A DNA stretch of 64,000 nucleotides from the NCBI GenBank assembly GCA_030834125.1, contig JAURFW010000009.1, forward strand, positions 1-64,000. Direction: 5' to 3'. Of the stretch, positions 1 to 64,000 are shown piece by piece (within the stretch, counting starts at the first letter, position 1; each line of letters starts with the position of its first letter). The notes below the pieces were generated by a model. It saw nothing but the letters and a program-made list of their open reading frames with translations, ran no database searches and was not told where the DNA came from. The translations under genes were made by a program, and so were the position numbers. The DNA comes from Bacteroidota bacterium. Lineage in GTDB: Bacteria; Bacteroidota; Bacteroidia; NS11-12g; UBA955.

Positions 1-401
1 CAGGTTTTGAAGCTGGAGCTGATGACTACATTGCAAAACCTATTCGTTCTAGAGTGTTATTGAGTAGAATTAGAGCAATTTTAAGACGTCAAAGCCCTAT
101 TGAAGATTCTAAGACCCCAAGAATGGAATTCGATGATTTAATAATTGATAGAGAACGTTTTGTTATAGAGTTCAAAGGGCGCATGATTCAATTTCCTAGA
201 AAAGAATTTGAATTACTCGCATTCTTAGCAACAAAGCCAAGCAGAGTTTTTTCTCGCGATGAGATATTAGAAAATGTTTGGGGAAATGAAGTCCTTGTTG
301 TTGATAGAACGATTGATGTTCACGTAAGAAAAATTAGAGAAAAACTAGCCGATAACTATATTCAAACGGTTAAAGGTGTGGGTTATAAATTCGAACCCTA
401 A
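1..401 (+). CDS. Response regulator, OmpR/PhoB family (3' part)
   Basis: The gene enters from outside the window; the reading frame is open from base 3, so an internal ATG at 54 is not its start. The first visible residues, GADDYIAKPI, are the end of a CheY-like receiver domain with the conserved K-P dipeptide. After a short linker follows a complete winged-helix DNA-binding domain (about 95 residues) with the typical FELLAFLA, SRDEILENVWG and VDRTIDVHVRKIREK segments and the closing GVGYKF. It is therefore a two-component DNA-binding regulator. The phosphorylated Asp and any partner histidine kinase lie outside the window, so the signal is unknown. Its TAA stop interlocks with the TAG stop of the convergent pabB (4-base overlap). 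Confidence 0.93.
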   Translation, partial: GFEAGADDYIAKPIRSRVLLSRIRAILRRQSPIEDSKTPRMEFDDLIIDRERFVIEFKGRMIQFPRKEFELLAFLATKPSRVFSRDEILENVWGNEVLVVDRTIDVHVRKIREKLADNYIQTVKGVGYKFEP

Positions 402-1606
402 GGTTTTAGTATTTCACGTATTGCCGCAGATTTACTAACGCCTTCTTCCCATTCATTAATTGGTATGCTGTCATATGTTATTGCTCCACCCACAGCGTTA
501 CGCAGTTCCTTTTCCGTATTACAATATTCCAAACTTCGTATAACTACATTTAAGTCAAAATCTCCATTATAAAAATAACCCACAGACCCACTGTATAAAC
601 CTCTATTGAAATCTTCTAATTGTTGAATGTGCTTCATTACTTCGATTTTGGGAGCACCGGTCATACTTCCCATGGGAAACATTGCATCAATAACCTCATC
701 TATATTAGCAGAAGCCTTAATTGTAGATTCAATGGTAGAAATCATTTGATGCACATGACTAAATGTATAAATTTCACACAGTTCTTTAACTGAAACAGTA
801 CCCACTTTTGATACCTTGGACAAGTCATTTCTAACTAAATCAACAATCATAATATTTTCTGCACGGTCCTTACTATTGTTCTTTAACAAAGCCCTTTCCT
901 CAAAATCATTAATACCGCTGCGCTTCAATGTACCCTTTATTGGCTGACTTATTAGGGTATTATTTATTTTTCTTAGAAAGCGTTCAGGACTCGCACACAG
1001 TAGCACCGAATTATTCCGCTTGTAGAAGGATGCAAATGGACTAGGAGCAGATTTATTCAAACTGTAAAAGAGTCCAGCCAAATTTGTCACATCCCCTGAA
1101 AATGAGTGTTCAATGCAATAATTCATTTCATAGAACACTCCAGATTCTATTTTATCTTTTATTAGTTCTACAGTTGCCAAATATTTTCTCTGATCTGTCG
1201 ATAATTTATTAATAAGCCTAGAAGTAAAACTTGATTCAAACGATTCATTTTCTGGAAATTCATCCAATTCTTTTAATAACGAACTATCTCCTTGAATCCT
1301 ACATTCCCCTCTTTTTAACCATATAATTTTTAAAGGCTCAAAAAAGTTAAATTCATCCCAAAGAGAATCCTCTGTATTTACAGAGTGTAAATTTTTAAAT
1401 TCATTATTGGCGTAATTATAGGAAATATGGCCCAGCGCCCATCCATTAAAGCCTTCGAGTTCCTTTGGAGTAAGAAACACCCTTTTCTCTCCTACAGCAT
1501 ATATCCATTCAAATTCACCATAATCATCTTCAAAACCGTTAGATGTTAATAAGCAACAAATCTTTTGCTTTTCGGAATGTAACAGTATCTGTTTTATCCA
1601 ATCCAT
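398..1606 (-). CDS. pabB: Aminodeoxychorismate synthase component I
   Basis: 402-residue chorismate-binding enzyme of the PabB/TrpE/isochorismate synthase family. It would convert chorismate plus ammonia to 4-amino-4-deoxychorismate for folate synthesis in the cytoplasm. The C-terminal chorismate-binding domain (about 140-400) shows the PIKGT motif at 222-226; the lysine there marks PabB, whereas anthranilate synthases have PIAGT. Further family motifs are ENIMIVDLVRNDL, MFPMGSMTGAPK and GLYSGSVGY. The N-terminal third is weakly conserved, as usual. ATG start at 1606, 11 bases after the uvrC stop, so it is probably co-transcribed with uvrC. No pabA or pabC is in the window. Assignment to PabB rather than another chorismate enzyme rests on the lysine motif. 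Confidence 0.88.
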   Translation of the reverse strand: MDWIKQILLHSEKQKICCLLTSNGFEDDYGEFEWIYAVGEKRVFLTPKELEGFNGWALGHISYNYANNEFKNLHSVNTEDSLWDEFNFFEPLKIIWLKRGECRIQGDSSLLKELDEFPENESFESSFTSRLINKLSTDQRKYLATVELIKDKIESGVFYEMNYCIEHSFSGDVTNLAGLFYSLNKSAPSPFASFYKRNNSVLLCASPERFLRKINNTLISQPIKGTLKRSGINDFEERALLKNNSKDRAENIMIVDLVRNDLSKVSKVGTVSVKELCEIYTFSHVHQMISTIESTIKASANIDEVIDAMFPMGSMTGAPKIEVMKHIQQLEDFNRGLYSGSVGYFYNGDFDLNVVIRSLEYCNTEKELRNAVGGAITYDSIPINEWEEGVSKSAAIREILKP

Positions 1607-1617
1607 TCACTTATTCA

Positions 1618-3423
1618 TTAATCTAATTTGTTCTGGTAATATTCAACTACAGTTTTTGCGGTAGAAAGTCCTACTACTTCTGCCAAAGTTTCAACTGATG
1701 CTGTTTTTATACGAGTAATACTCTTAAACTCCCTGAGTAGTTGCTTCGCCTTAGTTGGTCCAACACCTGTTATATCTGTTAGTGTTGACCTTAATGTGCC
1801 TTTATCTCTTCTTTGGCGATGATGAGTGATTCCAAAACGATGGGCCTCATCCCGCATATGCTGAATTACCTTTAATGTTTCAGATTTTTTGTCAATATAA
1901 AGTGGGTCTGGATCATTAGGGTAATAAAGCTCTTCTAACCTTTTAGCAATTCCGATAATTGCAACTTTACCATAGATACCCAAGTTTTTAAGTGCATCTA
2001 CAGCAGAACTAAGTTGTCCCTTGCCACCATCAACAACTATTAATTGTGGAAGAAGCGAATTTTCATTTAATAATCTCGAATACCTCCTAGTAATTGCCTC
2101 GTACATAGTAGCAAAATCATTGGGTCCTTCAACTGTTTTTACATTGAAATGTCTGTACTCTTGTTTTGCAGGTTTCCCATTTTTAAATACCACACAAGCG
2201 CTCACAGGGTAAGTACCTTGAAAATTACTATTATCAAAACATTCAATATGTCGGGGTTCTTCGGTTAATCTTAAATCATTTTTCATTTGTTCCATTAAAC
2301 GATCTAAACGTAATTCTGGATTTAAACGATCATATTGATTCAATTTTTCCTGCCTATATAACAATGCATTTTTCAAACTTAACTCAAGTAGTTTTCTCTT
2401 ATCGCCAAGTTTAGGCAGTGTAATTTTCAATCTCAAATCCGGCCATTCTATTGGATGAGAAACCACAATCTCAGGACATTCATCTCCATATTGATCTCTC
2501 ATACGCCCTATGGCATGTTCTAATACTTCATAATCACTCTCCTCCAATCGCTTGCGTATTTCCAAGTTCCTAGAAATTACAATTATTCCTTGACTAACTC
2601 TCAGGAAATTCACAAATGCAATTTTTTCTGTACTACTAACTGAATAAACTTCTAAGTCTCCAATTGTAGGACTAACTATAGTGCTCTTACTTTGATATTT
2701 CTGCAGTAAGTCCAGCTTTTCTTTAAATTTGTGAGCCTCTTCAAATTCAAGTTTAGCGGCATGTTCCGACATCAATTGCTTCAGATGGTCCTTTACCTGA
2801 CCTAAGTTACCTTTTAAAATATGCCTAATCTGTTGGATACTTTCTCGGTAAGATTCTGTCGACTGTTTATTAACACAAGGCCCTTTGCAATTCCCAATAT
2901 GAAATTCTAGACATACTTGAAACTTTTCATCTTTTATACCCTTCTCCGTTAACTTCAAATTACAGTTTCGCGTGGGATATAACTTTTGACACAGTTCTAA
3001 AACTGTATGCATTATTCTGACACTTGCATATGGACCAAAATACTCAGAACCGTCCTTAATAGGATTCCTCATTGGAAACACCTTAGGATATATATCATTT
3101 GTAATTTTTATATAAGGATAACTTTTATCGTCTTTTAAGTTGATATTATACTTGGGCTGAAACTCTTTGATTAAACTATTTTCCAACAATAACGCATCCA
3201 TCTCTGTGTCTACAACGGTATACTCAATCTTCTTGATCTTGGAAACAAGCAACTTGGTTTTAAAATCTTCGTAATGATTTTTAGTAAAATAACTTGACAC
3301 CCTTTTTTTCAAGTTTTTCGCTTTTCCTACATAGATTATCTTGTGTTCTGAATCGAAATACTTATATACTCCGGGCTTAGTAGGTAAGCCAAGAACAATT
3401 GGTTTCAATTCATCAGGAGCCAT
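1618..3423 (-). CDS. uvrC: Excinuclease ABC subunit C
   Basis: 601 residues, normal for UvrC, the dual-incision nuclease of nucleotide excision repair acting with UvrA and UvrB. Domains in order: GIY-YIG nuclease (about 14-95, GVY and YVGKAKNLKKR visible) for the 3' cut; a cysteine-bearing segment (CNLKLT, CLEFHIGNCKGPC) typical of the family; a UVR motif (about 205-235) for UvrB contact; an RNase H-like endonuclease for the 5' cut (ECFDNSNFQG, IVVDGGKGQLS, RDEAHRFGITHHR); and a C-terminal helix-hairpin-helix pair (ITGVGPTKAKQLL, VVGLSTAKTVVEYY). ATG start at 3423. A consensus -7 element lies only four bases upstream of the start, so the mRNA is probably leaderless. It leads into pabB. Confidence 0.96.
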   Translation of the reverse strand: MAPDELKPIVLGLPTKPGVYKYFDSEHKIIYVGKAKNLKKRVSSYFTKNHYEDFKTKLLVSKIKKIEYTVVDTEMDALLLENSLIKEFQPKYNINLKDDKSYPYIKITNDIYPKVFPMRNPIKDGSEYFGPYASVRIMHTVLELCQKLYPTRNCNLKLTEKGIKDEKFQVCLEFHIGNCKGPCVNKQSTESYRESIQQIRHILKGNLGQVKDHLKQLMSEHAAKLEFEEAHKFKEKLDLLQKYQSKSTIVSPTIGDLEVYSVSSTEKIAFVNFLRVSQGIIVISRNLEIRKRLEESDYEVLEHAIGRMRDQYGDECPEIVVSHPIEWPDLRLKITLPKLGDKRKLLELSLKNALLYRQEKLNQYDRLNPELRLDRLMEQMKNDLRLTEEPRHIECFDNSNFQGTYPVSACVVFKNGKPAKQEYRHFNVKTVEGPNDFATMYEAITRRYSRLLNENSLLPQLIVVDGGKGQLSSAVDALKNLGIYGKVAIIGIAKRLEELYYPNDPDPLYIDKKSETLKVIQHMRDEAHRFGITHHRQRRDKGTLRSTLTDITGVGPTKAKQLLREFKSITRIKTASVETLAEVVGLSTAKTVVEYYQNKLD

Positions 3424-3427
3424 ATTT

Positions 3428-3435
3428 CAAATTTA
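3428..3435 (-). promoter_or_regulatory. Putative -7 promoter element of uvrC (TAAATTTG)
   Basis: Perfect match to the Bacteroidota -7 consensus TAnnTTTG on the minus strand, four bases before the uvrC ATG. With initiation about 5-8 bases downstream of the box, transcription would begin at or next to the start codon. I see no clear -33 TTG at the expected distance. Confidence 0.5.
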
Positions 3436-3455
3436 ACTATTTGCAGATTAGAACC

Positions 3456-4274
3456 TTATAGAGTTATCCGTTTGACCTTAATTTCTTCACCAAAAAACCT
3501 ACTTCCAATGGAATTAAAATCAGAATAATAGTCAGTGGTATAAAACTCTCGCGAACCTGATTTACTTAAACCACTTTCAATTTCTGAATGTCGGAAGAGG
3601 TAATCTTTTAAGCTCTCGGCTATTATTGGTCCTTGTGATATTAATCGGACGCCTTCGGGAATGAATTTTTTAATAGAATCTTCTAATAAGGGATAATGAG
3701 TACATGCCAATAACAAAGTATCGATGTCCTTTGAATAACTAAGTATTGCGCTAATGTGAAACTCTATAAAAAAATCAGCACCTTGTGTATCAATTACATC
3801 GTTCTCTACTAAATTAACCCACAACGGACAAGCTTCTTGGTAAACCTTCAAATTTGGGTAAAACTTTTGTAATTCAATCTTATAGGAGTCAGATTTAATT
3901 GTACCATGAGTACCTAAAATACCGGCAACACCAGTTTTTGAGAAATTACCCAAGGTTTCTGTTGTAGGCCGAATAACACCTAATACTTTTTTGTCCGGAT
4001 AATGAATTGGTAGTATTGTTTGTTGAATTTGGCGCAGAGCTCTTGCCGAAGCAGTATTACAAGCGACGATAACTAGTTCAACATCTTGCTTATCAAAAAA
4101 CCACGAAACCGCTTGTTTAGTATATTCAAAAACCGTTTCGAACGATCTCCCACCATATGGAGAACGGGCATTATCGCCCAAATAAATATAATCATAGTTT
4201 GGCAATTCATTTACCAAAGCTTTCAATACGGTAAGTCCGCCATAACCTGAATCAAATACACCAATTTTAGACAT
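3456..4274 (-). CDS. murI: Glutamate racemase
   Basis: 272-residue cofactor-independent racemase that makes D-glutamate for the peptidoglycan stem peptide. The N-terminus has the signature GVFDSGYGG with the catalytic-region Asp; the two catalytic cysteines are C72 in VACNTASA and C191 in LLACTHYPLL. Length is normal. I place the start at the ATG at 4274: a TTG start at 4289 would add five residues but lies inside a terminator hairpin, and MSKIGVFDSG matches the usual N-terminus. It follows two ompH/skp genes, a gene order common in Bacteroidota. The U-tract of the upstream terminator ends at the base before the ATG, so there is no room for a normal leader; expression must come from read-through or from a start site within the hairpin. 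Confidence 0.95.
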   Translation of the reverse strand: MSKIGVFDSGYGGLTVLKALVNELPNYDYIYLGDNARSPYGGRSFETVFEYTKQAVSWFFDKQDVELVIVACNTASARALRQIQQTILPIHYPDKKVLGVIRPTTETLGNFSKTGVAGILGTHGTIKSDSYKIELQKFYPNLKVYQEACPLWVNLVENDVIDTQGADFFIEFHISAILSYSKDIDTLLLACTHYPLLEDSIKKFIPEGVRLISQGPIIAESLKDYLFRHSEIESGLSKSGSREFYTTDYYSDFNSIGSRFFGEEIKVKRITL

Positions 4275-4298
4275 AAAAAAAGCCACCAAAGGTGGCTC
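4275..4298 (-). terminator. Intrinsic terminator/attenuator between ompH and murI
   Basis: On the minus strand a 7-bp stem (AGCCACC / GGTGGCT, arms 4291-4297 and 4281-4287) with a TTT loop is followed by an uninterrupted T tract (4275-4280). The tract directly abuts the murI start codon. It ends the ompH transcript and probably limits read-through into murI. Confidence 0.8.
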
Positions 4299-4322
4299 TA
4301 AGATATTATTTAATTATTGGAA

Positions 4323-4835
4323 TTACTTAGTTAACATTGCTTTTATTACATCAGCAGTGATATCATCTTTGTCAGATGTTGACCAAATAACGATACCCGC
4401 TGCATTATCCATAACCTGAGTATATCCTTTTTTCGTAGCTACCTTACCCACATTATCTTTTATAAGTGCTATTACTGGCTGCATATAAAGCATTTGTTTA
4501 TTTTGAATATCTTTTTGTGCAGTTTGTTGTGTTTCCTGATAATCATTATAAAGTCTTTGATAACTTTTTTGTAGAAGTTCGATTTCAACTTCTTTTCCAG
4601 GTTGGGTTTGTAATTCTTTAAATTCAGCTTCTTTGGATTGTAATTCAGCCTGAAGATCCTGCATTTTCTTTTGCCACTTTTGAGACTCAAAAGCCAACTT
4701 CGTTTGAACAGAATCAGTTTGTGGAATTGTATCCATAATTAACTGAGTGTTAACAAATGCAATCTTTTGCGACTGAGCATTAAGCCCAGTAAGAGAAATG
4801 CAGATAAAGGTTAATGCTAAAAATAACTTTTTCAT
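4323..4835 (-). CDS. OmpH/Skp family periplasmic chaperone (second copy)
   Basis: 170-residue OmpH/Skp-like protein. Residues 1-20 form a signal peptide (hydrophobic core LFLALTFICISLTG, then LNAQ), followed by the family start KIAFVNTQLIMDTIP, a long charged alpha-helical coiled-coil (about 50-120, the tentacles of Skp) and a C-terminal beta segment (KGYTQVMDNAAGIVIW). In the family, trimers hold unfolded outer-membrane proteins in the periplasm. It lies 8 bases downstream of a paralogue on the same strand and ends before a strong terminator. The two copies differ clearly in sequence, so the duplication is old. Client proteins cannot be told from the sequence. Confidence 0.9.
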   Translation of the reverse strand: MKKLFLALTFICISLTGLNAQSQKIAFVNTQLIMDTIPQTDSVQTKLAFESQKWQKKMQDLQAELQSKEAEFKELQTQPGKEVEIELLQKSYQRLYNDYQETQQTAQKDIQNKQMLYMQPVIALIKDNVGKVATKKGYTQVMDNAAGIVIWSTSDKDDITADVIKAMLTK

Positions 4836-4843
4836 ATTATATT

Positions 4844-5416
4844 CTAATTCTTTTTTATTTCGTTTTCTGTTAATGGAATTCCTAATTCTTCCATAACCTC
4901 AAATGTCTTATCATATCGAGGATTCGCGTACAACATTTGTACTCCTGAGGCTTTGTCAAAAATAAAATCAAGTCCCCCTTCTTTTGCTACTGTTTGCACA
5001 GCTTCAAACATTTTATCTTGGATAGGCTTTACCAATTGAGCCCTTTTTTTAAATAATTCACCTTCCGTTCCAAATTTGGTCTGACGAAATTCAATAAGTT
5101 TATCTTCCTGATCTTTTATTGCTTGTTTCTTTTGGTCACGTTGATCAGAAGTTAAAAGTATTTCTTCAGCACTAAAGTCTTTCTCCATTTGTTTTAACTG
5201 TCGCTCTAAATCTATTGCTTCTTTTTCCCATTCCTCTGCAAATTCATTTAAACGCGTTTGTGCAGATTCATATTCTGGCATTCGACTTAAAATGTAATCA
5301 GAGTCGATATAGGCCATTGAAATACGTTGCGCTTTCAAAACAGAACTGCCTGAAAATGCTATCAATGTAAAAATGACAAGACAAGATTTTTTTAATATAT
5401 CACCTATTCGGTTCAC
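4844..5416 (-). CDS. OmpH/Skp family periplasmic chaperone (first copy)
   Basis: 190-residue OmpH/Skp-like protein, first of a tandem pair. A signal peptide (about 1-30, core LVIFTLIAFSGSSVL, then KAQ) precedes RISMAYIDSDYILSRMPEY, the typical strand and start of the helical arm. A long amphipathic coiled-coil (about 55-135) carries the chaperone arms, and the C-terminus returns to a beta strand (GGLDFIFDKASGVQMLY). In many Bacteroidota this pair sits directly after bamA; here the gene upstream is an unrelated lipoprotein and no bamA is adjacent. ATG start at 5416. Confidence 0.9.
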   Translation of the reverse strand: MNRIGDILKKSCLVIFTLIAFSGSSVLKAQRISMAYIDSDYILSRMPEYESAQTRLNEFAEEWEKEAIDLERQLKQMEKDFSAEEILLTSDQRDQKKQAIKDQEDKLIEFRQTKFGTEGELFKKRAQLVKPIQDKMFEAVQTVAKEGGLDFIFDKASGVQMLYANPRYDKTFEVMEELGIPLTENEIKKN

Positions 5417-5447
5417 GGGATTGCAAAATTATTGATTTTATTGGAAT

Positions 5448-5984
5448 TTAGAGTTGTTTTAATGGTATTTCTTTTGTTTCAATTGAATTACTCGGATTCA
5501 AATCTCTATCCCACATTGTAATTTTGAATTTAACAGTATCTGGAGTTAACCCTAAAGGCGAAACTGGAATAAATAATCTCAAATTTCCTGTGAGATATTT
5601 ATTATTACCTGTAGGCGTTAGATTTGGTAGTCTTTCATTAAAATTCATTGTATCTAATGGGTTGAAGGGACTAACGGGCTTTATCCATCGACCCGAATCT
5701 TTTACAAAATAATCTATAAATAAATTGTAGAATGCACTATTTCCAAAGGCAAACTCCCCTAGTGTGTCGGAGTCCGACAAACCAATATCACCATTAACAT
5801 CTGAATAGCTAATAAATATTTCAATTAATGAATCTGCTTCTTGATTTGGGAAAGGATGAATAACTACATCCAATAATTCTATTAACGGTGCATTAGTTGT
5901 TGTATTTTTGTCTAGCGTGCAAGAGCTTAAACCAGACAATATCAATGCTATCGATATAATTGATAGTACCCTCAAGTATTCCAA
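5448..5984 (-). CDS. Predicted lipoprotein of unknown function
   Basis: 178 residues with a type II signal peptide: a hydrophobic stretch (about 5-20) ends in LSSC, placing the lipidated cysteine near residue 22. The mature part is rich in Asp, Ser and aromatic residues with segments such as ISYSDVNGDIGLSDSDT and KFKITMWDRDLNPSN, suggesting a beta-sandwich, possibly binding calcium. Homologues of this type occur as uncharacterised lipoproteins in Bacteroidota; no function is known to me. There is no in-frame ATG: the only candidate giving a full signal peptide is TTG at 5984. Its 5' end overlaps the divergent LuxE-like gene by up to 77 bases. Confidence 0.7.
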   Translation of the reverse strand: MEYLRVLSIISIALILSGLSSCTLDKNTTTNAPLIELLDVVIHPFPNQEADSLIEIFISYSDVNGDIGLSDSDTLGEFAFGNSAFYNLFIDYFVKDSGRWIKPVSPFNPLDTMNFNERLPNLTPTGNNKYLTGNLRLFIPVSPLGLTPDTVKFKITMWDRDLNPSNSIETKEIPLKQL

Positions 5985-6912
5985 ATTTAACGAAACTGCT
6001 CTGGAAATTTTTAAATTTCAAAAGACTTATTCAAAGTATTACGCTCAATGGCTGAAATTATTGGGAAGCATCGACCAAGATCCTCAAAACATCGTTGATA
6101 TTCCTTTTATACCAATCTCTTTGTTCAAACAACATAAAATAAGCTGCTACTCTTCTCATGAGATTTATTTTGAAAGTAGTTCTACTACTGGGAAAGGGGT
6201 TTCTAGACATTATATTCATAAAAAGAAAATTTACGATCAAACATTCATCTCGACTTTTAATTATTTTTATAAAGAGAAATGGGATTTTGTAGGCGCTTTA
6301 CTACCAAGTTACTTAGATAGAAATAACTCTGGTTTAGTATATATGGTAGATACCTTGATTCCGTTAATTTCAGATTCCGGTGATTTTTTCAATAAAGATT
6401 ATAAATCCCTTGTTGACATCATAGATAACAAGCGAGAAAAAAATCAAAAGGTCTTAATTTTTGGCGTAACCTTCGGTTTAATGGAATTGGCAAATATTTC
6501 AGGTAATAAGAATTGGGATCATATTACTGTAATTGAAACCGGCGGTATGAAAGGACATGGCGCGGAAGTTGTAAGAGATGAAGTACACAATAAACTCAAG
6601 TCCACATGGAACTTGAATTTTATACAGTCGGAATACGGAATGACTGAGCTTACTTCGCAGGCATACAGCTTAAACAATGGCATTTTTAATTGTCCACCAT
6701 GGATGAAAGTTTTAATACAAGACCCGAGCGATCCTAAATCATTCTTACCGATCGGAAAAACTGGAAGAATTTGTATTATTGACCTGATGAACTATCATAG
6801 TTGCAGTTTTATAGCTACAGATGACCTTGGTAAGCTAAATAAGGATGGCAGTTTTGAAATTTTAGGAAGAATAGACTACAGTGATATCCGTGGCTGTAAT
6901 CAACTACTTTAA
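5908..6912 (+). CDS. LuxE-like acyl-protein synthetase/acyltransferase
   Basis: About 330 residues related to LuxE (acyl-protein synthetase) and the wider ANL/PaaK adenylating fold. Family landmarks are the phosphate-binding SSSTTGKG (90-97 from the first TTG), the SEYGMTEL adenylate motif near residue 240 and GKTGRICIIDL further on. LuxE activates fatty acids on itself in luminous bacteria, but no luxC, luxD or luxAB is here; related orphan proteins are common in Bacteroidota with unknown substrates. No in-frame ATG exists before residue 115, so the start must be TTG 5908, GTG 5917 or a rarer codon; the exact start is uncertain. It is antisense to the start of the lipoprotein gene, and its stop interlocks with that of the RND gene. 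Confidence 0.78.
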   Translation: MSSVQELKPDNINAIDIIDSTLKYSKFNETALEIFKFQKTYSKYYAQWLKLLGSIDQDPQNIVDIPFIPISLFKQHKISCYSSHEIYFESSSTTGKGVSRHYIHKKKIYDQTFISTFNYFYKEKWDFVGALLPSYLDRNNSGLVYMVDTLIPLISDSGDFFNKDYKSLVDIIDNKREKNQKVLIFGVTFGLMELANISGNKNWDHITVIETGGMKGHGAEVVRDEVHNKLKSTWNLNFIQSEYGMTELTSQAYSLNNGIFNCPPWMKVLIQDPSDPKSFLPIGKTGRICIIDLMNYHSCSFIATDDLGKLNKDGSFEILGRIDYSDIRGCNQLL

Positions 6913-9293
6913 AGTTTGGATTCGAGCTTATTCTCGTTTTCAGTTTCTTCTTCCTCGCTAATCTCAATCATAGACTCTTTCAATTCTACTTTTGCATTAA
7001 CAAAATCCTTAAATGCATAAATTAATCCAGGCAATAAGAATAGATTTGTTGCTAAACCGCCAAAAATCGTTAATCCAGTAAGCCATCCCAACGATTGGGT
7101 TCCTCTGAAATCTGAAAATATAAAAATTGCAAAACCTGAGCAAACGGCAAGTGCAGAATATATCATTGAAATACCAACTTCATCAATAGTTATTGCTAAA
7201 GCCTTTTCAACAGTATTCATATTCTTTAATACCTCACGTCTGAACGTACTAATAAAGTGAATAGTTGAATCTACAGTAATACCAAAGGATATACTGAATA
7301 TTAAAATTGTACTTGGTTTAAGTGATAACCCGAGAAATCCCATCATTCCAGCAGTAATAATAAGAGGTATAAAATTCGGAATAATTGCAATAATTACCAT
7401 CCTCCAGCTTGGAAACAGGAAACTCATAGTTAGAGATATTATTAACAATGACCAAAAAGTAGCTTTTAGTAAACTGTCGAACAGATATGCATTTCCTTTT
7501 AGAAAGATTTTTGATGTTCCAGTAATTTTGACATCGTATTGATCGGGAGAAAAGATATTTTTTGCCTTTTCTTGTATTTCCTCGTTAATTTCATCCATAC
7601 GTTCTGACCCAACATCCTTCATTTGATAGCTGATACGCATTTGTGAATAGGTTGAATCTACAAGGTTATTTATTAATGATTTAGAGGTCGACTTTGCTTC
7701 AGGAAACATTAAAGCCAAATTCCCTAACTCCATATTTGAAGGAATCCTGTAATATCGTGGATCGTTATCATGGATGGCTTGATTTGCTGCAGATATTATT
7801 TCAACTAGTGACATTGGCTTTGACATTTCAGAATATTCTGAAACTGCCTTCTGCAACTTTCTACATTTTGCGAGCATTTCCCCATTTAGGATATTATCTT
7901 CTTCATATGAAGTAACTACAATCTCGTATGGCAAAGCACCATTGAAATGCTTTTGAATGTAGTTCATATCTGCATAAATTTTAGAATCTTTAGGCATATC
8001 ATCAACCATAAACGCTAAAGGTTTTAGCCTAAACATGAATACTAGACCCAATATGGCAAATAATGAGAACCAATAAAAAATTCTTCTCTTTCTTTTAATT
8101 ATAAGTATTGTTACCCAATTTAGGAAAATACCAAAACGACGATTATCTAAGTGTTTTGTTTGTCTTATTGTTGGTGGAGTAAAAAAGGAATACAATATAG
8201 GAATTCCAATAATATTGATAAAGAAAATCAAATTTATTGTGATGAATGCAACTAGACCAAATTGCTCTAGTATGGTTGTATGAGTAAAATAGAAAGTACC
8301 AAAACCAACACTTGTTGTAAAGTTTATAAGAAAATTTGCCACTCCTACATGAGAAATAATTCTTGTTAACGCTTTTGCCTGATTTCTATGTCTTCTATAT
8401 TGTTCGTGATATTGATTAATTATATAAATAGTATTTTGAACACCGACAACTACCAACAATGGGGGTAACAAACCCGTGAGAATATTAAGCTTAAACCCAA
8501 GTAAACCTTGAATTCCCAACATGGTTATTACACCAATTGAGATGAATAGTAAACTCACAAAAAGTGTCTTGAAGTTCCTGAATAGAACCAAAATCAATAG
8601 AGCTGTAACTAAGAAGGCTAATACCGTAAATAAAAGTATTTCATGCTTTACGTATGTAGCATTTTGGAATCGAATATAGGGTAGACCAGATAAATGAATC
8701 TCATGATCATTTCTTTCCCCAAATTCTAATAACGGTTTTTTGATACTCTCAATCAGTGAAATTCTGTCTGGAGAATTCAAGACATCTGAATTTAACGTTA
8801 TTATTACTAATGATACTTTTGTTTTAGGGTTATATATTAACCCATTATAGAACTTTAAATTCTGAAACTCGCTATTGAAATAATCTAAATCTTTTTGAGA
8901 AATAGTACCCTTTGGAATTAACCTTTTCAACTTTAGGTATTCTAAAGAATCAACGTACAAGTGAAATAAATGTGCAGGCGAAATAATTCCAATTACCCCC
9001 CGAAGTTCACTCAGATCATCACATGTTTGAGCAAAATCGTTATAAAATGCCGAATCGAATAAGTCTTCAGTATTGAGCGCACAAACAAGTTTATTCCCAT
9101 CATCACCAAACTTTTCTTTGAAAGCCTTATAAAATTTATAATCTTTATCTTCTATTGGAACCAATTTTTGCATGGAATATTCTAACTCCACCTTAGTAGC
9201 GAAATAGCCCATCAAGACTGTTAAAGAAAGTATAATCGTAACAAAGAGTGAACGATTTTTAAGAATAAATGTGGCGATTCGATTCCAGAACAT
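6909..9293 (-). CDS. RND superfamily (MMPL/Patched-type) transporter
   Basis: 794 residues with two repeats of one N-terminal transmembrane helix, a large periplasmic domain and a five-helix bundle, giving about 12 membrane segments. The first helix is near 12-30 and the first bundle begins near residue 220; the second repeat starts near 395-415 and its bundle spans about 610-770. The segment GITVDSTIHFISTFRREV in the second half corresponds to the conserved proton-relay helix of RND proteins, here with Asp. Length and the absence of a third extracytoplasmic insert fit the MMPL/HpnN-like exporters rather than AcrB. Substrate unknown; lipids or hopanoid-like molecules are typical of the group. 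The C-terminus is acidic and cytoplasmic. ATG start at 9293. Confidence 0.88.
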   Translation of the reverse strand: MFWNRIATFILKNRSLFVTIILSLTVLMGYFATKVELEYSMQKLVPIEDKDYKFYKAFKEKFGDDGNKLVCALNTEDLFDSAFYNDFAQTCDDLSELRGVIGIISPAHLFHLYVDSLEYLKLKRLIPKGTISQKDLDYFNSEFQNLKFYNGLIYNPKTKVSLVIITLNSDVLNSPDRISLIESIKKPLLEFGERNDHEIHLSGLPYIRFQNATYVKHEILLFTVLAFLVTALLILVLFRNFKTLFVSLLFISIGVITMLGIQGLLGFKLNILTGLLPPLLVVVGVQNTIYIINQYHEQYRRHRNQAKALTRIISHVGVANFLINFTTSVGFGTFYFTHTTILEQFGLVAFITINLIFFINIIGIPILYSFFTPPTIRQTKHLDNRRFGIFLNWVTILIIKRKRRIFYWFSLFAILGLVFMFRLKPLAFMVDDMPKDSKIYADMNYIQKHFNGALPYEIVVTSYEEDNILNGEMLAKCRKLQKAVSEYSEMSKPMSLVEIISAANQAIHDNDPRYYRIPSNMELGNLALMFPEAKSTSKSLINNLVDSTYSQMRISYQMKDVGSERMDEINEEIQEKAKNIFSPDQYDVKITGTSKIFLKGNAYLFDSLLKATFWSLLIISLTMSFLFPSWRMVIIAIIPNFIPLIITAGMMGFLGLSLKPSTILIFSISFGITVDSTIHFISTFRREVLKNMNTVEKALAITIDEVGISMIYSALAVCSGFAIFIFSDFRGTQSLGWLTGLTIFGGLATNLFLLPGLIYAFKDFVNAKVELKESMIEISEEEETENENKLESKL

Positions 9294-9301
9294 TGTAACT
9301 A

Positions 9302-9309
9302 CAAATTTA
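9302..9309 (-). promoter_or_regulatory. Putative -7 promoter element of the RND gene (TAAATTTG)
   Basis: Perfect TAnnTTTG on the minus strand, eight bases before the ATG at 9293 and just downstream of the rplI terminator, as expected for a separate transcription unit. Confidence 0.5.
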
Positions 9310-9310
9310 T

Positions 9311-9343
9311 AAAAAATAAGGCTGTCGGAGGTCCAACAGCCTT
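9311..9343 (-). terminator. Terminator of the rpsF-rpsR-rplI operon
   Basis: On the minus strand an 8-bp stem AAGGCTGT/ACAGCCTT (extended inward by GGA/TCC after one mismatch) is followed by TATTTTTTAT. It lies 25 bases after the rplI stop. Confidence 0.82.
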
Positions 9344-9368
9344 AAACACAACAACAATTACCAAACAA

Positions 9369-9809
9369 TTATTCAGTGATTACCTCAATAGAGATAGAAG
9401 CACTGATTTCTTTGAACAGGTTCACAGTAGCTGAATGTGTTCCCAACTCTTTAATATCGTCAGTAACAATTTTTCTGCGATCTACATCGAATCCTTTTTC
9501 TTTCAATGCATTTGCAATTTGTAAAGAAGTAATGGATCCAAAGATTTTGCCAGAAGCACCTGCTTTAGTTGCAACGGTTATAGAAGCACCCTCTAATTTA
9601 CTTGCCATAGCTTCTGCATCTTTCTTCAATTTATCCTGTTTAAATTCCCGTTGACGCAAATCTTCGGCAAGCATTTTCAATGCCGATTCAGTTGCCAAAC
9701 TCGCCTTACCTTGCGGAATTAGGTAATTTCTACCATATCCGCTCTTAACTTCAACTACATCATCTTTGTAGCCGAGGTTTTTGATATCTTCTCTTAAAAT
9801 AACTTTCAT
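9369..9809 (-). CDS. rplI: Large ribosomal subunit protein bL9
   Basis: 146 residues. The N-terminal domain shows the bL9 signature (MKVILREDIKNLGYKDDVVEVKSGYGRNYLIP in outline: residues 1-32, with G25-Y-G-R-N-Y-L-I-P), followed by the long connecting helix (about 40-75) and the C-terminal domain (FGSITSLQIANAL, KIVTDDIKELGTH). Last gene of rpsF-rpsR-rplI, 14 bases after rpsR. The gap contains GGGAGG eight bases before the ATG, a strong Shine-Dalgarno-like sequence that is unusual in this window. A terminator follows. Confidence 0.97.
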   Translation of the reverse strand: MKVILREDIKNLGYKDDVVEVKSGYGRNYLIPQGKASLATESALKMLAEDLRQREFKQDKLKKDAEAMASKLEGASITVATKAGASGKIFGSITSLQIANALKEKGFDVDRRKIVTDDIKELGTHSATVNLFKEISASISIEVITE

Positions 9810-9817
9810 GATGATAT

Positions 9818-9823
9818 CCTCCC
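9818..9823 (-). promoter_or_regulatory. Shine-Dalgarno-like GGGAGG before rplI
   Basis: GGGAGG on the minus strand with an 8-base spacer to the rplI ATG, immediately after the rpsR stop codon. Most genes here have A/T-rich leaders without such a motif, in line with the weak use of Shine-Dalgarno pairing in Bacteroidota. Confidence 0.5.
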
Positions 9824-10087
9824 TTATTTAAGACCATCCGCAACGAATGGAAGTAATGATAAATGTCTAGCACGCTTCACTGCTACAGAAATTTTACGTT
9901 GGAACTTCAAGGAAGTACCTGTAATACGACGTGGTAAAATCTTACCTTGTTCGTTGATAAACTTCAATAAGAAGTCTTTATCCTTATAATCGATATGCTT
10001 AATACCGTGCTTCTTGAAACGACAGTATTTCTTCTTTTGAACCACCTGAGGTGTTTGATTGAAGATATAATTTGATTCTCTACTCAT
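9824..10087 (-). CDS. rpsR: Small ribosomal subunit protein bS18
   Basis: 87 residues with the bS18 core [39 protein letters not shown] and [15 protein letters not shown]. It binds 16S rRNA together with bS6, whose gene is 14 bases upstream. Only one cysteine remains of the zinc-type CX2C sets seen in some bS18 proteins, so this is the zinc-independent form. In Bacteroidota ribosomes bS18 and bS6 help form the pocket, with bS21, that hides the 3' end of 16S rRNA. Confidence 0.97.
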
Positions 10088-10101
10088 TGTTTTAAATTTA
10101 A

Positions 10102-10521
10102 TTAATTGTCGTCGTCATCGTCTTCCGTATCAAGTGCTAAAGCTTCCTGAGCTGCTTTTCTTTCTTTGGCACTCTCCGATGAAGACTTGATTTCTCCGTT
10201 ACGTTTCTTTTGGTTGAATTCAATTGCCCACTTATCTAAAGAAATAGTTAAGTAACGCATAATTCTTTCGTCACGTCTGAATGCTAACTCCCAAGACTTT
10301 ATAAAGTCAGGACCAGCAGTAAATTCAAACAAATGGTAAAAGCCCGTACCTTTTTTGTCGATGGGATAAGCTAATTTAGTGAGACCCCAGTTTTCTTCAT
10401 GGATGATCTCCCCACCTGCGTCCGTGATCAACCCTCTGTAGCCTGCAACAGCATCTTTCATTTGTTGCTCAGAGAGTACGGGTGTTAAAATGATCACAGT
10501 TTCGTACTGTTTTTTATTCAT
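10102..10521 (-). CDS. rpsF: Small ribosomal subunit protein bS6
   Basis: 139 residues. [15 protein letters not shown] opens the ferredoxin-like fold, followed by [19 protein letters not shown] and the [12 protein letters not shown] segment. The C-terminal tail (about 115-139) is Glu/Ser-rich and ends in a run of aspartates. The start is the ATG at 10521 (MNKKQYETV); an upstream in-frame codon would add 19 residues, but that stretch is the promoter and leader (-7 box at 10545-10552). First gene of rpsF-rpsR-rplI; no ssb or priB is present, as is usual in this phylum. Confidence 0.96.
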
Positions 10522-10544
10522 ACAATTTTTTGTTTTTGGGGCTG

Positions 10545-10575
10545 CAAAGATAACCAAACAATTATTAATTATCAA
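10545..10575 (-). promoter_or_regulatory. Promoter of the rpsF operon
   Basis: On the minus strand TTG (10573-10575), a 20-base spacer, then TATCTTTG (10545-10552), a full match to the Bacteroidota -33/-7 pattern. The box continues as CTTTGCAGCCC, an 11-base sequence repeated exactly in the rpmH promoter. The leader to the ATG is about 17 bases. Confidence 0.75.
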
Positions 10576-10594
10576 CAATTAGCAAACACAAAAA

Positions 10595-10804
10595 TCATGG
10601 TAATGGATCATACCCCGAACCACCCCAAGGATGACACCGAGAAATTCGCTTAGAAGTTAACTTTATTGCCTTGAAAAATGAGTATTTACGAAAAGCCTCT
10701 ATTCCATATTGCGAGCAAGTAGGGGTATATCTACAAGTAGGAGGAAATAAAGGAGATATAACCAACTGATAGAACCTAATTATGGTAATAACAAGTCTCT
10801 TCAT
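10595..10804 (-). CDS. yidD: Membrane protein insertion efficiency factor YidD
   Basis: 69 residues with the full family pattern: an N-terminal amphipathic helix ([17 protein letters not shown]), then [15 protein letters not shown] with its cysteines and the C-terminal [10 protein letters not shown]. YidD aids YidC-dependent insertion of inner-membrane proteins. The start overlaps the rnpA stop by four bases (ATGA), giving the classical rpmH-rnpA-yidD order; yidC does not follow here. Confidence 0.96.
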
Positions 10805-11223
10805 TTATTTGAATTTTTAGCGATTATTTCTGGCCACTCATTCATTAGCCTTTTCCAAGATTTGTAAAATGACTTTTCCAAAGTCCAAAAATCCAAAACA
10901 ACAGGCGCATAATACACAATACTTAAATGAAGTTGAACATTTTTGTCCTTTAATGCCAAATAAAGATTTTCTTTGTTGTAACGGTACAACTCTCTTAATC
11001 GCCTTTTCATTAAATTTCTTTGAACCGCTTTTTTCAAACCACGCTTCGATGCATTTATTACTACCTGAACAGGAAATTCTGATTTACTATCCTCAACCTT
11101 TAGTATATGAAACCGCAGGGGAAACTTATTAATAACAAAGCCCGATTGATGCAATCGGGCTATATGCGTTTTACCGCAAAGTCTTTCGAGTTTTTTAAAT
11201 GAATATTGTTTTTCAACATTCAT
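10801..11223 (-). CDS. rnpA: Ribonuclease P protein component
   Basis: 140 residues, slightly longer than the usual 115-130. The core shows [15 protein letters not shown] and [11 protein letters not shown] (about 56-80), the RNR-type basic helix that binds the RNase P RNA and pre-tRNA leader. The N-terminus ([12 protein letters not shown]) is typical. It matures tRNA 5' ends with the RNA subunit, whose gene is not in the window. It lies 38 bases after rpmH, with a hairpin between them, and overlaps yidD by four bases. Confidence 0.94.
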
Positions 11224-11252
11224 TAACTCAGATATATTAGTTTACCAGGTGG

Positions 11253-11278
11253 AAAAGAGTCTTATTTATGACTCTTTT
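11253..11278 (-). terminator. Hairpin at the rpmH stop codon, possible attenuator
   Basis: Perfect 9-bp inverted repeat AAAAGAGTC / GACTCTTTT with an 8-base loop; on the minus strand it spans the last codons and stop of rpmH and ends in TTTT. It could partly terminate transcription so that rpmH is made in excess of rnpA, or protect the rpmH mRNA end. The T tract is short, so strong termination is unlikely. Confidence 0.5.
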
Positions 11279-11420
11279 CGCTGGATACAGTTAATTTTTT
11301 ACGGCCGCGGCTACGACGAGCTCTTAATAATCGACGACCATTAGCAGTAGCCATGCGCTCTCTAAAACCGTGACGGTTTTTACGCTTTCTATTAGATGGT
11401 TGGTATGTACGTTTTGTCAT
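11262..11420 (-). CDS. rpmH: Large ribosomal subunit protein bL34
   Basis: 52-codon gene read from the ATG at 11420 to the TAA at 11262. The protein begins [20 protein letters not shown] and continues with [20 protein letters not shown], the near-invariant bL34 sequence, then a short extra tail [12 protein letters not shown]. It is first in the rpmH-rnpA-yidD operon. A consensus promoter lies 22 bases upstream. Confidence 0.97.
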
Positions 11421-11442
11421 GACGAAATCTTTTAAAGGGCTG

Positions 11443-11474
11443 CAAAGTTAATTTAAGTTCTTCTGATAATCAAA
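11443..11474 (-). promoter_or_regulatory. Promoter of rpmH
   Basis: On the minus strand TTTG (11471-11474), 20-base spacer, TAACTTTG (11443-11450): both elements match the Bacteroidota consensus. It continues as CTTTGCAGCCC, identical to the rpsF promoter over 11 bases. Confidence 0.78.
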
Positions 11475-11494
11475 CATCCCAAAATAAAAATTGG

Positions 11495-11502
11495 TATTTT
11501 TG
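11495..11502 (+). promoter_or_regulatory. Putative -7 element (TATTTTTG) before the 11511 gene
   Basis: Perfect TAnnTTTG, eight bases before the ATG at 11511. The predicted start site is within two or three bases of the start codon. It is divergent from the rpmH promoter, with about 20 bases between the outer elements. Confidence 0.48.
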
Positions 11503-11510
11503 AACTACGA

Positions 11511-12068
11511 ATGAACTCTAATACCCATATACCTAATTCAAGCACCTATTCTCAATCACATAGAATGAAATTATATTTGTGGATTTTATTACTCATTCTA
11601 TTTGGATTCAACTTGAATTCGATTAATAATGAAATCGATGATAAAAATACTACTTGGCTAGAAAGTGTCACCCCGAATAGCGATTTCTTCGATATCGAAT
11701 ATATATTTATTTTTTTGGTTTGGATATTGGTTCTTTTACTGTTGGCTACAACACATCTGAAATGGACAATTTCAAAGGACAGATTCGAGTATTCCTTTTT
11801 CCCTTTTATTCGAAAAAAAACAATTGATTCGCATAGTATAAGAGAAATTAAAATCATTAAAATAAATCCCATTTTAGATTTTGGTGGCTGGGGACTAAGA
11901 TTTTCGCGAAAATATGGAAGAGCTTATACAACCAGCGGCCGATACGTGTTGCACATAGAATTTGAAGTAAACAAAAAGCTCAATCTTACAGTTACTGAAC
12001 CTGAAATTGCTACTCAAGAAATTAATGCAATACTAAATTTTCAGGATGAAGACAGCATCACTAACTAG
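11511..12068 (+). CDS. Small membrane protein of unknown function
   Basis: 185 residues with two hydrophobic segments (about 20-36 and 65-82) separated by a short polar loop, then a soluble C-terminal part of about 100 residues. That part contains WTISKDRFEYSFFPF, IREIKIIKINP and GRYVLHIEFE, the look of a small beta-rich PH-like (YdbT/bPH-type) domain seen in other two-helix membrane proteins. I do not recognise a named family and infer no function. It is followed five bases later by a thioredoxin-like gene and is probably co-transcribed with it. Confidence 0.7.
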   Translation: MNSNTHIPNSSTYSQSHRMKLYLWILLLILFGFNLNSINNEIDDKNTTWLESVTPNSDFFDIEYIFIFLVWILVLLLLATTHLKWTISKDRFEYSFFPFIRKKTIDSHSIREIKIIKINPILDFGGWGLRFSRKYGRAYTTSGRYVLHIEFEVNKKLNLTVTEPEIATQEINAILNFQDEDSITN

Positions 12069-12073
12069 ATACA

Positions 12074-12640
12074 ATGAATTACCAACATTACTGGGAAACA
12101 GGAATAAATCATGATACCTACAACCAACAATTCCAACAAAAGGCTGACAAGCCAGAAGATTGGGAATACGGACAATATATTCCATTAAATTTCTCACGCA
12201 GTCAAAGATTGAACAAAACATTCAAACTAAAACCTGAAGAAATTCATCTATTAAAAAAAGCTAAAAAACAATTATGGATAGTTATATCGGAACATTGGTG
12301 TGGAGACGCATCCCAAATTGTTCCTGTAATGAGAAAAATGTCCGAAAGTTCTAATGGCCAAATTGAGATGAGACTAATATTACGAGATGATTATCCGGAA
12401 CTAATTGAATCACATTTAACTAATGGGAGCAAGTCAGTGCCAAAAATAATACAACTTGACCCTAACTTTCACTTAATTAATGACTGGGGTCCTCGACCCG
12501 TTGAGGCTCAACAGATTGTAAATGATTGGAAAAAAGATCCGAATGCTAAACCACACTATGCAGAGACTTTACACAAATGGTATGCAATGGATAAGCAACA
12601 AAGAATTACTTCTGAATTACTAAATTTTATTGATTATTGA
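12074..12640 (+). CDS. Thioredoxin-like fold protein with single-Cys WCGDA motif
   Basis: 188 residues, cytoplasmic, no signal peptide. The centre shows a thioredoxin fold: QLWIVISEHWCGDASQ places the active-site position at W75-C76-G-D-A79, where classical thioredoxins have WCGPC, and SVPKI supplies the cis-proline. The second cysteine is absent, so it cannot make the usual intramolecular disulfide. This matches the Thioredoxin_9-type family of Bacteroidota and Firmicutes, whose role is not established; a monothiol exchange or bacillithiol-type function is only a guess. It is in an apparent operon with the small membrane protein upstream. Confidence 0.82.
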   Translation: MNYQHYWETGINHDTYNQQFQQKADKPEDWEYGQYIPLNFSRSQRLNKTFKLKPEEIHLLKKAKKQLWIVISEHWCGDASQIVPVMRKMSESSNGQIEMRLILRDDYPELIESHLTNGSKSVPKIIQLDPNFHLINDWGPRPVEAQQIVNDWKKDPNAKPHYAETLHKWYAMDKQQRITSELLNFIDY

Positions 12641-12869
12641 TATCTTTCTAATGGATCCGATGATTTATAAAGTTCCCTATTTGGCCCATCAAAGGTTTGC
12701 AACGATTTTAGCTATTTAGTTGAATGTGACTTTAGTGGCCGTGCTTAAAACGGTTTACCAATTATTTGATAAACAAATTTAACACACAAGGAATAACTAA
12801 AAGTTATCATAGCCTAAAGATTACTTTATCTACTCCTTATTTTGATGTATAAATAAGTACCTTTGCAGT
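12641..12869. other. Intergenic region before metG
   Basis: 229 bases without a plausible coding frame. I found no hairpin-plus-T terminator, tRNA-like fold or T-box-like stem here. Only the -7 element beside metG stands out. Confidence 0.6.
12858..12865 (+). promoter_or_regulatory. Putative -7 promoter element of metG (TACCTTTG)
   Basis: Perfect TAnnTTTG four bases before the metG ATG, continuing TTTGCAG as in the ribosomal promoters. A TTTG occurs 13 bases upstream, which is closer than the usual 17-23. The mRNA should be leaderless or nearly so. Confidence 0.55.
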
Positions 12870-14891
12870 ATGGCAAAAACTACAATTACTGCGGCCCTCC
12901 CCTATGCGAATGGACCAGTTCATATTGGTCATTTAGCAGGGGTATACATTCCTGCTGATATATATGCGCGCTATTCCAGAAATGTAGGCAAAGAGGTTTT
13001 GTTTATTTGCGGCAGTGATGAACACGGAGTTCCGATTACTCTTAGAGCAAAAAAAGAAGGAATTACACCACAAGATGTAGTTGACCGTTATCATGGAATT
13101 ATTAAAGATTCATTTGAAAAGCTAGGTATTAGCTTTGATACTTATTCCAGAACTAGCAGCCAAACTCATAAAAATACAGCTCAAGACTTTTTCACAAAAC
13201 TGTATGAAAAAGGTGTCTTTAAAGAAATATCATCTGAACAATTCTTTGATCCAGAGTCTAAACAATTTTTAGCGGATCGTTACATAACTGGGGTTTGCCC
13301 AAAATGTGAAGCATCTGATGCCTACGGAGACCAATGTGAAAAGTGCGGAGCCACATTAAGTCCGATGGAATTAATAAACCCGAAATCGGCTCTAAGTGGC
13401 GCAGTTCCTGTTTTAAAAGAAACTACCAACTGGTATCTTCCTTTAGATGAGATTCAAAAAAATTTCTTAGAAGAATATATTGACTCAAAGAAAGGCAAAT
13501 GGAGATCCACAGTTTATGGACAATGTAAGAGTTGGCTCAATGATGGATTGAGAGAACGAGCTATGACTCGTGATTTAGATTGGGGAATTCCTGTGCCAGT
13601 TAAAACAGCTGAGGGCAAAGTTTTGTATGTTTGGTTTGAAGCACCTATTGGCTATATTTCTGCAACACGAGAACTACTACCAAATAACTGGGAAGAATGG
13701 TGGACTGGAGATTCAGAATTAATTCACTTTATTGGAAAAGATAATATTGTATTTCATTGTATAATATTCCCAGCAATGCTTCATTTACGCGGTGATAATT
13801 ATGTCACACCCGCTGAGGTTCCAGCTAATGAATTTTTAAATCTTGAAGGACAAAAAATTTCTACTTCGAGAAATTGGGCAGTATGGTTAAATGAATATTT
13901 GGTTGAATTACCGAATCGACAAGATGAATTAAGGTATGTTTTAACTTCTATCGCTCCGGAAACCAAGGACAGTGAATTCACATGGAAAGACTATCAAACT
14001 CGCGTTAACAGCGAATTAGTAGGGATTTTAGGCAATTTCGCAAATCGTGTTTTGGTTTTGATAAAAAAGTATTACGATGGCCGCATCCCTAACTATCAAC
14101 GCACCGAAGAAATATCCTCATTATCTGAAAAATATATTAAACCTATTACTGAAAAACTGAATAGTTTTAAGTTTAGAGATGCACAATCGGCATTCATGGA
14201 ATTATCAAGAATGGGCAATAAGTTTCTAGCAGATTCCGAGCCATGGAAACTTGTTAAAACCAATCCTAGAGAAACTGAAAATATCCTTGGATTTGCTTAT
14301 GAGATTTTATGCAATATTGCTATTTGTTCTGAAATATTCCTTCCTGAAACGCATTCAAAGTTGTTAAATTCTCTAAACATTAATTTAAAAGAAACCCAAA
14401 AAACATCATTCTGGGCAGATTCAACTTGGTATATTCCTGAATCAAGAAATACTATAGGTGAAGTAGAATTATTATTTAATAAAATTGAGGATGATGTAAT
14501 TGATTTACAAATTGAAAAACTTCAAAATAGCGTTCCCGCAGAGGCTACATCAAAACCAGAAAAAGAAATGATATCATATGACGATTTCTCAAAATTAGAC
14601 TTAACTATTGCAGAAGTAAAGGACTGTAAGAAAGTTGAAAAAGCAGACCGCTTATTGCACCTGACATTAGATGTTGCAGGTGAAGTAAGAACTGTATTAT
14701 CCGGAATTGCAGAACATTTTTCTCCTGAAGAGGTAATAGGTAATCAAGTATTATACTTGCAAAATCTTGCCCCTAGAAAAATAAGAGGAATAGAATCCCA
14801 GGGTATGATTTTAATGGCTGAAGATAGCGATGGCAAATTACGATTTATGCAACCTTCAGAAAAGGTTAATACGGGAGCAAAAGTTAGTTAA
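12870..14891 (+). CDS. metG: Methionyl-tRNA synthetase with C-terminal tRNA-binding domain
   Basis: 673 residues. Class I synthetase that charges tRNA-Met. The HIGH motif is H18-I-G-H21, and the KMSKS loop appears as K329-I-S-T-S333, as is usual for MetRS variants of this type. Two CX2C pairs (C143/C146 and C156/C159) bind the structural zinc in the connective peptide. An anticodon-binding helical domain follows, and residues from about 570 form a Trbp111/EMAPII-like OB-fold (KLDLTIAEVKDCKKVEKADRLLHL, in outline) used for dimerisation and tRNA binding. Normal length for the two-domain form. Its TAA interlocks with the stop of the convergent DUF4175 gene. Confidence 0.97.
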   Translation: MAKTTITAALPYANGPVHIGHLAGVYIPADIYARYSRNVGKEVLFICGSDEHGVPITLRAKKEGITPQDVVDRYHGIIKDSFEKLGISFDTYSRTSSQTHKNTAQDFFTKLYEKGVFKEISSEQFFDPESKQFLADRYITGVCPKCEASDAYGDQCEKCGATLSPMELINPKSALSGAVPVLKETTNWYLPLDEIQKNFLEEYIDSKKGKWRSTVYGQCKSWLNDGLRERAMTRDLDWGIPVPVKTAEGKVLYVWFEAPIGYISATRELLPNNWEEWWTGDSELIHFIGKDNIVFHCIIFPAMLHLRGDNYVTPAEVPANEFLNLEGQKISTSRNWAVWLNEYLVELPNRQDELRYVLTSIAPETKDSEFTWKDYQTRVNSELVGILGNFANRVLVLIKKYYDGRIPNYQRTEEISSLSEKYIKPITEKLNSFKFRDAQSAFMELSRMGNKFLADSEPWKLVKTNPRETENILGFAYEILCNIAICSEIFLPETHSKLLNSLNINLKETQKTSFWADSTWYIPESRNTIGEVELLFNKIEDDVIDLQIEKLQNSVPAEATSKPEKEMISYDDFSKLDLTIAEVKDCKKVEKADRLLHLTLDVAGEVRTVLSGIAEHFSPEEVIGNQVLYLQNLAPRKIRGIESQGMILMAEDSDGKLRFMQPSEKVNTGAKVS

Positions 14892-17800
14892 TCAGCAATA
14901 AATTCCTGAATTTTTTCTTTGTAATAAGAGTTAAATTCGGGGATTGGCTTGCGCAATTTTTCTAATTCTAACTTTTTCTTTTTCATTTCTTGAATCATAG
15001 TATGAGGGATTACAGCCCGCTTTTCTGTTCCTGCAGAGGACTCTCTTTTTTCTTCTTCACCTTGTTTACGCTGTGCTTTTTCATGTTCAAGTAAACGCGT
15101 TAATATTTCTTGTTGTCGTTCAACTGTTTTAGTGTTTAATTCTTGATTTATTATATCCCGTTCTTGTTGCTCCATTAAATCTTCCATCTCACTCAACTGT
15201 TTTGAAGCACCACTATTACCATTTTTAAGTGCTTCTTTTTTCAATTCAGCAATTTGTCTTCTCAGTTGTTCCTGCATAAGAGCAATTTCCACATACTCTT
15301 TACTTAATTCTCTTCCTCCTTTACCATCCTTCTGATCAGATTGTTTGTTACCTTGATTTCCAGATTTCCCATCATTTGAAGATTCACCTGTTTTTCCATC
15401 TCCGCTTTGTTTACCTTCTCCTTTTTTCTTCCCTTGCTGCCCTTTTTGTTGCTGTTGAAGTTGTTGTAATCGTTCTCCCAAAGATTCTTGTGATTCCGAT
15501 AACTTACTTCCTTGGCCTTTCTTTCCCTGTTTACCTTGTGAATTTGGATTAGAACATGATTTTAAGTTTTTTGAATTCTGCTTACTTTGCTGAGACATTT
15601 TTTGCTGAACGTTTTTCAAACTCTCCATTAACATAACGGCCAAATTATTAAATCCAGTCATCACATACTGCTCTTCCATAGCTGATCTAGTAACATCTCT
15701 GACTTTTAAACTTGCAATGGCATCTTCCATTCGGTTGTTAATCTCATCCATTTCCCTAGTTACCAAATCCGATACCATTGGCTGTCTTTTTGCAAGTGCC
15801 CTTAAACTATCTTCAATACCTAAACTTAGGTCACGTAAATTGATTTGCTGCTTGTTTAGGTCTAATACTTTAGGATTGTCTGATTTTAATAATTTCAGCT
15901 CTGTAAATACCTTTTCCTGACGATGAGAAACCTCAATTAAATTCTCTAACAAAGATCTAAGCGACTCCATATCTTCAGAGTTACGTTGTTCTTTTGCTTT
16001 GGAAAGCGACTCCTCCATTTTATCTTTTGCTTTCTCCATTTCTTCTGCCGCTTTCTTTTGATTGTCCGAAGATTGTTGATTTTGCTTCTTTTGTAAATTC
16101 TGTTCAGCCTCTGTTGATTCCTTTTGAGCTTCATGAATCTCCGAGTCCCCCATTTCCAATTTCATGGGATCATTTAACTCTTTATTGAGCTCTTGTAATT
16201 TCTCTGCTTGTTCTTTAATATTCTCTAGTTCTTTATTTTGAGACTGCAATTCTTCACTGATTTTTTCTACATCTTCTTTCTTTGCTTCTTTCGTTCTCTC
16301 CGATAATTCCTTCTCTTTTTCAATCCATTCATTCATTCGCTCTGATTGCTCCTTTATCCCTTCCTCCAATTGTAATTCCTTCAATTGCTCTTTTAATGCA
16401 TCTATCTCATCTTCTTGCGACTTAAACGCTCTATTCATCTGGTTCATTTTCCTCTGAACATCTTCTTTAGGAGCATTCTTTTTAAGCAATTCATTTAACT
16501 CTTTCATGAGTTTTTCAAGCTCTGGATCTTTGAGTCTATCCATTCGATCATTTAGGTCTTTTTTACGTTTTTCTATCTCAGGATCTTTTGAAATACTTTT
16601 TTCTTTATTTAATGCCTGCTGCTTTTTTACAGACTTTTCTAATTTATTCAGTTGCTCTTTTTGCTCGTTCATCCAATCCTTGATTTTTGATTTACTTTCA
16701 AAACTCAGCTGTTTAGACTGGCTCAACTTTCTATCAATCTCTTGACTTTGTTTTCTTAATTTTTCGGATTGACTTTGAAATTTCGAAAACTGTTCCTGCA
16801 TTTTCGAAAGTTCCGATTGTTTTTCAATAGCTTTTTCCGATTCTGTTTTTATTCGAATGCTAAGTTCATCCGAATAGGTCACTTTTGAACCGCGAATGGC
16901 ATCATTATCCCAAACACCTACTCTAACTCTGTAGTCTTTCCCTACAAAAAGCCCCAATTTTATTAAATCGATTGTATTAATTATTTCACATTCTGTACCC
17001 GTTAGTTTTTTAAACTCAACAACATTTGTGAAATTTGCGGAATCAACAGTTGTCCATTCTAATGTGGCCCTTGTTAATCCATAATCGTCTGAAGCAAAAC
17101 CTACAACATGCAATGACAGCTGAGTTACGCTATCAAGATCCAACGCGGCATTAATTTTTGGGGAAGCATCTTCTATTGAATTTAAAACCGCTTTGTAATA
17201 TGCCTTAAGCCCTTTTTCACCATTTAAAACGGCTGACATTGTATCGTCTGAATTTAACTGATAACTCCATTGCCATGAATTACCATTATTTTCAATTTTT
17301 CCCGAGGTATTATTTGATTTCCAAGAGCCTCTTCTAGCATTTTCTCCAGAAAATGACCACCTAAGTTTAGTACCTGTAGGGACTTTAATTATTTGAAATG
17401 GATCTATGATTTCAGACTTTTTTCTAATGTATTTTGGAAATACAGCTTGAAGTTGAATATCACTCCATTTGGGCTTATTTACAACCCTCAATGTATAACT
17501 TTCACTAAGAAAATCACCAGCTTGAAAATGAATTTGAGTAGTCCTTTTAATATTGGATAATTCAGTGTAAAATTCACCAACTCCCATTTTCTGCATGGGT
17601 ATGTCCCTACCATCAATAAATAAATTAACACTAGTAGGTAAAATATCTCCCGCCGTTTTTAATCTTAAGGGGAATTCTTCACCCTCAACCAATACTAATT
17701 CATCTTCCTCAAGAATAAAGTGAAAAGGTGCTACTTTAGGAAAAATTCTTGAGTAGTTTAAAATTCTATCGCTGGCTGATGCCAATTTTTGTGAATCAAA

Positions 17801-18310
17801 AACTCCCCATATTCCTAATAAAACTAAAAAAACGCCGAATCTAAATAGTTGATTCTTGAATGCTTTTTTATTCAAAGCTCCTAAAAATTGAAATTTTCGT
17901 AGCGAATTGGTTTTTTGCTTTATACTATTTAATAGCAGGGCATTATCCGAAGTGGATAGTTTCTGCTCCAACTCCAATAAATTTTGTAATTTATCACTAA
18001 TTTCCGAGTAATGAGAACCAATAATCTTGGAAGCTTCAATGAGGCTCATTCTCTTAATAATTTTGAATGCTTTTAACACTGGCAGAATAAACTGCTTCCC
18101 AAGAATTACAAGAGTAATTAATAACCAAGTATAAAAGAATACGCCCCTCCAAAATGAGCTCAACCATCCGTAATACTCAAAATAATTGAAGAGGTAAGCA
18201 ATTACCACAACTTCCACCAAGCCCAATAGTAAACCTCTTAAGGCATTTCGCAAATAATACGTTTGGATAAATTTATCCAATTCCAGTTTTATTTCGATAA
18301 CACCTCCCAT
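14888..18310 (-). CDS. DUF4175 family coiled-coil membrane protein
   Basis: 1140 residues, matching the large DUF4175 proteins of Bacteroidota. The N-terminus has two hydrophobic helices (about 24-44 and 57-76) and a third near 158-173; a beta-rich extracytoplasmic section follows (about 200-485). The rest is dominated by long Lys/Glu/Gln-rich coiled coils (about 485-790), a Met/Gln segment (YVMTGFNNLAVMLMESL near 890), a low-complexity Gly/Gln/Lys/Ser stretch (about 920-1000) and a final charged helix. Function is unknown; the design suggests a membrane-anchored scaffold. ATG at 18310 is used; the codon before it is TTG. A -7 box lies seven bases upstream. Confidence 0.85.
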   Translation of the reverse strand: MGGVIEIKLELDKFIQTYYLRNALRGLLLGLVEVVVIAYLFNYFEYYGWLSSFWRGVFFYTWLLITLVILGKQFILPVLKAFKIIKRMSLIEASKIIGSHYSEISDKLQNLLELEQKLSTSDNALLLNSIKQKTNSLRKFQFLGALNKKAFKNQLFRFGVFLVLLGIWGVFDSQKLASASDRILNYSRIFPKVAPFHFILEEDELVLVEGEEFPLRLKTAGDILPTSVNLFIDGRDIPMQKMGVGEFYTELSNIKRTTQIHFQAGDFLSESYTLRVVNKPKWSDIQLQAVFPKYIRKKSEIIDPFQIIKVPTGTKLRWSFSGENARRGSWKSNNTSGKIENNGNSWQWSYQLNSDDTMSAVLNGEKGLKAYYKAVLNSIEDASPKINAALDLDSVTQLSLHVVGFASDDYGLTRATLEWTTVDSANFTNVVEFKKLTGTECEIINTIDLIKLGLFVGKDYRVRVGVWDNDAIRGSKVTYSDELSIRIKTESEKAIEKQSELSKMQEQFSKFQSQSEKLRKQSQEIDRKLSQSKQLSFESKSKIKDWMNEQKEQLNKLEKSVKKQQALNKEKSISKDPEIEKRKKDLNDRMDRLKDPELEKLMKELNELLKKNAPKEDVQRKMNQMNRAFKSQEDEIDALKEQLKELQLEEGIKEQSERMNEWIEKEKELSERTKEAKKEDVEKISEELQSQNKELENIKEQAEKLQELNKELNDPMKLEMGDSEIHEAQKESTEAEQNLQKKQNQQSSDNQKKAAEEMEKAKDKMEESLSKAKEQRNSEDMESLRSLLENLIEVSHRQEKVFTELKLLKSDNPKVLDLNKQQINLRDLSLGIEDSLRALAKRQPMVSDLVTREMDEINNRMEDAIASLKVRDVTRSAMEEQYVMTGFNNLAVMLMESLKNVQQKMSQQSKQNSKNLKSCSNPNSQGKQGKKGQGSKLSESQESLGERLQQLQQQQKGQQGKKKGEGKQSGDGKTGESSNDGKSGNQGNKQSDQKDGKGGRELSKEYVEIALMQEQLRRQIAELKKEALKNGNSGASKQLSEMEDLMEQQERDIINQELNTKTVERQQEILTRLLEHEKAQRKQGEEEKRESSAGTEKRAVIPHTMIQEMKKKKLELEKLRKPIPEFNSYYKEKIQEFIAD

Positions 18311-18317
18311 CAACTAC

Positions 18318-18325
18318 CAAAAATA
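18318..18325 (-). promoter_or_regulatory. Putative -7 element (TATTTTTG) of the DUF4175 gene
   Basis: Perfect TAnnTTTG on the minus strand seven bases before the ATG at 18310; no clear -33 element. Confidence 0.45.
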
Positions 18326-18365
18326 ATTAATTGATGGTAATTGTCCTTTGAATTCGTCGAAATAT

Positions 18366-19091
18366 TTAAGCGTTTATTAAGCGATCAATAATTATAGCAG
18401 TTGCTATTCCAGCGTTTAGAGATTCGGCTTTGCCAATTCGAGGTATTGTTATTTTACGAGTAATGTGTTGCAAGTTTTCTTCCCTAATTCCATGCGACTC
18501 TGAACCAATAACAAGTAATGACTTTTTAGAATTATCAATACTCGAATTATACAAACTTTCTCCATTTAGCAAGGAACCAAAAACCTCATTTGCCTCTGGA
18601 GTCAGTTTCTCTAAGTCCTTGATAATGGGTATAACCCTTAGAAAAGAACCCATAGTGCCCGAGATACACTTTGAATTATAGAAGTCTACGCAATCGGGTG
18701 ATAGGAAAATTTGGTCTAAACCATACCAATCTGCAACTCGAATAATAGTACCTAAATTTCCAGGATCTGAAATTCCGTCCAAAAATAAATTCAGTCCTTT
18801 TTTTAATGATAAATCAAGTGGTTTGGGAATTCCGGTTACCGCTAAAATTCCAGCAGGAGTATCGAATTGACTGACTTTTTTATAATCCGATTCAGAAACT
18901 ATATCTAAAAGATCACTGTGAGGGTTGTCTAATAATTCGGGATTTGTGGCAATTATTTTAGTTATATCCCAATCGCTGTGGAATAATTCATTCACTGATT
19001 TTCGACCTTCAACCACAAATAGACCATATTTTTGTCTGAATTTATTCAGTTTTAGTGAAGTAATCTTTTTAAGTTCTGCCTGAGATGCCAT
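18366..19091 (-). CDS. TrmH/SpoU family RNA 2'-O-methyltransferase
   Basis: 241 residues with a substrate-binding N-terminal domain (about 1-90, RQKYGLFVVEGRKSVNEL) and a C-terminal SPOUT knot domain. The three SpoU motifs are present: LDGISDPGNLGTIIRVADW, the IGSESHGI segment and IPRIGKAESLNAGIATAI. It methylates ribose in rRNA or tRNA with S-adenosylmethionine; which nucleotide cannot be read from the sequence. Its ATG overlaps the start codon of divergent tamL by seven bases, a pairing often seen in this phylum. Confidence 0.9.
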   Translation of the reverse strand: MASQAELKKITSLKLNKFRQKYGLFVVEGRKSVNELFHSDWDITKIIATNPELLDNPHSDLLDIVSESDYKKVSQFDTPAGILAVTGIPKPLDLSLKKGLNLFLDGISDPGNLGTIIRVADWYGLDQIFLSPDCVDFYNSKCISGTMGSFLRVIPIIKDLEKLTPEANEVFGSLLNGESLYNSSIDNSKKSLLVIGSESHGIREENLQHITRKITIPRIGKAESLNAGIATAIIIDRLINA

Positions 19092-21463
19092 CGATAAAGT
19101 ACAAATATCTCATTTTTTTTAAACACGCATGGATTGGGGTTATACTAATTTCATTATTTGGTATTAGCTGCGGAGTAAGAAAAGTTATTCCTGAAGGCAA
19201 ACAACTCTTAAAGTTAAATAAATTAGTAGTTAACGACGGTAAAGTAAAAAGTTCTGAACTAAAAGCTCAAATATTACATAGAACAAATAAAAGGGTCTTA
19301 TTTAATAGACTTCCAGTCTTTTTATGGATTTATGCTCTTGGTACAAGCAATAAACATCCCGAATTAAATGATTCTATACCATGGAGAATACGATTCAGAG
19401 ATGAATTAGGAGAAGCACCTGTTATTTATAATGAACAATTAGTAAAATTATCTGCTGAAAACATCACAAATTATATGGTAAATCGAGGGTATTTTGATGC
19501 ATATTGTGATTATAAAGTTGAACTTGGAAAAAGAAAAGCCAAAGTAAAATATATTGCAAATCTTAAACATCCTTACACAATTAATGATGTCAGTTTTGAA
19601 GCCCCAGACTCTTCATTAATATTACTTCTAAAATTATTTCATTCAAAAATTGAACCATTACAAACGGGTCAGTTTTGCAATCTTAATGCTATCAATGAAT
19701 CACGTGAAAAACTAAGTACTTTTTTTCGAGATTCAGGATATTTCAACATTTCAAGAGAGTCTTTCCGATATGAAATTGATACCTTTCGAAGTCAACGAAA
19801 AGGTTCCATTAAAATTATTCTAACTAGTAACATTGAAAACCAATCTATTGATAAATTTGTGTTTGGCCCGATAAAAGTTGACTTCGAAACAAACCCACTT
19901 TACTTAAATAGACTCTATTACCCCGACACAATTAAATATCCAGGCTTACAGATAAATTCAAATCGATATCCCTTAAATGGTCGGGTTATAAAATCTATAT
20001 TATCTATAGATTCAGGCAATTATTTTTCTGAATCTAAATGGGCTGAAACATACAGGAGATTAGTTGATTTGGGTATTTTTAGTTCAGTTGAAATACAAGG
20101 TATTCCTGACTTTAATGACAAAAAAATTGACCCAATAATTAAACTTAAAACCAGTCCAAGATTAAGTTTCACTGCAGAACCACAAATACTTTACAGCCCT
20201 CAAGGAAGTTCTGGTTTAAATCTTCAAACATCAACACAACGAAGTTTCGGTTTAGCCGGTATTTTATCATTTATGAATAAAAATGTATTCGGTAATGGAG
20301 AACTTTTTAAATTATCGAGTATTACTTCTTACGAGGCCATATTCAAACGAGATGATATTACTGACATATTTACGGGAATACAACAAGGTATATTAGCAAC
20401 ACTTAAACTCCCGCGTTACAGTTTCATGGAACGCTTGGATCGTGAAAACCAATATGACCAACAGAGTACTCTTTTCTCTTTTAGTTATCAATTTGAGAAA
20501 AATCAGAATTTCACTAGAAGTTCGATGCCTGCATCTATGACTCTACAATTCAGAAAAGATAATTTTAGTTGGTACTATACTCCTGCTGAAATAAGTTACA
20601 ATCGAAATATAATTGATCCTGCCTTTTTACCTCAGCTTCCAGCACTTGATCAAGACTTTGTATTACGAGTTTTTACTGATCAAATTATTACACCCACAAA
20701 AATTGGATTTGTTTATGCGAATAATCAAACAAAGCCAGGACAACTTAGTAGTTTTGTCCGCATGGGTATCGAAACCAGTGGTAATTGGCATAGAGCTTCA
20801 AGATATTTATTCGAACCAAACTATGTTTCAGATTCCAGTTATAAATTTTTAGGAGTAAACTATTTTCAATACTCAAAGTTTGAAGCAGAGCTGAGATTTA
20901 AACAAAATATTGATGAATTAAATAGTATAGCTTTTCGAATTAATTCCGGCATTGCCATTCCTTATGGAAATAGTTCATTAATACCATATGATAAAAGATA
21001 TTTTATTGGTGGATCAAATAGTTTGAGGGCTTGGCAACCTAGAACACTAGGTCCTGGGAATACCCCTAGAAGTGTGACTTCAATCTTAGATAAATCAGGT
21101 GAGTTTCTTCTTGAATTAAATATGGAATACCGGTTCACTATTATAAGAAAGCTCTTGGAAAGTGCAATCTTTTTGGATGCTGGAAACATTTGGAATTTAA
21201 GTAGGATCTCCACTTCAAACCCTGATTATGGCGTTTTACATTCCAATACTTTTTTAAGCGAAGTAGCATTGAATACGGGTATTGGTTTTAGGTTTGATTT
21301 AGGAATTTTCTTGTTTAGACTAGATTGGGGATGGCCGCTGAGAGACCCCAGTTTAGCTTTGAATCAGCGGTGGATTTTATCTGAAAGTATCAATAATTCA
21401 ACTCTCTCGAAATATTTCTTTGATGAAACTGCTATTGCTATTGGAATTGGGTATCCATTTTAA
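19085..21463 (+). CDS. tamL: TamL-type BamA/TamA family outer-membrane lipoprotein
   Basis: 792 residues. After a hydrophobic leader comes C29 and the motif GVRKVIPEGKQLL, the usual N-terminus of TamL, the lipidated TamA variant of Bacteroidota. The middle (about 45-370) holds POTRA-like repeats (for example TINDVSFEAPDSSL and SGNYFSESKWAETYRRLVDLGIFSSVEI), and the C-terminal half (about 370-792) is a 16-strand Omp85 barrel with the conserved GGSNSLRAWQPRTLGPG loop and terminal aromatic IGYPF. It would insert a subset of outer-membrane proteins with TamB, whose gene is not here. The residue at -3 of the lipobox is Gly, slightly atypical. The start overlaps that of the divergent methyltransferase. 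Confidence 0.82.
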   Translation: MPSIKYKYLIFFKHAWIGVILISLFGISCGVRKVIPEGKQLLKLNKLVVNDGKVKSSELKAQILHRTNKRVLFNRLPVFLWIYALGTSNKHPELNDSIPWRIRFRDELGEAPVIYNEQLVKLSAENITNYMVNRGYFDAYCDYKVELGKRKAKVKYIANLKHPYTINDVSFEAPDSSLILLLKLFHSKIEPLQTGQFCNLNAINESREKLSTFFRDSGYFNISRESFRYEIDTFRSQRKGSIKIILTSNIENQSIDKFVFGPIKVDFETNPLYLNRLYYPDTIKYPGLQINSNRYPLNGRVIKSILSIDSGNYFSESKWAETYRRLVDLGIFSSVEIQGIPDFNDKKIDPIIKLKTSPRLSFTAEPQILYSPQGSSGLNLQTSTQRSFGLAGILSFMNKNVFGNGELFKLSSITSYEAIFKRDDITDIFTGIQQGILATLKLPRYSFMERLDRENQYDQQSTLFSFSYQFEKNQNFTRSSMPASMTLQFRKDNFSWYYTPAEISYNRNIIDPAFLPQLPALDQDFVLRVFTDQIITPTKIGFVYANNQTKPGQLSSFVRMGIETSGNWHRASRYLFEPNYVSDSSYKFLGVNYFQYSKFEAELRFKQNIDELNSIAFRINSGIAIPYGNSSLIPYDKRYFIGGSNSLRAWQPRTLGPGNTPRSVTSILDKSGEFLLELNMEYRFTIIRKLLESAIFLDAGNIWNLSRISTSNPDYGVLHSNTFLSEVALNTGIGFRFDLGIFLFRLDWGWPLRDPSLALNQRWILSESINNSTLSKYFFDETAIAIGIGYPF

Positions 21464-21472
21464 GTAACTTTG
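21441..21472 (+). promoter_or_regulatory. Promoter of the M48 protease gene inside the end of tamL
   Basis: TTG (21441-21443), 21-base spacer, TAACTTTG (21465-21472). The -7 box ends five bases before the ATG at 21478. The M48 gene can thus be transcribed independently of tamL, with little or no leader. Confidence 0.55.
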
Positions 21473-21477
21473 ATAAA

Positions 21478-22263
21478 ATGAAATCATTAAATAAAGCTCT
21501 GCCAATATTGGTTTCTTTAATATTGTTGAGTTGTGGCGGTTTAACTAAGAAATTTAATGTGTTCCCAGTAGAATCCGACGTACGTTTAGGTTTGCAAGTT
21601 TCACAATCTATAGACAGTCAATATGAGAGTATATTATTAGATAGTTCAAGAAATGTGGACTTATACCGCTATTTATATTCAATACGTGATAGTATTTTAA
21701 AAAATAATCAACTAAAGCATGCAAATGATTTTGCATGGAGAATAAGAATTATTGATGATAGTACGTTGAATGCCTTTTGTACTCCTGGAGGTTACATTTA
21801 CTTCTACACTGGTATTTTAAGGTTTTTAGAGTCGGAGGATGAGTTAGCAGGAGTTATGGGACACGAAATGGCACATGCCGAATTGAGACACAGCACCGAT
21901 GCACTTACTCGGCAATATGGAATACAAATACTAACTGCAATTATGGTTGATTCACAATACAATGATCTAGCCAATATAGCTTCAGGGTTAACACAATTAA
22001 AATATGGCAGAAACGATGAATCAGAATCAGATGAATTTTCTGTTAGATGGCTTTACAATACATCATACAATGCTATAGGTGCCGCTGGGTTTTTCAAAAA
22101 AATCAATGCTCTAGGTGGAAGCGGAACACCAGAATTTCTTAGCACGCATCCCGATCCAGGTAAAAGGATAGAGAATATGGAAAAAATTTGGAAAGAACTA
22201 GGTGGCAAAACCGGTAACACCTATAAGGATAGATACCTCTTGAATACAAGATATATTCGCTAA
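21478..22263 (+). CDS. M48 family metalloprotease, lipoprotein
   Basis: 261 residues. A lipoprotein signal peptide ends in LLSC (C19). The zinc protease motif is H129-E-M-A-H133, with the third ligand expected at the Glu of DESESDEFSVRW near 180; a preceding substrate-strand segment TPGGYIYFYTGIL is typical of BepA/LoiP-like enzymes. In that family the protease degrades or helps mature misassembled outer-membrane proteins, which suits its position 14 bases after tamL. Membrane side cannot be decided; without Asp at +2 (sequence CGGL) outer-membrane attachment is likely. Confidence 0.92.
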   Translation: MKSLNKALPILVSLILLSCGGLTKKFNVFPVESDVRLGLQVSQSIDSQYESILLDSSRNVDLYRYLYSIRDSILKNNQLKHANDFAWRIRIIDDSTLNAFCTPGGYIYFYTGILRFLESEDELAGVMGHEMAHAELRHSTDALTRQYGIQILTAIMVDSQYNDLANIASGLTQLKYGRNDESESDEFSVRWLYNTSYNAIGAAGFFKKINALGGSGTPEFLSTHPDPGKRIENMEKIWKELGGKTGNTYKDRYLLNTRYIR

Positions 22264-22302
22264 TTTACTGCTATACCTTGATAAAAACTAAAAAACGCTG
22301 AA

Positions 22303-24831
22303 TTATTCAGAGTCTTTTGTTTTTTTGGATGCTCTTTTAGCTTTTGCAGAAATAGCTAACTCCTCAGAGCCTACTTTCCAATCTACCTTAAGAGTATCTC
22401 CTTCTTTTAATGTACCTTGAAGTACACGCTCAGCTAGTGGCTCTTCTAGATATTTTTGCAGTGCTCTTTGTAATGGCCTTGCTCCAAAATCTGCATCAAA
22501 ACCCTTGTCTCCTAAAAATTCTTTTGCCTTCTCTGAGATTTCAATCTTATAACCTAAATCCTCAATACGTTTTAACATTCTTGTCATCCTTACATCAAGG
22601 ATCTTAACAATATTCTCTTTGTCTAAAGATTCAAATACGATTACATCATCGATACGATTTAGGAATTCAGGAGAGAAGAACTTCTTTAACTGACCTTCAA
22701 TTACCATTTTTGAATCTCGATCTTTACTTTCTTGTTTGTTATGGGTTCCAAAACCTACACCTGTACCAAATTCTTTTAACTGACGTGAACCAATATTAGA
22801 AGTCATTATAATTACAGTATTTCTGAAATCAATTTTTCTTCCATTAGAATCAGTCATAAATCCTTCATCTAATGCTTGTAACATTAAATTGAATACATCG
22901 GGATGTGCTTTTTCTACCTCATCAAATAATACAACTGAATACGGCTTACGTCGAACTTTTTCAGTTAACAAACCACCTTCTTCATATCCCACGTAGCCTG
23001 GAGGAGCTCCAACAAGTCTGCTCACAGCAAACTTCTCCATGTACTCACTCATATCAATTCTTATCAATGCATCGTCTGCATCAAAAAGAAACTCACTTAG
23101 TGTCTTAGCTAATTCGGTTTTACCAACACCAGTTGGGCCTAAGAAAATAAATGAACCTATTGGTCTATTTGGTTCTTTGAAACCTGCTCTAGTTCTCTGT
23201 ATTGTTTTTGACAATTTCTGAACTGCATTATCTTGTCCGATAACCCTTTGCTTTAAAGTATCAGACATGTGCAATAATCTTTTACTTTCATCTTCTCCCA
23301 TTCGTTTAACTGGGATTCCGGTTATCATAGATATGACAGAAGCAATATCTTCTTCAGATACAGAATAACGCTCATTTTTGGATTTATCTTCCCATTCGGT
23401 TTTAGCAACTTCTAGTTCTTCCAAAAGTCGTTTTTCCTTATCTCTAAGTTTAGCCGCTTCTTCGAAATTTTGACTTTTAACAACTTTATTTTTTTCAGTT
23501 TTTATCTCTTCAATTTTTCCTTCCAAGTCAACAATTTCAGTAGGAACATGAATATTCGAAATATGCACGCGAGCACCGGCCTCATCCAAAATATCTATTG
23601 CTTTGTCTGGAAGATGCCTGTCACTCATGTATCGTTCCGATAAATCTACACATGCTTTAATTGCTTCACTAGAATAATTTACGCTGTGGTGATCTTCGTA
23701 CTTACCTTTGATATTATGAAGTATTTCTATAGTTTCTTCCGGACTTGCAGGTTGAATGAGAACCATTTGAAAACGACGTTCCAAGGCACCATCTTTTTCA
23801 ATATACTGGCGATATTCATCCAGCGTTGTTGCTCCAATACATTGAATTTCACCTTTTGCCAATGCCGGCTTAAACATATTTGAAGCATCTAGCGACCCTG
23901 ATGCACCACCAGCTCCAACAATAGTATGTATTTCGTCAATAAATAAAATTACATCTTCTGCTTTCTCGAGTTCCATCATAAGCGCTTTCATACGTTCTTC
24001 AAACTGACCTCGGTATTTAGTTCCAGCCACCATACTTGCCAAATCTAAACTTACCACTCGTTTATTGAATAGAACACGAGAAACTTTACGTTGCATAATT
24101 CGTAATGCTAAACCCTCGGCAATGGCAGTTTTCCCAACTCCTGGCTCTCCAATAAGGACAGGGTTATTTTTCTTTCTACGTGAAAGAATTTGACTTACCC
24201 TTTCAATTTCTTTTTCACGACCAACGATCGGATCGAGTTTACCATCTTCGGCAGCCTTAGTGAGATCTCTTCCGAAATTATCCAGTACTGGTGTTTTAGA
24301 TTTTGCTTTACTTTTTGCTGTTTGAGATCTTTTCTCTTCTTTGTAATATTCTTCAGGCGTTTCACCCTCATCGCTACTCATTTCATTTCGAATACCTTCA
24401 ACCCCTTCTTCTAAAGCGGACTTGAAGACATCGTAAGTAATCCCATATTGTGACAAAACTTTAGATGCAACGTTATCTTCATCTCGTAGGATTGATAATA
24501 ATAAATGTTCAGTGCCTATAAGATCAGTTTTGAATATTTTAGCCTCTAGATAAGTTATCTTCAATGCTTTTTCCGCTTGTTTTGTTAAAGGAATATTACC
24601 CAAATTTGTATTTTTTGAAGCGGTACTTCTAATACTATCTTCTATGCTCTTTTTCAAGCGAAGTGCATCAACATCCAACATTAGGAGATTCTTAAATGCC
24701 TTACCGTCCCCCTCTCTAACAATTCCTAAAAGCAGATGTTCACAACCGATGTAGTCATGACCCAAGCGTATAGCTTCTTCCCTACTATATTGTATTACCT
24801 CCTTTACTCGTGGCGAAAATTTTGCTTCCAT
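22303..24831 (-). CDS. clpC: ATP-dependent Clp protease ATPase subunit, ClpC type
   Basis: 842-residue Hsp100 unfoldase. Two Clp_N repeats (2-145), first AAA+ module with Walker A GEPGVGKT (228-235) and Walker B VILFIDEIH (294-302), a UVR-containing middle domain (about 425-475, NFEEAAKLRDKEKRLL) and the second AAA+ module with GPTGVGKT (565-572) and VVLFDEVEK (633-641). The tripeptide VGF in GTGVGFGTHN is the expected ClpP-docking loop, so it should feed ClpP. The UVR motif and middle-domain length mark ClpC rather than ClpA or ClpB. A Lys/Ser-rich tail closes the protein. Normal length. Confidence 0.94.
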   Translation of the reverse strand: MEAKFSPRVKEVIQYSREEAIRLGHDYIGCEHLLLGIVREGDGKAFKNLLMLDVDALRLKKSIEDSIRSTASKNTNLGNIPLTKQAEKALKITYLEAKIFKTDLIGTEHLLLSILRDEDNVASKVLSQYGITYDVFKSALEEGVEGIRNEMSSDEGETPEEYYKEEKRSQTAKSKAKSKTPVLDNFGRDLTKAAEDGKLDPIVGREKEIERVSQILSRRKKNNPVLIGEPGVGKTAIAEGLALRIMQRKVSRVLFNKRVVSLDLASMVAGTKYRGQFEERMKALMMELEKAEDVILFIDEIHTIVGAGGASGSLDASNMFKPALAKGEIQCIGATTLDEYRQYIEKDGALERRFQMVLIQPASPEETIEILHNIKGKYEDHHSVNYSSEAIKACVDLSERYMSDRHLPDKAIDILDEAGARVHISNIHVPTEIVDLEGKIEEIKTEKNKVVKSQNFEEAAKLRDKEKRLLEELEVAKTEWEDKSKNERYSVSEEDIASVISMITGIPVKRMGEDESKRLLHMSDTLKQRVIGQDNAVQKLSKTIQRTRAGFKEPNRPIGSFIFLGPTGVGKTELAKTLSEFLFDADDALIRIDMSEYMEKFAVSRLVGAPPGYVGYEEGGLLTEKVRRKPYSVVLFDEVEKAHPDVFNLMLQALDEGFMTDSNGRKIDFRNTVIIMTSNIGSRQLKEFGTGVGFGTHNKQESKDRDSKMVIEGQLKKFFSPEFLNRIDDVIVFESLDKENIVKILDVRMTRMLKRIEDLGYKIEISEKAKEFLGDKGFDADFGARPLQRALQKYLEEPLAERVLQGTLKEGDTLKVDWKVGSEELAISAKAKRASKKTKDSE

Positions 24832-24842
24832 AGTATTACTAA

Positions 24843-24850
24843 CAAATATA
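24843..24850 (-). promoter_or_regulatory. Putative -7 promoter element of clpC (TATATTTG)
   Basis: Perfect TAnnTTTG on the minus strand, 11 bases before the clpC ATG; predicted leader about 5 bases. I see no CtsR- or HrcA-like operator beside it. Confidence 0.5.
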
Positions 24851-24890
24851 AGTCAATTAATGCTGAGAAATATTATGGTTTATCCCATGT

Positions 24891-24899
24891 TGTGGATAA
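24891..24899 (-). promoter_or_regulatory. Consensus DnaA box in the clpC-dnaB gap
   Basis: TTATCCACA on the minus strand is the classical high-affinity DnaA 9-mer. The 247-base, strongly A/T-rich gap also has TTGTGCACA (25026-25034, minus strand), one mismatch from TTATNCACA, and the weaker TTATCCCAT at 24880-24888. The sites could let DnaA control dnaB or clpC; two or three boxes are too few to call an origin. Confidence 0.45.
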
Positions 24900-25078
24900 T
24901 TGGTCTTATAATTAATTATCTAAAAAAACCTGCATAGAAAAATAATCGTAAAATATTTTGAAACTGCTGTAATACCCGTATTTATTACACATTTAGGCTT
25001 TTTCCACTTATTCTAAACAATTTGCTGTGCACAACTATTTACTCCCTCTAATTAACCTTTTTGTTATTTTGAAAAACT

Positions 25079-26719
25079 ATGGCCGATTTTCAACCAACTA
25101 ACAATCGTAAAACTAAAAAAAGTTACCCTAAAGAACTATTCGACGATCGATTGGGGCGCATGCCTCCTCATTCTACCGAACTTGAAGAAGCAGTTCTCGG
25201 AGCAATGATGTTAGATAGAGAAAAAATCAATAATGCTATTGATATTTTGTCAGAAAATCACTTTTATCATCCTCAGAATCAACTAATTTATTCTGCAATT
25301 AAATATTTGTATGAACAAGCACATACTGTTGATCTATTTACGGTTTCTAACTACCTTAAAAATGAAGGAAAGTTAGAAATGGCGGGTGGTAACATTTACT
25401 TAGCCCAATTAACCAATAAGGTTTCATCAGCAGCTAATATTGAGTTTCACTCGAGAATTTTAACACAAAAATTCATACAGCGATCTTTAATTAGAGTTGC
25501 AGGAGAAATTCAGTTTGATGCATACGATGATGCAATGGATAGTTTTGAATTACTCGATAAATCTGAATCCAAACTTTATGAAATTAAAGATTCAGGTTTA
25601 AAACGAAATTATCAAGAAATATCAGAGCTTATTTCAACATCATTAAAGGACATCGAAGCAAAAATGAGTAATGAAAATGATGGGATTACAGGCGTTGCTT
25701 CTGGATTTACCGATTTGGATCGGGTAAATGGAGGGTGGCAACCAAGTGACTTGGTTATTTTGGCCGCGCGTCCTGCAATGGGTAAAACTGCATTTGCTCT
25801 ATCATTGCTCAGAAACGCAGCAGTGGACCATAAAAAGAGTGTAATGATATTCTCACTTGAGATGTCTGATATTCAATTGGTAAATCGTTTAATCTCTGCT
25901 GAGGCTCAAGTCGAGGGCGATAAAATCAAAAAGGGGAACTTAGTTGCAGATGAATTAAGCAGATTACAACAAGAAACAACTGCTCTTCAAAATGCGCGTA
26001 TTTTCATTGATGATACACCCCAATTAAACATATTCGATTTAAATGCCAAATGCAGGAGAGTACATTCCCAACATGGATTAGATATGGTAATTGTTGATTA
26101 CCTTCAGTTATTAAGACATGAGACCAAAGGTGCGGGTAATCGTGAGCAAGAAATCGCATTTATTTCAAGATCATTAAAAGCATTAGCCAAAGATTTAAAT
26201 ATTCCTGTGATTGCTTTGGCACAGTTAAGCCGTGAAGTTGAAAAACGTGGAAATAAGAGACCACAACTTTCAGACTTAAGGGAATCTGGATCTATTGAAC
26301 AAGATGCCGATATGGTAATGTTCTTATATAGACATGAATATTACGAAAAGATGGGAATGGATACAAATGAAAGTGCTGGAAATACTGGTAGTGATGAAGA
26401 GTTAAACTACGGAATTAATGGTCTAACTGAAGTTATCATTGGTAAGAATCGTCACGGTAGTGTTGGTTCTGCGTTTTGTAAATTTGTTGGACAGTTTTCA
26501 AAATTTCAAGATCTCACATCATATGAAAGGGAGCAAATCAGAGTACACAAATCTGGTTATAATACACATCTAAATCCAAGCATTACGGTAGAGACCAGAA
26601 GTTCTAAGTTAAATGAAGATGATTTCTCTAATAATTCATCATCCGGAGATTCTTCAAAAGGTAGTAATGATTGGAATACCGGATTATCAAGGCAAGATCC
26701 AAATATATTTGAAGATTAG
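25079..26719 (+). CDS. dnaB: Replicative DNA helicase DnaB
   Basis: 546 residues. N-terminal primase-interacting domain (about 30-135, PHSTELEEAVLGAMMLD), linker helix, then the RecA-like helicase domain: Walker A R231-P-A-M-G-K-T237, the IFSLEMS segment, Walker B VIVDYLQLL and the arginine-finger region DLRESGSIEQDADMV. It unwinds the lagging-strand template as a hexamer. The C-terminus carries an additional Ser/Asn-rich tail of about 60 residues, common in this phylum. No intein interrupts the Walker motifs. ATG start at 25079; the gene stands alone between clpC (divergent) and degP (convergent). Confidence 0.96.
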   Translation: MADFQPTNNRKTKKSYPKELFDDRLGRMPPHSTELEEAVLGAMMLDREKINNAIDILSENHFYHPQNQLIYSAIKYLYEQAHTVDLFTVSNYLKNEGKLEMAGGNIYLAQLTNKVSSAANIEFHSRILTQKFIQRSLIRVAGEIQFDAYDDAMDSFELLDKSESKLYEIKDSGLKRNYQEISELISTSLKDIEAKMSNENDGITGVASGFTDLDRVNGGWQPSDLVILAARPAMGKTAFALSLLRNAAVDHKKSVMIFSLEMSDIQLVNRLISAEAQVEGDKIKKGNLVADELSRLQQETTALQNARIFIDDTPQLNIFDLNAKCRRVHSQHGLDMVIVDYLQLLRHETKGAGNREQEIAFISRSLKALAKDLNIPVIALAQLSREVEKRGNKRPQLSDLRESGSIEQDADMVMFLYRHEYYEKMGMDTNESAGNTGSDEELNYGINGLTEVIIGKNRHGSVGSAFCKFVGQFSKFQDLTSYEREQIRVHKSGYNTHLNPSITVETRSSKLNEDDFSNNSSSGDSSKGSNDWNTGLSRQDPNIFED

Positions 26720-26729
26720 AGTATTTTAA

Positions 26730-26770
26730 GATTAAAAAAATCCCGGCTATAAGTACCGGGATTTTTAATC
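26730..26770. terminator. Bidirectional terminator between dnaB and degP
   Basis: Stem AAAAATCCCGG (26736-26746) / CCGGGATTTTT (26756-26766) with a 9-base loop; outer A and T runs serve as U-tracts for both strands. It ends two bases before the degP stop codon. Confidence 0.88.
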
Positions 26771-26771
26771 T

Positions 26772-28283
26772 TTATTGCTCTGATTTATCCTTGATTTTAG
26801 GCAATTTAACAGCAAATATCTTCTCCTTTCCACCTCTTGTTTTCCCTTCTACTACAATACTTCCCGATAGAGAATTTAATATAGAAACTGCGCCTCTTGC
26901 AGAATATACTTTTTCATTATTGATATGGGAAATATAGAATCCTTCAGGGATACCAGCATCTTTAAAACAACCATCTTTAACATCGCTAACCTTTACTCCA
27001 TTCTTTAAATTTACTTCTGACCTTTCGTCACGTGTTGTATTAACCATTTCCATTCCGTCGAAAGAGTTGAACGATTTAACACTAGCTGTTTCTAACTTTA
27101 CCTCACCATCTTTACTAAGCAAAGTAGCGGTTAAGATTTTTTCCTTTCCGTCTCGTATAACTATAATTTTCACCTTATCTCCTGGTCGGTATTTACCAAC
27201 CAATTCTTGGAGTCTACTTGAACTATTAACCTCTTCATCTCCAAGAGAAACAATAACGTCTCCTTTTAGCATTCCAGCCTTTTCTGCCGCACCGTCTTCA
27301 ATAACATCAGCAATATACACTCCTTTTAAGTCTTTAAGACTCTTTTCATCAGCTAAATCTTGAGTTATTTCTTGAATTGACACGCCCAAAATTGCTCTTT
27401 GTACTTGACCGTATTTCATTAAGTCATTTACTACCTTTTTCATTAAGTTCACTGGAACCGCGAAACCATAACCAGCATAAGATCCTGTTTGAGATGCAAT
27501 AGCAGTATTAATTCCTACTAATTCACCTCGCACATTAACAAGAGCTCCACCAGAGTTTCCGGGATTTATCGCAGCATCTGTTTGAATAAAATTTTCAATA
27601 GCATATTGATTACCCTTACTACGAATTAAGTCAATATTGCGTCCAACCGCACTAACAATACCAAGGGTAACTGTGCTATTCAAATTAAATGGATTTCCAA
27701 CTGCAACAACCCACTCCCCTACCTTTACTTCATCACTATTTCCAAGTTTTAGAAATGGAAGATCCCCTTCAGATACTCTTAATACCGCCAAATCTGTGTT
27801 CCTATCTGTACCCACCAATTCTGCGATATAAGTTCGTTTGTCATTAAGAATGACCTCAATTTTATTGGCATTTTCAACCACATGGTTATTAGTAACAATA
27901 AAACCATCATCAGAAATTATTACACCCGAGCCACTTGCAACGCTAGGACCTTGATTTGGCATTTGAAAACCTGGACCTCTAAAGAAATCAAACGGATCCA
28001 TAGGTATTTGAGTATTTCCTTGTATTGAACCAGAGGAGGTTGTTTTAATATGGACTACAGCAGGATTAGCGATTTCCGAAACACCTGTAAAATCGAAAGC
28101 GGGCACTGCCTGTAATTTTGCATACCGAGCAAGTTGTGTTGAAGAATTTTGCTTGGCTTCAATATCCTGATTGTTTAAAGAATTTGGACCAAAGGACATA
28201 AAACCAAAAAGACTAATTACTCCGCCAAGCATACCTGCTAGAAGGAGTCCTACCCATTTGTGTTGTTCAAATAATCGTTTCAT
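26772..28283 (-). CDS. degP: Do/DegP-family periplasmic serine protease
   Basis: 503 residues. An uncleaved or cleavable N-terminal hydrophobic segment (about 11-30) exports the protein. The trypsin-like domain has the full triad H134 (TNNHVV), D164 (DRNTDLAVL) and S244 (NPGNSGGAL). A long LA loop (about 85-115, rich in Pro, Gly, Met and Gln) precedes it. Two PDZ domains follow (about 285-380 and 400-495; the second is diverged). It degrades or refolds damaged envelope proteins and fits with the Skp, TamL and M48 genes nearby. Divergent from an ECF sigma factor gene. ATG start at 28283. Confidence 0.93.
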   Translation of the reverse strand: MKRLFEQHKWVGLLLAGMLGGVISLFGFMSFGPNSLNNQDIEAKQNSSTQLARYAKLQAVPAFDFTGVSEIANPAVVHIKTTSSGSIQGNTQIPMDPFDFFRGPGFQMPNQGPSVASGSGVIISDDGFIVTNNHVVENANKIEVILNDKRTYIAELVGTDRNTDLAVLRVSEGDLPFLKLGNSDEVKVGEWVVAVGNPFNLNSTVTLGIVSAVGRNIDLIRSKGNQYAIENFIQTDAAINPGNSGGALVNVRGELVGINTAIASQTGSYAGYGFAVPVNLMKKVVNDLMKYGQVQRAILGVSIQEITQDLADEKSLKDLKGVYIADVIEDGAAEKAGMLKGDVIVSLGDEEVNSSSRLQELVGKYRPGDKVKIIVIRDGKEKILTATLLSKDGEVKLETASVKSFNSFDGMEMVNTTRDERSEVNLKNGVKVSDVKDGCFKDAGIPEGFYISHINNEKVYSARGAVSILNSLSGSIVVEGKTRGGKEKIFAVKLPKIKDKSEQ

Positions 28284-28404
28284 ATTAATCTGTTAAGTTA
28301 GTTAATTGTTTGCAATTTTAGTATTCTATACAACGCAAATATGTAAGACTTAGCGTACTTTGCAATAGTTATTATTTACCTTTTTCGATAAAAAAGTATA
28401 CATA

Positions 28405-28989
28405 GTGGCTGAAATGCAACAATCGTCCATATCAAACAATGAGAAACTTATTTACCGCATTAAAAGTGGAGATAGGCAGGTTTTGATTGATTTGTTCAAG
28501 CAAAATGAAGCTATGATTAAAAAGTATATATTCGAGCACCAAGGTGAAGCTGAAGATGCTGAAGATATTTTACAAGATGCAGTAATTGTGTTGTGGCAAA
28601 ATGCAAGAAAACAAGACTTTGTTTTAGATGTAAAGCCAAGTACTTACATTTATTCAATATGTAAAAATTTATGGAGTAAGCGTTGGAAAAAAAACCAACG
28701 TCAAAGCCATTTGGAAGTGGTTGAGGTTAAAGAAAAAATCAATAGCAGTGCTGATCAAATTGAAGAAATGGACCTTTCAATTGTTAGAGACCTGTTAAAC
28801 GGCATGGGTGAGCTATGCCGCAAAATTTTAATGATGTTTTATTTCGATGGTTTTGATATGAATACAATTGCAGAAGCCAATGAACTAGCAAACTCCAATG
28901 TTGCAAAAAGCAAAAAACATCAATGTCTTAAAACCCTTGCAGATCAGGTAAAACAGAAATATAAATCAACAGATTTTTTAAACAAATGA
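28405..28989 (+). CDS. ECF-type RNA polymerase sigma factor
   Basis: About 190 residues. Region 2 (about 20-90: EDAEDILQDAVIVLWQNARK and a -10-recognition segment ending at SKRWKKNQRQ) and region 4 (about 125-180: MGELCRKILMMFYFDGFDMNTIAEA, in outline) make a sigma-70 protein of the ECF group without a region 3. The helix-turn-helix of region 4 is followed by VAKSKKHQCLKTL. The start is either GTG 28405 or ATG 28414; both give an intact region 2. It overlaps the next gene by four bases (ATGA), which encodes a likely membrane anti-sigma factor. Target promoters are unknown. Confidence 0.88.
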   Translation: MAEMQQSSISNNEKLIYRIKSGDRQVLIDLFKQNEAMIKKYIFEHQGEAEDAEDILQDAVIVLWQNARKQDFVLDVKPSTYIYSICKNLWSKRWKKNQRQSHLEVVEVKEKINSSADQIEEMDLSIVRDLLNGMGELCRKILMMFYFDGFDMNTIAEANELANSNVAKSKKHQCLKTLADQVKQKYKSTDFLNK

Positions 28990-30131
28990 ACCGCGAAGAT
29001 CAAATTATAGAATATTTAGAAGGCAATCTATCCAAAGATGACAAAATTGCTTTTGAATCTGAATTGGCGGATGATAAAGAATTAAAAAATAAAGTAGAAT
29101 TATATAAAAAAGTTATTGCCGGAATTGAAAGCGAAGGAGCCGAAGAGTTGAAGGAATACCTCCAACAAAGATTAAGTGAGCCAGAATTAAAGAAAAACTC
29201 AAGGGCATGGATGTATGCCGCAGCTACGGTTTCAGTTTTGCTTCTTGGCTATGTTGCAATATTTAAATATATACAAACAGGTTCAATAAAAGAAACGAAA
29301 GATTACATCACTCTTAAAGATGAGAGTATGAATCGATTGAAATTTTGGAAAAAATCTAAGTCAAAAGAGGAATCAAAATACACATCACAAACGCAAACAA
29401 GAAGTCCATATTTAGATTCCATTGAAATGCTTGATGAGGCAATGGCTATATACAATAACGATGATCTCAAAATTGCTCCTGAGGAAGAAGCGGCTGAAGA
29501 GAATATATCGGACGAGGCTCTTACTTTAACTGAAGGAGTGGCAACGACAAACAATATTGATTTTATTAATTCAGATAAACGCTCTGACACCATCGTAAGT
29601 CTTCAAGAGAATTTGATTGCATCAATAACAGTAAAACCTATATCACTAAATCTTGAGACACCATTAAAAAAACGTGAGATATTAGATATTGAAAGTGATG
29701 CAGGACGAGTTGTAAATACCACTCAAGAGTCTTCAGTGGTAAAAACTAATACTAATCGCTTAAGCGCCAAAGAAGAGACTACGTCAAAAAGCACAAAGGA
29801 TAAAGAAAATTCTGAAGCGAAAAACAAGCTTCCAAAGGTTGCAACTAAAATTTCCAAAACAACTAATAGAAAAATAATAAGCCTAGTTAAAATAGATTTA
29901 GTTCGTACCGATGAGAATAAACAAATAATAATTGAACAATGGGAAAATAACCTAAAACTAAAGCTAATAAATATTTCAGGAGAAAATCCTTTGGTATATC
30001 ATATCGGCGAAAAGTATTATTTACAGATACAAAAGAATATATACGAATTAAAAGGCATTACTAGTAGAACCGAAGATCCTAAATTAGTTGAAGACAATAA
30101 CATTATTGGAATAATCTTAACAGATGAATAA
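28986..30131 (+). CDS. Putative membrane anti-sigma factor
   Basis: 381 residues, one transmembrane helix at about 74-96 (AWMYAAATVSVLLLGYVAIF). The N-terminal 70 residues (MNREDQIIEYLEGNLSKDD) look like the cytoplasmic sigma-binding helices of anti-sigma factors that lack the zinc HCC motif. The periplasmic part (about 100-381) has a low-complexity Ser/Thr/Glu/Lys linker (about 105-285) and a C-terminal compact domain with VYHIGEKYYLQIQKNIYEL. I do not know that domain. The 4-base overlap with the sigma gene and the topology support the role; the signal is unknown. It overlaps dapF by 8 bases. Confidence 0.72.
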   Translation: MNREDQIIEYLEGNLSKDDKIAFESELADDKELKNKVELYKKVIAGIESEGAEELKEYLQQRLSEPELKKNSRAWMYAAATVSVLLLGYVAIFKYIQTGSIKETKDYITLKDESMNRLKFWKKSKSKEESKYTSQTQTRSPYLDSIEMLDEAMAIYNNDDLKIAPEEEAAEENISDEALTLTEGVATTNNIDFINSDKRSDTIVSLQENLIASITVKPISLNLETPLKKREILDIESDAGRVVNTTQESSVVKTNTNRLSAKEETTSKSTKDKENSEAKNKLPKVATKISKTTNRKIISLVKIDLVRTDENKQIIIEQWENNLKLKLINISGENPLVYHIGEKYYLQIQKNIYELKGITSRTEDPKLVEDNNIIGIILTDE

Positions 30132-30915
30132 AATGGTAAAGATTAGGTTCATTAAATACCAAGGAACGGGTAATGATTTTATCATCGTTGATGGTAGAAA
30201 TGAATTACCTGGAGAGTTACCGGTTAAATTGATGTGTGACAGACATTTTGGCATTGGCGCCGATGGATTAATAATTCTTGCAGAAAGTAGTATATCTGAC
30301 TTCAAAATGATTTACTATAACTCCGACGGCAACCTTAGTTCTATGTGTGGTAATGGAGGTCGTTGTATCGCCCATTTTGCCTCGATTTTCATATTCCCTG
30401 ATCAAAGAAAATTCACTTTTGAGGCTCCTGATGGGTTGCATCACGCAATTATTGAACAGGATCATGTATCTCTTAGTATGAATGATGTAAATACTGATAG
30501 CACTGAACAATCGAATGAAGTAATTATCATGAATACGGGTTCACCTCATTATGTTTCTTTTGAGAATATTATTGAATCTGAGTTTTATAATTGGGCTAGA
30601 GGTATTAGATATTCTGAAACTTTTAACAAAGAAGGGATAAATGTTAACAATGTAAATGCTCAATCCGAAAACCAACTGAATATGCGAACCTACGAGAGAG
30701 GTGTTGAAGACGAGACATTAAGTTGTGGAACAGGCGTTACTGCAGCAGTTTTAAGTCATGCATTAAGAACTAATTTAAAATCTGGAACCATAGATGTAAA
30801 CACAAAAGGTGGTTTACTAAATGTTTCATTTAAACGCTTGAATAATGTTTTCAAGGATATTTTACTTTCTGGGGAAGTTAAAATTGTTTTTGAGGGAACT
30901 TGGTCAATTGATTAA
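30124..30915 (+). CDS. dapF: Diaminopimelate epimerase
   Basis: 263 residues. It converts LL- to meso-diaminopimelate for lysine and peptidoglycan. The catalytic cysteines are C75 in SMCGNGGRC and C201 in LSCGTGVTA; YQGTGNDFIIVDG opens the first domain and FGIGADGLI follows. Length normal for the family. The start at 30124 lies inside the end of the anti-sigma gene, so it belongs to the sigma operon; MVKIRF at 30133 is an alternative start. MurE with a DNPR motif in the same window shows that meso-DAP is used in the cell wall. Confidence 0.96.
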   Translation: MNKMVKIRFIKYQGTGNDFIIVDGRNELPGELPVKLMCDRHFGIGADGLIILAESSISDFKMIYYNSDGNLSSMCGNGGRCIAHFASIFIFPDQRKFTFEAPDGLHHAIIEQDHVSLSMNDVNTDSTEQSNEVIIMNTGSPHYVSFENIIESEFYNWARGIRYSETFNKEGINVNNVNAQSENQLNMRTYERGVEDETLSCGTGVTAAVLSHALRTNLKSGTIDVNTKGGLLNVSFKRLNNVFKDILLSGEVKIVFEGTWSID

Positions 30916-30927
30916 ATCAAAATATTG

Positions 30928-30964
30928 TATAAAAAAAGGCCTTCTCTGAAGGCCTTTTTTTATA
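30928..30964. terminator. Bidirectional terminator between dapF and the T9SS cargo gene
   Basis: Perfect 14-bp stem (30931-30944 with 30948-30961, core GGCCTTC/GAAGGCC) with a TCT loop, extended to 17 bp by TAT/ATA. Seven A on one side and seven T on the other serve both strands. Confidence 0.92.
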
Positions 30965-30978
30965 TATAAATAGATCAA

Positions 30979-33600
30979 TTATTTTTTAATCATTTTTAGC
31001 GTGGTAGAAGCATTATTTGCTGCATTTACTTTAATAAAGTAGATACCAGACTTTAAATCATTTGTATTAACTACAATATTATTAACACCTTTCTTGGCCA
31101 AGAATTCAACCTTAGAAACCAGTTTACCATTTGAATTATATATTGAGTAATTTGATCCACCTCCAACTTTAGAATCAAATTTGATGCTTGTTGATGAAAC
31201 AACTGGATTTGGAGAAAGATTAGCTTTCAAAGAATTCTTAACTATTGATTTGGTAGAAGTTTTAAGTGAAGTACTTCGGTAATATCCTCTACCGTGAGTA
31301 CCGATGTACATTACCATGCCTTCCCAAGGTCTCCACTCATAGCCTCTGATTTCAAATACAGGTATTCGCGCCATACCATCATTGGCTTCTTCCCAAGATG
31401 TACCGCCATTTTCAGTAGCCCAAATTCCCAGATCAGTTCCAATTATAATTCTATTTGCATCGTCAACATCAATTACAGCATCATAAACCGGCATACTTGG
31501 TAGGTTACCAGTAATGTTTGAAAATGTTGGGTTGGCATCTAACGCATCGGTAGATTCCAATATATAAGAATTATTACCATACCCCCCTAAAGTAAGGATA
31601 ACATGATTTGGGTTTGAAGGATTAACATTTACTGAAGTCACCACTCTACCACTAAATGCAGAGCTAGAAATTTGAATTGTAGTTATTCCATCTGAGATTG
31701 TACTAGCAACAGGATTTGCATCTAACGTAAATTCAGCTGAATTCAATCCATCCACTCTATATAAAGCACCTGATTTGGCTATAAACAAATGATCTCCATC
31801 CGGAGTATAATCCATTTCTAGTATTCTTCCGTTGCCTAATCCTTTTGCTACTAAATACCATTCTACTGTATTAGCGAAATCAGTTGGATTTTTAGCCATC
31901 CAAACTTCGTTATTTTTTGCGAGATAGAGACGAGATTCTGTTTCACTAGCTTCCCAAAGATTAAAAGTAGTATTAAAATCTGTTCGAACTGTACCGGGTT
32001 GGCGATCGTCGAAGAAAGTAGAAGAAGATTGTCCACAATTATTAGAACGAGCCACTGTTCCGTAATAGGTAGACATGAAAACAATATTCGGATCATACTT
32101 ACTAAATTCAGCATCGAAACCATCACCGCCGTAAATACTAAAAGCCGTTTTACTTTCCTGACCGTTTACAGAATTTCCTTTAAAATTTATAAGTTGAGTA
32201 CCATTATCTTGAGCTCCACCTACAACATAACCTAACTCATTAGCTGCCACGTTATACAACTGAAGTGTAGTAAAACCTCTATTAATTGGAGTCCACGTTC
32301 TTAAATCTTTGCTTCGGTATAATCCTCCATCGCTACCAACAACACACGTAGCTGGTTTTGTAGTAGTGTCCCAGTCAATTAAGTGCTTATCGGCATGTAC
32401 GTAGCTAGTATTCCAATCAGCTCCAAAAGTACTACCAAACTCACGGAAACCGTTTTGAGCGTCCCAACGAGCCATTGTTACACCAGCAAATATCACCTCA
32501 TCTTTGTTTCCAGGCACTACTGAAATAACATTATCATACCAACCTTGAGAATTTGGACCGAACACATCGTTTACCGAATTACCTTCCATCAATATTTCCC
32601 AATTTTCACCGCCATCAGTTGTTCGATATAACGCAACAAGTTTTCCGTAGTTTGCACCAGAACCTGACCCTAGGGTATAAATATAATTAGGATCGTCCAG
32701 AGAAATGGCAATTGCAGTTCTTCCACCCGAATTAAATCCAATATTTTTAGTTGCTAGGGTACCTGTAGCCTCCTTTTTATAAACAGCTCCCGAACTTGTT
32801 GAAGCCCATATTGTACTGTTTGGATCAATTTTTATTTCTTTAATTGCACCACCAGCTAGTCTTGTAACTACTGGCGATGTTCCACTAAAATCAATTTCAT
32901 ACAACCCTACTTCGGTTCCAACAAAAATGCGATTAGCATTTGGGTCAGCTACCATGGAGTTACATTGTTGAAACCTAGAATCTTTTGCTTGAAGAACAAC
33001 ATCAAATTGGGTACCTAATTCGTCAGAACTAGCAAAAACACCTCCACCTAAAAAAGCTGGTGAACCATTTCTAGTACCCGCTAAGTTGGTAAATCCACCT
33101 TCACCAGTACCATAGTAAATTTTCCCATCTGGTGTTTGTGCAATACATGTAACATTTAAATTCTCTTGTTGATCATTGATTGGTGCCCAAGAGTTACCAT
33201 TTGAAGTAGATCTAAACAACCCTCCGCTCACACCTCCTGCAAACCAAATATTTGGCTTTTTATTATTTCTGAGAAATGCTCGTATTCTTCCACCGACATT
33301 ATCAGGACCCATATTTGTCCATTCAATTTTTTTACTAAGGCGCTTGGATACACTAGACATTTCATCAGCTTGAGCAACAGCAGCCTGTATCCATTCAGGA
33401 TTAAGGGTTTGAGTCGCTTCATTCAATCTCAATGCACTGTAGTATTCCAAAGCCCCATGAATTCCCTGCTCTTCCGAATCCACTACCTCAGATTTCAACT
33501 CACACTGTTGAATATCTTTTTCCCATTGCTGGGCACCGTAATAGACCGATCCCGTCAATAATAAACTAAAAGTTACAGGTATAAATCTTTTCATATTCAT
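30979..33600 (-). CDS. Secreted beta-propeller (sortilin/BNR-type) protein with T9SS sorting domain
   Basis: 873 residues from the ATG at 33600 (a second ATG at 33594 gives MKRFIPVTFSLLLTGSVYYG, also a good signal peptide). The body consists of repeated propeller blades with BNR/Asp-box-like motifs (SNGNSWAPIN, TTDGGENWEIL, ENGGTSWEEA), as in VPS10/sortilin-like exo-acting proteins. The last 75 or so residues form a type A type IX sorting domain: LSPNPVVSSTSIKF, SIYNSNGKLV and GIYFIKVNA, ending in KMIKK. The protein should be exported across the outer membrane by the T9SS and attached to the cell surface or released. No catalytic residues are evident; ligand unknown. It is isolated between a bidirectional terminator and lipA. 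Confidence 0.88.
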   Translation of the reverse strand: MNMKRFIPVTFSLLLTGSVYYGAQQWEKDIQQCELKSEVVDSEEQGIHGALEYYSALRLNEATQTLNPEWIQAAVAQADEMSSVSKRLSKKIEWTNMGPDNVGGRIRAFLRNNKKPNIWFAGGVSGGLFRSTSNGNSWAPINDQQENLNVTCIAQTPDGKIYYGTGEGGFTNLAGTRNGSPAFLGGGVFASSDELGTQFDVVLQAKDSRFQQCNSMVADPNANRIFVGTEVGLYEIDFSGTSPVVTRLAGGAIKEIKIDPNSTIWASTSSGAVYKKEATGTLATKNIGFNSGGRTAIAISLDDPNYIYTLGSGSGANYGKLVALYRTTDGGENWEILMEGNSVNDVFGPNSQGWYDNVISVVPGNKDEVIFAGVTMARWDAQNGFREFGSTFGADWNTSYVHADKHLIDWDTTTKPATCVVGSDGGLYRSKDLRTWTPINRGFTTLQLYNVAANELGYVVGGAQDNGTQLINFKGNSVNGQESKTAFSIYGGDGFDAEFSKYDPNIVFMSTYYGTVARSNNCGQSSSTFFDDRQPGTVRTDFNTTFNLWEASETESRLYLAKNNEVWMAKNPTDFANTVEWYLVAKGLGNGRILEMDYTPDGDHLFIAKSGALYRVDGLNSAEFTLDANPVASTISDGITTIQISSSAFSGRVVTSVNVNPSNPNHVILTLGGYGNNSYILESTDALDANPTFSNITGNLPSMPVYDAVIDVDDANRIIIGTDLGIWATENGGTSWEEANDGMARIPVFEIRGYEWRPWEGMVMYIGTHGRGYYRSTSLKTSTKSIVKNSLKANLSPNPVVSSTSIKFDSKVGGGSNYSIYNSNGKLVSKVEFLAKKGVNNIVVNTNDLKSGIYFIKVNAANNASTTLKMIKK

Positions 33601-33621
33601 TTTAGTATTTACGTTAATATG

Positions 33622-33654
33622 CAAATAAAAGTAAATCGAGGTCATTTTCCAATA
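33622..33654 (-). promoter_or_regulatory. Putative promoter of the T9SS cargo gene
   Basis: On the minus strand TATTG (33650-33654), 20-base spacer, TTTATTTG (33622-33629); the -7 box has one mismatch to TAnnTTTG. Leader about 15 bases. Confidence 0.45.
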
Positions 33655-33724
33655 TTGGCGCAGATATTACCTCAATTACAGACATAATTTTTACATCGCT
33701 ATTTTATGTTAATTTTTTAAAAAT

Positions 33725-34597
33725 TTAAAAAACATGCTTTTCAGCGTGATATGAGCTTCTAACCATAGGCCCGCTTTCTACATATTTAAATCCTAATTCC
33801 AGCCCATATTCCTCCCAATGTTTAAACTTATCGGGATGAACATATTCAGCAACTGGCAGGTGCATTTTTGTTGGTTGCAGATATTGTCCTAATGTCAGGA
33901 TATCGCATTTATGTTCCAATAAATCATACATTAATTTTTTAATTTGATCATCATTTTCGCCACAACCTAACATAGCACCACTTTTTGTGCGCAGGCCAAA
34001 CTCAGAAGTCCTTTTTATTTGTTCCAGAGATCGAGTATACTTAGCTTGAGGTCTCACCAAACGGTATAAATCCTCTACTGTCTCCATATTATGACTCACC
34101 ACTTCAGGTTTAGATTCTAGCATATGATATAACCAATCCCACTTCGCTCGAAAATCTGGAATTAAGGTCTCAATTGTAGTTTCTGGCGATTCCTTTTTTA
34201 CTTCTCTAACTGTTTTTGCCCAAACTGAAGCACCTTTATCTGGAAGTTCATCTCGATTTACTGAAGTTATTACGCAATGTTTAACACCCATTAGTTTAAC
34301 CGCCTCTGCAACTCTTCTTGGTTCATCTTGATCATACTCACCAGGTCTACCTGTAGCCACAGCACAAAAGGAGCAACTTCTGGTACAAATATTTCCCAAA
34401 ATCATAAATGTTGCAGTGCCTGCTCCCCAACATTCACCCATATTCGGACAACGTCCATCTTCACAAATTGTGTGGAGCTTATTTTCTTTCACTATTCGTT
34501 TAACCCTGGTGTAATTTTCACCAATTGGTATTTCCATTTTCAACCATTTCGGTTTTGGATTATGAGGTTCTTTCTTTACAATAGGTAATTCTATCAC
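33725..34597 (-). CDS. lipA: Lipoyl synthase
   Basis: 290 residues. Radical SAM enzyme that inserts two sulfurs into octanoyl groups on lipoyl domains (such as SucB encoded at 61215-62468). The auxiliary cluster is held by C45, C50 and C56 ([12 protein letters not shown]) and the radical SAM cluster by C71, C75 and C78 (CTRSCSFC). The C-terminal R-S-S-Y motif, which supplies the serine ligand, is present ([10 protein letters not shown]). The likely start is GTG at 34597; no upstream ATG is available and the next ATG is at residue 21. lipB is not in the window. Confidence 0.96.
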
Positions 34598-34640
34598 TAT
34601 TTATTTTTTAAATTTCAATAAATTGAGAAAATAATCATTG

Positions 34641-35369
34641 TTAATCTTTCTCAAAACCAACAGCAAAGTTAACGAATAGGGCGGGGAAGTTGAATCTGTT
34701 TAAACTTTCATTGTGTAATAATGGTATTTTACTCATAAATATGTCATTTGAAATACCCAGGCTTAGAGAATTTTTCAAGCTTCGATAACTACCCCATTCA
34801 ACAGTTAAAGCAGTAAAGCAACCAACACCCCAAATTAAATCTCCTTCTTTAAAACCTCGTGTAAATGAAGACGAACCTCCAATCAAATTGGGATCATGTA
34901 TTGAGGGATTGTATTGAACATTTGCATAACCATCAAATGGCGCACGACCTTGGTATAACCAAATATACACAGGCCAATAATACGCAGCATTAACAGAAGC
35001 CCCATAATCCAAAGAGCATGCAACTTGAAATCTAGATTTACGCTTCGAAAAGTAGATTGTTTTTTGAACAAATGGTCTTAAAGCCCATGTATAATTTGTT
35101 TTGTTAAGTTTAAAAGAGGAGCTACCGGGTAAACCAGCATTAATTACAGGAATTTCCTTAGGATGATTTATTGGGCCTAGTCTAATACCATAAGCAATTC
35201 CGAGGTTATCAAAATCGTTGGTTTTATATAAGCCCGCACCCACATCAAATCCAAAATTTCTAATCTGTGCGTCAATTTTTATAAAATTATTTACTTGAGA
35301 CTTGGTATTATCTGCTAAGAACAGAGATACAAGAACTAAACAATATGTGGACAACCTAAGGTCCTTCAT
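34641..35369 (-). CDS. Predicted outer-membrane beta-barrel protein of unknown function
   Basis: 242 residues with a signal peptide (core TYCLVLVSLFLADN, then TKSQ) and alternating hydrophobic and polar strands rich in Gly, Tyr and Phe (GFDVGAGLYKT, GIAYGIRLGP, LFVNFAVGFE), typical of small Bacteroidota outer-membrane barrels. No named family is recognised. It stands alone between lipA and mraZ. A consensus -7 element lies four bases before its ATG. Confidence 0.7.
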   Translation of the reverse strand: MKDLRLSTYCLVLVSLFLADNTKSQVNNFIKIDAQIRNFGFDVGAGLYKTNDFDNLGIAYGIRLGPINHPKEIPVINAGLPGSSSFKLNKTNYTWALRPFVQKTIYFSKRKSRFQVACSLDYGASVNAAYYWPVYIWLYQGRAPFDGYANVQYNPSIHDPNLIGGSSSFTRGFKEGDLIWGVGCFTALTVEWGSYRSLKNSLSLGISNDIFMSKIPLLHNESLNRFNFPALFVNFAVGFEKD

Positions 35370-35373
35370 TACT

Positions 35374-35381
35374 CAAATATA
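35374..35381 (-). promoter_or_regulatory. Putative -7 element (TATATTTG) of the 34641-35369 gene
   Basis: Perfect TAnnTTTG on the minus strand four bases before the ATG; a leaderless transcript is predicted. Confidence 0.48.
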
Positions 35382-35538
35382 CTTAAAACATCATACATAC
35401 ACATTTAGCAAAACCACTGAAAATTTACTCCACTTTCTCCCACTAACGTAAAAATGGCAAATTTCCAGGTATTTATAATTATCTTCGCGCACTATTTTTA
35501 CCCCAATTAAACAAAATGAAACCAGAACTTGCCATTAA

Positions 35539-35571
35539 TTGCACTTTGTGGAAAACAAGTGGTTAATTTTG
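35539..35571 (+). promoter_or_regulatory. Promoter of the mraZ/dcw operon
   Basis: TAATTTTG (35564-35571) is a perfect TAnnTTTG box. TTG at 35539-35541 lies 22 bases upstream and TTTG at 35545-35548 lies 15 bases upstream; either could serve as the -33 element. Transcription would begin near 35578, inside the MraZ repeats, leaving a leader of about 55 bases. Confidence 0.65.
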
Positions 35572-35599
35572 GGAAATTGTGGGAAATTGTGGGAAATTG
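35570..35599 (+). promoter_or_regulatory. MraZ box: three direct TGGGAAATTG repeats
   Basis: Three identical 10-base units in tandem begin at 35570, 35580 and 35590. TGGGN repeats separated by five bases are the described operator of the E. coli MraZ repressor, and mraZ itself starts at 35634. Weaker TGGT (35560) and TGGA (35549) continue the spacing upstream. The first repeat overlaps the last two bases of the -7 box, a position suited to repression. Confidence 0.85.
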
Positions 35600-35633
35600 T
35601 GTATTTATTTAGCAGACAGAAACTGGTTATCGT

Positions 35634-36107
35634 ATGCCTGGACTAATTGGAGAATACTACTGCAAGCTGGACACGAAAGGGCGCTTATCGCTTCCTTCCA
35701 AGTTGCGCGCGCAAATACCTGAAGCTGCAGGTAATGTTCTCGTGGTTAATCGTGGATTCGAGAAATGCCTAGTTCTGTACACCAAGGAAGATTGGTTGAA
35801 GGAAACTGAAAAACTAAATGCAGTTGATGACTTCATGAGCCCCGAGATTAGAAGATTCAAAAGAATTTTCACTAATGGCGCCAACCTGCTTTCTATTGAT
35901 AACGCTCAGCGTATTTTATTGCCTAAAAAACTAATGGAGTATGCAGACCTCAGCGATGAAGTTATTTTGAGTGCTTACGGAAGCAAAGTTGAAATTTGGA
36001 GTAAGTCATTGTATGATTCTGAGTTAGATGTAGAATCTACTGAACTTAGTGAATTAGCAAAGAATTTCCATCAACATAAAACATCTATTGGTGAACAGAA
36101 CGGTTAA
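35634..36107 (+). CDS. mraZ: Transcriptional regulator MraZ
   Basis: 157 residues with two AbrB-like MraZ/SpoVT repeats: LIGEYYCKLDTKGRLSLPSK (about 3-22), with the DTKGR motif, and LLSIDNAQRILLPKKLMEYA in the second half (the second motif reads NAQR). In other bacteria MraZ forms ring-shaped oligomers that bind TGGG repeats upstream of its own gene and repress the dcw operon. The operator described above lies just upstream. First gene of the cluster, 15 bases before rsmH. Confidence 0.95.
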   Translation: MPGLIGEYYCKLDTKGRLSLPSKLRAQIPEAAGNVLVVNRGFEKCLVLYTKEDWLKETEKLNAVDDFMSPEIRRFKRIFTNGANLLSIDNAQRILLPKKLMEYADLSDEVILSAYGSKVEIWSKSLYDSELDVESTELSELAKNFHQHKTSIGEQNG

Positions 36108-36122
36108 ACCGGACTGTTTGCA

Positions 36123-37028
36123 ATGGAGAATACTTACCACATACCGGTACTATTAACTGAGAGTGTAGATCATTTGGTGCATAATCCTGATGGAATTTAC
36201 CTAGATCTTACCTTTGGTGGTGGTGGCCACTCTAAATACCTACTATCCAAACTTAGTGAAAAAGGTAGATTATTCTCTTTTGACAAGGATAGACATGCAT
36301 TAGAAAACACAATAGATGACCAAAGATTCACACTGATTCACCATAATTTCAGATATGCTAAGCAATTTGTAACGTATTCTGTGGGTTTTGAAATAGATGG
36401 CATACTTGCCGATCTAGGGATTTCATCCTATCAAATAAACGAAAATGACCGTGGTTTTGCTCATAGAATGGATGGCCCTTTTGACATGCGTATGGATATT
36501 GACGCCAAAAAATCCGCAGCCGATATTATTAACGATTATACAGAAGCTGAACTTCTGAGAATTTTTAGGAGCTATGGTGAAATAAAAAATGCCTTTAAAC
36601 TAACTACAAGCATCATAAATACAAGACGGAATATTCCAATAAAAACAGTTGAAGATTTTAAAACTGCCATTAATAACTGCATTCCAAAATCGGAAAGTGC
36701 AAGATACTTGTCACAGGTATTCCAAGCCCTCCGAATTGAAGTGAATCAAGAATTGAAAGATCTCGAAATTTTACTCGCTGATGCTCCAGAAATTTTAAAA
36801 CCCGGCGGACGGATTTCAGTAATATCATATCATTCATTAGAAGACAGATTAGTAAAGAACTTCCTACAAACAGGTAATACGGAAGGACAATTAGTAAAGG
36901 ACTTTTTCGGAAATAGTATAACCCCATTTTCATCTGAATTTAAAAAACCCATAGTACCTGGTGAAAAAGAAATTACTAACAATCCAAGATCGAGAAGCGC
37001 GAAACTAAGAATTGGAATAAAGAAATAA
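36123..37028 (+). CDS. rsmH: 16S rRNA (cytosine-1402-N4)-methyltransferase
   Basis: 301 residues. AdoMet-dependent methylase of C1402 in the ribosomal P site. It starts YHIPVLLTESVDHL and shows LDLTFGGGGHSKYLL (motif I), GILADLGISSYQ (catalytic-region motif IV), GPFDMRMD and the C-terminal VISYHSLEDRLVKNF, all strongly conserved in RsmH. Normal length. Sits in its usual place between mraZ and ftsL. Confidence 0.96.
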   Translation: MENTYHIPVLLTESVDHLVHNPDGIYLDLTFGGGGHSKYLLSKLSEKGRLFSFDKDRHALENTIDDQRFTLIHHNFRYAKQFVTYSVGFEIDGILADLGISSYQINENDRGFAHRMDGPFDMRMDIDAKKSAADIINDYTEAELLRIFRSYGEIKNAFKLTTSIINTRRNIPIKTVEDFKTAINNCIPKSESARYLSQVFQALRIEVNQELKDLEILLADAPEILKPGGRISVISYHSLEDRLVKNFLQTGNTEGQLVKDFFGNSITPFSSEFKKPIVPGEKEITNNPRSRSAKLRIGIKK

Positions 37029-37031
37029 GAA

Positions 37032-37355
37032 ATGGAGAATAAACATAGGGAATCTAGTAAAACCGAGGCAAAGCCATTTTTTGAGGAATGGAGCACCTGG
37101 CGTGTTATTCGTCTGATGCTCATCATATTCCCATTTTTAATCTTTTACATATACAACTCTTTACATACTGCCAAAGCGGTGAAAACCACAAAAACCCTAA
37201 AAAAGGAATTAAAAGAATTACATAGTGAACGAATAAGCTTAGAAAGTGAAATAACAAGAGCAAGCAAGCAAACAAAAATAGCTGAAAAGCTCAATGAAAA
37301 TGGGCTTAAGGAAAGTACTACGCCACCAATAAAAATTATCCGTGAAAGCAAATAA
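37032..37355 (+). CDS. ftsL: FtsL-like cell division protein
   Basis: 107 residues with the FtsL layout: a short cytoplasmic N-terminus, one transmembrane helix (about 27-45, VIRLMLIIFPFLIFYIY) and a periplasmic coiled-coil (about 50-90, TLKKELKELHSERISLESEI). Sequence alone is too short for family proof, but the position between rsmH and ftsI is decisive. It should link FtsQ/FtsB to FtsW-FtsI in the divisome. It starts three bases after rsmH and overlaps ftsI by 14 bases. Confidence 0.85.
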   Translation: MENKHRESSKTEAKPFFEEWSTWRVIRLMLIIFPFLIFYIYNSLHTAKAVKTTKTLKKELKELHSERISLESEITRASKQTKIAEKLNENGLKESTTPPIKIIRESK

Positions 37356-39462
37356 AACCCCAAATACAAAAAGAGAAATCTTTAATCGCGCAAGGATAAT
37401 CTTTGGCTTGATTGCGGCATTTGCATTGTATTTGATTTATTCAATTTTTTCGTTGCAATATGGCTATGACACAGAATTTAGCTTAGAGAACCAGAAAAAG
37501 AATACAAGAGTATCAAAACAAGAAGGAATCAGAGGGAATATTTACGCAGCCGATGGTAGTCTCCTAGCTACATCAGTGCCAACATATGATTTATACTGGG
37601 ATGTTAATGTAACGGCATTAGGGGATATTGATTTTAACAAATATCTTGATACATTATCCTTGTTGTTTTCGCAAAATTTTAGGGAAAAAACAATTGAAGA
37701 ATGGAGAGATAAGATCTTATATCTACGTAAGGTAAATAATCACTATTACAGGGTCACTTCAGATTTAAGTTTTGATAAAGTAAGAGAAATTTTCAAATGG
37801 CCAATTGTTAAAAGAGGTCGTTTTTCGGGAGGATTTTGGGTTGAGGAAAGAGCAAAAAGAATGTATTTCATGGGTAGCCTTGCAAAACGAGCAATTGGTT
37901 ATTCAAAAGGGAAGTATAACATTGGTTTAGAAGGCTCTTTTGATACTCTACTTAGGGGTAAATCTATTGAGATAATGGAGCAGCGCATGCCTGGCAACAT
38001 TTGGCGTCCTGTGAGAATAGGTTCAGCTCAAACTGCTGAAAACGGCAAAGACATAGTTACCACATTAGAAGTACGTTTTCAAGATATAGTTCAACACGCA
38101 CTTAACAAGTCACTTATAGAGCACGACGCAGACCATGGATGTGCAATGGTAATGGAGGTATCAACTGGTGCTATTAAAGCTATGGCAAATCTAAAAAAGG
38201 GTCAGGATGGAAAGTATTACGAATCAATGAACTATGCTGTTGACCAATTCAGTGAGCCCGGATCGACCATGAAAATATTATCTGCACTCGCCCTACTAGA
38301 GGAGGATAAGGTAGATTTAAAAGATAGTGTCAAGACCTTTGGAGGTAAAGTAAAAATATTTGATCGTCCATTCTCCGATGACATTCATGGGTCTGAAAGA
38401 ATCCCAGAAAAATATACACTAGAGGAATGTGTTGCATTCTCGAGCAATGTTGGAATAACTCAATTAGTGAATAATTCCTTTGGTAAAAATCCGGAATCAT
38501 ACATAAAATATATTCACAAAGCGGGATTCCATGTTAAACCTGATTTTGACATTCCTAGTTCAAACTACCCGAAAATTATTGAACCCGGAAATTCTCTATG
38601 GACCCCTGTAACATTACCGTCTATGTCTATTGGATATTCCTTAAAAATCTCTCCTTTACAGACATTAATGTTATATAACGCAATCGCTAATAAAGGATTG
38701 ATGATGAAACCCTTTATGGTAAAAGAAATTCAAAAGGATGGTAAAGTTTTAGAAACTATTAAACCAAGTATTTACCAAAAAAATATTGCGAGTGAAAATA
38801 CTTGTAAAAGCCTGAATCAATTTCTTCAGTCTGTAACTGAAAAAGGAACTGCAAAAAGTATTTTTAAAGATTGCAAATTCAACGTTGCTGGAAAAACAGG
38901 AACTGCACGAATCAGCCGAAATGCTAGTGGTTATTCAAGTGATAAATTAGCATCATTTGCTGGTTATTTCCCCGCAGATAAACCGGTATATTCAATCATT
39001 GTAGTAATTAACTCTCCAAAAAAAGGGGGGTACAGCGGAGCACTTGTTGCAGCACCTGTTTTTAAGGAAATAGCAGACAAAATTTACTCTACTCATATTC
39101 AAATTCAGCCTGAATTACTTTCTGGCAGCAGAATTGATATTCCCGAAGTGCAAAGCGGAGAACGCAAAAGCATACTTAAATTAAATAACGAATTCAATAT
39201 CCCCATTGTAGACAAAAGTAAAAAGGACAAATGGATACAAACTGAAGAGAAAACAAGAAATATAATTTTAACCTCCAAGAGAGTTGAACCTAACAAAATT
39301 CCTGATTTCAGAGGGCTTGGAATAAAGGATGCTTTCGAATTGGCAAAGGAATTAAAGTTAGAACTTCACTTTGAAGGTTATGGACGAATAGTAACTCAGA
39401 GTATTAAACCTGGTGCCCGCTTCCGTGATGGTAGATCAATTTTCGTAAAACTAAAACCATGA
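37342..39462 (+). CDS. ftsI: Division-specific peptidoglycan transpeptidase (class B PBP) with PASTA domain
   Basis: 706 residues. One N-terminal membrane helix (about 18-40), a class B dimerisation region (KQEGIRGNIYAADGSLLATS) and the transpeptidase domain with the active-site S308-T-M-K311, S367-S-N369 and K518-T-G-T521. The C-terminal 65 residues form a PASTA domain (IPDFRGLGIKDAFELAKEL). The start is GTG at 37342, within the end of ftsL. With FtsW it makes septal peptidoglycan. The PASTA domain is normal in Bacteroidota FtsI. Confidence 0.95.
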   Translation: MKANKTPNTKREIFNRARIIFGLIAAFALYLIYSIFSLQYGYDTEFSLENQKKNTRVSKQEGIRGNIYAADGSLLATSVPTYDLYWDVNVTALGDIDFNKYLDTLSLLFSQNFREKTIEEWRDKILYLRKVNNHYYRVTSDLSFDKVREIFKWPIVKRGRFSGGFWVEERAKRMYFMGSLAKRAIGYSKGKYNIGLEGSFDTLLRGKSIEIMEQRMPGNIWRPVRIGSAQTAENGKDIVTTLEVRFQDIVQHALNKSLIEHDADHGCAMVMEVSTGAIKAMANLKKGQDGKYYESMNYAVDQFSEPGSTMKILSALALLEEDKVDLKDSVKTFGGKVKIFDRPFSDDIHGSERIPEKYTLEECVAFSSNVGITQLVNNSFGKNPESYIKYIHKAGFHVKPDFDIPSSNYPKIIEPGNSLWTPVTLPSMSIGYSLKISPLQTLMLYNAIANKGLMMKPFMVKEIQKDGKVLETIKPSIYQKNIASENTCKSLNQFLQSVTEKGTAKSIFKDCKFNVAGKTGTARISRNASGYSSDKLASFAGYFPADKPVYSIIVVINSPKKGGYSGALVAAPVFKEIADKIYSTHIQIQPELLSGSRIDIPEVQSGERKSILKLNNEFNIPIVDKSKKDKWIQTEEKTRNIILTSKRVEPNKIPDFRGLGIKDAFELAKELKLELHFEGYGRIVTQSIKPGARFRDGRSIFVKLKP

Positions 39463-40919
39463 AATCCATCAAAAAAATCATAGAAACACAAGCAATATTA
39501 TCGAGTTCAGGGAATATTAACCAGGAGGTTTCTGACATTGTAATTGATTCAAGAAAAGCTACGAATGGATCATTATATGCAGCACTCAAAGGAACACAAG
39601 TAGATGGCCACAAGTTTATTGATGATGCATACAAAAACGGTGCACGCAGCTTTTTAGTTGAAGATGAATTTGAAAACCCATATAGTGATGCAACCTATAT
39701 TCAAGTAAAAGATGTTCCATCCATTTTAGGAGAAATTTGTAAAGCATTCAATGATTACAAGTCGGATGATTTAGTAATAATTGGATGCACCGGAACCAAT
39801 GGTAAAACAACCGTAACTACTCTACTCTATGAGTTATTTCAATATCTTGGATATAAGTGTGGTTTAATCTCAACAGTCGAATATAGAATTGGAGAATTAA
39901 TATACAAATCTACTCATACCACACCTGATGTGGTGTCATTGCATAGGTTACTTGCAAATATGAGAGATCAAGAATGCACCCATGTTTTTATGGAAGTAAG
40001 TTCTCATTCAATTGATCAAAAGAGAATTAATGGTATAACATTCGCTGGTGGAATTTTCACCAATATAACTCACGACCATTTAGATTATCACAAAACTTTC
40101 GATAACTACATCAAAGCAAAAAAAGCCTTCTTCAATAATTTAAATAATGACGCATTTAGTTTAACAAACAAAGATGACCGTAATGGAGTAATAATGCTTC
40201 ATAACACTAAGTCTACGCGCTATACTTACGGGCTTCACGGAACTTCAGATTTCAATGCTAAAATCATTGAAAGTGATTTCACCGGTATGCTACTACGTTT
40301 TGGACACTCCGAAATTTGGACCCCTTTAGTTGGTAAGTTTAATGCCTACAATTTAACTGCAGTATATGCGGCAGCTAATTTGATTACTAAAGGTCTCGAA
40401 GATATTGAAGTTGCTATGAGTGCCCTTCATCGTGTAAACGGCAGGTTTGAAGCTCTTCCGGCACCAAATAACATTACTGTAATTATTGATTACGCACACA
40501 CCCCAGATGCCCTTGAAAATGTAATAAATACAATTCGCGAAATACGAAAAAACGAATCAAAAATCATTACGGTTATCGGTTGCGGTGGGAACCGAGACAG
40601 AGAAAAACGCCCAGAGATGGGCAAAATAGCGGCATCACTTTCAGATCAATGCATTTTCACATCAGATAATCCACGTGATGAAGATCCAGAGATAATACTT
40701 GATGAAATGTATGCAGGAGTTGATGCAGCGCACATCAGACACATTTTAAAGATTACAAATAGAGAGGAAGCAATAAAAACATCAATGCTATTTGCGCATC
40801 CAGGCGATGTTATTCTGATTGCTGGAAAAGGTCATGAAACTTATCAAGAAATCAACGGAATAAAACATGATTTTGATGACAAAAAGACTGCAATAAAACA
40901 CTTTAATCTGATCAAATAA
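39459..40919 (+). CDS. murE: UDP-MurNAc-L-Ala-D-Glu:meso-DAP ligase
   Basis: 486 residues. Mur ligase with the three usual domains: UDP-binding N-terminal part, ATP-binding centre (G112-T-N-G-K-T-T118) and a C-terminal domain with D403-N-P-R406, the motif that selects meso-diaminopimelate; lysine-adding enzymes lack it. Other motifs: STHTTPD, MEVSSHSI and ITHDHLDYHKTF with the carbamoylated-lysine region nearby. It overlaps ftsI by four bases (ATGA) and mraY by one (TAATG), pointing to translational coupling. Confidence 0.97.
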   Translation: MKSIKKIIETQAILSSSGNINQEVSDIVIDSRKATNGSLYAALKGTQVDGHKFIDDAYKNGARSFLVEDEFENPYSDATYIQVKDVPSILGEICKAFNDYKSDDLVIIGCTGTNGKTTVTTLLYELFQYLGYKCGLISTVEYRIGELIYKSTHTTPDVVSLHRLLANMRDQECTHVFMEVSSHSIDQKRINGITFAGGIFTNITHDHLDYHKTFDNYIKAKKAFFNNLNNDAFSLTNKDDRNGVIMLHNTKSTRYTYGLHGTSDFNAKIIESDFTGMLLRFGHSEIWTPLVGKFNAYNLTAVYAAANLITKGLEDIEVAMSALHRVNGRFEALPAPNNITVIIDYAHTPDALENVINTIREIRKNESKIITVIGCGGNRDREKRPEMGKIAASLSDQCIFTSDNPRDEDPEIILDEMYAGVDAAHIRHILKITNREEAIKTSMLFAHPGDVILIAGKGHETYQEINGIKHDFDDKKTAIKHFNLIK

Positions 40920-42052
40920 TGCTGTATTATTTATTTAAATATTTAGATGAGTTAGGATATTCCGGTACAGGTGTATTCAACTACATCTCATTTAGAGCTT
41001 CGCTTGCCGGAATTATTGCACTTATAATTTCTTTGATAGCCGGTAAAAAATTAATTGGCTTTCTCCAAAAGCTACAAATTGGTGAAAGGATTCGAGACTT
41101 AGGGTTAGAAGGACAAATGCAGAAGAAAGGGACTCCTACTATGGGTGGAATCATCATCATTCTAGGTATTGTTTTACCTACTCTTCTGTTTGCTAAAATA
41201 GATAATATCTATGTGATGGTGATGTTGTTGAGCACAGTATGGATGGGAATTATTGGAGGAATAGATGATTACATTAAAGTATTCAAAAAAAACAAGGAGG
41301 GCATGAAGGCCACCACCAAGTTAATTGGCCAATTAGCGTTGGGAATTCTTATAGCTGCGGCAATTGATTACACACATAGCATGAATAACATTCCGCTGGA
41401 AACTAATCTTCCCATAACTAAACTAAAATTAAACTACAGTGACTTAATACCTGGCGATGGGAATGCTTATATCTTGTTCATCCCAGTAATTATAATAATC
41501 GTAATGGCAGTAACTAACGCTGTTAATTTAACAGATGGTATTGATGGACTTGCAGCTGGCACAACGGCGATTGTAGGTGCAGGTTTAGGTATACTCGCTT
41601 ATTCAACGGGAAACGTAAAAATTGCAAATTATTTAAATATTATTTACGTAAAAGACAGCGGAGAGGTAGTGGTATTCTTGGCAGCTTTAATTGGTGCATG
41701 TCTTGGCTTCCTTTGGTTTAATGGATTTCCAGCACAAGTATTCATGGGAGATACTGGTAGCATGGCACTTGGAGGTGCGATTGCGGCAGTATCTGTAATT
41801 ATTAAAATGGAATTACTTCTACCCGTATTGTGTGGAATTTTCTTTGCTGAAAGTCTATCCGTAATACTTCAAGTTAGTTATTTTAAATATACGAGGAAGA
41901 GGTACGGTGAGGGCAAGCGTATTTTTCTGATGTCTCCACTTCACCACCATTATCAAAAGAAAGGAATCCCCGAAAGTAAAATCACTTTACGCTTTTGGCT
42001 AATAACTGTAATTCTAGTTTTAGCAACTATAGCCCTGATTAAATTACGTTGA
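40919..42052 (+). CDS. mraY: Phospho-N-acetylmuramoyl-pentapeptide-transferase
   Basis: 377 residues, about ten membrane helices. It transfers phospho-MurNAc-pentapeptide to undecaprenyl phosphate, forming lipid I. Conserved polar loops are present: GGIDDYIKVFKKNKEG (Asp pair), NAVNLTDGIDGLAAG, FMGDTGSMALGG and the histidine-rich SPLHHHYQKKG. KKGTPTMGGI is the cytoplasmic signature at the start. Slightly longer than E. coli MraY because of an insertion near 145-180 (THSMNNIPLETNLPITKLKL), common in this phylum. Confidence 0.97.
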   Translation: MLYYLFKYLDELGYSGTGVFNYISFRASLAGIIALIISLIAGKKLIGFLQKLQIGERIRDLGLEGQMQKKGTPTMGGIIIILGIVLPTLLFAKIDNIYVMVMLLSTVWMGIIGGIDDYIKVFKKNKEGMKATTKLIGQLALGILIAAAIDYTHSMNNIPLETNLPITKLKLNYSDLIPGDGNAYILFIPVIIIIVMAVTNAVNLTDGIDGLAAGTTAIVGAGLGILAYSTGNVKIANYLNIIYVKDSGEVVVFLAALIGACLGFLWFNGFPAQVFMGDTGSMALGGAIAAVSVIIKMELLLPVLCGIFFAESLSVILQVSYFKYTRKRYGEGKRIFLMSPLHHHYQKKGIPESKITLRFWLITVILVLATIALIKLR

Positions 42053-43380
42053 AGAAAAATCTTGTCATATTGGGCGCTGGTATTAGCGGCATTGGAGCAG
42101 CCATTTTGGGTAAAAAAGAAGGTTGGAACGTTTGGCTATCCGAACATGGCAAAATAATCGCTACAGACAGAAAATTACTGAATAAATATCAAATAGAATT
42201 CGAAGAAGGTGGTCATAGTGAATCAAAGATCAAAAATGCTGACATCATAGTTAAAAGTCCAGGAATTCCTCCTACTGCTCAACCTTTAACATGGGTAAAT
42301 AAAAATCAAACTGAAGTTATATCTGAAATTGAATTTGCTAGCAACTACACAAATGCTACGTTAATTGGAATTACTGGAACAAACGGTAAAACAACTACAA
42401 CATTATTAACTTACCATATATTAAAATCTGCAGGCTTTAATGTAGGCATAGCCGGTAATATTGGCGATTCATTTGCCCTACAAGTTGCCACAAAAAACTA
42501 TGACTACTACGTTTTAGAATTAAGTTCTTTTCAACTCGATGATTGCATAAAATTACGCTTACACATTTCCTGTATTCTGAACATCTCTGAGGATCATTTG
42601 GACAGATATAATGGTTCACTAGATAAATACATACAGAGCAAACTAAGAATTACGCAGAATCAAACCCAAGAAGACTATTTCATCTACTGTAGTGATGATA
42701 GTAATACAGTTTGGGGCATTAATAATACTAAAATCGAGGCTTCCCATTTAACATTTGGATCAAAAAAAAATGAGAGCGCTTCTATTTCGAAAAATCAAAT
42801 AAAAATAAATCTAAAAAACAATCAATACACCATAGATATGAACAATTTACAAATTAGAGGTAAGCACAACACTTACAACACAATGGCCGCCGCAATTATG
42901 AGTAGTCTTCTCGACGTTAGAAAAGATAACATTAGAGAAAGTTTAACACATTTTCAAAATATTGAACATAGGCTAGAAAACCTTGGCAAAGTATACGGAG
43001 TAGAATACATTAATGATTCAAAAGCTACTAATGTTAATTCAACGTGGTATGCATTGGAAAGCATGGAAAAACCTATCATTTGGATTGCTGGAGGTGTAGA
43101 CAAAGGAAATGATTACTCATCAATAAAACCACTAGTAAAAGAAAAGGTAAAGTTAATTATTTGTTTAGGTTTAGATAATAGAAAAATCCATCAAGCTTTC
43201 CAATCCGATGTAGATATGATAATCAATACAAGTAGCGCCAAGGAGGCAGTTCATGTAGCTTCAAGAATGTCTTCAGATGGTGATGCTGTATTACTATCTC
43301 CCGCCTGTGCTAGTTTTGATTTATTTGAAAACTACGAAGAAAGAGGTCGCCTATTCAAACAAGCCGTTAAGAATTTATAA
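42049..43380 (+). CDS. murD: UDP-MurNAc-L-alanine:D-glutamate ligase
   Basis: 443 residues. Adds the D-Glu produced by MurI. N-terminal Rossmann fold (VILGAGISGIGAA, 6-18), ATP loop G110-T-N-G-K-T-T116, LELSSFQLD, ISEDHLDRY and the C-terminal VEYINDSKATN and IAGGVDKG motifs. The start is a TTG at 42049 that overlaps the mraY stop (TTGA); no ATG exists near the N-terminus and the first codons already encode the Rossmann strand, so TTG is well supported. Confidence 0.96.
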   Translation: MKKNLVILGAGISGIGAAILGKKEGWNVWLSEHGKIIATDRKLLNKYQIEFEEGGHSESKIKNADIIVKSPGIPPTAQPLTWVNKNQTEVISEIEFASNYTNATLIGITGTNGKTTTTLLTYHILKSAGFNVGIAGNIGDSFALQVATKNYDYYVLELSSFQLDDCIKLRLHISCILNISEDHLDRYNGSLDKYIQSKLRITQNQTQEDYFIYCSDDSNTVWGINNTKIEASHLTFGSKKNESASISKNQIKINLKNNQYTIDMNNLQIRGKHNTYNTMAAAIMSSLLDVRKDNIRESLTHFQNIEHRLENLGKVYGVEYINDSKATNVNSTWYALESMEKPIIWIAGGVDKGNDYSSIKPLVKEKVKLIICLGLDNRKIHQAFQSDVDMIINTSSAKEAVHVASRMSSDGDAVLLSPACASFDLFENYEERGRLFKQAVKNL

Positions 43381-43385
43381 TCCTA

Positions 43386-44591
43386 ATGAAATTCCGTAGT
43401 ATTTTCAAAGGCGACATTTATGTTTGGGCAATTGTATTTACGTTGTCAGTAATTGGTGTATTGGCAGTATATAGTGCTACAGGAACCCTAGCTTTTGCCA
43501 AGCAGAGTGGCAACACGGAATTTTATTTATTGCGGCATTTAGGATTTTTAGTTGTTGGATTATTCTTAATGTATCTAATCCACAATATCCCTGTTAAATA
43601 TTATGCACGTCCATCTCAATTCTTGCTATGGGTGTCATTTTTACTCTTATTGGCCACTTTGGTTGTTGGCTACAGAATTAATAATGCTGCTCGTGTAATT
43701 CCAATATTAGGGTTTACTTTTCAACCATCGGATATGGCTAAAGTATTTCTTGTAATGTTTATGGCAAAGTATTTAAGTAAACGACAAGATTCAGTTCATA
43801 AGTCGAGCGTAATGTGGTGGTTAGTTGGAATAATAATAATAATAATTGCACCCATTATTCCGGAAAATTTAAGTACTGCATTGGTCATATTAACAACAAG
43901 TACTATGATCATGTTATTGGGTCGAATAAAATTCAAATATATATTTTCACTGGTTGGAGCAGGGGTCATTCTTGCGGGATTATTCTATCTCTTCCTAATG
44001 AATTTAGACATGTCCAAATATCCAAATTCTCGACTTCCAACATGGAAAAAAAGAATTGAAACATTCATGGGAAAATCAGATGATGATAACAACTATCAAC
44101 AAAACCAAGCCAAACTTGCTGTTGCGTCAGGTGGATTTTGGGGCAAGGGGCCAGGCAATTCAACACAACGAAACTTTCTACCCCACCCTTATTCAGATTT
44201 TATTTTTGCCATAATTGTTGAAGAATATGGAATGCTCGGCGCTTTAATATTAATTGCGGCCTTCATAACTCTTATAATAAGAGCATTAAAAATGGCAATT
44301 GACAGCCAACGTTCCTTTGCTGCATTAGCCGTATTAGGCCTTGCTGTTAGTATATCGTTTCAAGCATTCATACATATGGGTGTTTCTGTTGGTAAACTTC
44401 CCGTTACGGGTCTTACACTTCCGTTAGTGAGCATGGGTGGAACAAGTATTCTATTTAATAGTATAGCCTTTGGCATCATCTTAGGAATAAGCCGGCATAT
44501 TCAAGAAGAAAAGTTAATAAAAAGCACATCCGGTCCAGGAGCAAGCATCAACGAAGACAAAGAATCAGAGGAGGATTCCGAAATTGACTAA
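43386..44591 (+). CDS. ftsW: Lipid II polymerase FtsW (SEDS family)
   Basis: 401 residues with about ten membrane helices. SEDS glycosyltransferase working with FtsI at the septum. Family features: YSATGTLAF in the first loop, FQPSDMAKV, the large extracytoplasmic loop with NYQQNQAKLAVASGGFWGKGPGNS (catalytic Asp region ahead of it) and FIFAIIVEEYG, and LPLVSMGGTS near the end. The C-terminal 25 residues are acidic and cytoplasmic. It starts five bases after murD and overlaps murG by eight. Confidence 0.95.
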   Translation: MKFRSIFKGDIYVWAIVFTLSVIGVLAVYSATGTLAFAKQSGNTEFYLLRHLGFLVVGLFLMYLIHNIPVKYYARPSQFLLWVSFLLLLATLVVGYRINNAARVIPILGFTFQPSDMAKVFLVMFMAKYLSKRQDSVHKSSVMWWLVGIIIIIIAPIIPENLSTALVILTTSTMIMLLGRIKFKYIFSLVGAGVILAGLFYLFLMNLDMSKYPNSRLPTWKKRIETFMGKSDDDNNYQQNQAKLAVASGGFWGKGPGNSTQRNFLPHPYSDFIFAIIVEEYGMLGALILIAAFITLIIRALKMAIDSQRSFAALAVLGLAVSISFQAFIHMGVSVGKLPVTGLTLPLVSMGGTSILFNSIAFGIILGISRHIQEEKLIKSTSGPGASINEDKESEEDSEID

Positions 44592-45651
44592 AACCTATAT
44601 TTTTTCTGGTGGAGGGACAGGTGGCCATATTTTTCCCGCTATAGCCATTGCCAAGCAATTAATAAAAATCGAACCTCAATCAGAAATATTATTTGTAGGC
44701 GCAAACGGAAAGATGGAAATGGATAAAATCCCAAACGAAGGATTTAATATTATTGGTTTGCCTATTAGGGGATTAGTAAGAAGTCTGAGCTTGAGAAACT
44801 TTCAAATATTATTAAATGCTTTAAAAAGCTATCAGAAAGCAAAGAAAATAATCAAAGAACAACAACCAATTGCGGTTTTTGGAACTGGAGGTTACGCTAG
44901 TTTACCAATTGGATTAGCAGCAGCTAAATATAAAGTTCCACTATTCATTTGGGAAGGGAATGGACATGCTGGATTAAGCAATAAAATCCTCCAAAAGAGA
45001 GCGCGAAAAATTTACTGTGGATTCGATGGAATGGATAAACAATTTCCAAATGGCAATTGGAAACATTCCGGCAATCCAGTTAGAATAGAAATGTTGAATT
45101 TACCTGAAAAATCGAAGGCTGCAGATTATTTTGGATTAAAAGAAAATCTTCCAACAGTTTTTATTACCGGAGGAAGTTTAGGAGCCAAATCAATTAATTT
45201 AGAAATTGAAAAGACTGCAGAAAAATGGTTAAATATAGGTATTCAGATTATATGGCAAACGGGTAAATTATTTAAGCATAACTTAAAACATAAAAATCTA
45301 TGGTCAGATTCATTTATTAAAGAAATGCCTATGGCCTATGCCTTAGCTGATCTTGTCATTTCTAGATCTGGGGCACTCAGTGTTTCAGAAATAATGGTTA
45401 CAGGTGTGCCCGCAATTTTCATACCCTCTCCAAACGTAACCGACGACCATCAAACAAAAAATGCTTTAAAAGCAACCCAGACAGGTGGTGCAGTACTACT
45501 TGAAGATTGTCAACTTGAAAGTTTAGATGACCTAGTATTAGAATTAATTAAAGACCATTCTAAACGAAAAATAATGAGGGAAAAACTTTTAAAAGCCTCT
45601 AAACCTAACGCTACCAAAGAAATCACTTTAGACATGTTATCAAATATATGA
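44584..45651 (+). CDS. murG: UDP-GlcNAc:lipid I N-acetylglucosaminyltransferase
   Basis: 355 residues. Converts lipid I to lipid II at the inner face of the membrane. GT28 fold with the first G loop G9-G-G-T-G-G-H15, FGTGGYASLP (second loop), IWEGNGHAG and the C-terminal ITGGSLGAKSIN and SRSGALSVSE motifs for UDP-GlcNAc. Start is TTG at 44584 inside the end of ftsW; the first G loop follows at once, so no later start is possible. Confidence 0.96.
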   Translation: MTKTYIFSGGGTGGHIFPAIAIAKQLIKIEPQSEILFVGANGKMEMDKIPNEGFNIIGLPIRGLVRSLSLRNFQILLNALKSYQKAKKIIKEQQPIAVFGTGGYASLPIGLAAAKYKVPLFIWEGNGHAGLSNKILQKRARKIYCGFDGMDKQFPNGNWKHSGNPVRIEMLNLPEKSKAADYFGLKENLPTVFITGGSLGAKSINLEIEKTAEKWLNIGIQIIWQTGKLFKHNLKHKNLWSDSFIKEMPMAYALADLVISRSGALSVSEIMVTGVPAIFIPSPNVTDDHQTKNALKATQTGGAVLLEDCQLESLDDLVLELIKDHSKRKIMREKLLKASKPNATKEITLDMLSNI

Positions 45652-47060
45652 TACTTGAAAATAAATATAGATTTGCCTATTTCATAGGAATTGGGGGTAT
45701 TGGAATGAGTGCTGTTGCTCGATATTTTAGAAAAATAGGACTTCAAGTATTTGGATACGACAAAACATCAACGACACTCACAAATTCACTTATCAATGAA
45801 GGAATCGAGATAAATTTTGTGGATGAGGCTAATGCAATACCACAAATTCTATTAAAAAATAAAGAAGATGTATTATGGGTTTACACACCTGCTATTCCAA
45901 AAAACAGTCAACAAAAATGTTATTTAGAAGAATCTAATCTCCAGTTATTTAAAAGGTCGGAAATTTTAGAATTAATAACTCAACGGAGCATTTGTCTGGC
46001 TGTGGCTGGAACCCATGGCAAAACCACTACGAGTAGTTATTTAGCCCATATACTAAAATCAAACAATATAAACTTCAGTGCATTTCTGGGAGGAATATCT
46101 AGCAATTACAATACTAATTATATTGAACACAGTACAGGTTTAGAATTATTTGATAAACCAATAATTATAATTGAAGCAGATGAATTTGATCGTAGTTTTC
46201 ACCGCTTAAACCCTCAAGCGGCAATTATTACTTCGGTTGATGCAGATCATTTAGACATATACACAAACACCGAAGAATTTATTAAAGCTTTCCAAGTTTT
46301 TGCTGAAAAGGTGAGAAATAACTCGGATTCCATTGCACCTACAGGACTAATAATTAATGATATAATCGATGTATTTAATGAATCTATACATTCAACCTGG
46401 TACTATGGCAACAATACAGAATCGGCCTATGTTTTAAGTGATTTACATGTAAAGAATAATAAATTCCATTTTACCCTTACTCATAATACAACACACATTG
46501 AATATACAAATGGGTTACCCGGAATACACAATTCTCTAAATGCTGTAGCTGCTATATCCTTGTGTAATGAGATTCTAAAATTAGAACCCCAAGCATTAGC
46601 TGGGGCGATTGCCTCATTTAAAGGAGTGAAAAGGAGATTTGAGATAATCTATGAGACTAAAGAAAGGGTAATTATTGATGATTATGCTCATCATCCAAGT
46701 GAATTAAAATCATTCATTGATTCGGTAAAATTATTATATCCTAACAGAAAGATCACCGGAGTTTTTCAGCCTCATCTTTACACGAGAACACGAGATTTTG
46801 AAAAAGGTTTTATAGATGAATTAACCAAACTTGATGAGCTAATATTAATGGAAATATATCCTGCTCGAGAACTACCAATTGAAGGTATTAATTCAAAAAG
46901 TCTACTTTCAAAAATAAAACACCCCAATAAATATCTACTGGATCAGGAGTCTGTAATTGAGTTTGAAGACAAACACAAACCTGAGGTATTTATAATAATG
47001 GGTGCTGGAAATATTGATCAAATTTCACAAAAACTAAAAATAAAATATGAACAAAATTAA
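45648..47060 (+). CDS. murC: UDP-N-acetylmuramate:L-alanine ligase
   Basis: 470 residues. First Mur ligase of the pathway. Rossmann segment GIGGIGMSAVARY (14-26), ATP loop G121-T-H-G-K-T-T127, EADEFDRSF, SVDADHLDIY and the C-terminal IDDYAHHPSE and VFQPHLYTRTRDF motifs of MurC. It overlaps murG by four bases (ATGA) and ftsQ by 14. murF and ddl are not in this cluster, as in most Bacteroidota. Confidence 0.96.
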   Translation: MILENKYRFAYFIGIGGIGMSAVARYFRKIGLQVFGYDKTSTTLTNSLINEGIEINFVDEANAIPQILLKNKEDVLWVYTPAIPKNSQQKCYLEESNLQLFKRSEILELITQRSICLAVAGTHGKTTTSSYLAHILKSNNINFSAFLGGISSNYNTNYIEHSTGLELFDKPIIIIEADEFDRSFHRLNPQAAIITSVDADHLDIYTNTEEFIKAFQVFAEKVRNNSDSIAPTGLIINDIIDVFNESIHSTWYYGNNTESAYVLSDLHVKNNKFHFTLTHNTTHIEYTNGLPGIHNSLNAVAAISLCNEILKLEPQALAGAIASFKGVKRRFEIIYETKERVIIDDYAHHPSELKSFIDSVKLLYPNRKITGVFQPHLYTRTRDFEKGFIDELTKLDELILMEIYPARELPIEGINSKSLLSKIKHPNKYLLDQESVIEFEDKHKPEVFIIMGAGNIDQISQKLKIKYEQN

Positions 47061-47826
47061 AATTGCACTTAGTCGCAAACAATGGATGGTGACCATAATT
47101 GTGGTTTTAGGAGCAATTGTTATGTTTACATGGAATAGTTTAAGTTTTGCAAGTAAGAATAGAATTATATCCGAGGTTAAAATTGACATTACAGAAAGCC
47201 CAACTGGATTCAATTTTTTTGAACACAGCGATATTACAGAACTACTTCAAAAAACTATTGGGAACCCCGTAGGAAAACCAACATCCGAAGTTAAACTTAC
47301 TCAATTTGAACTAAAATTAAACAGGTTACCACAGATTCACAATGCTCAAGTCTATGTTGATTTTGGTGGTACTATAAAGGTCAAAATAAAAGAGAGACTT
47401 CCAATTGCATTAGTTTTCACAAAAAATGGAAAATCATATTACATAGATTCTACAGGAATAATTATTCCAGATCTAAAAGTATTCAAAGCGCCAATTTTAG
47501 TAATAAACGGGAATATAAACTTACCTAAAAAGGGTAAAACCAAAGATAAAAAAACATGGGGGGAAATAACTGCCATTTCCAAAGAAATATATAATACTGA
47601 ACTATTGAAACTACAATTTGAACAATGTTATGTAGATAAGTTTAATCGCTATGTATTGATTCCTAAAGTAGGAAAACATACCATTGTTTTAAACAACACT
47701 AGTAAAATTGGCCAAAAATTCGAAAACCTCCGCGTTTTCTATAAGAAAGGCTTACCTAAGCTAGGGTGGAATAAATATAAAGAAATAGATATTTCTTATG
47801 AGAATCAGATAGTCGCTAGACGATAG
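47047..47826 (+). CDS. ftsQ: Cell division protein FtsQ/DivIB
   Basis: 259 residues. One N-terminal membrane helix (about 13-33, WMVTIIVVLGAIVMF), then a POTRA-like region (about 40-115, LNRLPQIHNAQVYVDFGGTIKV in outline) with IKERLPIALV, and the beta domain (YYIDSTGIIIP, FNRYVLIPKVGKHTIVL). It connects FtsL/FtsB to the Z-ring assembly. Weak sequence conservation is normal for FtsQ; position between murC and ftsA secures the call. A 66-base gap, without evident promoter or terminator, separates it from ftsA. Confidence 0.92.
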   Translation: MNKIKIALSRKQWMVTIIVVLGAIVMFTWNSLSFASKNRIISEVKIDITESPTGFNFFEHSDITELLQKTIGNPVGKPTSEVKLTQFELKLNRLPQIHNAQVYVDFGGTIKVKIKERLPIALVFTKNGKSYYIDSTGIIIPDLKVFKAPILVINGNINLPKKGKTKDKKTWGEITAISKEIYNTELLKLQFEQCYVDKFNRYVLIPKVGKHTIVLNNTSKIGQKFENLRVFYKKGLPKLGWNKYKEIDISYENQIVARR

Positions 47827-47892
47827 AACAATAAACTAAACACAATAAAAAATTAACTGTCCAAAAACCACAACACTAAAAAAATATACCAA

Positions 47893-49266
47893 ATGGCAAG
47901 CGAAAAAAATAACATTATTGTAGGTCTCGATATCGGGACAACTAAAATTTGCGTAATTGTTGGTCAATTAGCAGAGAATGGTAAAATCAATATCCTAGGG
48001 GTTGGTAAGGCATCATCACAAGGTGGTGTTTCAAGAGGAATGGTAGCTAATGTCAACAAGGTCGTAAGCGCCATAGAGGAAGCAGTAAAAGAAGCAGAAA
48101 AAGTAACCCAAATAAAAATAAATACTGTTTATGTTGGAATTGCTGGTCATCATATTAAGAGTATACAACATAGAGGCACATTAACTCGTAGGAATGGCGA
48201 AGAGGAAATATTAGCAGAAGAATTACAAGGGCTAGAAAGCGAAATGGAAAATTTAGCCTTATCTCCTGGATTAGAAATATTGCATGTGCTACCTCAGGAC
48301 TATAAGATAGATGGAGAAGATGGCATACGCGACCCCATAGGTCGGATTGGAGTGCGCGTTGAATGTAATTACCATATAATAACTGGAGAAACCAGTAGAG
48401 CCAAAACTATAGGCAGAGCAGTTCATAATGCCGGTTTAAAAGTGGCAGACCTAGTAGTGGAACCCGTTGCATCTTCAAGCGCTGTTTTATCAGATCCTGA
48501 AAGAGAAGCGGGAGTAGCATTAGTTGATATTGGAGGCGGAACCACCGATGTGTGTGTATTCGAAAATGGATATATTATTCATACAGCAATAATCCCTATT
48601 GGTGGAGATAGAATCACCAAAGACTTACAGGAGGCATTTGGCATATTAAAAGATCAAGCTGAGGAAGTGAAAATCAAATATGGTAATTGTGTTCCATCAG
48701 AAACCATGAGAAATGAAGTAGTAGTAATCCCAGGATTACCAGGACGGCAATCTAAAGAAATTTCACTGTATGCTATAGCTCAAGTCATTAAAGCAAGAAT
48801 GGAGGATATTATTCAAAGGGTTGATTTTGAGATTCAGACATCAGGTATTGCCGATAAGTTAAACGGTGGTTTAGTATTAACAGGGGGTGGATCTGGATTA
48901 AAAGATGTAAGTCAATTATTCGCATTCTATACCGCTTTAGACGTTCATATTGGATCTCCTGGAAGATACCTTGGTAGAGGTATGATTGATGAGGTAAGAA
49001 ACCCAATGTATTCCACCGCAATAGGATTAGTAATGCTTGGAATAGAAGAAGAAATTAAAATTGGTTGTGAATTCGAACCCAACAAACCAATATCGGAATC
49101 AACACCAGAGAATGAAGAGGTTGTTTTAGAAGGTGAAGTATTTGAAAAACAAGAGGAACAAAAACCTACACAAAAACCATCTTGGAAACCAACTATATAC
49201 TCTTCTATCGGCGGATTCTTTAAAGGATTAGTCATGGATGATTCTGACGACTTTATAAAAAACTAA
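47893..49266 (+). CDS. ftsA: Cell division protein FtsA
   Basis: 457 residues. Actin-like ATPase that tethers FtsZ to the membrane: GLDIGTTKICVIVG (phosphate 1), the 1C domain (about 85-165, YVGIAGHHIKS before it), VDIGGGTTDVCV (phosphate 2), LTGGGSGLKDV (adenosine loop). After an acidic linker (about 385-430) the C-terminus ends in SIGGFFKGLVMDDSDD, an amphipathic helix for membrane binding. Longer than E. coli FtsA by the linker, as expected for this phylum. Confidence 0.96.
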   Translation: MASEKNNIIVGLDIGTTKICVIVGQLAENGKINILGVGKASSQGGVSRGMVANVNKVVSAIEEAVKEAEKVTQIKINTVYVGIAGHHIKSIQHRGTLTRRNGEEEILAEELQGLESEMENLALSPGLEILHVLPQDYKIDGEDGIRDPIGRIGVRVECNYHIITGETSRAKTIGRAVHNAGLKVADLVVEPVASSSAVLSDPEREAGVALVDIGGGTTDVCVFENGYIIHTAIIPIGGDRITKDLQEAFGILKDQAEEVKIKYGNCVPSETMRNEVVVIPGLPGRQSKEISLYAIAQVIKARMEDIIQRVDFEIQTSGIADKLNGGLVLTGGGSGLKDVSQLFAFYTALDVHIGSPGRYLGRGMIDEVRNPMYSTAIGLVMLGIEEEIKIGCEFEPNKPISESTPENEEVVLEGEVFEKQEEQKPTQKPSWKPTIYSSIGGFFKGLVMDDSDDFIKN

Positions 49267-49284
49267 ACCAAAAACACAATAACC

Positions 49285-50754
49285 ATGGAATTTCAACCAG
49301 ACTTAAACGAAGAAAAAATCATTAAAGTTATTGGTGTAGGCGGTGGAGGATCCAATGCTGTTAACTACATGTATAAGCAAGGAGTTGAGGGCGTTGAATT
49401 TTACATTTGCAACACTGATAACCAAGCTTTAAGAAATAGTGCTGTCCCCAACCGTGTGCAACTTGGCAATGACGGTCTAGGAGCAGGATCATCCCCTGAA
49501 GCAGGTGAAGAAGCAGCAAAAGGTAGTATCGAAGAAATTGAATCGATGTTATCTGGTGGAACGCGAATGATTTTTATTACTGCAGGTTTTGGCGGTGGAA
49601 CAGGTACTGGAGCCGCACCCATAATTGCTAGTGTTGCAAAAAAACTAGGTATTTTGACTGTTGGAATAATAACCATTCCTTTCGGGCATGAAGGTCCCTT
49701 ACGCAGAAAACAAGCAGAGGATGGTATTGAGAAAATGAAGCCTCATGTTGATGCATTATTAACTGTAAGTAATGATAGAATAGTAGAAATGTATGGTGAT
49801 ATGACTTTCATGGAGGCATTTTCTGAAGCCGATAGTATTTTGTGCACAGCTGCGAGAGGTATAGCTGATATCATTTTTACACCTGGACATATAAACGTAG
49901 ACTTTAATGATGTGAGAACTGCAATGAAAGAAAGCGGTCATGCACTATTAGGTACCGGAATTGCAGATGGTAATAATCGTGCTGAAGATGCAGCTAAAAA
50001 CGCTCTAGAAAGCCCTCTACTAAATAATAACAAAATTACAGGTGCAAAGCATCTTTTAATCAATCTTTGTTATGGTAGTGCCATGCCTACAATGGCAGAA
50101 ATGGGGAAAATTTCACAGTTTTTACAAGAACAAGCAGGTAACTCTGCTGATTTAAAAATGGGAATAACTCAAAATGATGAATTAGGAGAGCACCTTTCTG
50201 TTACTGTAATTGCTACAGGTTTTAAAACTGCTGAGGAGCATAGTGATGAAATTTCAAAAATTGAAACTTCTGAACAAATAATAAAAGAGCCAATTTCTGA
50301 AGATGAGTTTGAAATTGAAGATATGGAGGATTACCAAGAAGAATCTGAAAATCCATATTCTCCAAAAGGGGCATTTGAACCTACACAAACAAAACAAAAT
50401 TCTAACAGCTCATCCGAAATTGAAGAAACAGATATACAAGATTTATTTAATAAAAGAAGAGCAATTCAAAATCAATCTTCTCATAATTCAGATAATCTAT
50501 TTAACCAACCGCAGCATTCAAACAGCAGCAGTTTTGGGTTTGGAATACCACATTCTAGAGTAAATAATCCTCTAGTATCAGATAATGATATTGATGTACC
50601 AGCATTTAGAAGAAAAGGAATAAATCTTGAGTCTGCACCGCAAAGTAATGCGAATGCAGTATCAAAATTAACTTTAAAGGAAGCAGAGGAAGATAATGTT
50701 CAAAACGATTATGAAGTAGGTCCTAACAGATTACTTCACGATAATGTAGACTAA
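49285..50754 (+). CDS. ftsZ: Cell division protein FtsZ
   Basis: 489 residues. Tubulin-like GTPase forming the Z ring. GTP-binding VIGVGGGGSNAVN (15-27), the tubulin signature G103-G-G-T-G-T-G109 and the T7-loop region with DFNDVRTAM. The GTPase body ends near 320. A long Ser/Asn/Glu-rich linker follows, and the C-terminal peptide NRLLHDNVD is the Bacteroidota form of the FtsA-binding tail. Last gene of the dcw operon, with a terminator 27 bases downstream. No lpxC follows. Confidence 0.97.
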   Translation: MEFQPDLNEEKIIKVIGVGGGGSNAVNYMYKQGVEGVEFYICNTDNQALRNSAVPNRVQLGNDGLGAGSSPEAGEEAAKGSIEEIESMLSGGTRMIFITAGFGGGTGTGAAPIIASVAKKLGILTVGIITIPFGHEGPLRRKQAEDGIEKMKPHVDALLTVSNDRIVEMYGDMTFMEAFSEADSILCTAARGIADIIFTPGHINVDFNDVRTAMKESGHALLGTGIADGNNRAEDAAKNALESPLLNNNKITGAKHLLINLCYGSAMPTMAEMGKISQFLQEQAGNSADLKMGITQNDELGEHLSVTVIATGFKTAEEHSDEISKIETSEQIIKEPISEDEFEIEDMEDYQEESENPYSPKGAFEPTQTKQNSNSSSEIEETDIQDLFNKRRAIQNQSSHNSDNLFNQPQHSNSSSFGFGIPHSRVNNPLVSDNDIDVPAFRRKGINLESAPQSNANAVSKLTLKEAEEDNVQNDYEVGPNRLLHDNVD

Positions 50755-50781
50755 GTCGCTTAGTGTGTTTGTGGTTATAAT

Positions 50782-50808
50782 GCCCTTCTCCGGAAGGGCT
50801 TTATTTTT
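50782..50808 (+). terminator. Terminator of the dcw operon
   Basis: 7-bp stem GCCCTTC/GAAGGGC with a TCCG loop, followed by TTTATTTTT. The T tract contains the stop codon of the convergent glycosyltransferase gene. Confidence 0.88.
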
Positions 50809-52066
50809 GGTAATATTCGAAATGTTTACCTACTACAACTTCAGCATCAAAACAACTTAATGCCTTTTGACGAGCATTTTTGGAATAACTAATTTTATCA
50901 CCAATTTCAATAAATTCAGCAATTCTAGATGCTAACTGATTTAGATTATCAGGTAGATCTACAAAACCATTTTCACCGTCATCAATCATTTCCTGAACAC
51001 CTCCAATTTTAAAACCTGCCACCGGCGTTCCACATGATAAAGATTCCATTATTGTATTTGGAAAATTATCTTGAGTTGAAGTGATCGCATATAAATCCGC
51101 AATTTGATATGATTCACGTATTTTATCTAAATCAGAGACAAAACCCACAAAATGCGAATGGTCTAGATTATATTCATTTCCCTTCGGATCGCCTAAAATT
51201 AGAAACTTAACACAGGAAGTTGTCTTTCCTAAAATGAGCTTTGCAAGTTCTAGAAATAAGTGAAATCCTTTTGCCGGATTAGTTAATATTGCTGCCGAGA
51301 AAAGTATTACAAAATCATCATCCGTAAAATGATAATCTTGTCTAATAGTTTTCCTATTATCAGTTGTCAAAGGCTTGAAGAATTTGGAATCTATGGTATA
51401 AGGAATATTCTGAATTCCTTGCGGATCTTCGATTATTGGACTTTTTAATGCTGAATTCATAATCCATTTAGATGGTGCAATGAATTTAATATTACCCTTC
51501 CCCCATAAGTCCATCTTTTTCTGAAACACAGAAACAGATAAATCATTAGAGTTTGGATTTTTCAAATAATAGCAGTTCCCACAACCGTTTATGTAATTTT
51601 CACAATCCCAATTATAATAACATCCACCTGTAATAGCCCATAGGTCATGGAGAGTCCAGAAGAATTTCTTTTTTTCTTTTAATAAGGCTTCCAAACTAGT
51701 AAACGATAAAAAGCCTTTATGTATCCAATGAAAATGAATTATATCCGCTTCTTTCACCCAGGGATGTTTAGAAATATCCATTCCTACTTTTGCATGGGAA
51801 TATCGAAACCTCATTTTTTTAGAAGCCTCAAAGCGTGTAAAATCTAATTTATCTAAAGCGTGTAAAGCAAATGCAAAAATCTTCTTTACAAAAGATCTTC
51901 CCCAGATTTTGGTGAATTCATCTTCATTAATTTCACCTGTAAATATTAAATGTTTTGAAATGAATCTATTATCACCATTAAGAGCATTATGAAGTCTTTG
52001 GGCTGAACTAAAAGCACCGCCAATTGTAGTACCACTTAAATGTAAAACCCTAATTTTATTTGACAT
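50801..52066 (-). CDS. Glycosyltransferase family 4
   Basis: 421 residues with a GT-B fold. The N-terminal domain begins IRVLHLSGTTIGGAFSSAQRL and contains a WTLHDLWAITGGC segment with a nearby cysteine group (CYYNWDCENYINGCGNCYYL) seen in a subset of GT4 enzymes that may bind metal. The C-terminal nucleotide-sugar domain has FSAAILTNPAKGFHLFLELA, the E-rich ITSTQDNFPNTIMESLSCGTP motif and GGVQEMIDDGENG. It would add a sugar to a surface glycan; donor and acceptor are unknown. First or middle gene of no clear polysaccharide cluster, so its pathway is not indicated by neighbours. Confidence 0.9.
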   Translation of the reverse strand: MSNKIRVLHLSGTTIGGAFSSAQRLHNALNGDNRFISKHLIFTGEINEDEFTKIWGRSFVKKIFAFALHALDKLDFTRFEASKKMRFRYSHAKVGMDISKHPWVKEADIIHFHWIHKGFLSFTSLEALLKEKKKFFWTLHDLWAITGGCYYNWDCENYINGCGNCYYLKNPNSNDLSVSVFQKKMDLWGKGNIKFIAPSKWIMNSALKSPIIEDPQGIQNIPYTIDSKFFKPLTTDNRKTIRQDYHFTDDDFVILFSAAILTNPAKGFHLFLELAKLILGKTTSCVKFLILGDPKGNEYNLDHSHFVGFVSDLDKIRESYQIADLYAITSTQDNFPNTIMESLSCGTPVAGFKIGGVQEMIDDGENGFVDLPDNLNQLASRIAEFIEIGDKISYSKNARQKALSCFDAEVVVGKHFEYYQK

Positions 52067-52076
52067 GATATTAACT

Positions 52077-53279
52077 TTAAATTTTCCTTGAAAGCATTAA
52101 TACTAATATCAAAGTAATAATCATTAAAAAACCGCCCGAGAGATATGGCAAGGCATAATATTGAGCATATAAAAAGCCGCTCAATAGTGGACCTACAGCT
52201 CTAGCTAATGAACCCATACTTTGAAGTATTCCCAGCATTTTCCCTTGAGATCCAGCCGGAGAATGTAGTGAAACCAAACTATTTATTGAAGGCATTAACA
52301 ATCCATTACTTATTGCTAATAGAAGAATCGCTATAATCTGTATGGGGTAAAACCACTCTAAAGTAGGTAATGGAATAAGTGTTAATCCCAGTCCAGCTAT
52401 TGGACATCCAATGATTAGCATTTTCCTTAGTCCCAACCTCTTTTGGAAATAACCTATTAACGTTCCTTGAACAATTGCACTGAACACCCCAATTATTCCA
52501 AAAATATTCCCTATTTGCACAGGCGAGAGAGAATATCGTTCCTTCCATAATACACTAGCATTTATTTGCATCATGGAAAATGCAGATATATAAATAAAGT
52601 TGATTAATAATAATTCACCGATAACCTCGATACTCCATGCTTTAACCATACCTTTAAATGTGTCAACAGGCTTATTTTTAACCCCCGATTTTTGTAAATT
52701 ACTCTCAGGCAATGCGAAATACGCCCATAAAAAATTTAAAACACACAGTACAGCAGTGAAAAACCCTACCCACTCTAAACCATGTTTTTCACCCCCAATT
52801 TGAAACAACCACCCACCAATAGGAGGCCCGAATACGAATCCTAAACCAAATGCAGCCCCAATAATACCCATTTTTTTTGCGCGTTCCTCTGGTTTTGAGA
52901 TATCGGCTATATAAGCCTGGGATGCGGAAATATTTGCACTACCAAAACCAGAAATAACCCTTGCCAACAATAACATTAAGAAACTACCCGCTAAACCAAA
53001 AAGCACATAACCCAAGGCGTTCGCAAGTATTGAACCTAATATAATTGGCCTTCTTCCAATTCTGTCTGAAATTGATCCAAAAATTGGGGCAAATAAAAAT
53101 TGTATAACAGAGAAAACAGCTGCTACTAAACCAACAGCTACATCCGGATCTAAGGTCTCAGCAATAGCTTTACCCTCAACTAACTCTTTGGCTAGATTTG
53201 GTAAAATAGGAATCACTATACCAAAACCTAGCAAGTCAATGAAAATTGTAACGAACAGAACAATGATTCTTCTATCCAT
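52077..53279 (-). CDS. MFS transporter, TetA/TCR-like drug:H+ antiporter family
   Basis: 400 residues, about 12 membrane helices in two halves. Motif A between helices 2 and 3 is GSISDRIGRRPIILGS (about 69-84), and IPILPNLAKEL, GFGSANISASQAYIAD and GAAFGLGFVFGPPIGG (motif C of antiporters) match the TetA/TCR subgroup. Likely a proton-coupled exporter; the substrate cannot be inferred and tetracycline resistance should not be assumed. The stop and start codons of neighbours share one base (TAATG) with the gene upstream. Confidence 0.87.
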   Translation of the reverse strand: MDRRIIVLFVTIFIDLLGFGIVIPILPNLAKELVEGKAIAETLDPDVAVGLVAAVFSVIQFLFAPIFGSISDRIGRRPIILGSILANALGYVLFGLAGSFLMLLLARVISGFGSANISASQAYIADISKPEERAKKMGIIGAAFGLGFVFGPPIGGWLFQIGGEKHGLEWVGFFTAVLCVLNFLWAYFALPESNLQKSGVKNKPVDTFKGMVKAWSIEVIGELLLINFIYISAFSMMQINASVLWKERYSLSPVQIGNIFGIIGVFSAIVQGTLIGYFQKRLGLRKMLIIGCPIAGLGLTLIPLPTLEWFYPIQIIAILLLAISNGLLMPSINSLVSLHSPAGSQGKMLGILQSMGSLARAVGPLLSGFLYAQYYALPYLSGGFLMIITLILVLMLSRKI

Positions 53280-53749
53280 TATTTTACTATTTTATTAAAT
53301 GCCCAATGTTTATTTAACGGTAAGTATAAATGATTTCTTGCTTGCTCTAAATTCTCCACCATAGAATTGATTACTAATGAATCCTCCCTTATCTCTCCAT
53401 TTTGAAATGCCTCTTTAAATGATTCGATTGTGTGTATTTCAGTAGTATTACAATAAGGTCTCCATATCAAATTTCGATTAAAGAATTCAACTGACTGGGC
53501 CTTCATAAGCTTAAACACCTTGTCAATACTACAACCTGAGGGATTTTCTACGCTTTGATCAACGGCAACTAAAACTATTGATTCATGTATAATTTCAAAT
53601 CCGGCGGATAGCATCGTCCCATGCGATTTCCAATTTGATAATAATGAATTCAGCTCTTTTTGAAGCAAATTACCTTCAACATTATCCAAAATTTTGGAAG
53701 CACCAAAAAACCAAACTCTTGATTCCTTTGGTAAATTGGGGATTATCAT
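53279..53749 (-). CDS. Conserved small protein of unknown function (PSGCSIDK family)
   Basis: 156 residues, soluble. Recognisable conserved segments are SRVWFFGASK near the N-terminus, WKSHG, VAVDQS and PSGCSIDK with an invariant-looking cysteine. Proteins of this kind in Bacteroidota are often labelled ABC transporter ATPase, yet there is no Walker A, Walker B or ABC signature here, so that label is not supported. Function unknown. It lies between an Fe-S protein (4-base overlap upstream) and an MFS transporter (1-base overlap downstream), so co-expression with the Fe-S protein is likely. Confidence 0.75.
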   Translation of the reverse strand: MIIPNLPKESRVWFFGASKILDNVEGNLLQKELNSLLSNWKSHGTMLSAGFEIIHESIVLVAVDQSVENPSGCSIDKVFKLMKAQSVEFFNRNLIWRPYCNTTEIHTIESFKEAFQNGEIREDSLVINSMVENLEQARNHLYLPLNKHWAFNKIVK

Positions 53750-54528
53750 TTATTCAAAGTTTGATTTACCAATTCTGCAAGGTCAAGTACTTGGATTTGA
53801 TCTTCTTTTTCAAAATGCTTTACTCCATCTTTAAGCATTGTTAAGCAAAATGGACAATTTACAGCAATTATCTCAGGTGACTCATTAACTGCTTCTTGGG
53901 CTCTTTCAATATTAATCTCTTTATTCCCGTTTTCCGCCTCCTTAAACATTTGAGCTCCACCAGCACCACAACAAAGACCATTAGTACGGCACCTTTTCAA
54001 TTCTGTAAGATCTATATCTAAACGTTCCATAACCATCCTCGGTGCCTCATAAACATTGTTAGCTCTTCCGAGATAGCAACTGTCGTGATATACAATTTTT
54101 TTCCCTTTGAAAGCGCCACCTTCAATAGCTAACCTACCAGAGTTTAGCAATTCGTTTATTAACTGAGTATGGTGAACAACGTCATAGTTCCCACCTAGTT
54201 CGGGATAATCATTTTTCAAAGTATTAAAACAATGTGGGCAAGCCGTAACTATTTTCTTTACACCATAACCATTCATTAACTCAATATTCTGCATGGCCTG
54301 CATCTGAAATAGAAATTCATTGCCAGCACGTTTGGCCGGATCCCCGGTGCATCCCTCTTCTGTTCCAAGAATTGCAAAATCTACACCAGCACGTTGTAAA
54401 ATATTGGCAAATGCTTTACTCACGCGTTGTGCCCTCTCATCAAAACTTCCCGCACATCCAACCCAAAATATTATTTCAGGGGTTTTTCCGTGGTTTAAGT
54501 AATCTTGAATGGTTTTTACCGAATCCAT
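53746..54528 (-). CDS. CCG-domain Fe-S protein (HdrB/LutA/GlpC-like)
   Basis: 260 residues from the ATG at 54528; an in-frame GTG at 54555 would add nine residues but homologues begin near this ATG. Two CCG-type cysteine repeats are visible: IFWVGCAGSF with TACPHCF, and HDSCYLGR with GLCCGAGGAQMF and NCPFC. In the family they bind a non-cubane [4Fe-4S] cluster or a [2Fe-2S] cluster in heterodisulfide-reductase-like or lactate/glycolate oxidase complexes. In related genomes a larger dicluster Fe-S membrane protein usually sits just upstream; here that place is taken by a UspA-like gene after a terminator, so the partner must be elsewhere. Confidence 0.88.
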   Translation of the reverse strand: MDSVKTIQDYLNHGKTPEIIFWVGCAGSFDERAQRVSKAFANILQRAGVDFAILGTEEGCTGDPAKRAGNEFLFQMQAMQNIELMNGYGVKKIVTACPHCFNTLKNDYPELGGNYDVVHHTQLINELLNSGRLAIEGGAFKGKKIVYHDSCYLGRANNVYEAPRMVMERLDIDLTELKRCRTNGLCCGAGGAQMFKEAENGNKEINIERAQEAVNESPEIIAVNCPFCLTMLKDGVKHFEKEDQIQVLDLAELVNQTLNK

Positions 54529-54561
54529 GGATGCAATTTCGGCAATTATTTGCACAAGTCA

Positions 54562-54587
54562 TAAAAAAGGCCATCTGAAAGATGGCC
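54562..54587 (-). terminator. Terminator of the UspA-like gene
   Basis: On the minus strand an 8-bp stem GGCCATCT/AGATGGCC with a TTC loop, followed by TTTTTTAT. It lies 29 bases after the stop at 54617 and about 33 bases before the Fe-S gene ATG. Confidence 0.9.
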
Positions 54588-54616
54588 CTAGTTGTTGAAG
54601 TTTCGACAAAAACTTG

Positions 54617-55417
54617 TTAATAACCAACTCCACCTGACCCTACAACCTCCTGAAATGGCATAATTAGAACTGGAACGTTCGAAGATTCTGCCACTTTCTG
54701 AAAAGCACTCGTTTTGAAGGCTCCTTCAGTGTTACTTACTGCAGAAATCCAATGTTGACTCATGTTATTAGACTCATCTAGAACAGTTTCTGCACAATTC
54801 TTCGATGTTACCTCTTTGATATCTGCCTTGATTCTCCGTTCTTCCATGTAATTCTTACCTTGAAAACAATATGTATGAACATATGTTTTTTCTTCATAAT
54901 CATTGGATTGATAAACGCCTAATACTTGCACAGTACTGCGGTACATTTTAGCGACTTCGGAAACTCTAAAAAACTTCTGGCGTGTTTCAGATTGACTATC
55001 TAAAGGCATTAATATATACTTAGGTTCTGACCAGGTACTATTATCACCAATAAATAAAATCGCAGCATTAAACCTACCAACTGCGCCAGCCATACCACCG
55101 CCAAAAAGGGAAGATTTTATGGGAGGAGCGCCAAGTACAACTAAATTACAATCATACTTTTGTGATTCAACGGCTAACCCTTTCCATAACCCTTCGTCAC
55201 TGTTGACCTGTTTGATATCTGAAAAGTATTTCATTTTGAAATTTCGTATGCCATCATCAATATTTGCACCCAAAATATCCATAGATTCAGATGTATATAC
55301 ATAGGTCAAACCGCAGTTACATTTTTTACTTAAGGAAACTGCTGCTTTAATGGATTCTTCCGAATTGGAAACGTTTTTGTCGATACTAAAAAAAATACTT
55401 GTAGTTTTTTTATCCAT
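54617..55417 (-). CDS. UspA-like universal stress protein, two-domain
   Basis: 266 residues from the ATG at 55417. Two diverged universal-stress-protein halves: residues 1-135 (SIFFSIDKNVSNSEESIKAA, then LVVLGAPPIKSSLFGGGMAG and ILFIGDN) and 136-266 (KYILMPLDSQSETRQ, VQVLGVYQ, NVPVLIMPF). The first half retains a Gly-rich loop in the place of the ATP-binding GX2GX9G motif, although the spacing is altered. Role unknown; such proteins in Bacteroidota are stress-linked regulators. Monocistronic, with its own terminator. Divergent from the Ycf48-like gene. Confidence 0.65.
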   Translation of the reverse strand: MDKKTTSIFFSIDKNVSNSEESIKAAVSLSKKCNCGLTYVYTSESMDILGANIDDGIRNFKMKYFSDIKQVNSDEGLWKGLAVESQKYDCNLVVLGAPPIKSSLFGGGMAGAVGRFNAAILFIGDNSTWSEPKYILMPLDSQSETRQKFFRVSEVAKMYRSTVQVLGVYQSNDYEEKTYVHTYCFQGKNYMEERRIKADIKEVTSKNCAETVLDESNNMSQHWISAVSNTEGAFKTSAFQKVAESSNVPVLIMPFQEVVGSGGVGY

Positions 55418-55487
55418 AGGCAATTTGATTTATAACAAATTAACTATTTTTCCCTGATTAAAGCAATCTAATAAATTAATTATATTT

Positions 55488-56576
55488 ATGAAATTACATT
55501 TGATAGGATTTTTTTGGATGTCCATTACTATCAATACATTCTATGCACAATCTTTTAGGGGTATACACGTATTAAATGACAACTCAGCATGGATTTCAGG
55601 AAATCAAGGTCAAGTTTTACGTTTTGATAATGATTGGTTAAAATGCTCACCAACCAGACTTGATTATACCCGTAAAGACTTTAGAGATATACATGCGTGG
55701 AATGAGAAGATTGCCATTGTAATGAGTGCTGGTGATAGTGGGGTTATATTAAGAACAACTGATGGAGGAAAATATTGGGAAGAAGTATTTTTTGATTACC
55801 GTGATAGAATATTTTTTGACGCAATCGAATTCTCAAACCAAAACCCAGAACTTGGTATTTTAATTGGTGATCCAATAGGTAAAGGAACTCATTTTTATGG
55901 ATTATTTACTCTCGATTCGGGGAAAACCTGGAATGAATTCCCTCTGGAATTATGGAATATTTGCAATTATTCGCTGTCTTCATTTTTCGCCGCAAGTGGA
56001 TCATCATTCAAAATAATATCCTCAAGAAAGGATCATGATTCCAATTATTTAGCAGATTTAATTTTAGCCGGACATGGTGATTCGGCAACAGAAATTAGAA
56101 TTGCTCAAATTCAAATTAATAAAGAAACTTTAAAAGTTAAATCTACCTTGAATTATTCATTCCCAATTAAATTACCAACAGGAGATGGGATGGGCATTTA
56201 TTCAATTCATCAACTTAATGATGAGTTATTTTTAGTTGGTGGAGGTTCCTGGAAATATCCGAACAATGAATTTAATTCTAAAGTATATTCTAGCGCTTGG
56301 TTGATTAATAAAGATTTAAATTCAAAACAGCTAATTAAGGCATCAGACTTAAGCAGCTATCAATACATATCTGGAATTACAGGATACTTTAATAGCTCAA
56401 AAGATCTAACTTGGATTGCAGGTGGAACTAAGGGAATTCTAAGCAATAATCAGATTATTAATAATGCAACACAATCATTGAAAAACGTTAATGCAGTTAG
56501 TCTATCTGAAAACTATTTATGGATAATTGGCAGTCAAAACCTACATATTAGAATTCCACTTTTATTTAAAGAATAA
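55488..56576 (+). CDS. Secreted Ycf48-like beta-propeller protein
   Basis: 362 residues. Signal peptide (about 1-21, MKLHLIGFFWMSITINTFYA) followed by QSFRGIHVLNDNSAWISGNQ. Propeller blades with BNR-like motifs (LRTTDGGKYWEEV, TLDSGKTWNEF) and W-aromatic repeats resemble the Ycf48/HCF136 photosystem-assembly fold, which in non-photosynthetic bacteria is a general secreted propeller of unknown role. No type IX sorting domain is present, so it probably stays in the periplasm or at the outer membrane. Its 3' end overlaps the convergent GT2 gene by 15 bases. Confidence 0.78.
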   Translation: MKLHLIGFFWMSITINTFYAQSFRGIHVLNDNSAWISGNQGQVLRFDNDWLKCSPTRLDYTRKDFRDIHAWNEKIAIVMSAGDSGVILRTTDGGKYWEEVFFDYRDRIFFDAIEFSNQNPELGILIGDPIGKGTHFYGLFTLDSGKTWNEFPLELWNICNYSLSSFFAASGSSFKIISSRKDHDSNYLADLILAGHGDSATEIRIAQIQINKETLKVKSTLNYSFPIKLPTGDGMGIYSIHQLNDELFLVGGGSWKYPNNEFNSKVYSSAWLINKDLNSKQLIKASDLSSYQYISGITGYFNSSKDLTWIAGGTKGILSNNQIINNATQSLKNVNAVSLSENYLWIIGSQNLHIRIPLLFKE

Positions 56577-57278
56577 ATTGTATTTAAGAATACAATAAAT
56601 TGCCCTGAAACCATCTTTCCAATTAATCTTCTTTCCTTCTTGGAATGTACGACCATAATAGCTAATTCCTACTTCATAGATTCTAATCCCCTGAACTCTT
56701 GAAACCTTAGCTGTAACTTCAGGTTCAAATCCAAATCTCTTTTCTTTTAAGTTCAGAGATTGAAGAATTTTTGTATTAAACATTTTATAACATGTTTCCA
56801 TATCTGTTAGGTTCAAATTAGTAAACATATTGCTTAAAAACGTTAAAAATTTATTCCCTATACTATGCCAAAAAAACAAAATTCTATGGGGATTTCCACC
56901 CACAAATCTTGATCCATATACAACATCTGCAATACCTTTTACAAATGGTTCGAGAAGAATATTATATTCATTGGGATCATACTCAAGATCGGCATCTTGG
57001 ATAATGGTAATATCACCCGTAGCACTTTTTATTCCTGTATGTATTGCAGCCCCTTTACCCTTATTAATTTCATGACGAAATACTTTAAGCTCCAACTCTT
57101 CATTTAATGATTTGTATTTCTGAATTGATTCAAATGTATCATCAGTAGAACAATCATCTACTATAATTATCTCTTTTTTATACCCTGAAATCAATTCAAC
57201 TAATTTAACCTTTTCTAAAATAAAATGGATAGTTTTTGATTCATTATAAGCGGGAATTACTATTGAGAGCAAAGGCAT
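56562..57278 (-). CDS. Glycosyltransferase family 2 (DPM1/polyprenyl-phosphate type)
   Basis: 238 residues, GT-A fold without C-terminal membrane helices. Motifs: LSIVIPAYNESKTI, IIIVDDCSTDDT (UDP/GDP-binding Asp pair), NKGKGAAIHTGIKSATGD, IIQDADLEYDP (the D-x-D metal site) and DMETCYKMF. This is the pattern of dolichyl- or undecaprenyl-phosphate sugar transferases. It probably loads a sugar on a lipid carrier for periplasmic glycosylation. It ends the leftward gene run that begins at sucB. Confidence 0.9.
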   Translation of the reverse strand: MPLLSIVIPAYNESKTIHFILEKVKLVELISGYKKEIIIVDDCSTDDTFESIQKYKSLNEELELKVFRHEINKGKGAAIHTGIKSATGDITIIQDADLEYDPNEYNILLEPFVKGIADVVYGSRFVGGNPHRILFFWHSIGNKFLTFLSNMFTNLNLTDMETCYKMFNTKILQSLNLKEKRFGFEPEVTAKVSRVQGIRIYEVGISYYGRTFQEGKKINWKDGFRAIYCILKYNLFFK

Positions 57279-57295
57279 TGTTGGAACAAATATAA

Positions 57296-57919
57296 CTACA
57301 AATATGGCTCAACTTCCATTAATCCGGGAACGAAATACAACTTGCCTGTTTCAACCTCTAAGCACTTAAAACGAGAACGAAGTTTTTCACCTTTAACAAA
57401 GATACGGCCATCCCTAGTTTGAAATTTAGATCCATGTTTAAGGGATTCAACGAAAACTAAATGTTGGTTACTATCATCATATCGTTTTAATACTCGTATT
57501 AAATTAGGATCACTACAGCTACTTGCACCTGGATTACTTAAATAACTTTTTATTGCACTGTAAACATCATCAGGGAAAATTGATTTTTCAATTATTGGAT
57601 CTGAAATAATTTGAAACTCCTTTTTCCATTCAACACCGTGCGGTTGAACTCTGAATCCACGTTTTTCAAAATTTATTAGATGTGCTGTCTCATGTAGGAA
57701 AGTAACTAAGAATGCAAATTGGTTTAAGTTGTTATTCACGGAAATTCTATGAGCTTCTCCTTTTCGGGGAGGACGATAATCACCTAACTTAGTTTTTCTC
57801 GGTTTTTTTATATGTAATTGAATACCATATTCCCACAAAATATCGTGGCAATAATCTTCAACTCCTGGAGGGAGATATTTTCTTAAGGTCTTAATTAACA
57901 ATTCAGATCGTGACCCCAT
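57296..57919 (-). CDS. SprT-like zinc metalloprotease-fold protein
   Basis: 207 residues. The central part shows the gluzincin motif H76-E-T-A-H80 with a probable third ligand H94 (QPHGVEWKKEF), as in SprT/Spartan-like proteins. The segment HRISVNNNLNQFAFLVTFLHE matches the usual lead-in. The C-terminal half (about 140-207) is a small beta-rich domain (GSKFQTRDGRIFVKGEKLR) in place of the zinc ribbon found in some relatives; no cysteine cluster is seen. Substrates unknown; eukaryotic Spartan degrades DNA-protein crosslinks, but this cannot be transferred safely. Six bases after lhgO. Confidence 0.85.
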   Translation of the reverse strand: MGSRSELLIKTLRKYLPPGVEDYCHDILWEYGIQLHIKKPRKTKLGDYRPPRKGEAHRISVNNNLNQFAFLVTFLHETAHLINFEKRGFRVQPHGVEWKKEFQIISDPIIEKSIFPDDVYSAIKSYLSNPGASSCSDPNLIRVLKRYDDSNQHLVFVESLKHGSKFQTRDGRIFVKGEKLRSRFKCLEVETGKLYFVPGLMEVEPYL

Positions 57920-57925
57920 ATTTTA

Positions 57926-59116
57926 TTAATTTTTGTATCGTTGCACCACTTTTTCTGCAATGGTTAATCCAATAGACAATGAAGAGGTAGCAGCTGGACT
58001 AGGAGCATTTAAAACATGGATAAACTTATCAGATTCTTGAATATAGAAATCATCAATTAGATTACCATTTCTATCGCACGCTTGAGCTCTAACACCAGAT
58101 GGTGCTATTTCTAAATCATCTTTTTGAATTTCTGGCACTAATTTTTGTAGTGCTTTTGTAAACGCTGTTTTTGAAAACGAGCGATAAAACTCTCCTAAAC
58201 CTGCCTTCCAATATTTAAATGCTACTTTTTGGAAACCCCGCCAAAATAAACTTTGAAATGTTTCAGACAAACTAAAATCTGTTTTCTTATAACCTTCTCG
58301 CTTAAAAGCAAATACTGCATTTGGTCCTGCTTCAATTTCACCGGTTATTCTCCGAGTAAAATGTACTCCCAAAAATGGGAAATTCGAATCTGGAACAGGA
58401 TAAATAAGATTTTTAACTAAATGCGCTTTCTTTGGAGATATAGTGTAATATTCTCCTCTAAATGGGATTATTCTTACATCTAGCTTTTCCCCTGCCAGAC
58501 TTGCAATCTTGTCACAGTATAGTCCTGCGCAGTTAATTACCAAATCTGCATCAATTCTCTGGTTAGTCGTTTGAACATAAGAATCATCAAATGACACTAC
58601 TTCCTCATTAAAATAGAATTGAACATTACCTAAAACGTCTAAATCTTTTCTCATTTCTTCAGTAACCTTCTTATAAGCAACAATACCAGTCTGGGGCACC
58701 TTAATTCCTTTTATTCCCGTGCAATGCGGTTCAATCTCTTTAATTTGATTACTATTTATAAACTCTAAATCTTCCAAGCCATTTTCTATTCCTCGTTGAT
58801 ATAACTTGTCTAACGCATCTAATTGACCGTCGTTTAATGCAACTATAATCTTACCACATATTTCAAAAGGGATACCCTTTCGTTTACAAAAGTCTATTAA
58901 AAAATGATACCCTCGAATACAGTTTTTTGCTTTCAAACTTCCCGGCTTGTAATAAATCCCAGAGTGAATAACGCCCGAATTGTGACCCGTCTGATGACTT
59001 GCAACTTCAGACTCTTTTTCAATTATTTTTATATCCCAGCTTGGTTTAAGATTATTCAATTGATAAGCTGTTGATAGCCCAACTATACCCGCTCCAATTA
59101 TTACAATTTCAGGCAT
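57926..59116 (-). CDS. lhgO: L-2-hydroxyglutarate dehydrogenase/oxidase
   Basis: 396 residues. FAD-dependent enzyme that oxidises L-2-hydroxyglutarate, a side product of malate dehydrogenase, back to 2-oxoglutarate. FAD-binding IIGAGIVGLSTAYQL (5-19), then SHQTGHNSGVIHSGIYYKPGSLKA (in outline, about 40-63), typical of LhgO, FRGEYYTI, and the C-terminal GVRAQACDRNG and NAPSPAATSSLSIG. Overlaps the DUF2851 gene by eight bases and lies in the same run as sucB, which also handles the 2-oxoglutarate pool. Confidence 0.93.
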   Translation of the reverse strand: MPEIVIIGAGIVGLSTAYQLNNLKPSWDIKIIEKESEVASHQTGHNSGVIHSGIYYKPGSLKAKNCIRGYHFLIDFCKRKGIPFEICGKIIVALNDGQLDALDKLYQRGIENGLEDLEFINSNQIKEIEPHCTGIKGIKVPQTGIVAYKKVTEEMRKDLDVLGNVQFYFNEEVVSFDDSYVQTTNQRIDADLVINCAGLYCDKIASLAGEKLDVRIIPFRGEYYTISPKKAHLVKNLIYPVPDSNFPFLGVHFTRRITGEIEAGPNAVFAFKREGYKKTDFSLSETFQSLFWRGFQKVAFKYWKAGLGEFYRSFSKTAFTKALQKLVPEIQKDDLEIAPSGVRAQACDRNGNLIDDFYIQESDKFIHVLNAPSPAATSSLSIGLTIAEKVVQRYKN

Positions 59117-60344
59117 TCACAAATTTATTATTTTTACATGAGGATAAAAGACAATCTGCGCAATTTAGATTATTACACCAATTTTTCACCTGATGGATAA
59201 TTGCATGATCTTGCCATTTATTTTCAATTCTTTCACAATTATTTAAGTTATTCAAAAACCTTTGATGTATACCGATAACTTTTGGCTTCAATCCAATTAA
59301 TTGACTCTGCCATAAACTTGAATTATTCTCTTTATTAAATGAATAATAAATGCCTATTGTATTTACCCAAACCTCAATCTGAAGGTTAATATTTATAGTT
59401 TTTGAATATTGGACCTTATAATCAAACCATTTGAAGAAACTTTGTACATCGCAGTAATTTTTCAGAACATCCCAATTCTCAAATGCATTTATTAAAAAAT
59501 CAATAATTTGAAGCATTCTTTGTTCCAATGCTAATCCCCTATTTGAAGATGACTTTTCCCAATACCAATAATGTCTAGATATTGGATATTTTGATTTATA
59601 TACTATTAGATCATTATTGAACTTAGTTAAAACATCGTCTTTTAGGAGTGTCTTTGTTATATCTAAACCTGTACGAACTATTAATAAATATATAATTTCA
59701 CTGATGTTCTTTTTAAGAATAACTGAATCATTAACTTCATTTAGTGCAATTTCTAGCTGTAATCTGTTCCTATTATTTACAAAATAAGACGTAATCCAAA
59801 AGATAAATGAACGGCGAAAGTTACCCTTGTTCATTTCAACTTTATTTTTCAATTGTATTAATTGCTCTTGAAATCTAATATTCAAAGCCCTCTCAAATTG
59901 CGGACGAATTTGATTATTATAATTTTCCTGCCAATTCAAACCTAAACATTTGATTAATTGGTTTTGCGATTCATACAAATCTTTTACCTGAAAATAATCT
60001 GACAAAACTAATGTAGGTATGACTTCATCATTATAATTATTGATTAATGTGTCATTTTCCCATACTACATGAAGTATGACCTTATTATAATTTCTATCTT
60101 TATGATGTAAATGTAAATTCCAATCTGATGATTTAAAATGAATTTCAATATCACCCCAAAATTGCACACCATTAATTACAACATTAGCTCCTGTAAAATC
60201 TGGACCTTGACCAAAATTGAGAACACCTCGAGAATGTATTTTTAAGTTTAAATTATTCGATAACCTAAAGTTTTTGAGGTTTATTTTTTTATCCCAAAAT
60301 TGCTGAATAATTGATTCAGGGAGTCTTTCTTTTTTAATCCCCAT
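59109..60344 (-). CDS. DUF2851 family protein
   Basis: 411 residues, cytoplasmic. Matches the DUF2851 family of Bacteroidota: GVLNFGQGPDFTGANVVING, WGDIEIHFKSSDWNLHLHHKD and VILHVVWENDTLI are its conserved core (about 35-120). The C-terminus carries CNNLNCADCLLSSC, a cysteine cluster that could bind a metal, as in relatives. Function unknown; the N-terminal acidic and His residues suggest a nuclease- or hydrolase-like site, but this is only a guess. 22 bases after the CDF gene, 8-base overlap with lhgO. Confidence 0.86.
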   Translation of the reverse strand: MGIKKERLPESIIQQFWDKKINLKNFRLSNNLNLKIHSRGVLNFGQGPDFTGANVVINGVQFWGDIEIHFKSSDWNLHLHHKDRNYNKVILHVVWENDTLINNYNDEVIPTLVLSDYFQVKDLYESQNQLIKCLGLNWQENYNNQIRPQFERALNIRFQEQLIQLKNKVEMNKGNFRRSFIFWITSYFVNNRNRLQLEIALNEVNDSVILKKNISEIIYLLIVRTGLDITKTLLKDDVLTKFNNDLIVYKSKYPISRHYWYWEKSSSNRGLALEQRMLQIIDFLINAFENWDVLKNYCDVQSFFKWFDYKVQYSKTININLQIEVWVNTIGIYYSFNKENNSSLWQSQLIGLKPKVIGIHQRFLNNLNNCERIENKWQDHAIIHQVKNWCNNLNCADCLLSSCKNNKFVNA

Positions 60345-60366
60345 AAAAGAATTTACATAAATTCTT

Positions 60367-61215
60367 TTAATAGGTTTCTATGGTAGTATGTTGAATTCTA
60401 AAATGCTTAATTTCTTCTTTGATACTTTCTTTAATGAGCAATGAATCTGAATTATTCTTCAATTTCACTTCTAGAGTACAGGCATTTCGGGTAGTACTAA
60501 TTGCCCAAACATGTACATTTTTTACTTCTAGAACTCCCTCAATTTGTTCAATTCTTAAATACATTTCATCTATAGAGATTTCATAAGGAACGCCATCCAA
60601 ACTTAATCTCAATGTTTTACGAAACAAATTCCATGTACCATAAAGAATTACAACTCCAATTAATGCCCCGATCAAAGGATCAATACATGAAGGCCCGCCA
60701 TAAATAATAAAAACCCCTCCAACCAGAACTGCGAGACTAACTAATACATCTGCAGCCATATGCAGAAATGCCGCCCTATTATTAAGCTCTTTTTCCTTAA
60801 AGAATAATAACGCTGTAAGTGTATTAATTAGAATACCCAATCCAGCAATCCCAACAACAATTTCCGAGTCAATTTTAGTTGGTATTTTTATTCTCAAATA
60901 CGCATCGGAAAACATTTCTCCAACGGCCCAAAATAAGATAATACAATTTGCCAATGAAGCTAAAATAGTTCCTTTGGAATAACCATAAGTATATGTTTTC
61001 GTAGGTGATTTACTTGCCATAAAGAAGGCAAACCAACTAATTATTAGACCTAATACATCTGACAAGTTATGCCAAGCATCAGCTTTGAGACTAATTGAAT
61101 TGACCTTCCAACCATAAAAAAACTCAACACAGACGAAAACTATGTTGAGTAATATTCCCCACAGGAATTTATTATTTACCTGCAGATGATGGTCGTGATG
61201 ATCGTGATTATGCAT
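60367..61215 (-). CDS. Cation diffusion facilitator (zinc/cation exporter)
   Basis: 282 residues with six membrane helices and a cytoplasmic C-terminal domain (about 205-282). The N-terminus is histidine-rich ([10 protein letters not shown]), the transport site appears as KADAWHNLSD in helix 2 and HMAADVLVS in helix 5, and the C-terminal ferredoxin-like domain contains VKNVHVWAIS. Family members exchange Zn2+, Co2+ or Cd2+ for protons out of the cytoplasm. The metal cannot be fixed from the sequence. The start overlaps the sucB stop by one base. Confidence 0.93.
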   Translation of the reverse strand: MHNHDHHDHHLQVNNKFLWGILLNIVFVCVEFFYGWKVNSISLKADAWHNLSDVLGLIISWFAFFMASKSPTKTYTYGYSKGTILASLANCIILFWAVGEMFSDAYLRIKIPTKIDSEIVVGIAGLGILINTLTALLFFKEKELNNRAAFLHMAADVLVSLAVLVGGVFIIYGGPSCIDPLIGALIGVVILYGTWNLFRKTLRLSLDGVPYEISIDEMYLRIEQIEGVLEVKNVHVWAISTTRNACTLEVKLKNNSDSLLIKESIKEEIKHFRIQHTTIETY

Positions 61216-62468
61216 TAAAACCCAAGTAATACTTCTTCCGGCTTTCTACCATCGAATAGCATTTCTGGATTTTCTAATAGGTTTTTAACTCTTACTAAGA
61301 AACTCACACTTTCCCTCCCATCAATTATTCTATGGTCATAACTAAGTGCAAGGTACATCATAGGGCGAACAACAATTTGTCCATTCACTACAACTGGACG
61401 CTCTACTATATTATGCATACCCAGAATACCACTTTGAGGTGGATTTAAAATAGGAGTACTCATCATAGAACCAAAAACTCCACCATTAGTAATCGTGAAA
61501 GTGCCCCCAGTCATTTCATCTATGCTTAGTTTATTATCTCGTGCTTTTAATGCTAATCTTTTTACTTCTTTTTCTATTCCGTCAAGACTAAGAGTTTCAG
61601 CGCTTCTAATAACTGGAACAACTAAACCTTTAGGTGCACTAACCGCTATGGAAATGTCACAGTAATCATGATAAACAATTTCCTCGCCGTCAAGACTTGC
61701 ATTGACTGCAGGCCATTCTTTTAGAGCAATACAAACCGCTCTGGTAAAGAAACTCATAAAACCAAGATTTATCCCGAATTCTTCCTTAAAACGTTCTTTA
61801 TATTGCTTTCTCAAATCCATTATAGGCTTCATATTAACCTCATTAAATGTGGTCAACATAGCGCTATCATTTTTAGCAGATACAAGACGTTTAGCAACGG
61901 TTTTACGCAGATTACTCATTTTCTCTCTACGAGATTCACGAGAAGAAGAATTAGTTCCTTTATATACACCCAATTTAACGATAGCCTCCAAGGCATCCAC
62001 TTTGGTTATTTTTCCATTTGACCCCGTACCTTTGATATGATCTGGGTTAATACCGTATTCTTTAATTAATTCAACCGCTATAGGAGAAATATTTAAATCT
62101 CCAATCTCAATAGATTTATTTCCCTCTGTAGACTGGGATTCAACAGCTTTAGTTTCTACTATGGGTTTGGGTGATTCTTTAGTTTCTGCTGCTTTAGACT
62201 TTTCAGTTTTAGCAATCTCTGGTTTTTTTGCATTGGTATTAATTACGGCAATAACTGTATTAACTTCAATTGTATCTCCTTCATTTCCAATGAGTTTTTC
62301 AATTACTCCAGCTTTCTCCGCATTAACTTCAAAAGTTGCTTTATCACTTTCAAATTCAGCAATTGGATCATCCATTTCAACCCAATCACCTTCTTTTACC
62401 AACCACGTTGCAACAGTTACTTCACTAACTGACTCCCCTGGGGCGGGAACTTTTATTTCAAGTGCCAT
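61215..62468 (-). CDS. sucB: 2-oxoglutarate dehydrogenase E2 (dihydrolipoyl succinyltransferase)
   Basis: 417 residues. Lipoyl domain (1-78) with the lipoylated K43 in FESDKATFE; Ala/Glu/Lys-rich linker (about 80-120); peripheral subunit-binding domain (about 126-160, [14 protein letters not shown]); and catalytic domain (about 185-417) with the [11 protein letters not shown] motif and catalytic H379. The [13 protein letters not shown]-like stretch reads [14 protein letters not shown] here. Catalytic-domain details favour the succinyl over the acetyl enzyme. E1 (sucA) is not adjacent and is not in the window, unusual for a gene normally paired with it. ATG at 62468 follows a long hairpin. Confidence 0.92.
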
Positions 62469-62509
62469 TATTATACAAATATAAAGATAGTTCTTCTATA
62501 GACGAATTA

Positions 62510-62556
62510 AACACAAACAAAAAATGCCCTTTATTAGGGCATTTTTTGTTTGTGTT
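62510..62556 (-). terminator. Terminator of the OmpA gene with a perfect 21-bp stem
   Basis: Arms 62510-62530 and 62536-62556 are exact inverted complements with a 5-base loop. The base of the hairpin is GCCCT/AGGGC at the loop end with A and T runs outside, so it can act on both strands. It sits nine bases after the OmpA stop and 42 bases before sucB. Confidence 0.9.
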
Positions 62557-62564
62557 AACTGTGT

Positions 62565-63749
62565 TTAATCTAATTTTATTCTTACCTCAACACACCTATT
62601 CTTTTCATCCTCGGTAAAAATTGGTTTCGCTTTACCAACCCCGTAATATTTGAGTCGGCTACTTGAAACTCCAAGTTTAGTTAATTCATTTACATAATAG
62701 GAAGCCCTAGCATCGCTAATTTCCATATTAATTTCATCACTACCTCTATCATCACCATGACCTATTAAAGTAACTGTTGCTTTAGGATTCTTGTTCAAAA
62801 AGTCTACAAGGAGCTTTAACTTTTCTAATTCTTTTGAATTTGTTGTTTTTGCATTAAACTCAAAGAAAATAATACTCTTTTGGGCAATATTACTTACCAT
62901 CTTATATACATCTTGAGTATTTTCAGCAATTGTATCTACTACAACTACAGTATCTTCAACTACCGGACAACCAGCATTTTCAGTAATACCGGCAATATCT
63001 GGACAATCATCCTCACTATCAATTATACCATCACCATCACTATCTGGACACCCTTCAAATTCCTTTAAACCTGATACATCTGGGCATTTATCTTTTGAAT
63101 TTGGAATTCCGTCTTTATCTGAATCAGGACAACCATTCAACGACACTATACCTGCCTCATTTGGACAAGCATCATCAAGGTCAAAAACACCGTCATTATC
63201 TGTATCTGTTGGACAGCCAAAAACATTTACATTTTGTGCATATTTTTCTGGTGTATTAGGACATTTATCTTTTTTATCATTAACACCGTCTTTATCTGAA
63301 TCTCCAGGGAAAATTTCTTTTAAACGGAATGTAACCTGAGCAGTAGGTCCTAACCAAAATGCCCAACCTGCTTTCACGCTAAATATGCTATTCTCGGGAT
63401 AATAACTTATTCCTAGATCTTGCCTACCAGTGAATGGAAACAATTCAGGACGAGGGGTCATCATATCAAAAATGGCTCTACCATAATAAGCGGATATTTT
63501 ATTATTAATCTTGTAGGTTAAACCTATATTATCAATAAGTCTGTTACCCGGAAAAATATTTACTGTAGCATAAACTCCCATTTTTTTCTTCCAGAATAAT
63601 TCAGGATAAAATACCGACACACGAGGGGCAAAAGAGGTAGTTCCGTTGTACATTACTAAATCGGCACCACCACCAATTTCTAATCCTTGTGAAAATAACG
63701 ACTGTGCCGTCATTAATAGTGTAAAAATTATACCAAAAACTTTTTTCAT
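62565..63749 (-). CDS. OmpA-family outer-membrane protein with thrombospondin type 3 repeats
   Basis: 394 residues. Signal peptide (about 1-20, ending LFSQ), a reduced barrel-like N-terminal region (about 21-145), then four Asp-rich thrombospondin type 3 repeats (about 145-260: DSDKDGVNDKKDKCP, DTDNDGVFDLDDACP, DSDKDGIPNSKDKCP and DSDGDGIIDSEDDCP) that bind calcium. The C-terminal OmpA domain (about 280-394) has VTLIGHGDDRGSDEIN and the ISDARASYYVNEL helix for peptidoglycan (DAP) binding. It should anchor the outer membrane to the wall. Confidence 0.93.
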   Translation of the reverse strand: MKKVFGIIFTLLMTAQSLFSQGLEIGGGADLVMYNGTTSFAPRVSVFYPELFWKKKMGVYATVNIFPGNRLIDNIGLTYKINNKISAYYGRAIFDMMTPRPELFPFTGRQDLGISYYPENSIFSVKAGWAFWLGPTAQVTFRLKEIFPGDSDKDGVNDKKDKCPNTPEKYAQNVNVFGCPTDTDNDGVFDLDDACPNEAGIVSLNGCPDSDKDGIPNSKDKCPDVSGLKEFEGCPDSDGDGIIDSEDDCPDIAGITENAGCPVVEDTVVVVDTIAENTQDVYKMVSNIAQKSIIFFEFNAKTTNSKELEKLKLLVDFLNKNPKATVTLIGHGDDRGSDEINMEISDARASYYVNELTKLGVSSSRLKYYGVGKAKPIFTEDEKNRCVEVRIKLD

Positions 63750-63765
63750 TTAAAATAATTTTTTT

Positions 63766-63773
63766 CAAATATA
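63766..63773 (-). promoter_or_regulatory. Putative -7 promoter element of the OmpA gene (TATATTTG)
   Basis: Perfect TAnnTTTG on the minus strand, 16 bases before the ATG at 63749; predicted leader about 10 bases, A/T only. Confidence 0.5.
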
Positions 63774-63849
63774 GCCTTGTAATTTTTTGTTTTACATAAA
63801 TTTTTGTTAAAAATTGGTAAACTGTATAAAAAAATTTACAAATGGACCT

Positions 63850-64000
63850 CTAATTCCGATTATGTTTTGTAAAGCTTATTACTATTAACAGTAACGATAC
63901 TATCATCATTACACCCCCAATTGGGGTAAGAAATCCAATTTTTTTTAGCGCAGTACTTAAAATTTCATTCAAAGCAATTAGCCATAATGAGATTGAAAAT
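63850..64000 (-). CDS. DUF423-like small membrane protein (3' part)
   Basis: The last 49 codons and TAG stop of a gene that continues beyond the window. The visible part reads as a hydrophobic segment FSISLWLIALNEI, a short turn, then IGFLTPIGGVMMIVSLLLIV and a basic tail. The placement of TPIGG before the last helix matches the end of DUF423 (YgdD/YwdK-type) proteins, small four-helix membrane proteins of unknown role. Only one domain end is seen, so the call is tentative. Confidence 0.6.
   Translation of the reverse strand, partial: FSISLWLIALNEILSTALKKIGFLTPIGGVMMIVSLLLIVISFTKHNRN

Follow-up and report, generated by a model that had tools for sequence, protein, structure and literature searches.

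A putative two-cluster MraZ operator around the promoter of the dcw operon in a clade of Bacteroidota

The region upstream of mraZ in the analyzed DNA (hereafter the window, i.e., the whole stretch of 64,000 nucleotides, positions 1 to 64,000 of contig JAURFW010000009.1 of the Bacteroidota assembly GCA_030834125.1) is probably an autoregulatory region of the dcw operon, in which MraZ would repress transcription from two operator clusters located around a promoter (promoter A), probably by looping, and would also block a second promoter (promoter C); the probability of this reading was estimated at approximately 0.6. According to the proposed mechanism, MraZ would bind a direct array of TGG(G) units, one unit per helical turn (35549-35599), before its own gene. 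In the layout that is usual for the class, such an array immediately precedes the -7 box and covers the spacer and the -33 region, and bound MraZ would thereby exclude RNA polymerase. In the window's clade, the operator appears to consist of two parts, the direct array and, at 35430-35443, an inverted pair, with the sigma-A promoter A between them and a changed box (box C) after the array. Both clusters are most likely occupied by ring-forming MraZ, which would keep promoter A repressed, probably through a small loop that joins the clusters; alternatively, MraZ may repress promoter A by blocking. Promoter C would be shut directly, with MraZ sitting on its -33 region.

The comparison covered the upstream regions of mraZ scored in 183 genomes, which comprised relatives from the order and the wider phylum and were divided into families f1-f41. 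Further loci were 80 named MAG or genome loci, the species of which partly overlapped with the 183, as well as E. coli K-12. The window belongs to family f1 and genus g1, and families f1-f12 make up the class. The window's clade (f1a) consists of eight genera of f1, with 40 genomes scored, and forms one side of a branch with a support of 100/99, genus g2 being its deepest branch. The units, the motifs of promoter A and box C, their spacing and the clade pattern are established by sequence comparison, and from these we infer MraZ binding, repression and the start sites.

mraZ and the repeat array before it

The mraZ gene (35634..36107, + strand) is the first gene of the dcw operon, and its product matched the MraZ family above the cut-off of both models used (TIGR00242, E = 1e-32, 113 bits vs. 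98.35; PF02381, E = 7.7e-25, 87.1 vs. 23). Two stretches matching PF02381 corresponded to the SpoVT/AbrB-like halves of the protein, arranged in tandem, and each half carried one of two invariant D-x-x-x-R motifs (D13-R17 and D89-R93); solved MraZ structures include 1n0e and the 9qlr/9qlg/9sx6 group. The gene is followed by rsmH (mraW; 36123..37028, + strand; TIGR00006, E = 3.3e-93), a small ftsL-sized ORF, a PBP transpeptidase gene in the ftsI position and mur-like genes. No ftsL family match was found for the small ORF, and the order rsmH, ftsL, ftsI, which marks mraZ as the first gene of the dcw cluster, was found with ftsL assigned by size and position.

It should be noted that a TIGR00242 match was absent from all eight genomes of family f25 in the phylum sample (G064, G096, G123, G138, G142, G150, G173 and G181), which suggests that MraZ was lost or strongly diverged in this family. 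In the MraZ tree, the MAG records L212, L202, L203, L205, L211 and L233, named Sphingomonadales, Chitinophaga pinensis or Chryseobacterium gleum, were placed within the window's Bacteroidota clade, and these record names look wrong.

Three exact copies of TGGGAAATTG start at 35570, 35580 and 35590, head to tail and directly 5' of mraZ, and form the core of the putative MraZ operator (35570..35599, + strand; read from the sequence and found by genome motif search). These copies with their 10-base spacing, as well as two weaker repeats, namely, TGGAAAACAA at 35549 and TGGTTAATTT at 35560, had been pointed out in the original prediction and are present as described, with unit steps of 11, 10, 10 and 10. 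The weaker unit at 35559..35569 (+ strand) reads GTGGTTAATTT, and its GTG-NTTAA was near-invariant in the clade alignment A2. Upstream of mraZ there are at least three TGGG-type direct units with a 10-bp period. The TGGGAAATTG 10-mer with one mismatch had an ordinary frequency in the window (14 occurrences vs. 8.9 expected). The strict spaced triple TGGGN6TGGGN6TGGG was found as a single exact site in the whole 2.3 Mb genome, and this site was the array upstream of mraZ; a search for a MraZ regulon across the same genome revealed no strict triple besides it, and such triples, when sought in 58 genomes of the order, either sat at mraZ or resembled chance matches.

The arrays of E. coli (CAGTGGGAAATTGTGGGGCAAAGTGGG) and of the window (TGGGAAATTGTGGGAAATTGTGGG) matched nearly letter for letter. 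A TGG-type array with a 10-bp period upstream of mraZ passed the strict score in 165 of the 183 genomes; arrays of the same period precede mraZ in nearly all relatives and are kept across the class and beyond, and the strict-score misses within the order were limited to one genus (g13) with degenerate units. The assignment of the repeats to the MraZ operator of a Bacteroidota dcw operon, which had been made from the window, is supported by the near-identical array of E. coli and by the conservation in and beyond the class, and the repeats very likely represent the binding array of the operon's own regulator. In genus g13 (G025, G027, G031, G033, G036, G236 and G237), the array was decayed to TGTG/TGTC units and the box was shifted by approximately one unit; MraZ of this genus may recognise another core.

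The sequence TGTGGAAAA (35547..35555, + strand; reverse complement TTTTCCACA) has two possible readings, namely, one more MraZ unit (the fifth) or an element that resembles a DnaA box. The pattern TGTGNAWAA was found in 38 of the 40 clade genomes (1.2 expected) and in 1 of 51 genomes outside the class, and related TTWTCMACA forms were present in the opposite orientation in sister lineages. The DnaA-type consensus was kept and the TGG core was lost in two lineages, namely, genus g2 (TGTGCAAAA) and G163 (TGTGCATAA). TTWTNCACA in either orientation was observed at the upstream edge of the array in the window, in L248, L273, L276 and L277 and in other loci; it was class-specific, and its orientation flipped between lineages. 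TTATCCACA was neither over-represented nor clustered in the window's genome, and 39 genomes of the order revealed no clusters or pairs of it, so that the DnaA reading is no more than a lead. In B. subtilis, DnaA was reported to bind the ftsL promoter (PMC8203912).

Inverted pair, promoter A and the distance between the clusters

The second cluster, which was missed in the original prediction, is a distal MraZ-type inverted pair (CCACTTTCTCCCAC, 35430..35443, - strand), the columns of which were invariant in alignment A2. On the minus strand it reads GTGGGAGAAAGTGG, i.e., two MraZ-type units one helical turn apart, and it is located directly upstream of promoter A. CCACN6CCAC was found in 40 of 40 clade genomes (0.2 expected) and in 11 of 141 other genomes; in the named loci, the inverted pair was at most 350 nt from mraZ in 38 of 38 cases, with 0 cases in the interval -1200..-350. 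With no more than two inverted units, the pair by itself may not be bound firmly. Inverted MraZ-type pairs were also detected outside the clade at about -154 from mraZ in L248, L276 and L277, at other distances and with a perfect TTATCCACA between the pair and the array; these are possibly independent two-cluster operators.

The usual sigma-A box TAnnTTTG holds in this genome, as follows from its density, which was three times higher in the intergenic than in the coding sequence of the window. The exact combination TTG-N18-21-TAnnTTTG was found in 29 of the 40 clade genomes (0.26 expected from shuffles) and in 0 of 84 other genomes of the class. The promoter A box is represented by TATTTTTG/TATATTTG in the relatives; in the window the promoter is degenerate, with a -7 box TATCTTCG (35480..35487, + strand; 5/6 to TAnnTTTG) located 41 nt from the inverted pair and no TTG at -33. 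In 35 of 35 genomes, the inverted pair and TAnnTT[TC]G were 40-41 nt apart; the corresponding distance was 21-22 nt in genus g2, the genomes of which have no canonical promoter A. The distance from box A to the last unit was 110-114 nt (121-124 nt in genus g2).

Between the inverted pair and the last direct unit, the distance was 151-155 bp (sd 0.69) in 35 genomes and 143-145 bp in genus g2, i.e., approximately one helical turn shorter, and each spacing shift of g2 was near a multiple of ten. From box A to the array, the sequence was unconserved (aligned identity of 0.37 vs. 0.32 for shuffled sequences). A protein bridge or helical phasing would lead to such a fixed length combined with a free sequence; common descent with few indels could also lead to it. 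Because all two-cluster genomes share one ancestor, these counts cannot be treated as independent, and the one-turn shift represents one event. A leader RNA structure, an Rfam family and an upstream ORF were considered as causes of the fixed length and were rejected, as searches of the leader region revealed no conserved RNA fold, no Rfam match and no conserved or shared upstream ORF. The DNA loop is the leading but unproven explanation, and it is proposed with less certainty than MraZ binding and repression. A more specific model, in which the MraZ ring would bridge the pair and the array across 143-155 bp with a conserved phase and trap the relocated sigma-A promoter, and in which the DnaA-box-like element could link the division genes to replication initiation, is put forward tentatively.

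The two clusters may also act without a loop, the array serving as a roadblock in the transcribed leader and the pair independently repressing or activating promoter A from about -50 to -65. The direct array does lie downstream of promoter A; in B. cenocepacia and E. coli, too, the repeats come after the -10, where they overlap the start (PMC7761207), and the inverted pair occupies the usual site of upstream activators. However, separate action alone leaves unexplained both the constant box A-array distance of 110-114 bp with its unconserved sequence and the near-whole-turn shifts of genus g2, and we consider it rather unlikely.

Box C, the divergent neighbour and the start sites

In 74 genomes of the class (the window's own clade left out; a match being at least 5/6 to TAnnTTTG), a TAnnTTTG-type box was found 11-16 nt after the last unit in 62, whereas control windows of the same width gave 2-9 of 74; examples of this box are GTGGTAAAATTCTGTATATTTG (f6), GTGGGAAAGTTCTTTACTTTTG (f7) and TGGGATATTTCGTCATACTTTTG (f2). 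Outside the class, such a downstream box was found in only 4 of 51 genomes, and 36 of 51 had a sigma70-type TTGA...TAnnnT pair ending at most 20 nt from the first unit, so that the repeats follow the -10. The E. coli arrangement, with units directly downstream of the -10 and over the start site, is neither that of the class, where the box mostly follows the array, nor that of the window's clade, where promoter A lies 110-114 nt upstream of the last unit. Thus, in Bacteroidia the operator is located on the opposite side of the predicted core promoter element compared with the genomes outside the class.

At the place of the class-wide -7 box, 15 nt after the last TGG, the window carries box C (TTATTTAGCAG, 35605..35615, + strand), which is the candidate for promoter C. 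TTATTTAGCAG was invariant across the eight genera of the clade just 3' of the array, replacing TAnnTTTG. Since G032, a species outside the clade, carries the intermediate TATATTAGCAG at the same place, TTATTTAG was read as a changed -7 box. Box C may function as a -7 box for a sigma factor with an altered preference, comparable to SM5 (TAnnTTGY), an alternative -7 type described in F. psychrophilum (PMC9723704). The existence of such a type and the invariance of TTATTTAGCAG at the class-wide place would also agree with box C being the sole mraZ promoter, used by a sigma factor accepting TTATTTAG or the shifted TATTTAGC, with promoter A driving an unrelated short RNA. This is unlikely, given that most of the clade has a canonical promoter A, which is directed into the operon and is not separated from it by any conserved terminator-like fold, and that the genome contains just one exact site of TTATTTAGCAGAC, which hence represents no common promoter type.

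The role of the inverted pair could be different if it were the operator of the divergent gene (34641..35369, - strand), MraZ co-regulated and outside the mraZ switch. This gene encodes a 242-aa protein without a match in the family search and is kept in the clade except for genus g2; the pair points toward it, and a neighbour divergent to mraZ was present in every clade genome. In genus g2, however, the neighbour is another gene and the pair is nevertheless kept. Moreover, the distance from the pair to the neighbour anchor, which includes some coding length, varied by tens of bases, whereas the pair-array distance was steady, and beyond the pair, on its far side, no -7 box was found in a constant position. 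An operator belonging to the divergent gene is, accordingly, quite improbable, and the reading of the pair as a part of the mraZ switch was preferred.

By letter count, the best box match in the window was TAATTTTG (35564..35571, + strand), the final T and G of which indeed belong to the first TGGG as well, and which had been proposed as the -7 box. This sequence was found in 11 of the 40 clade genomes (9 perfect), all of genus g1, and, like promoter A of the window, has no TTG at -33 (none 19-21 nt upstream); the other genera of the clade mostly carry TAAAAAGGGG at this place. The overlap of TGGG repeats with TAnnTTTG was confined to part of genus g1 and is probably a genus-level coincidence. 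As a class-wide promoter, the TAATTTTG-type position was rejected, since the box follows the array in 62 of 74 class genomes. A start near 35578, covered by MraZ through the first repeat, is very unlikely, for although the window has a well-placed perfect TAnnTTTG, as do 9 of 40 clade genomes, and the layout would resemble that of E. coli with repeats after the -10, the box is limited to one genus, lacks the upstream TTG and is replaced in most other genera, while promoter A and box C are far more widely conserved. The class-wide box is located downstream of the array, and the canonical promoter of the clade lies approximately 110 nt upstream of the last unit; with the box placed at -12 to -5 (after PMC9723704), starts at approximately 35492 (promoter A) and/or 35617 (promoter C) are likelier.

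Significance and comparison with known systems

MraZ is among the most widely conserved bacterial regulators. Its ring offers many binding faces, yet three or four repeats are sufficient; if the proposed reading is true, two opposed operator clusters set in phase would put the surplus faces to use. At the boundary of Bacteroidia, a class in which a different box is recognised by the primary sigma factor, operator and promoter appear to change their order, and the array persists; a conserved regulator would have been kept through the rewiring of its promoter. No paper describing MraZ sites in Bacteroidota was found in the open literature, and with this region both looping by MraZ and the rewiring of the promoter across the class become open to direct testing.

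GalR, AraC and LacI are looping repressors, the two operator sites of which flank a promoter or lie near it, are separated by about 90-210 bp and are subject to a constraint on helical phase. The proposed two-cluster layout of the window would resemble this; however, those proteins belong to other families and use other types of operators, and the loop in the window is a proposed one.

MraZ is a ring-forming AbrB-like regulator, which binds repeats of this kind (PMC7761207, PMC8475190, PMC5282649). In Mollicutes, the MraZ site (AAAGTGKN3)3 is located in the mraZ promoter, and the protein is reported as an activator or a repressor depending on the species (PMC5282649, PMC8475190). As in the window, these are GTG-core direct repeats with a 10-bp period in the mraZ promoter, whereas the flanking bases are different and a second inverted cluster is absent from the descriptions in PMC5282649 and PMC8475190. 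In B. cenocepacia, 7-nt repeats with 3-nt spacers were found in the MraZ-bound fragment of PmraBc, and autoregulation was proposed (PMC7761207); this promoter differs from the window in that its repeats are located downstream of the -10 and overlap the start, with one cluster described (PMC7761207). In E. coli, MraZ represses its own operon according to the part of PMC7761207 that cites Eraso et al. 2014. The E. coli Pmra/mraZ1p region, like the window, has direct TGGG-type units with a 10-bp period just before mraZ, and the first units are identical in sequence. The units of Pmra follow the -10, whereas those of the class Bacteroidia precede the -7 box, and the window's clade adds to this arrangement an inverted pair and an upstream promoter.
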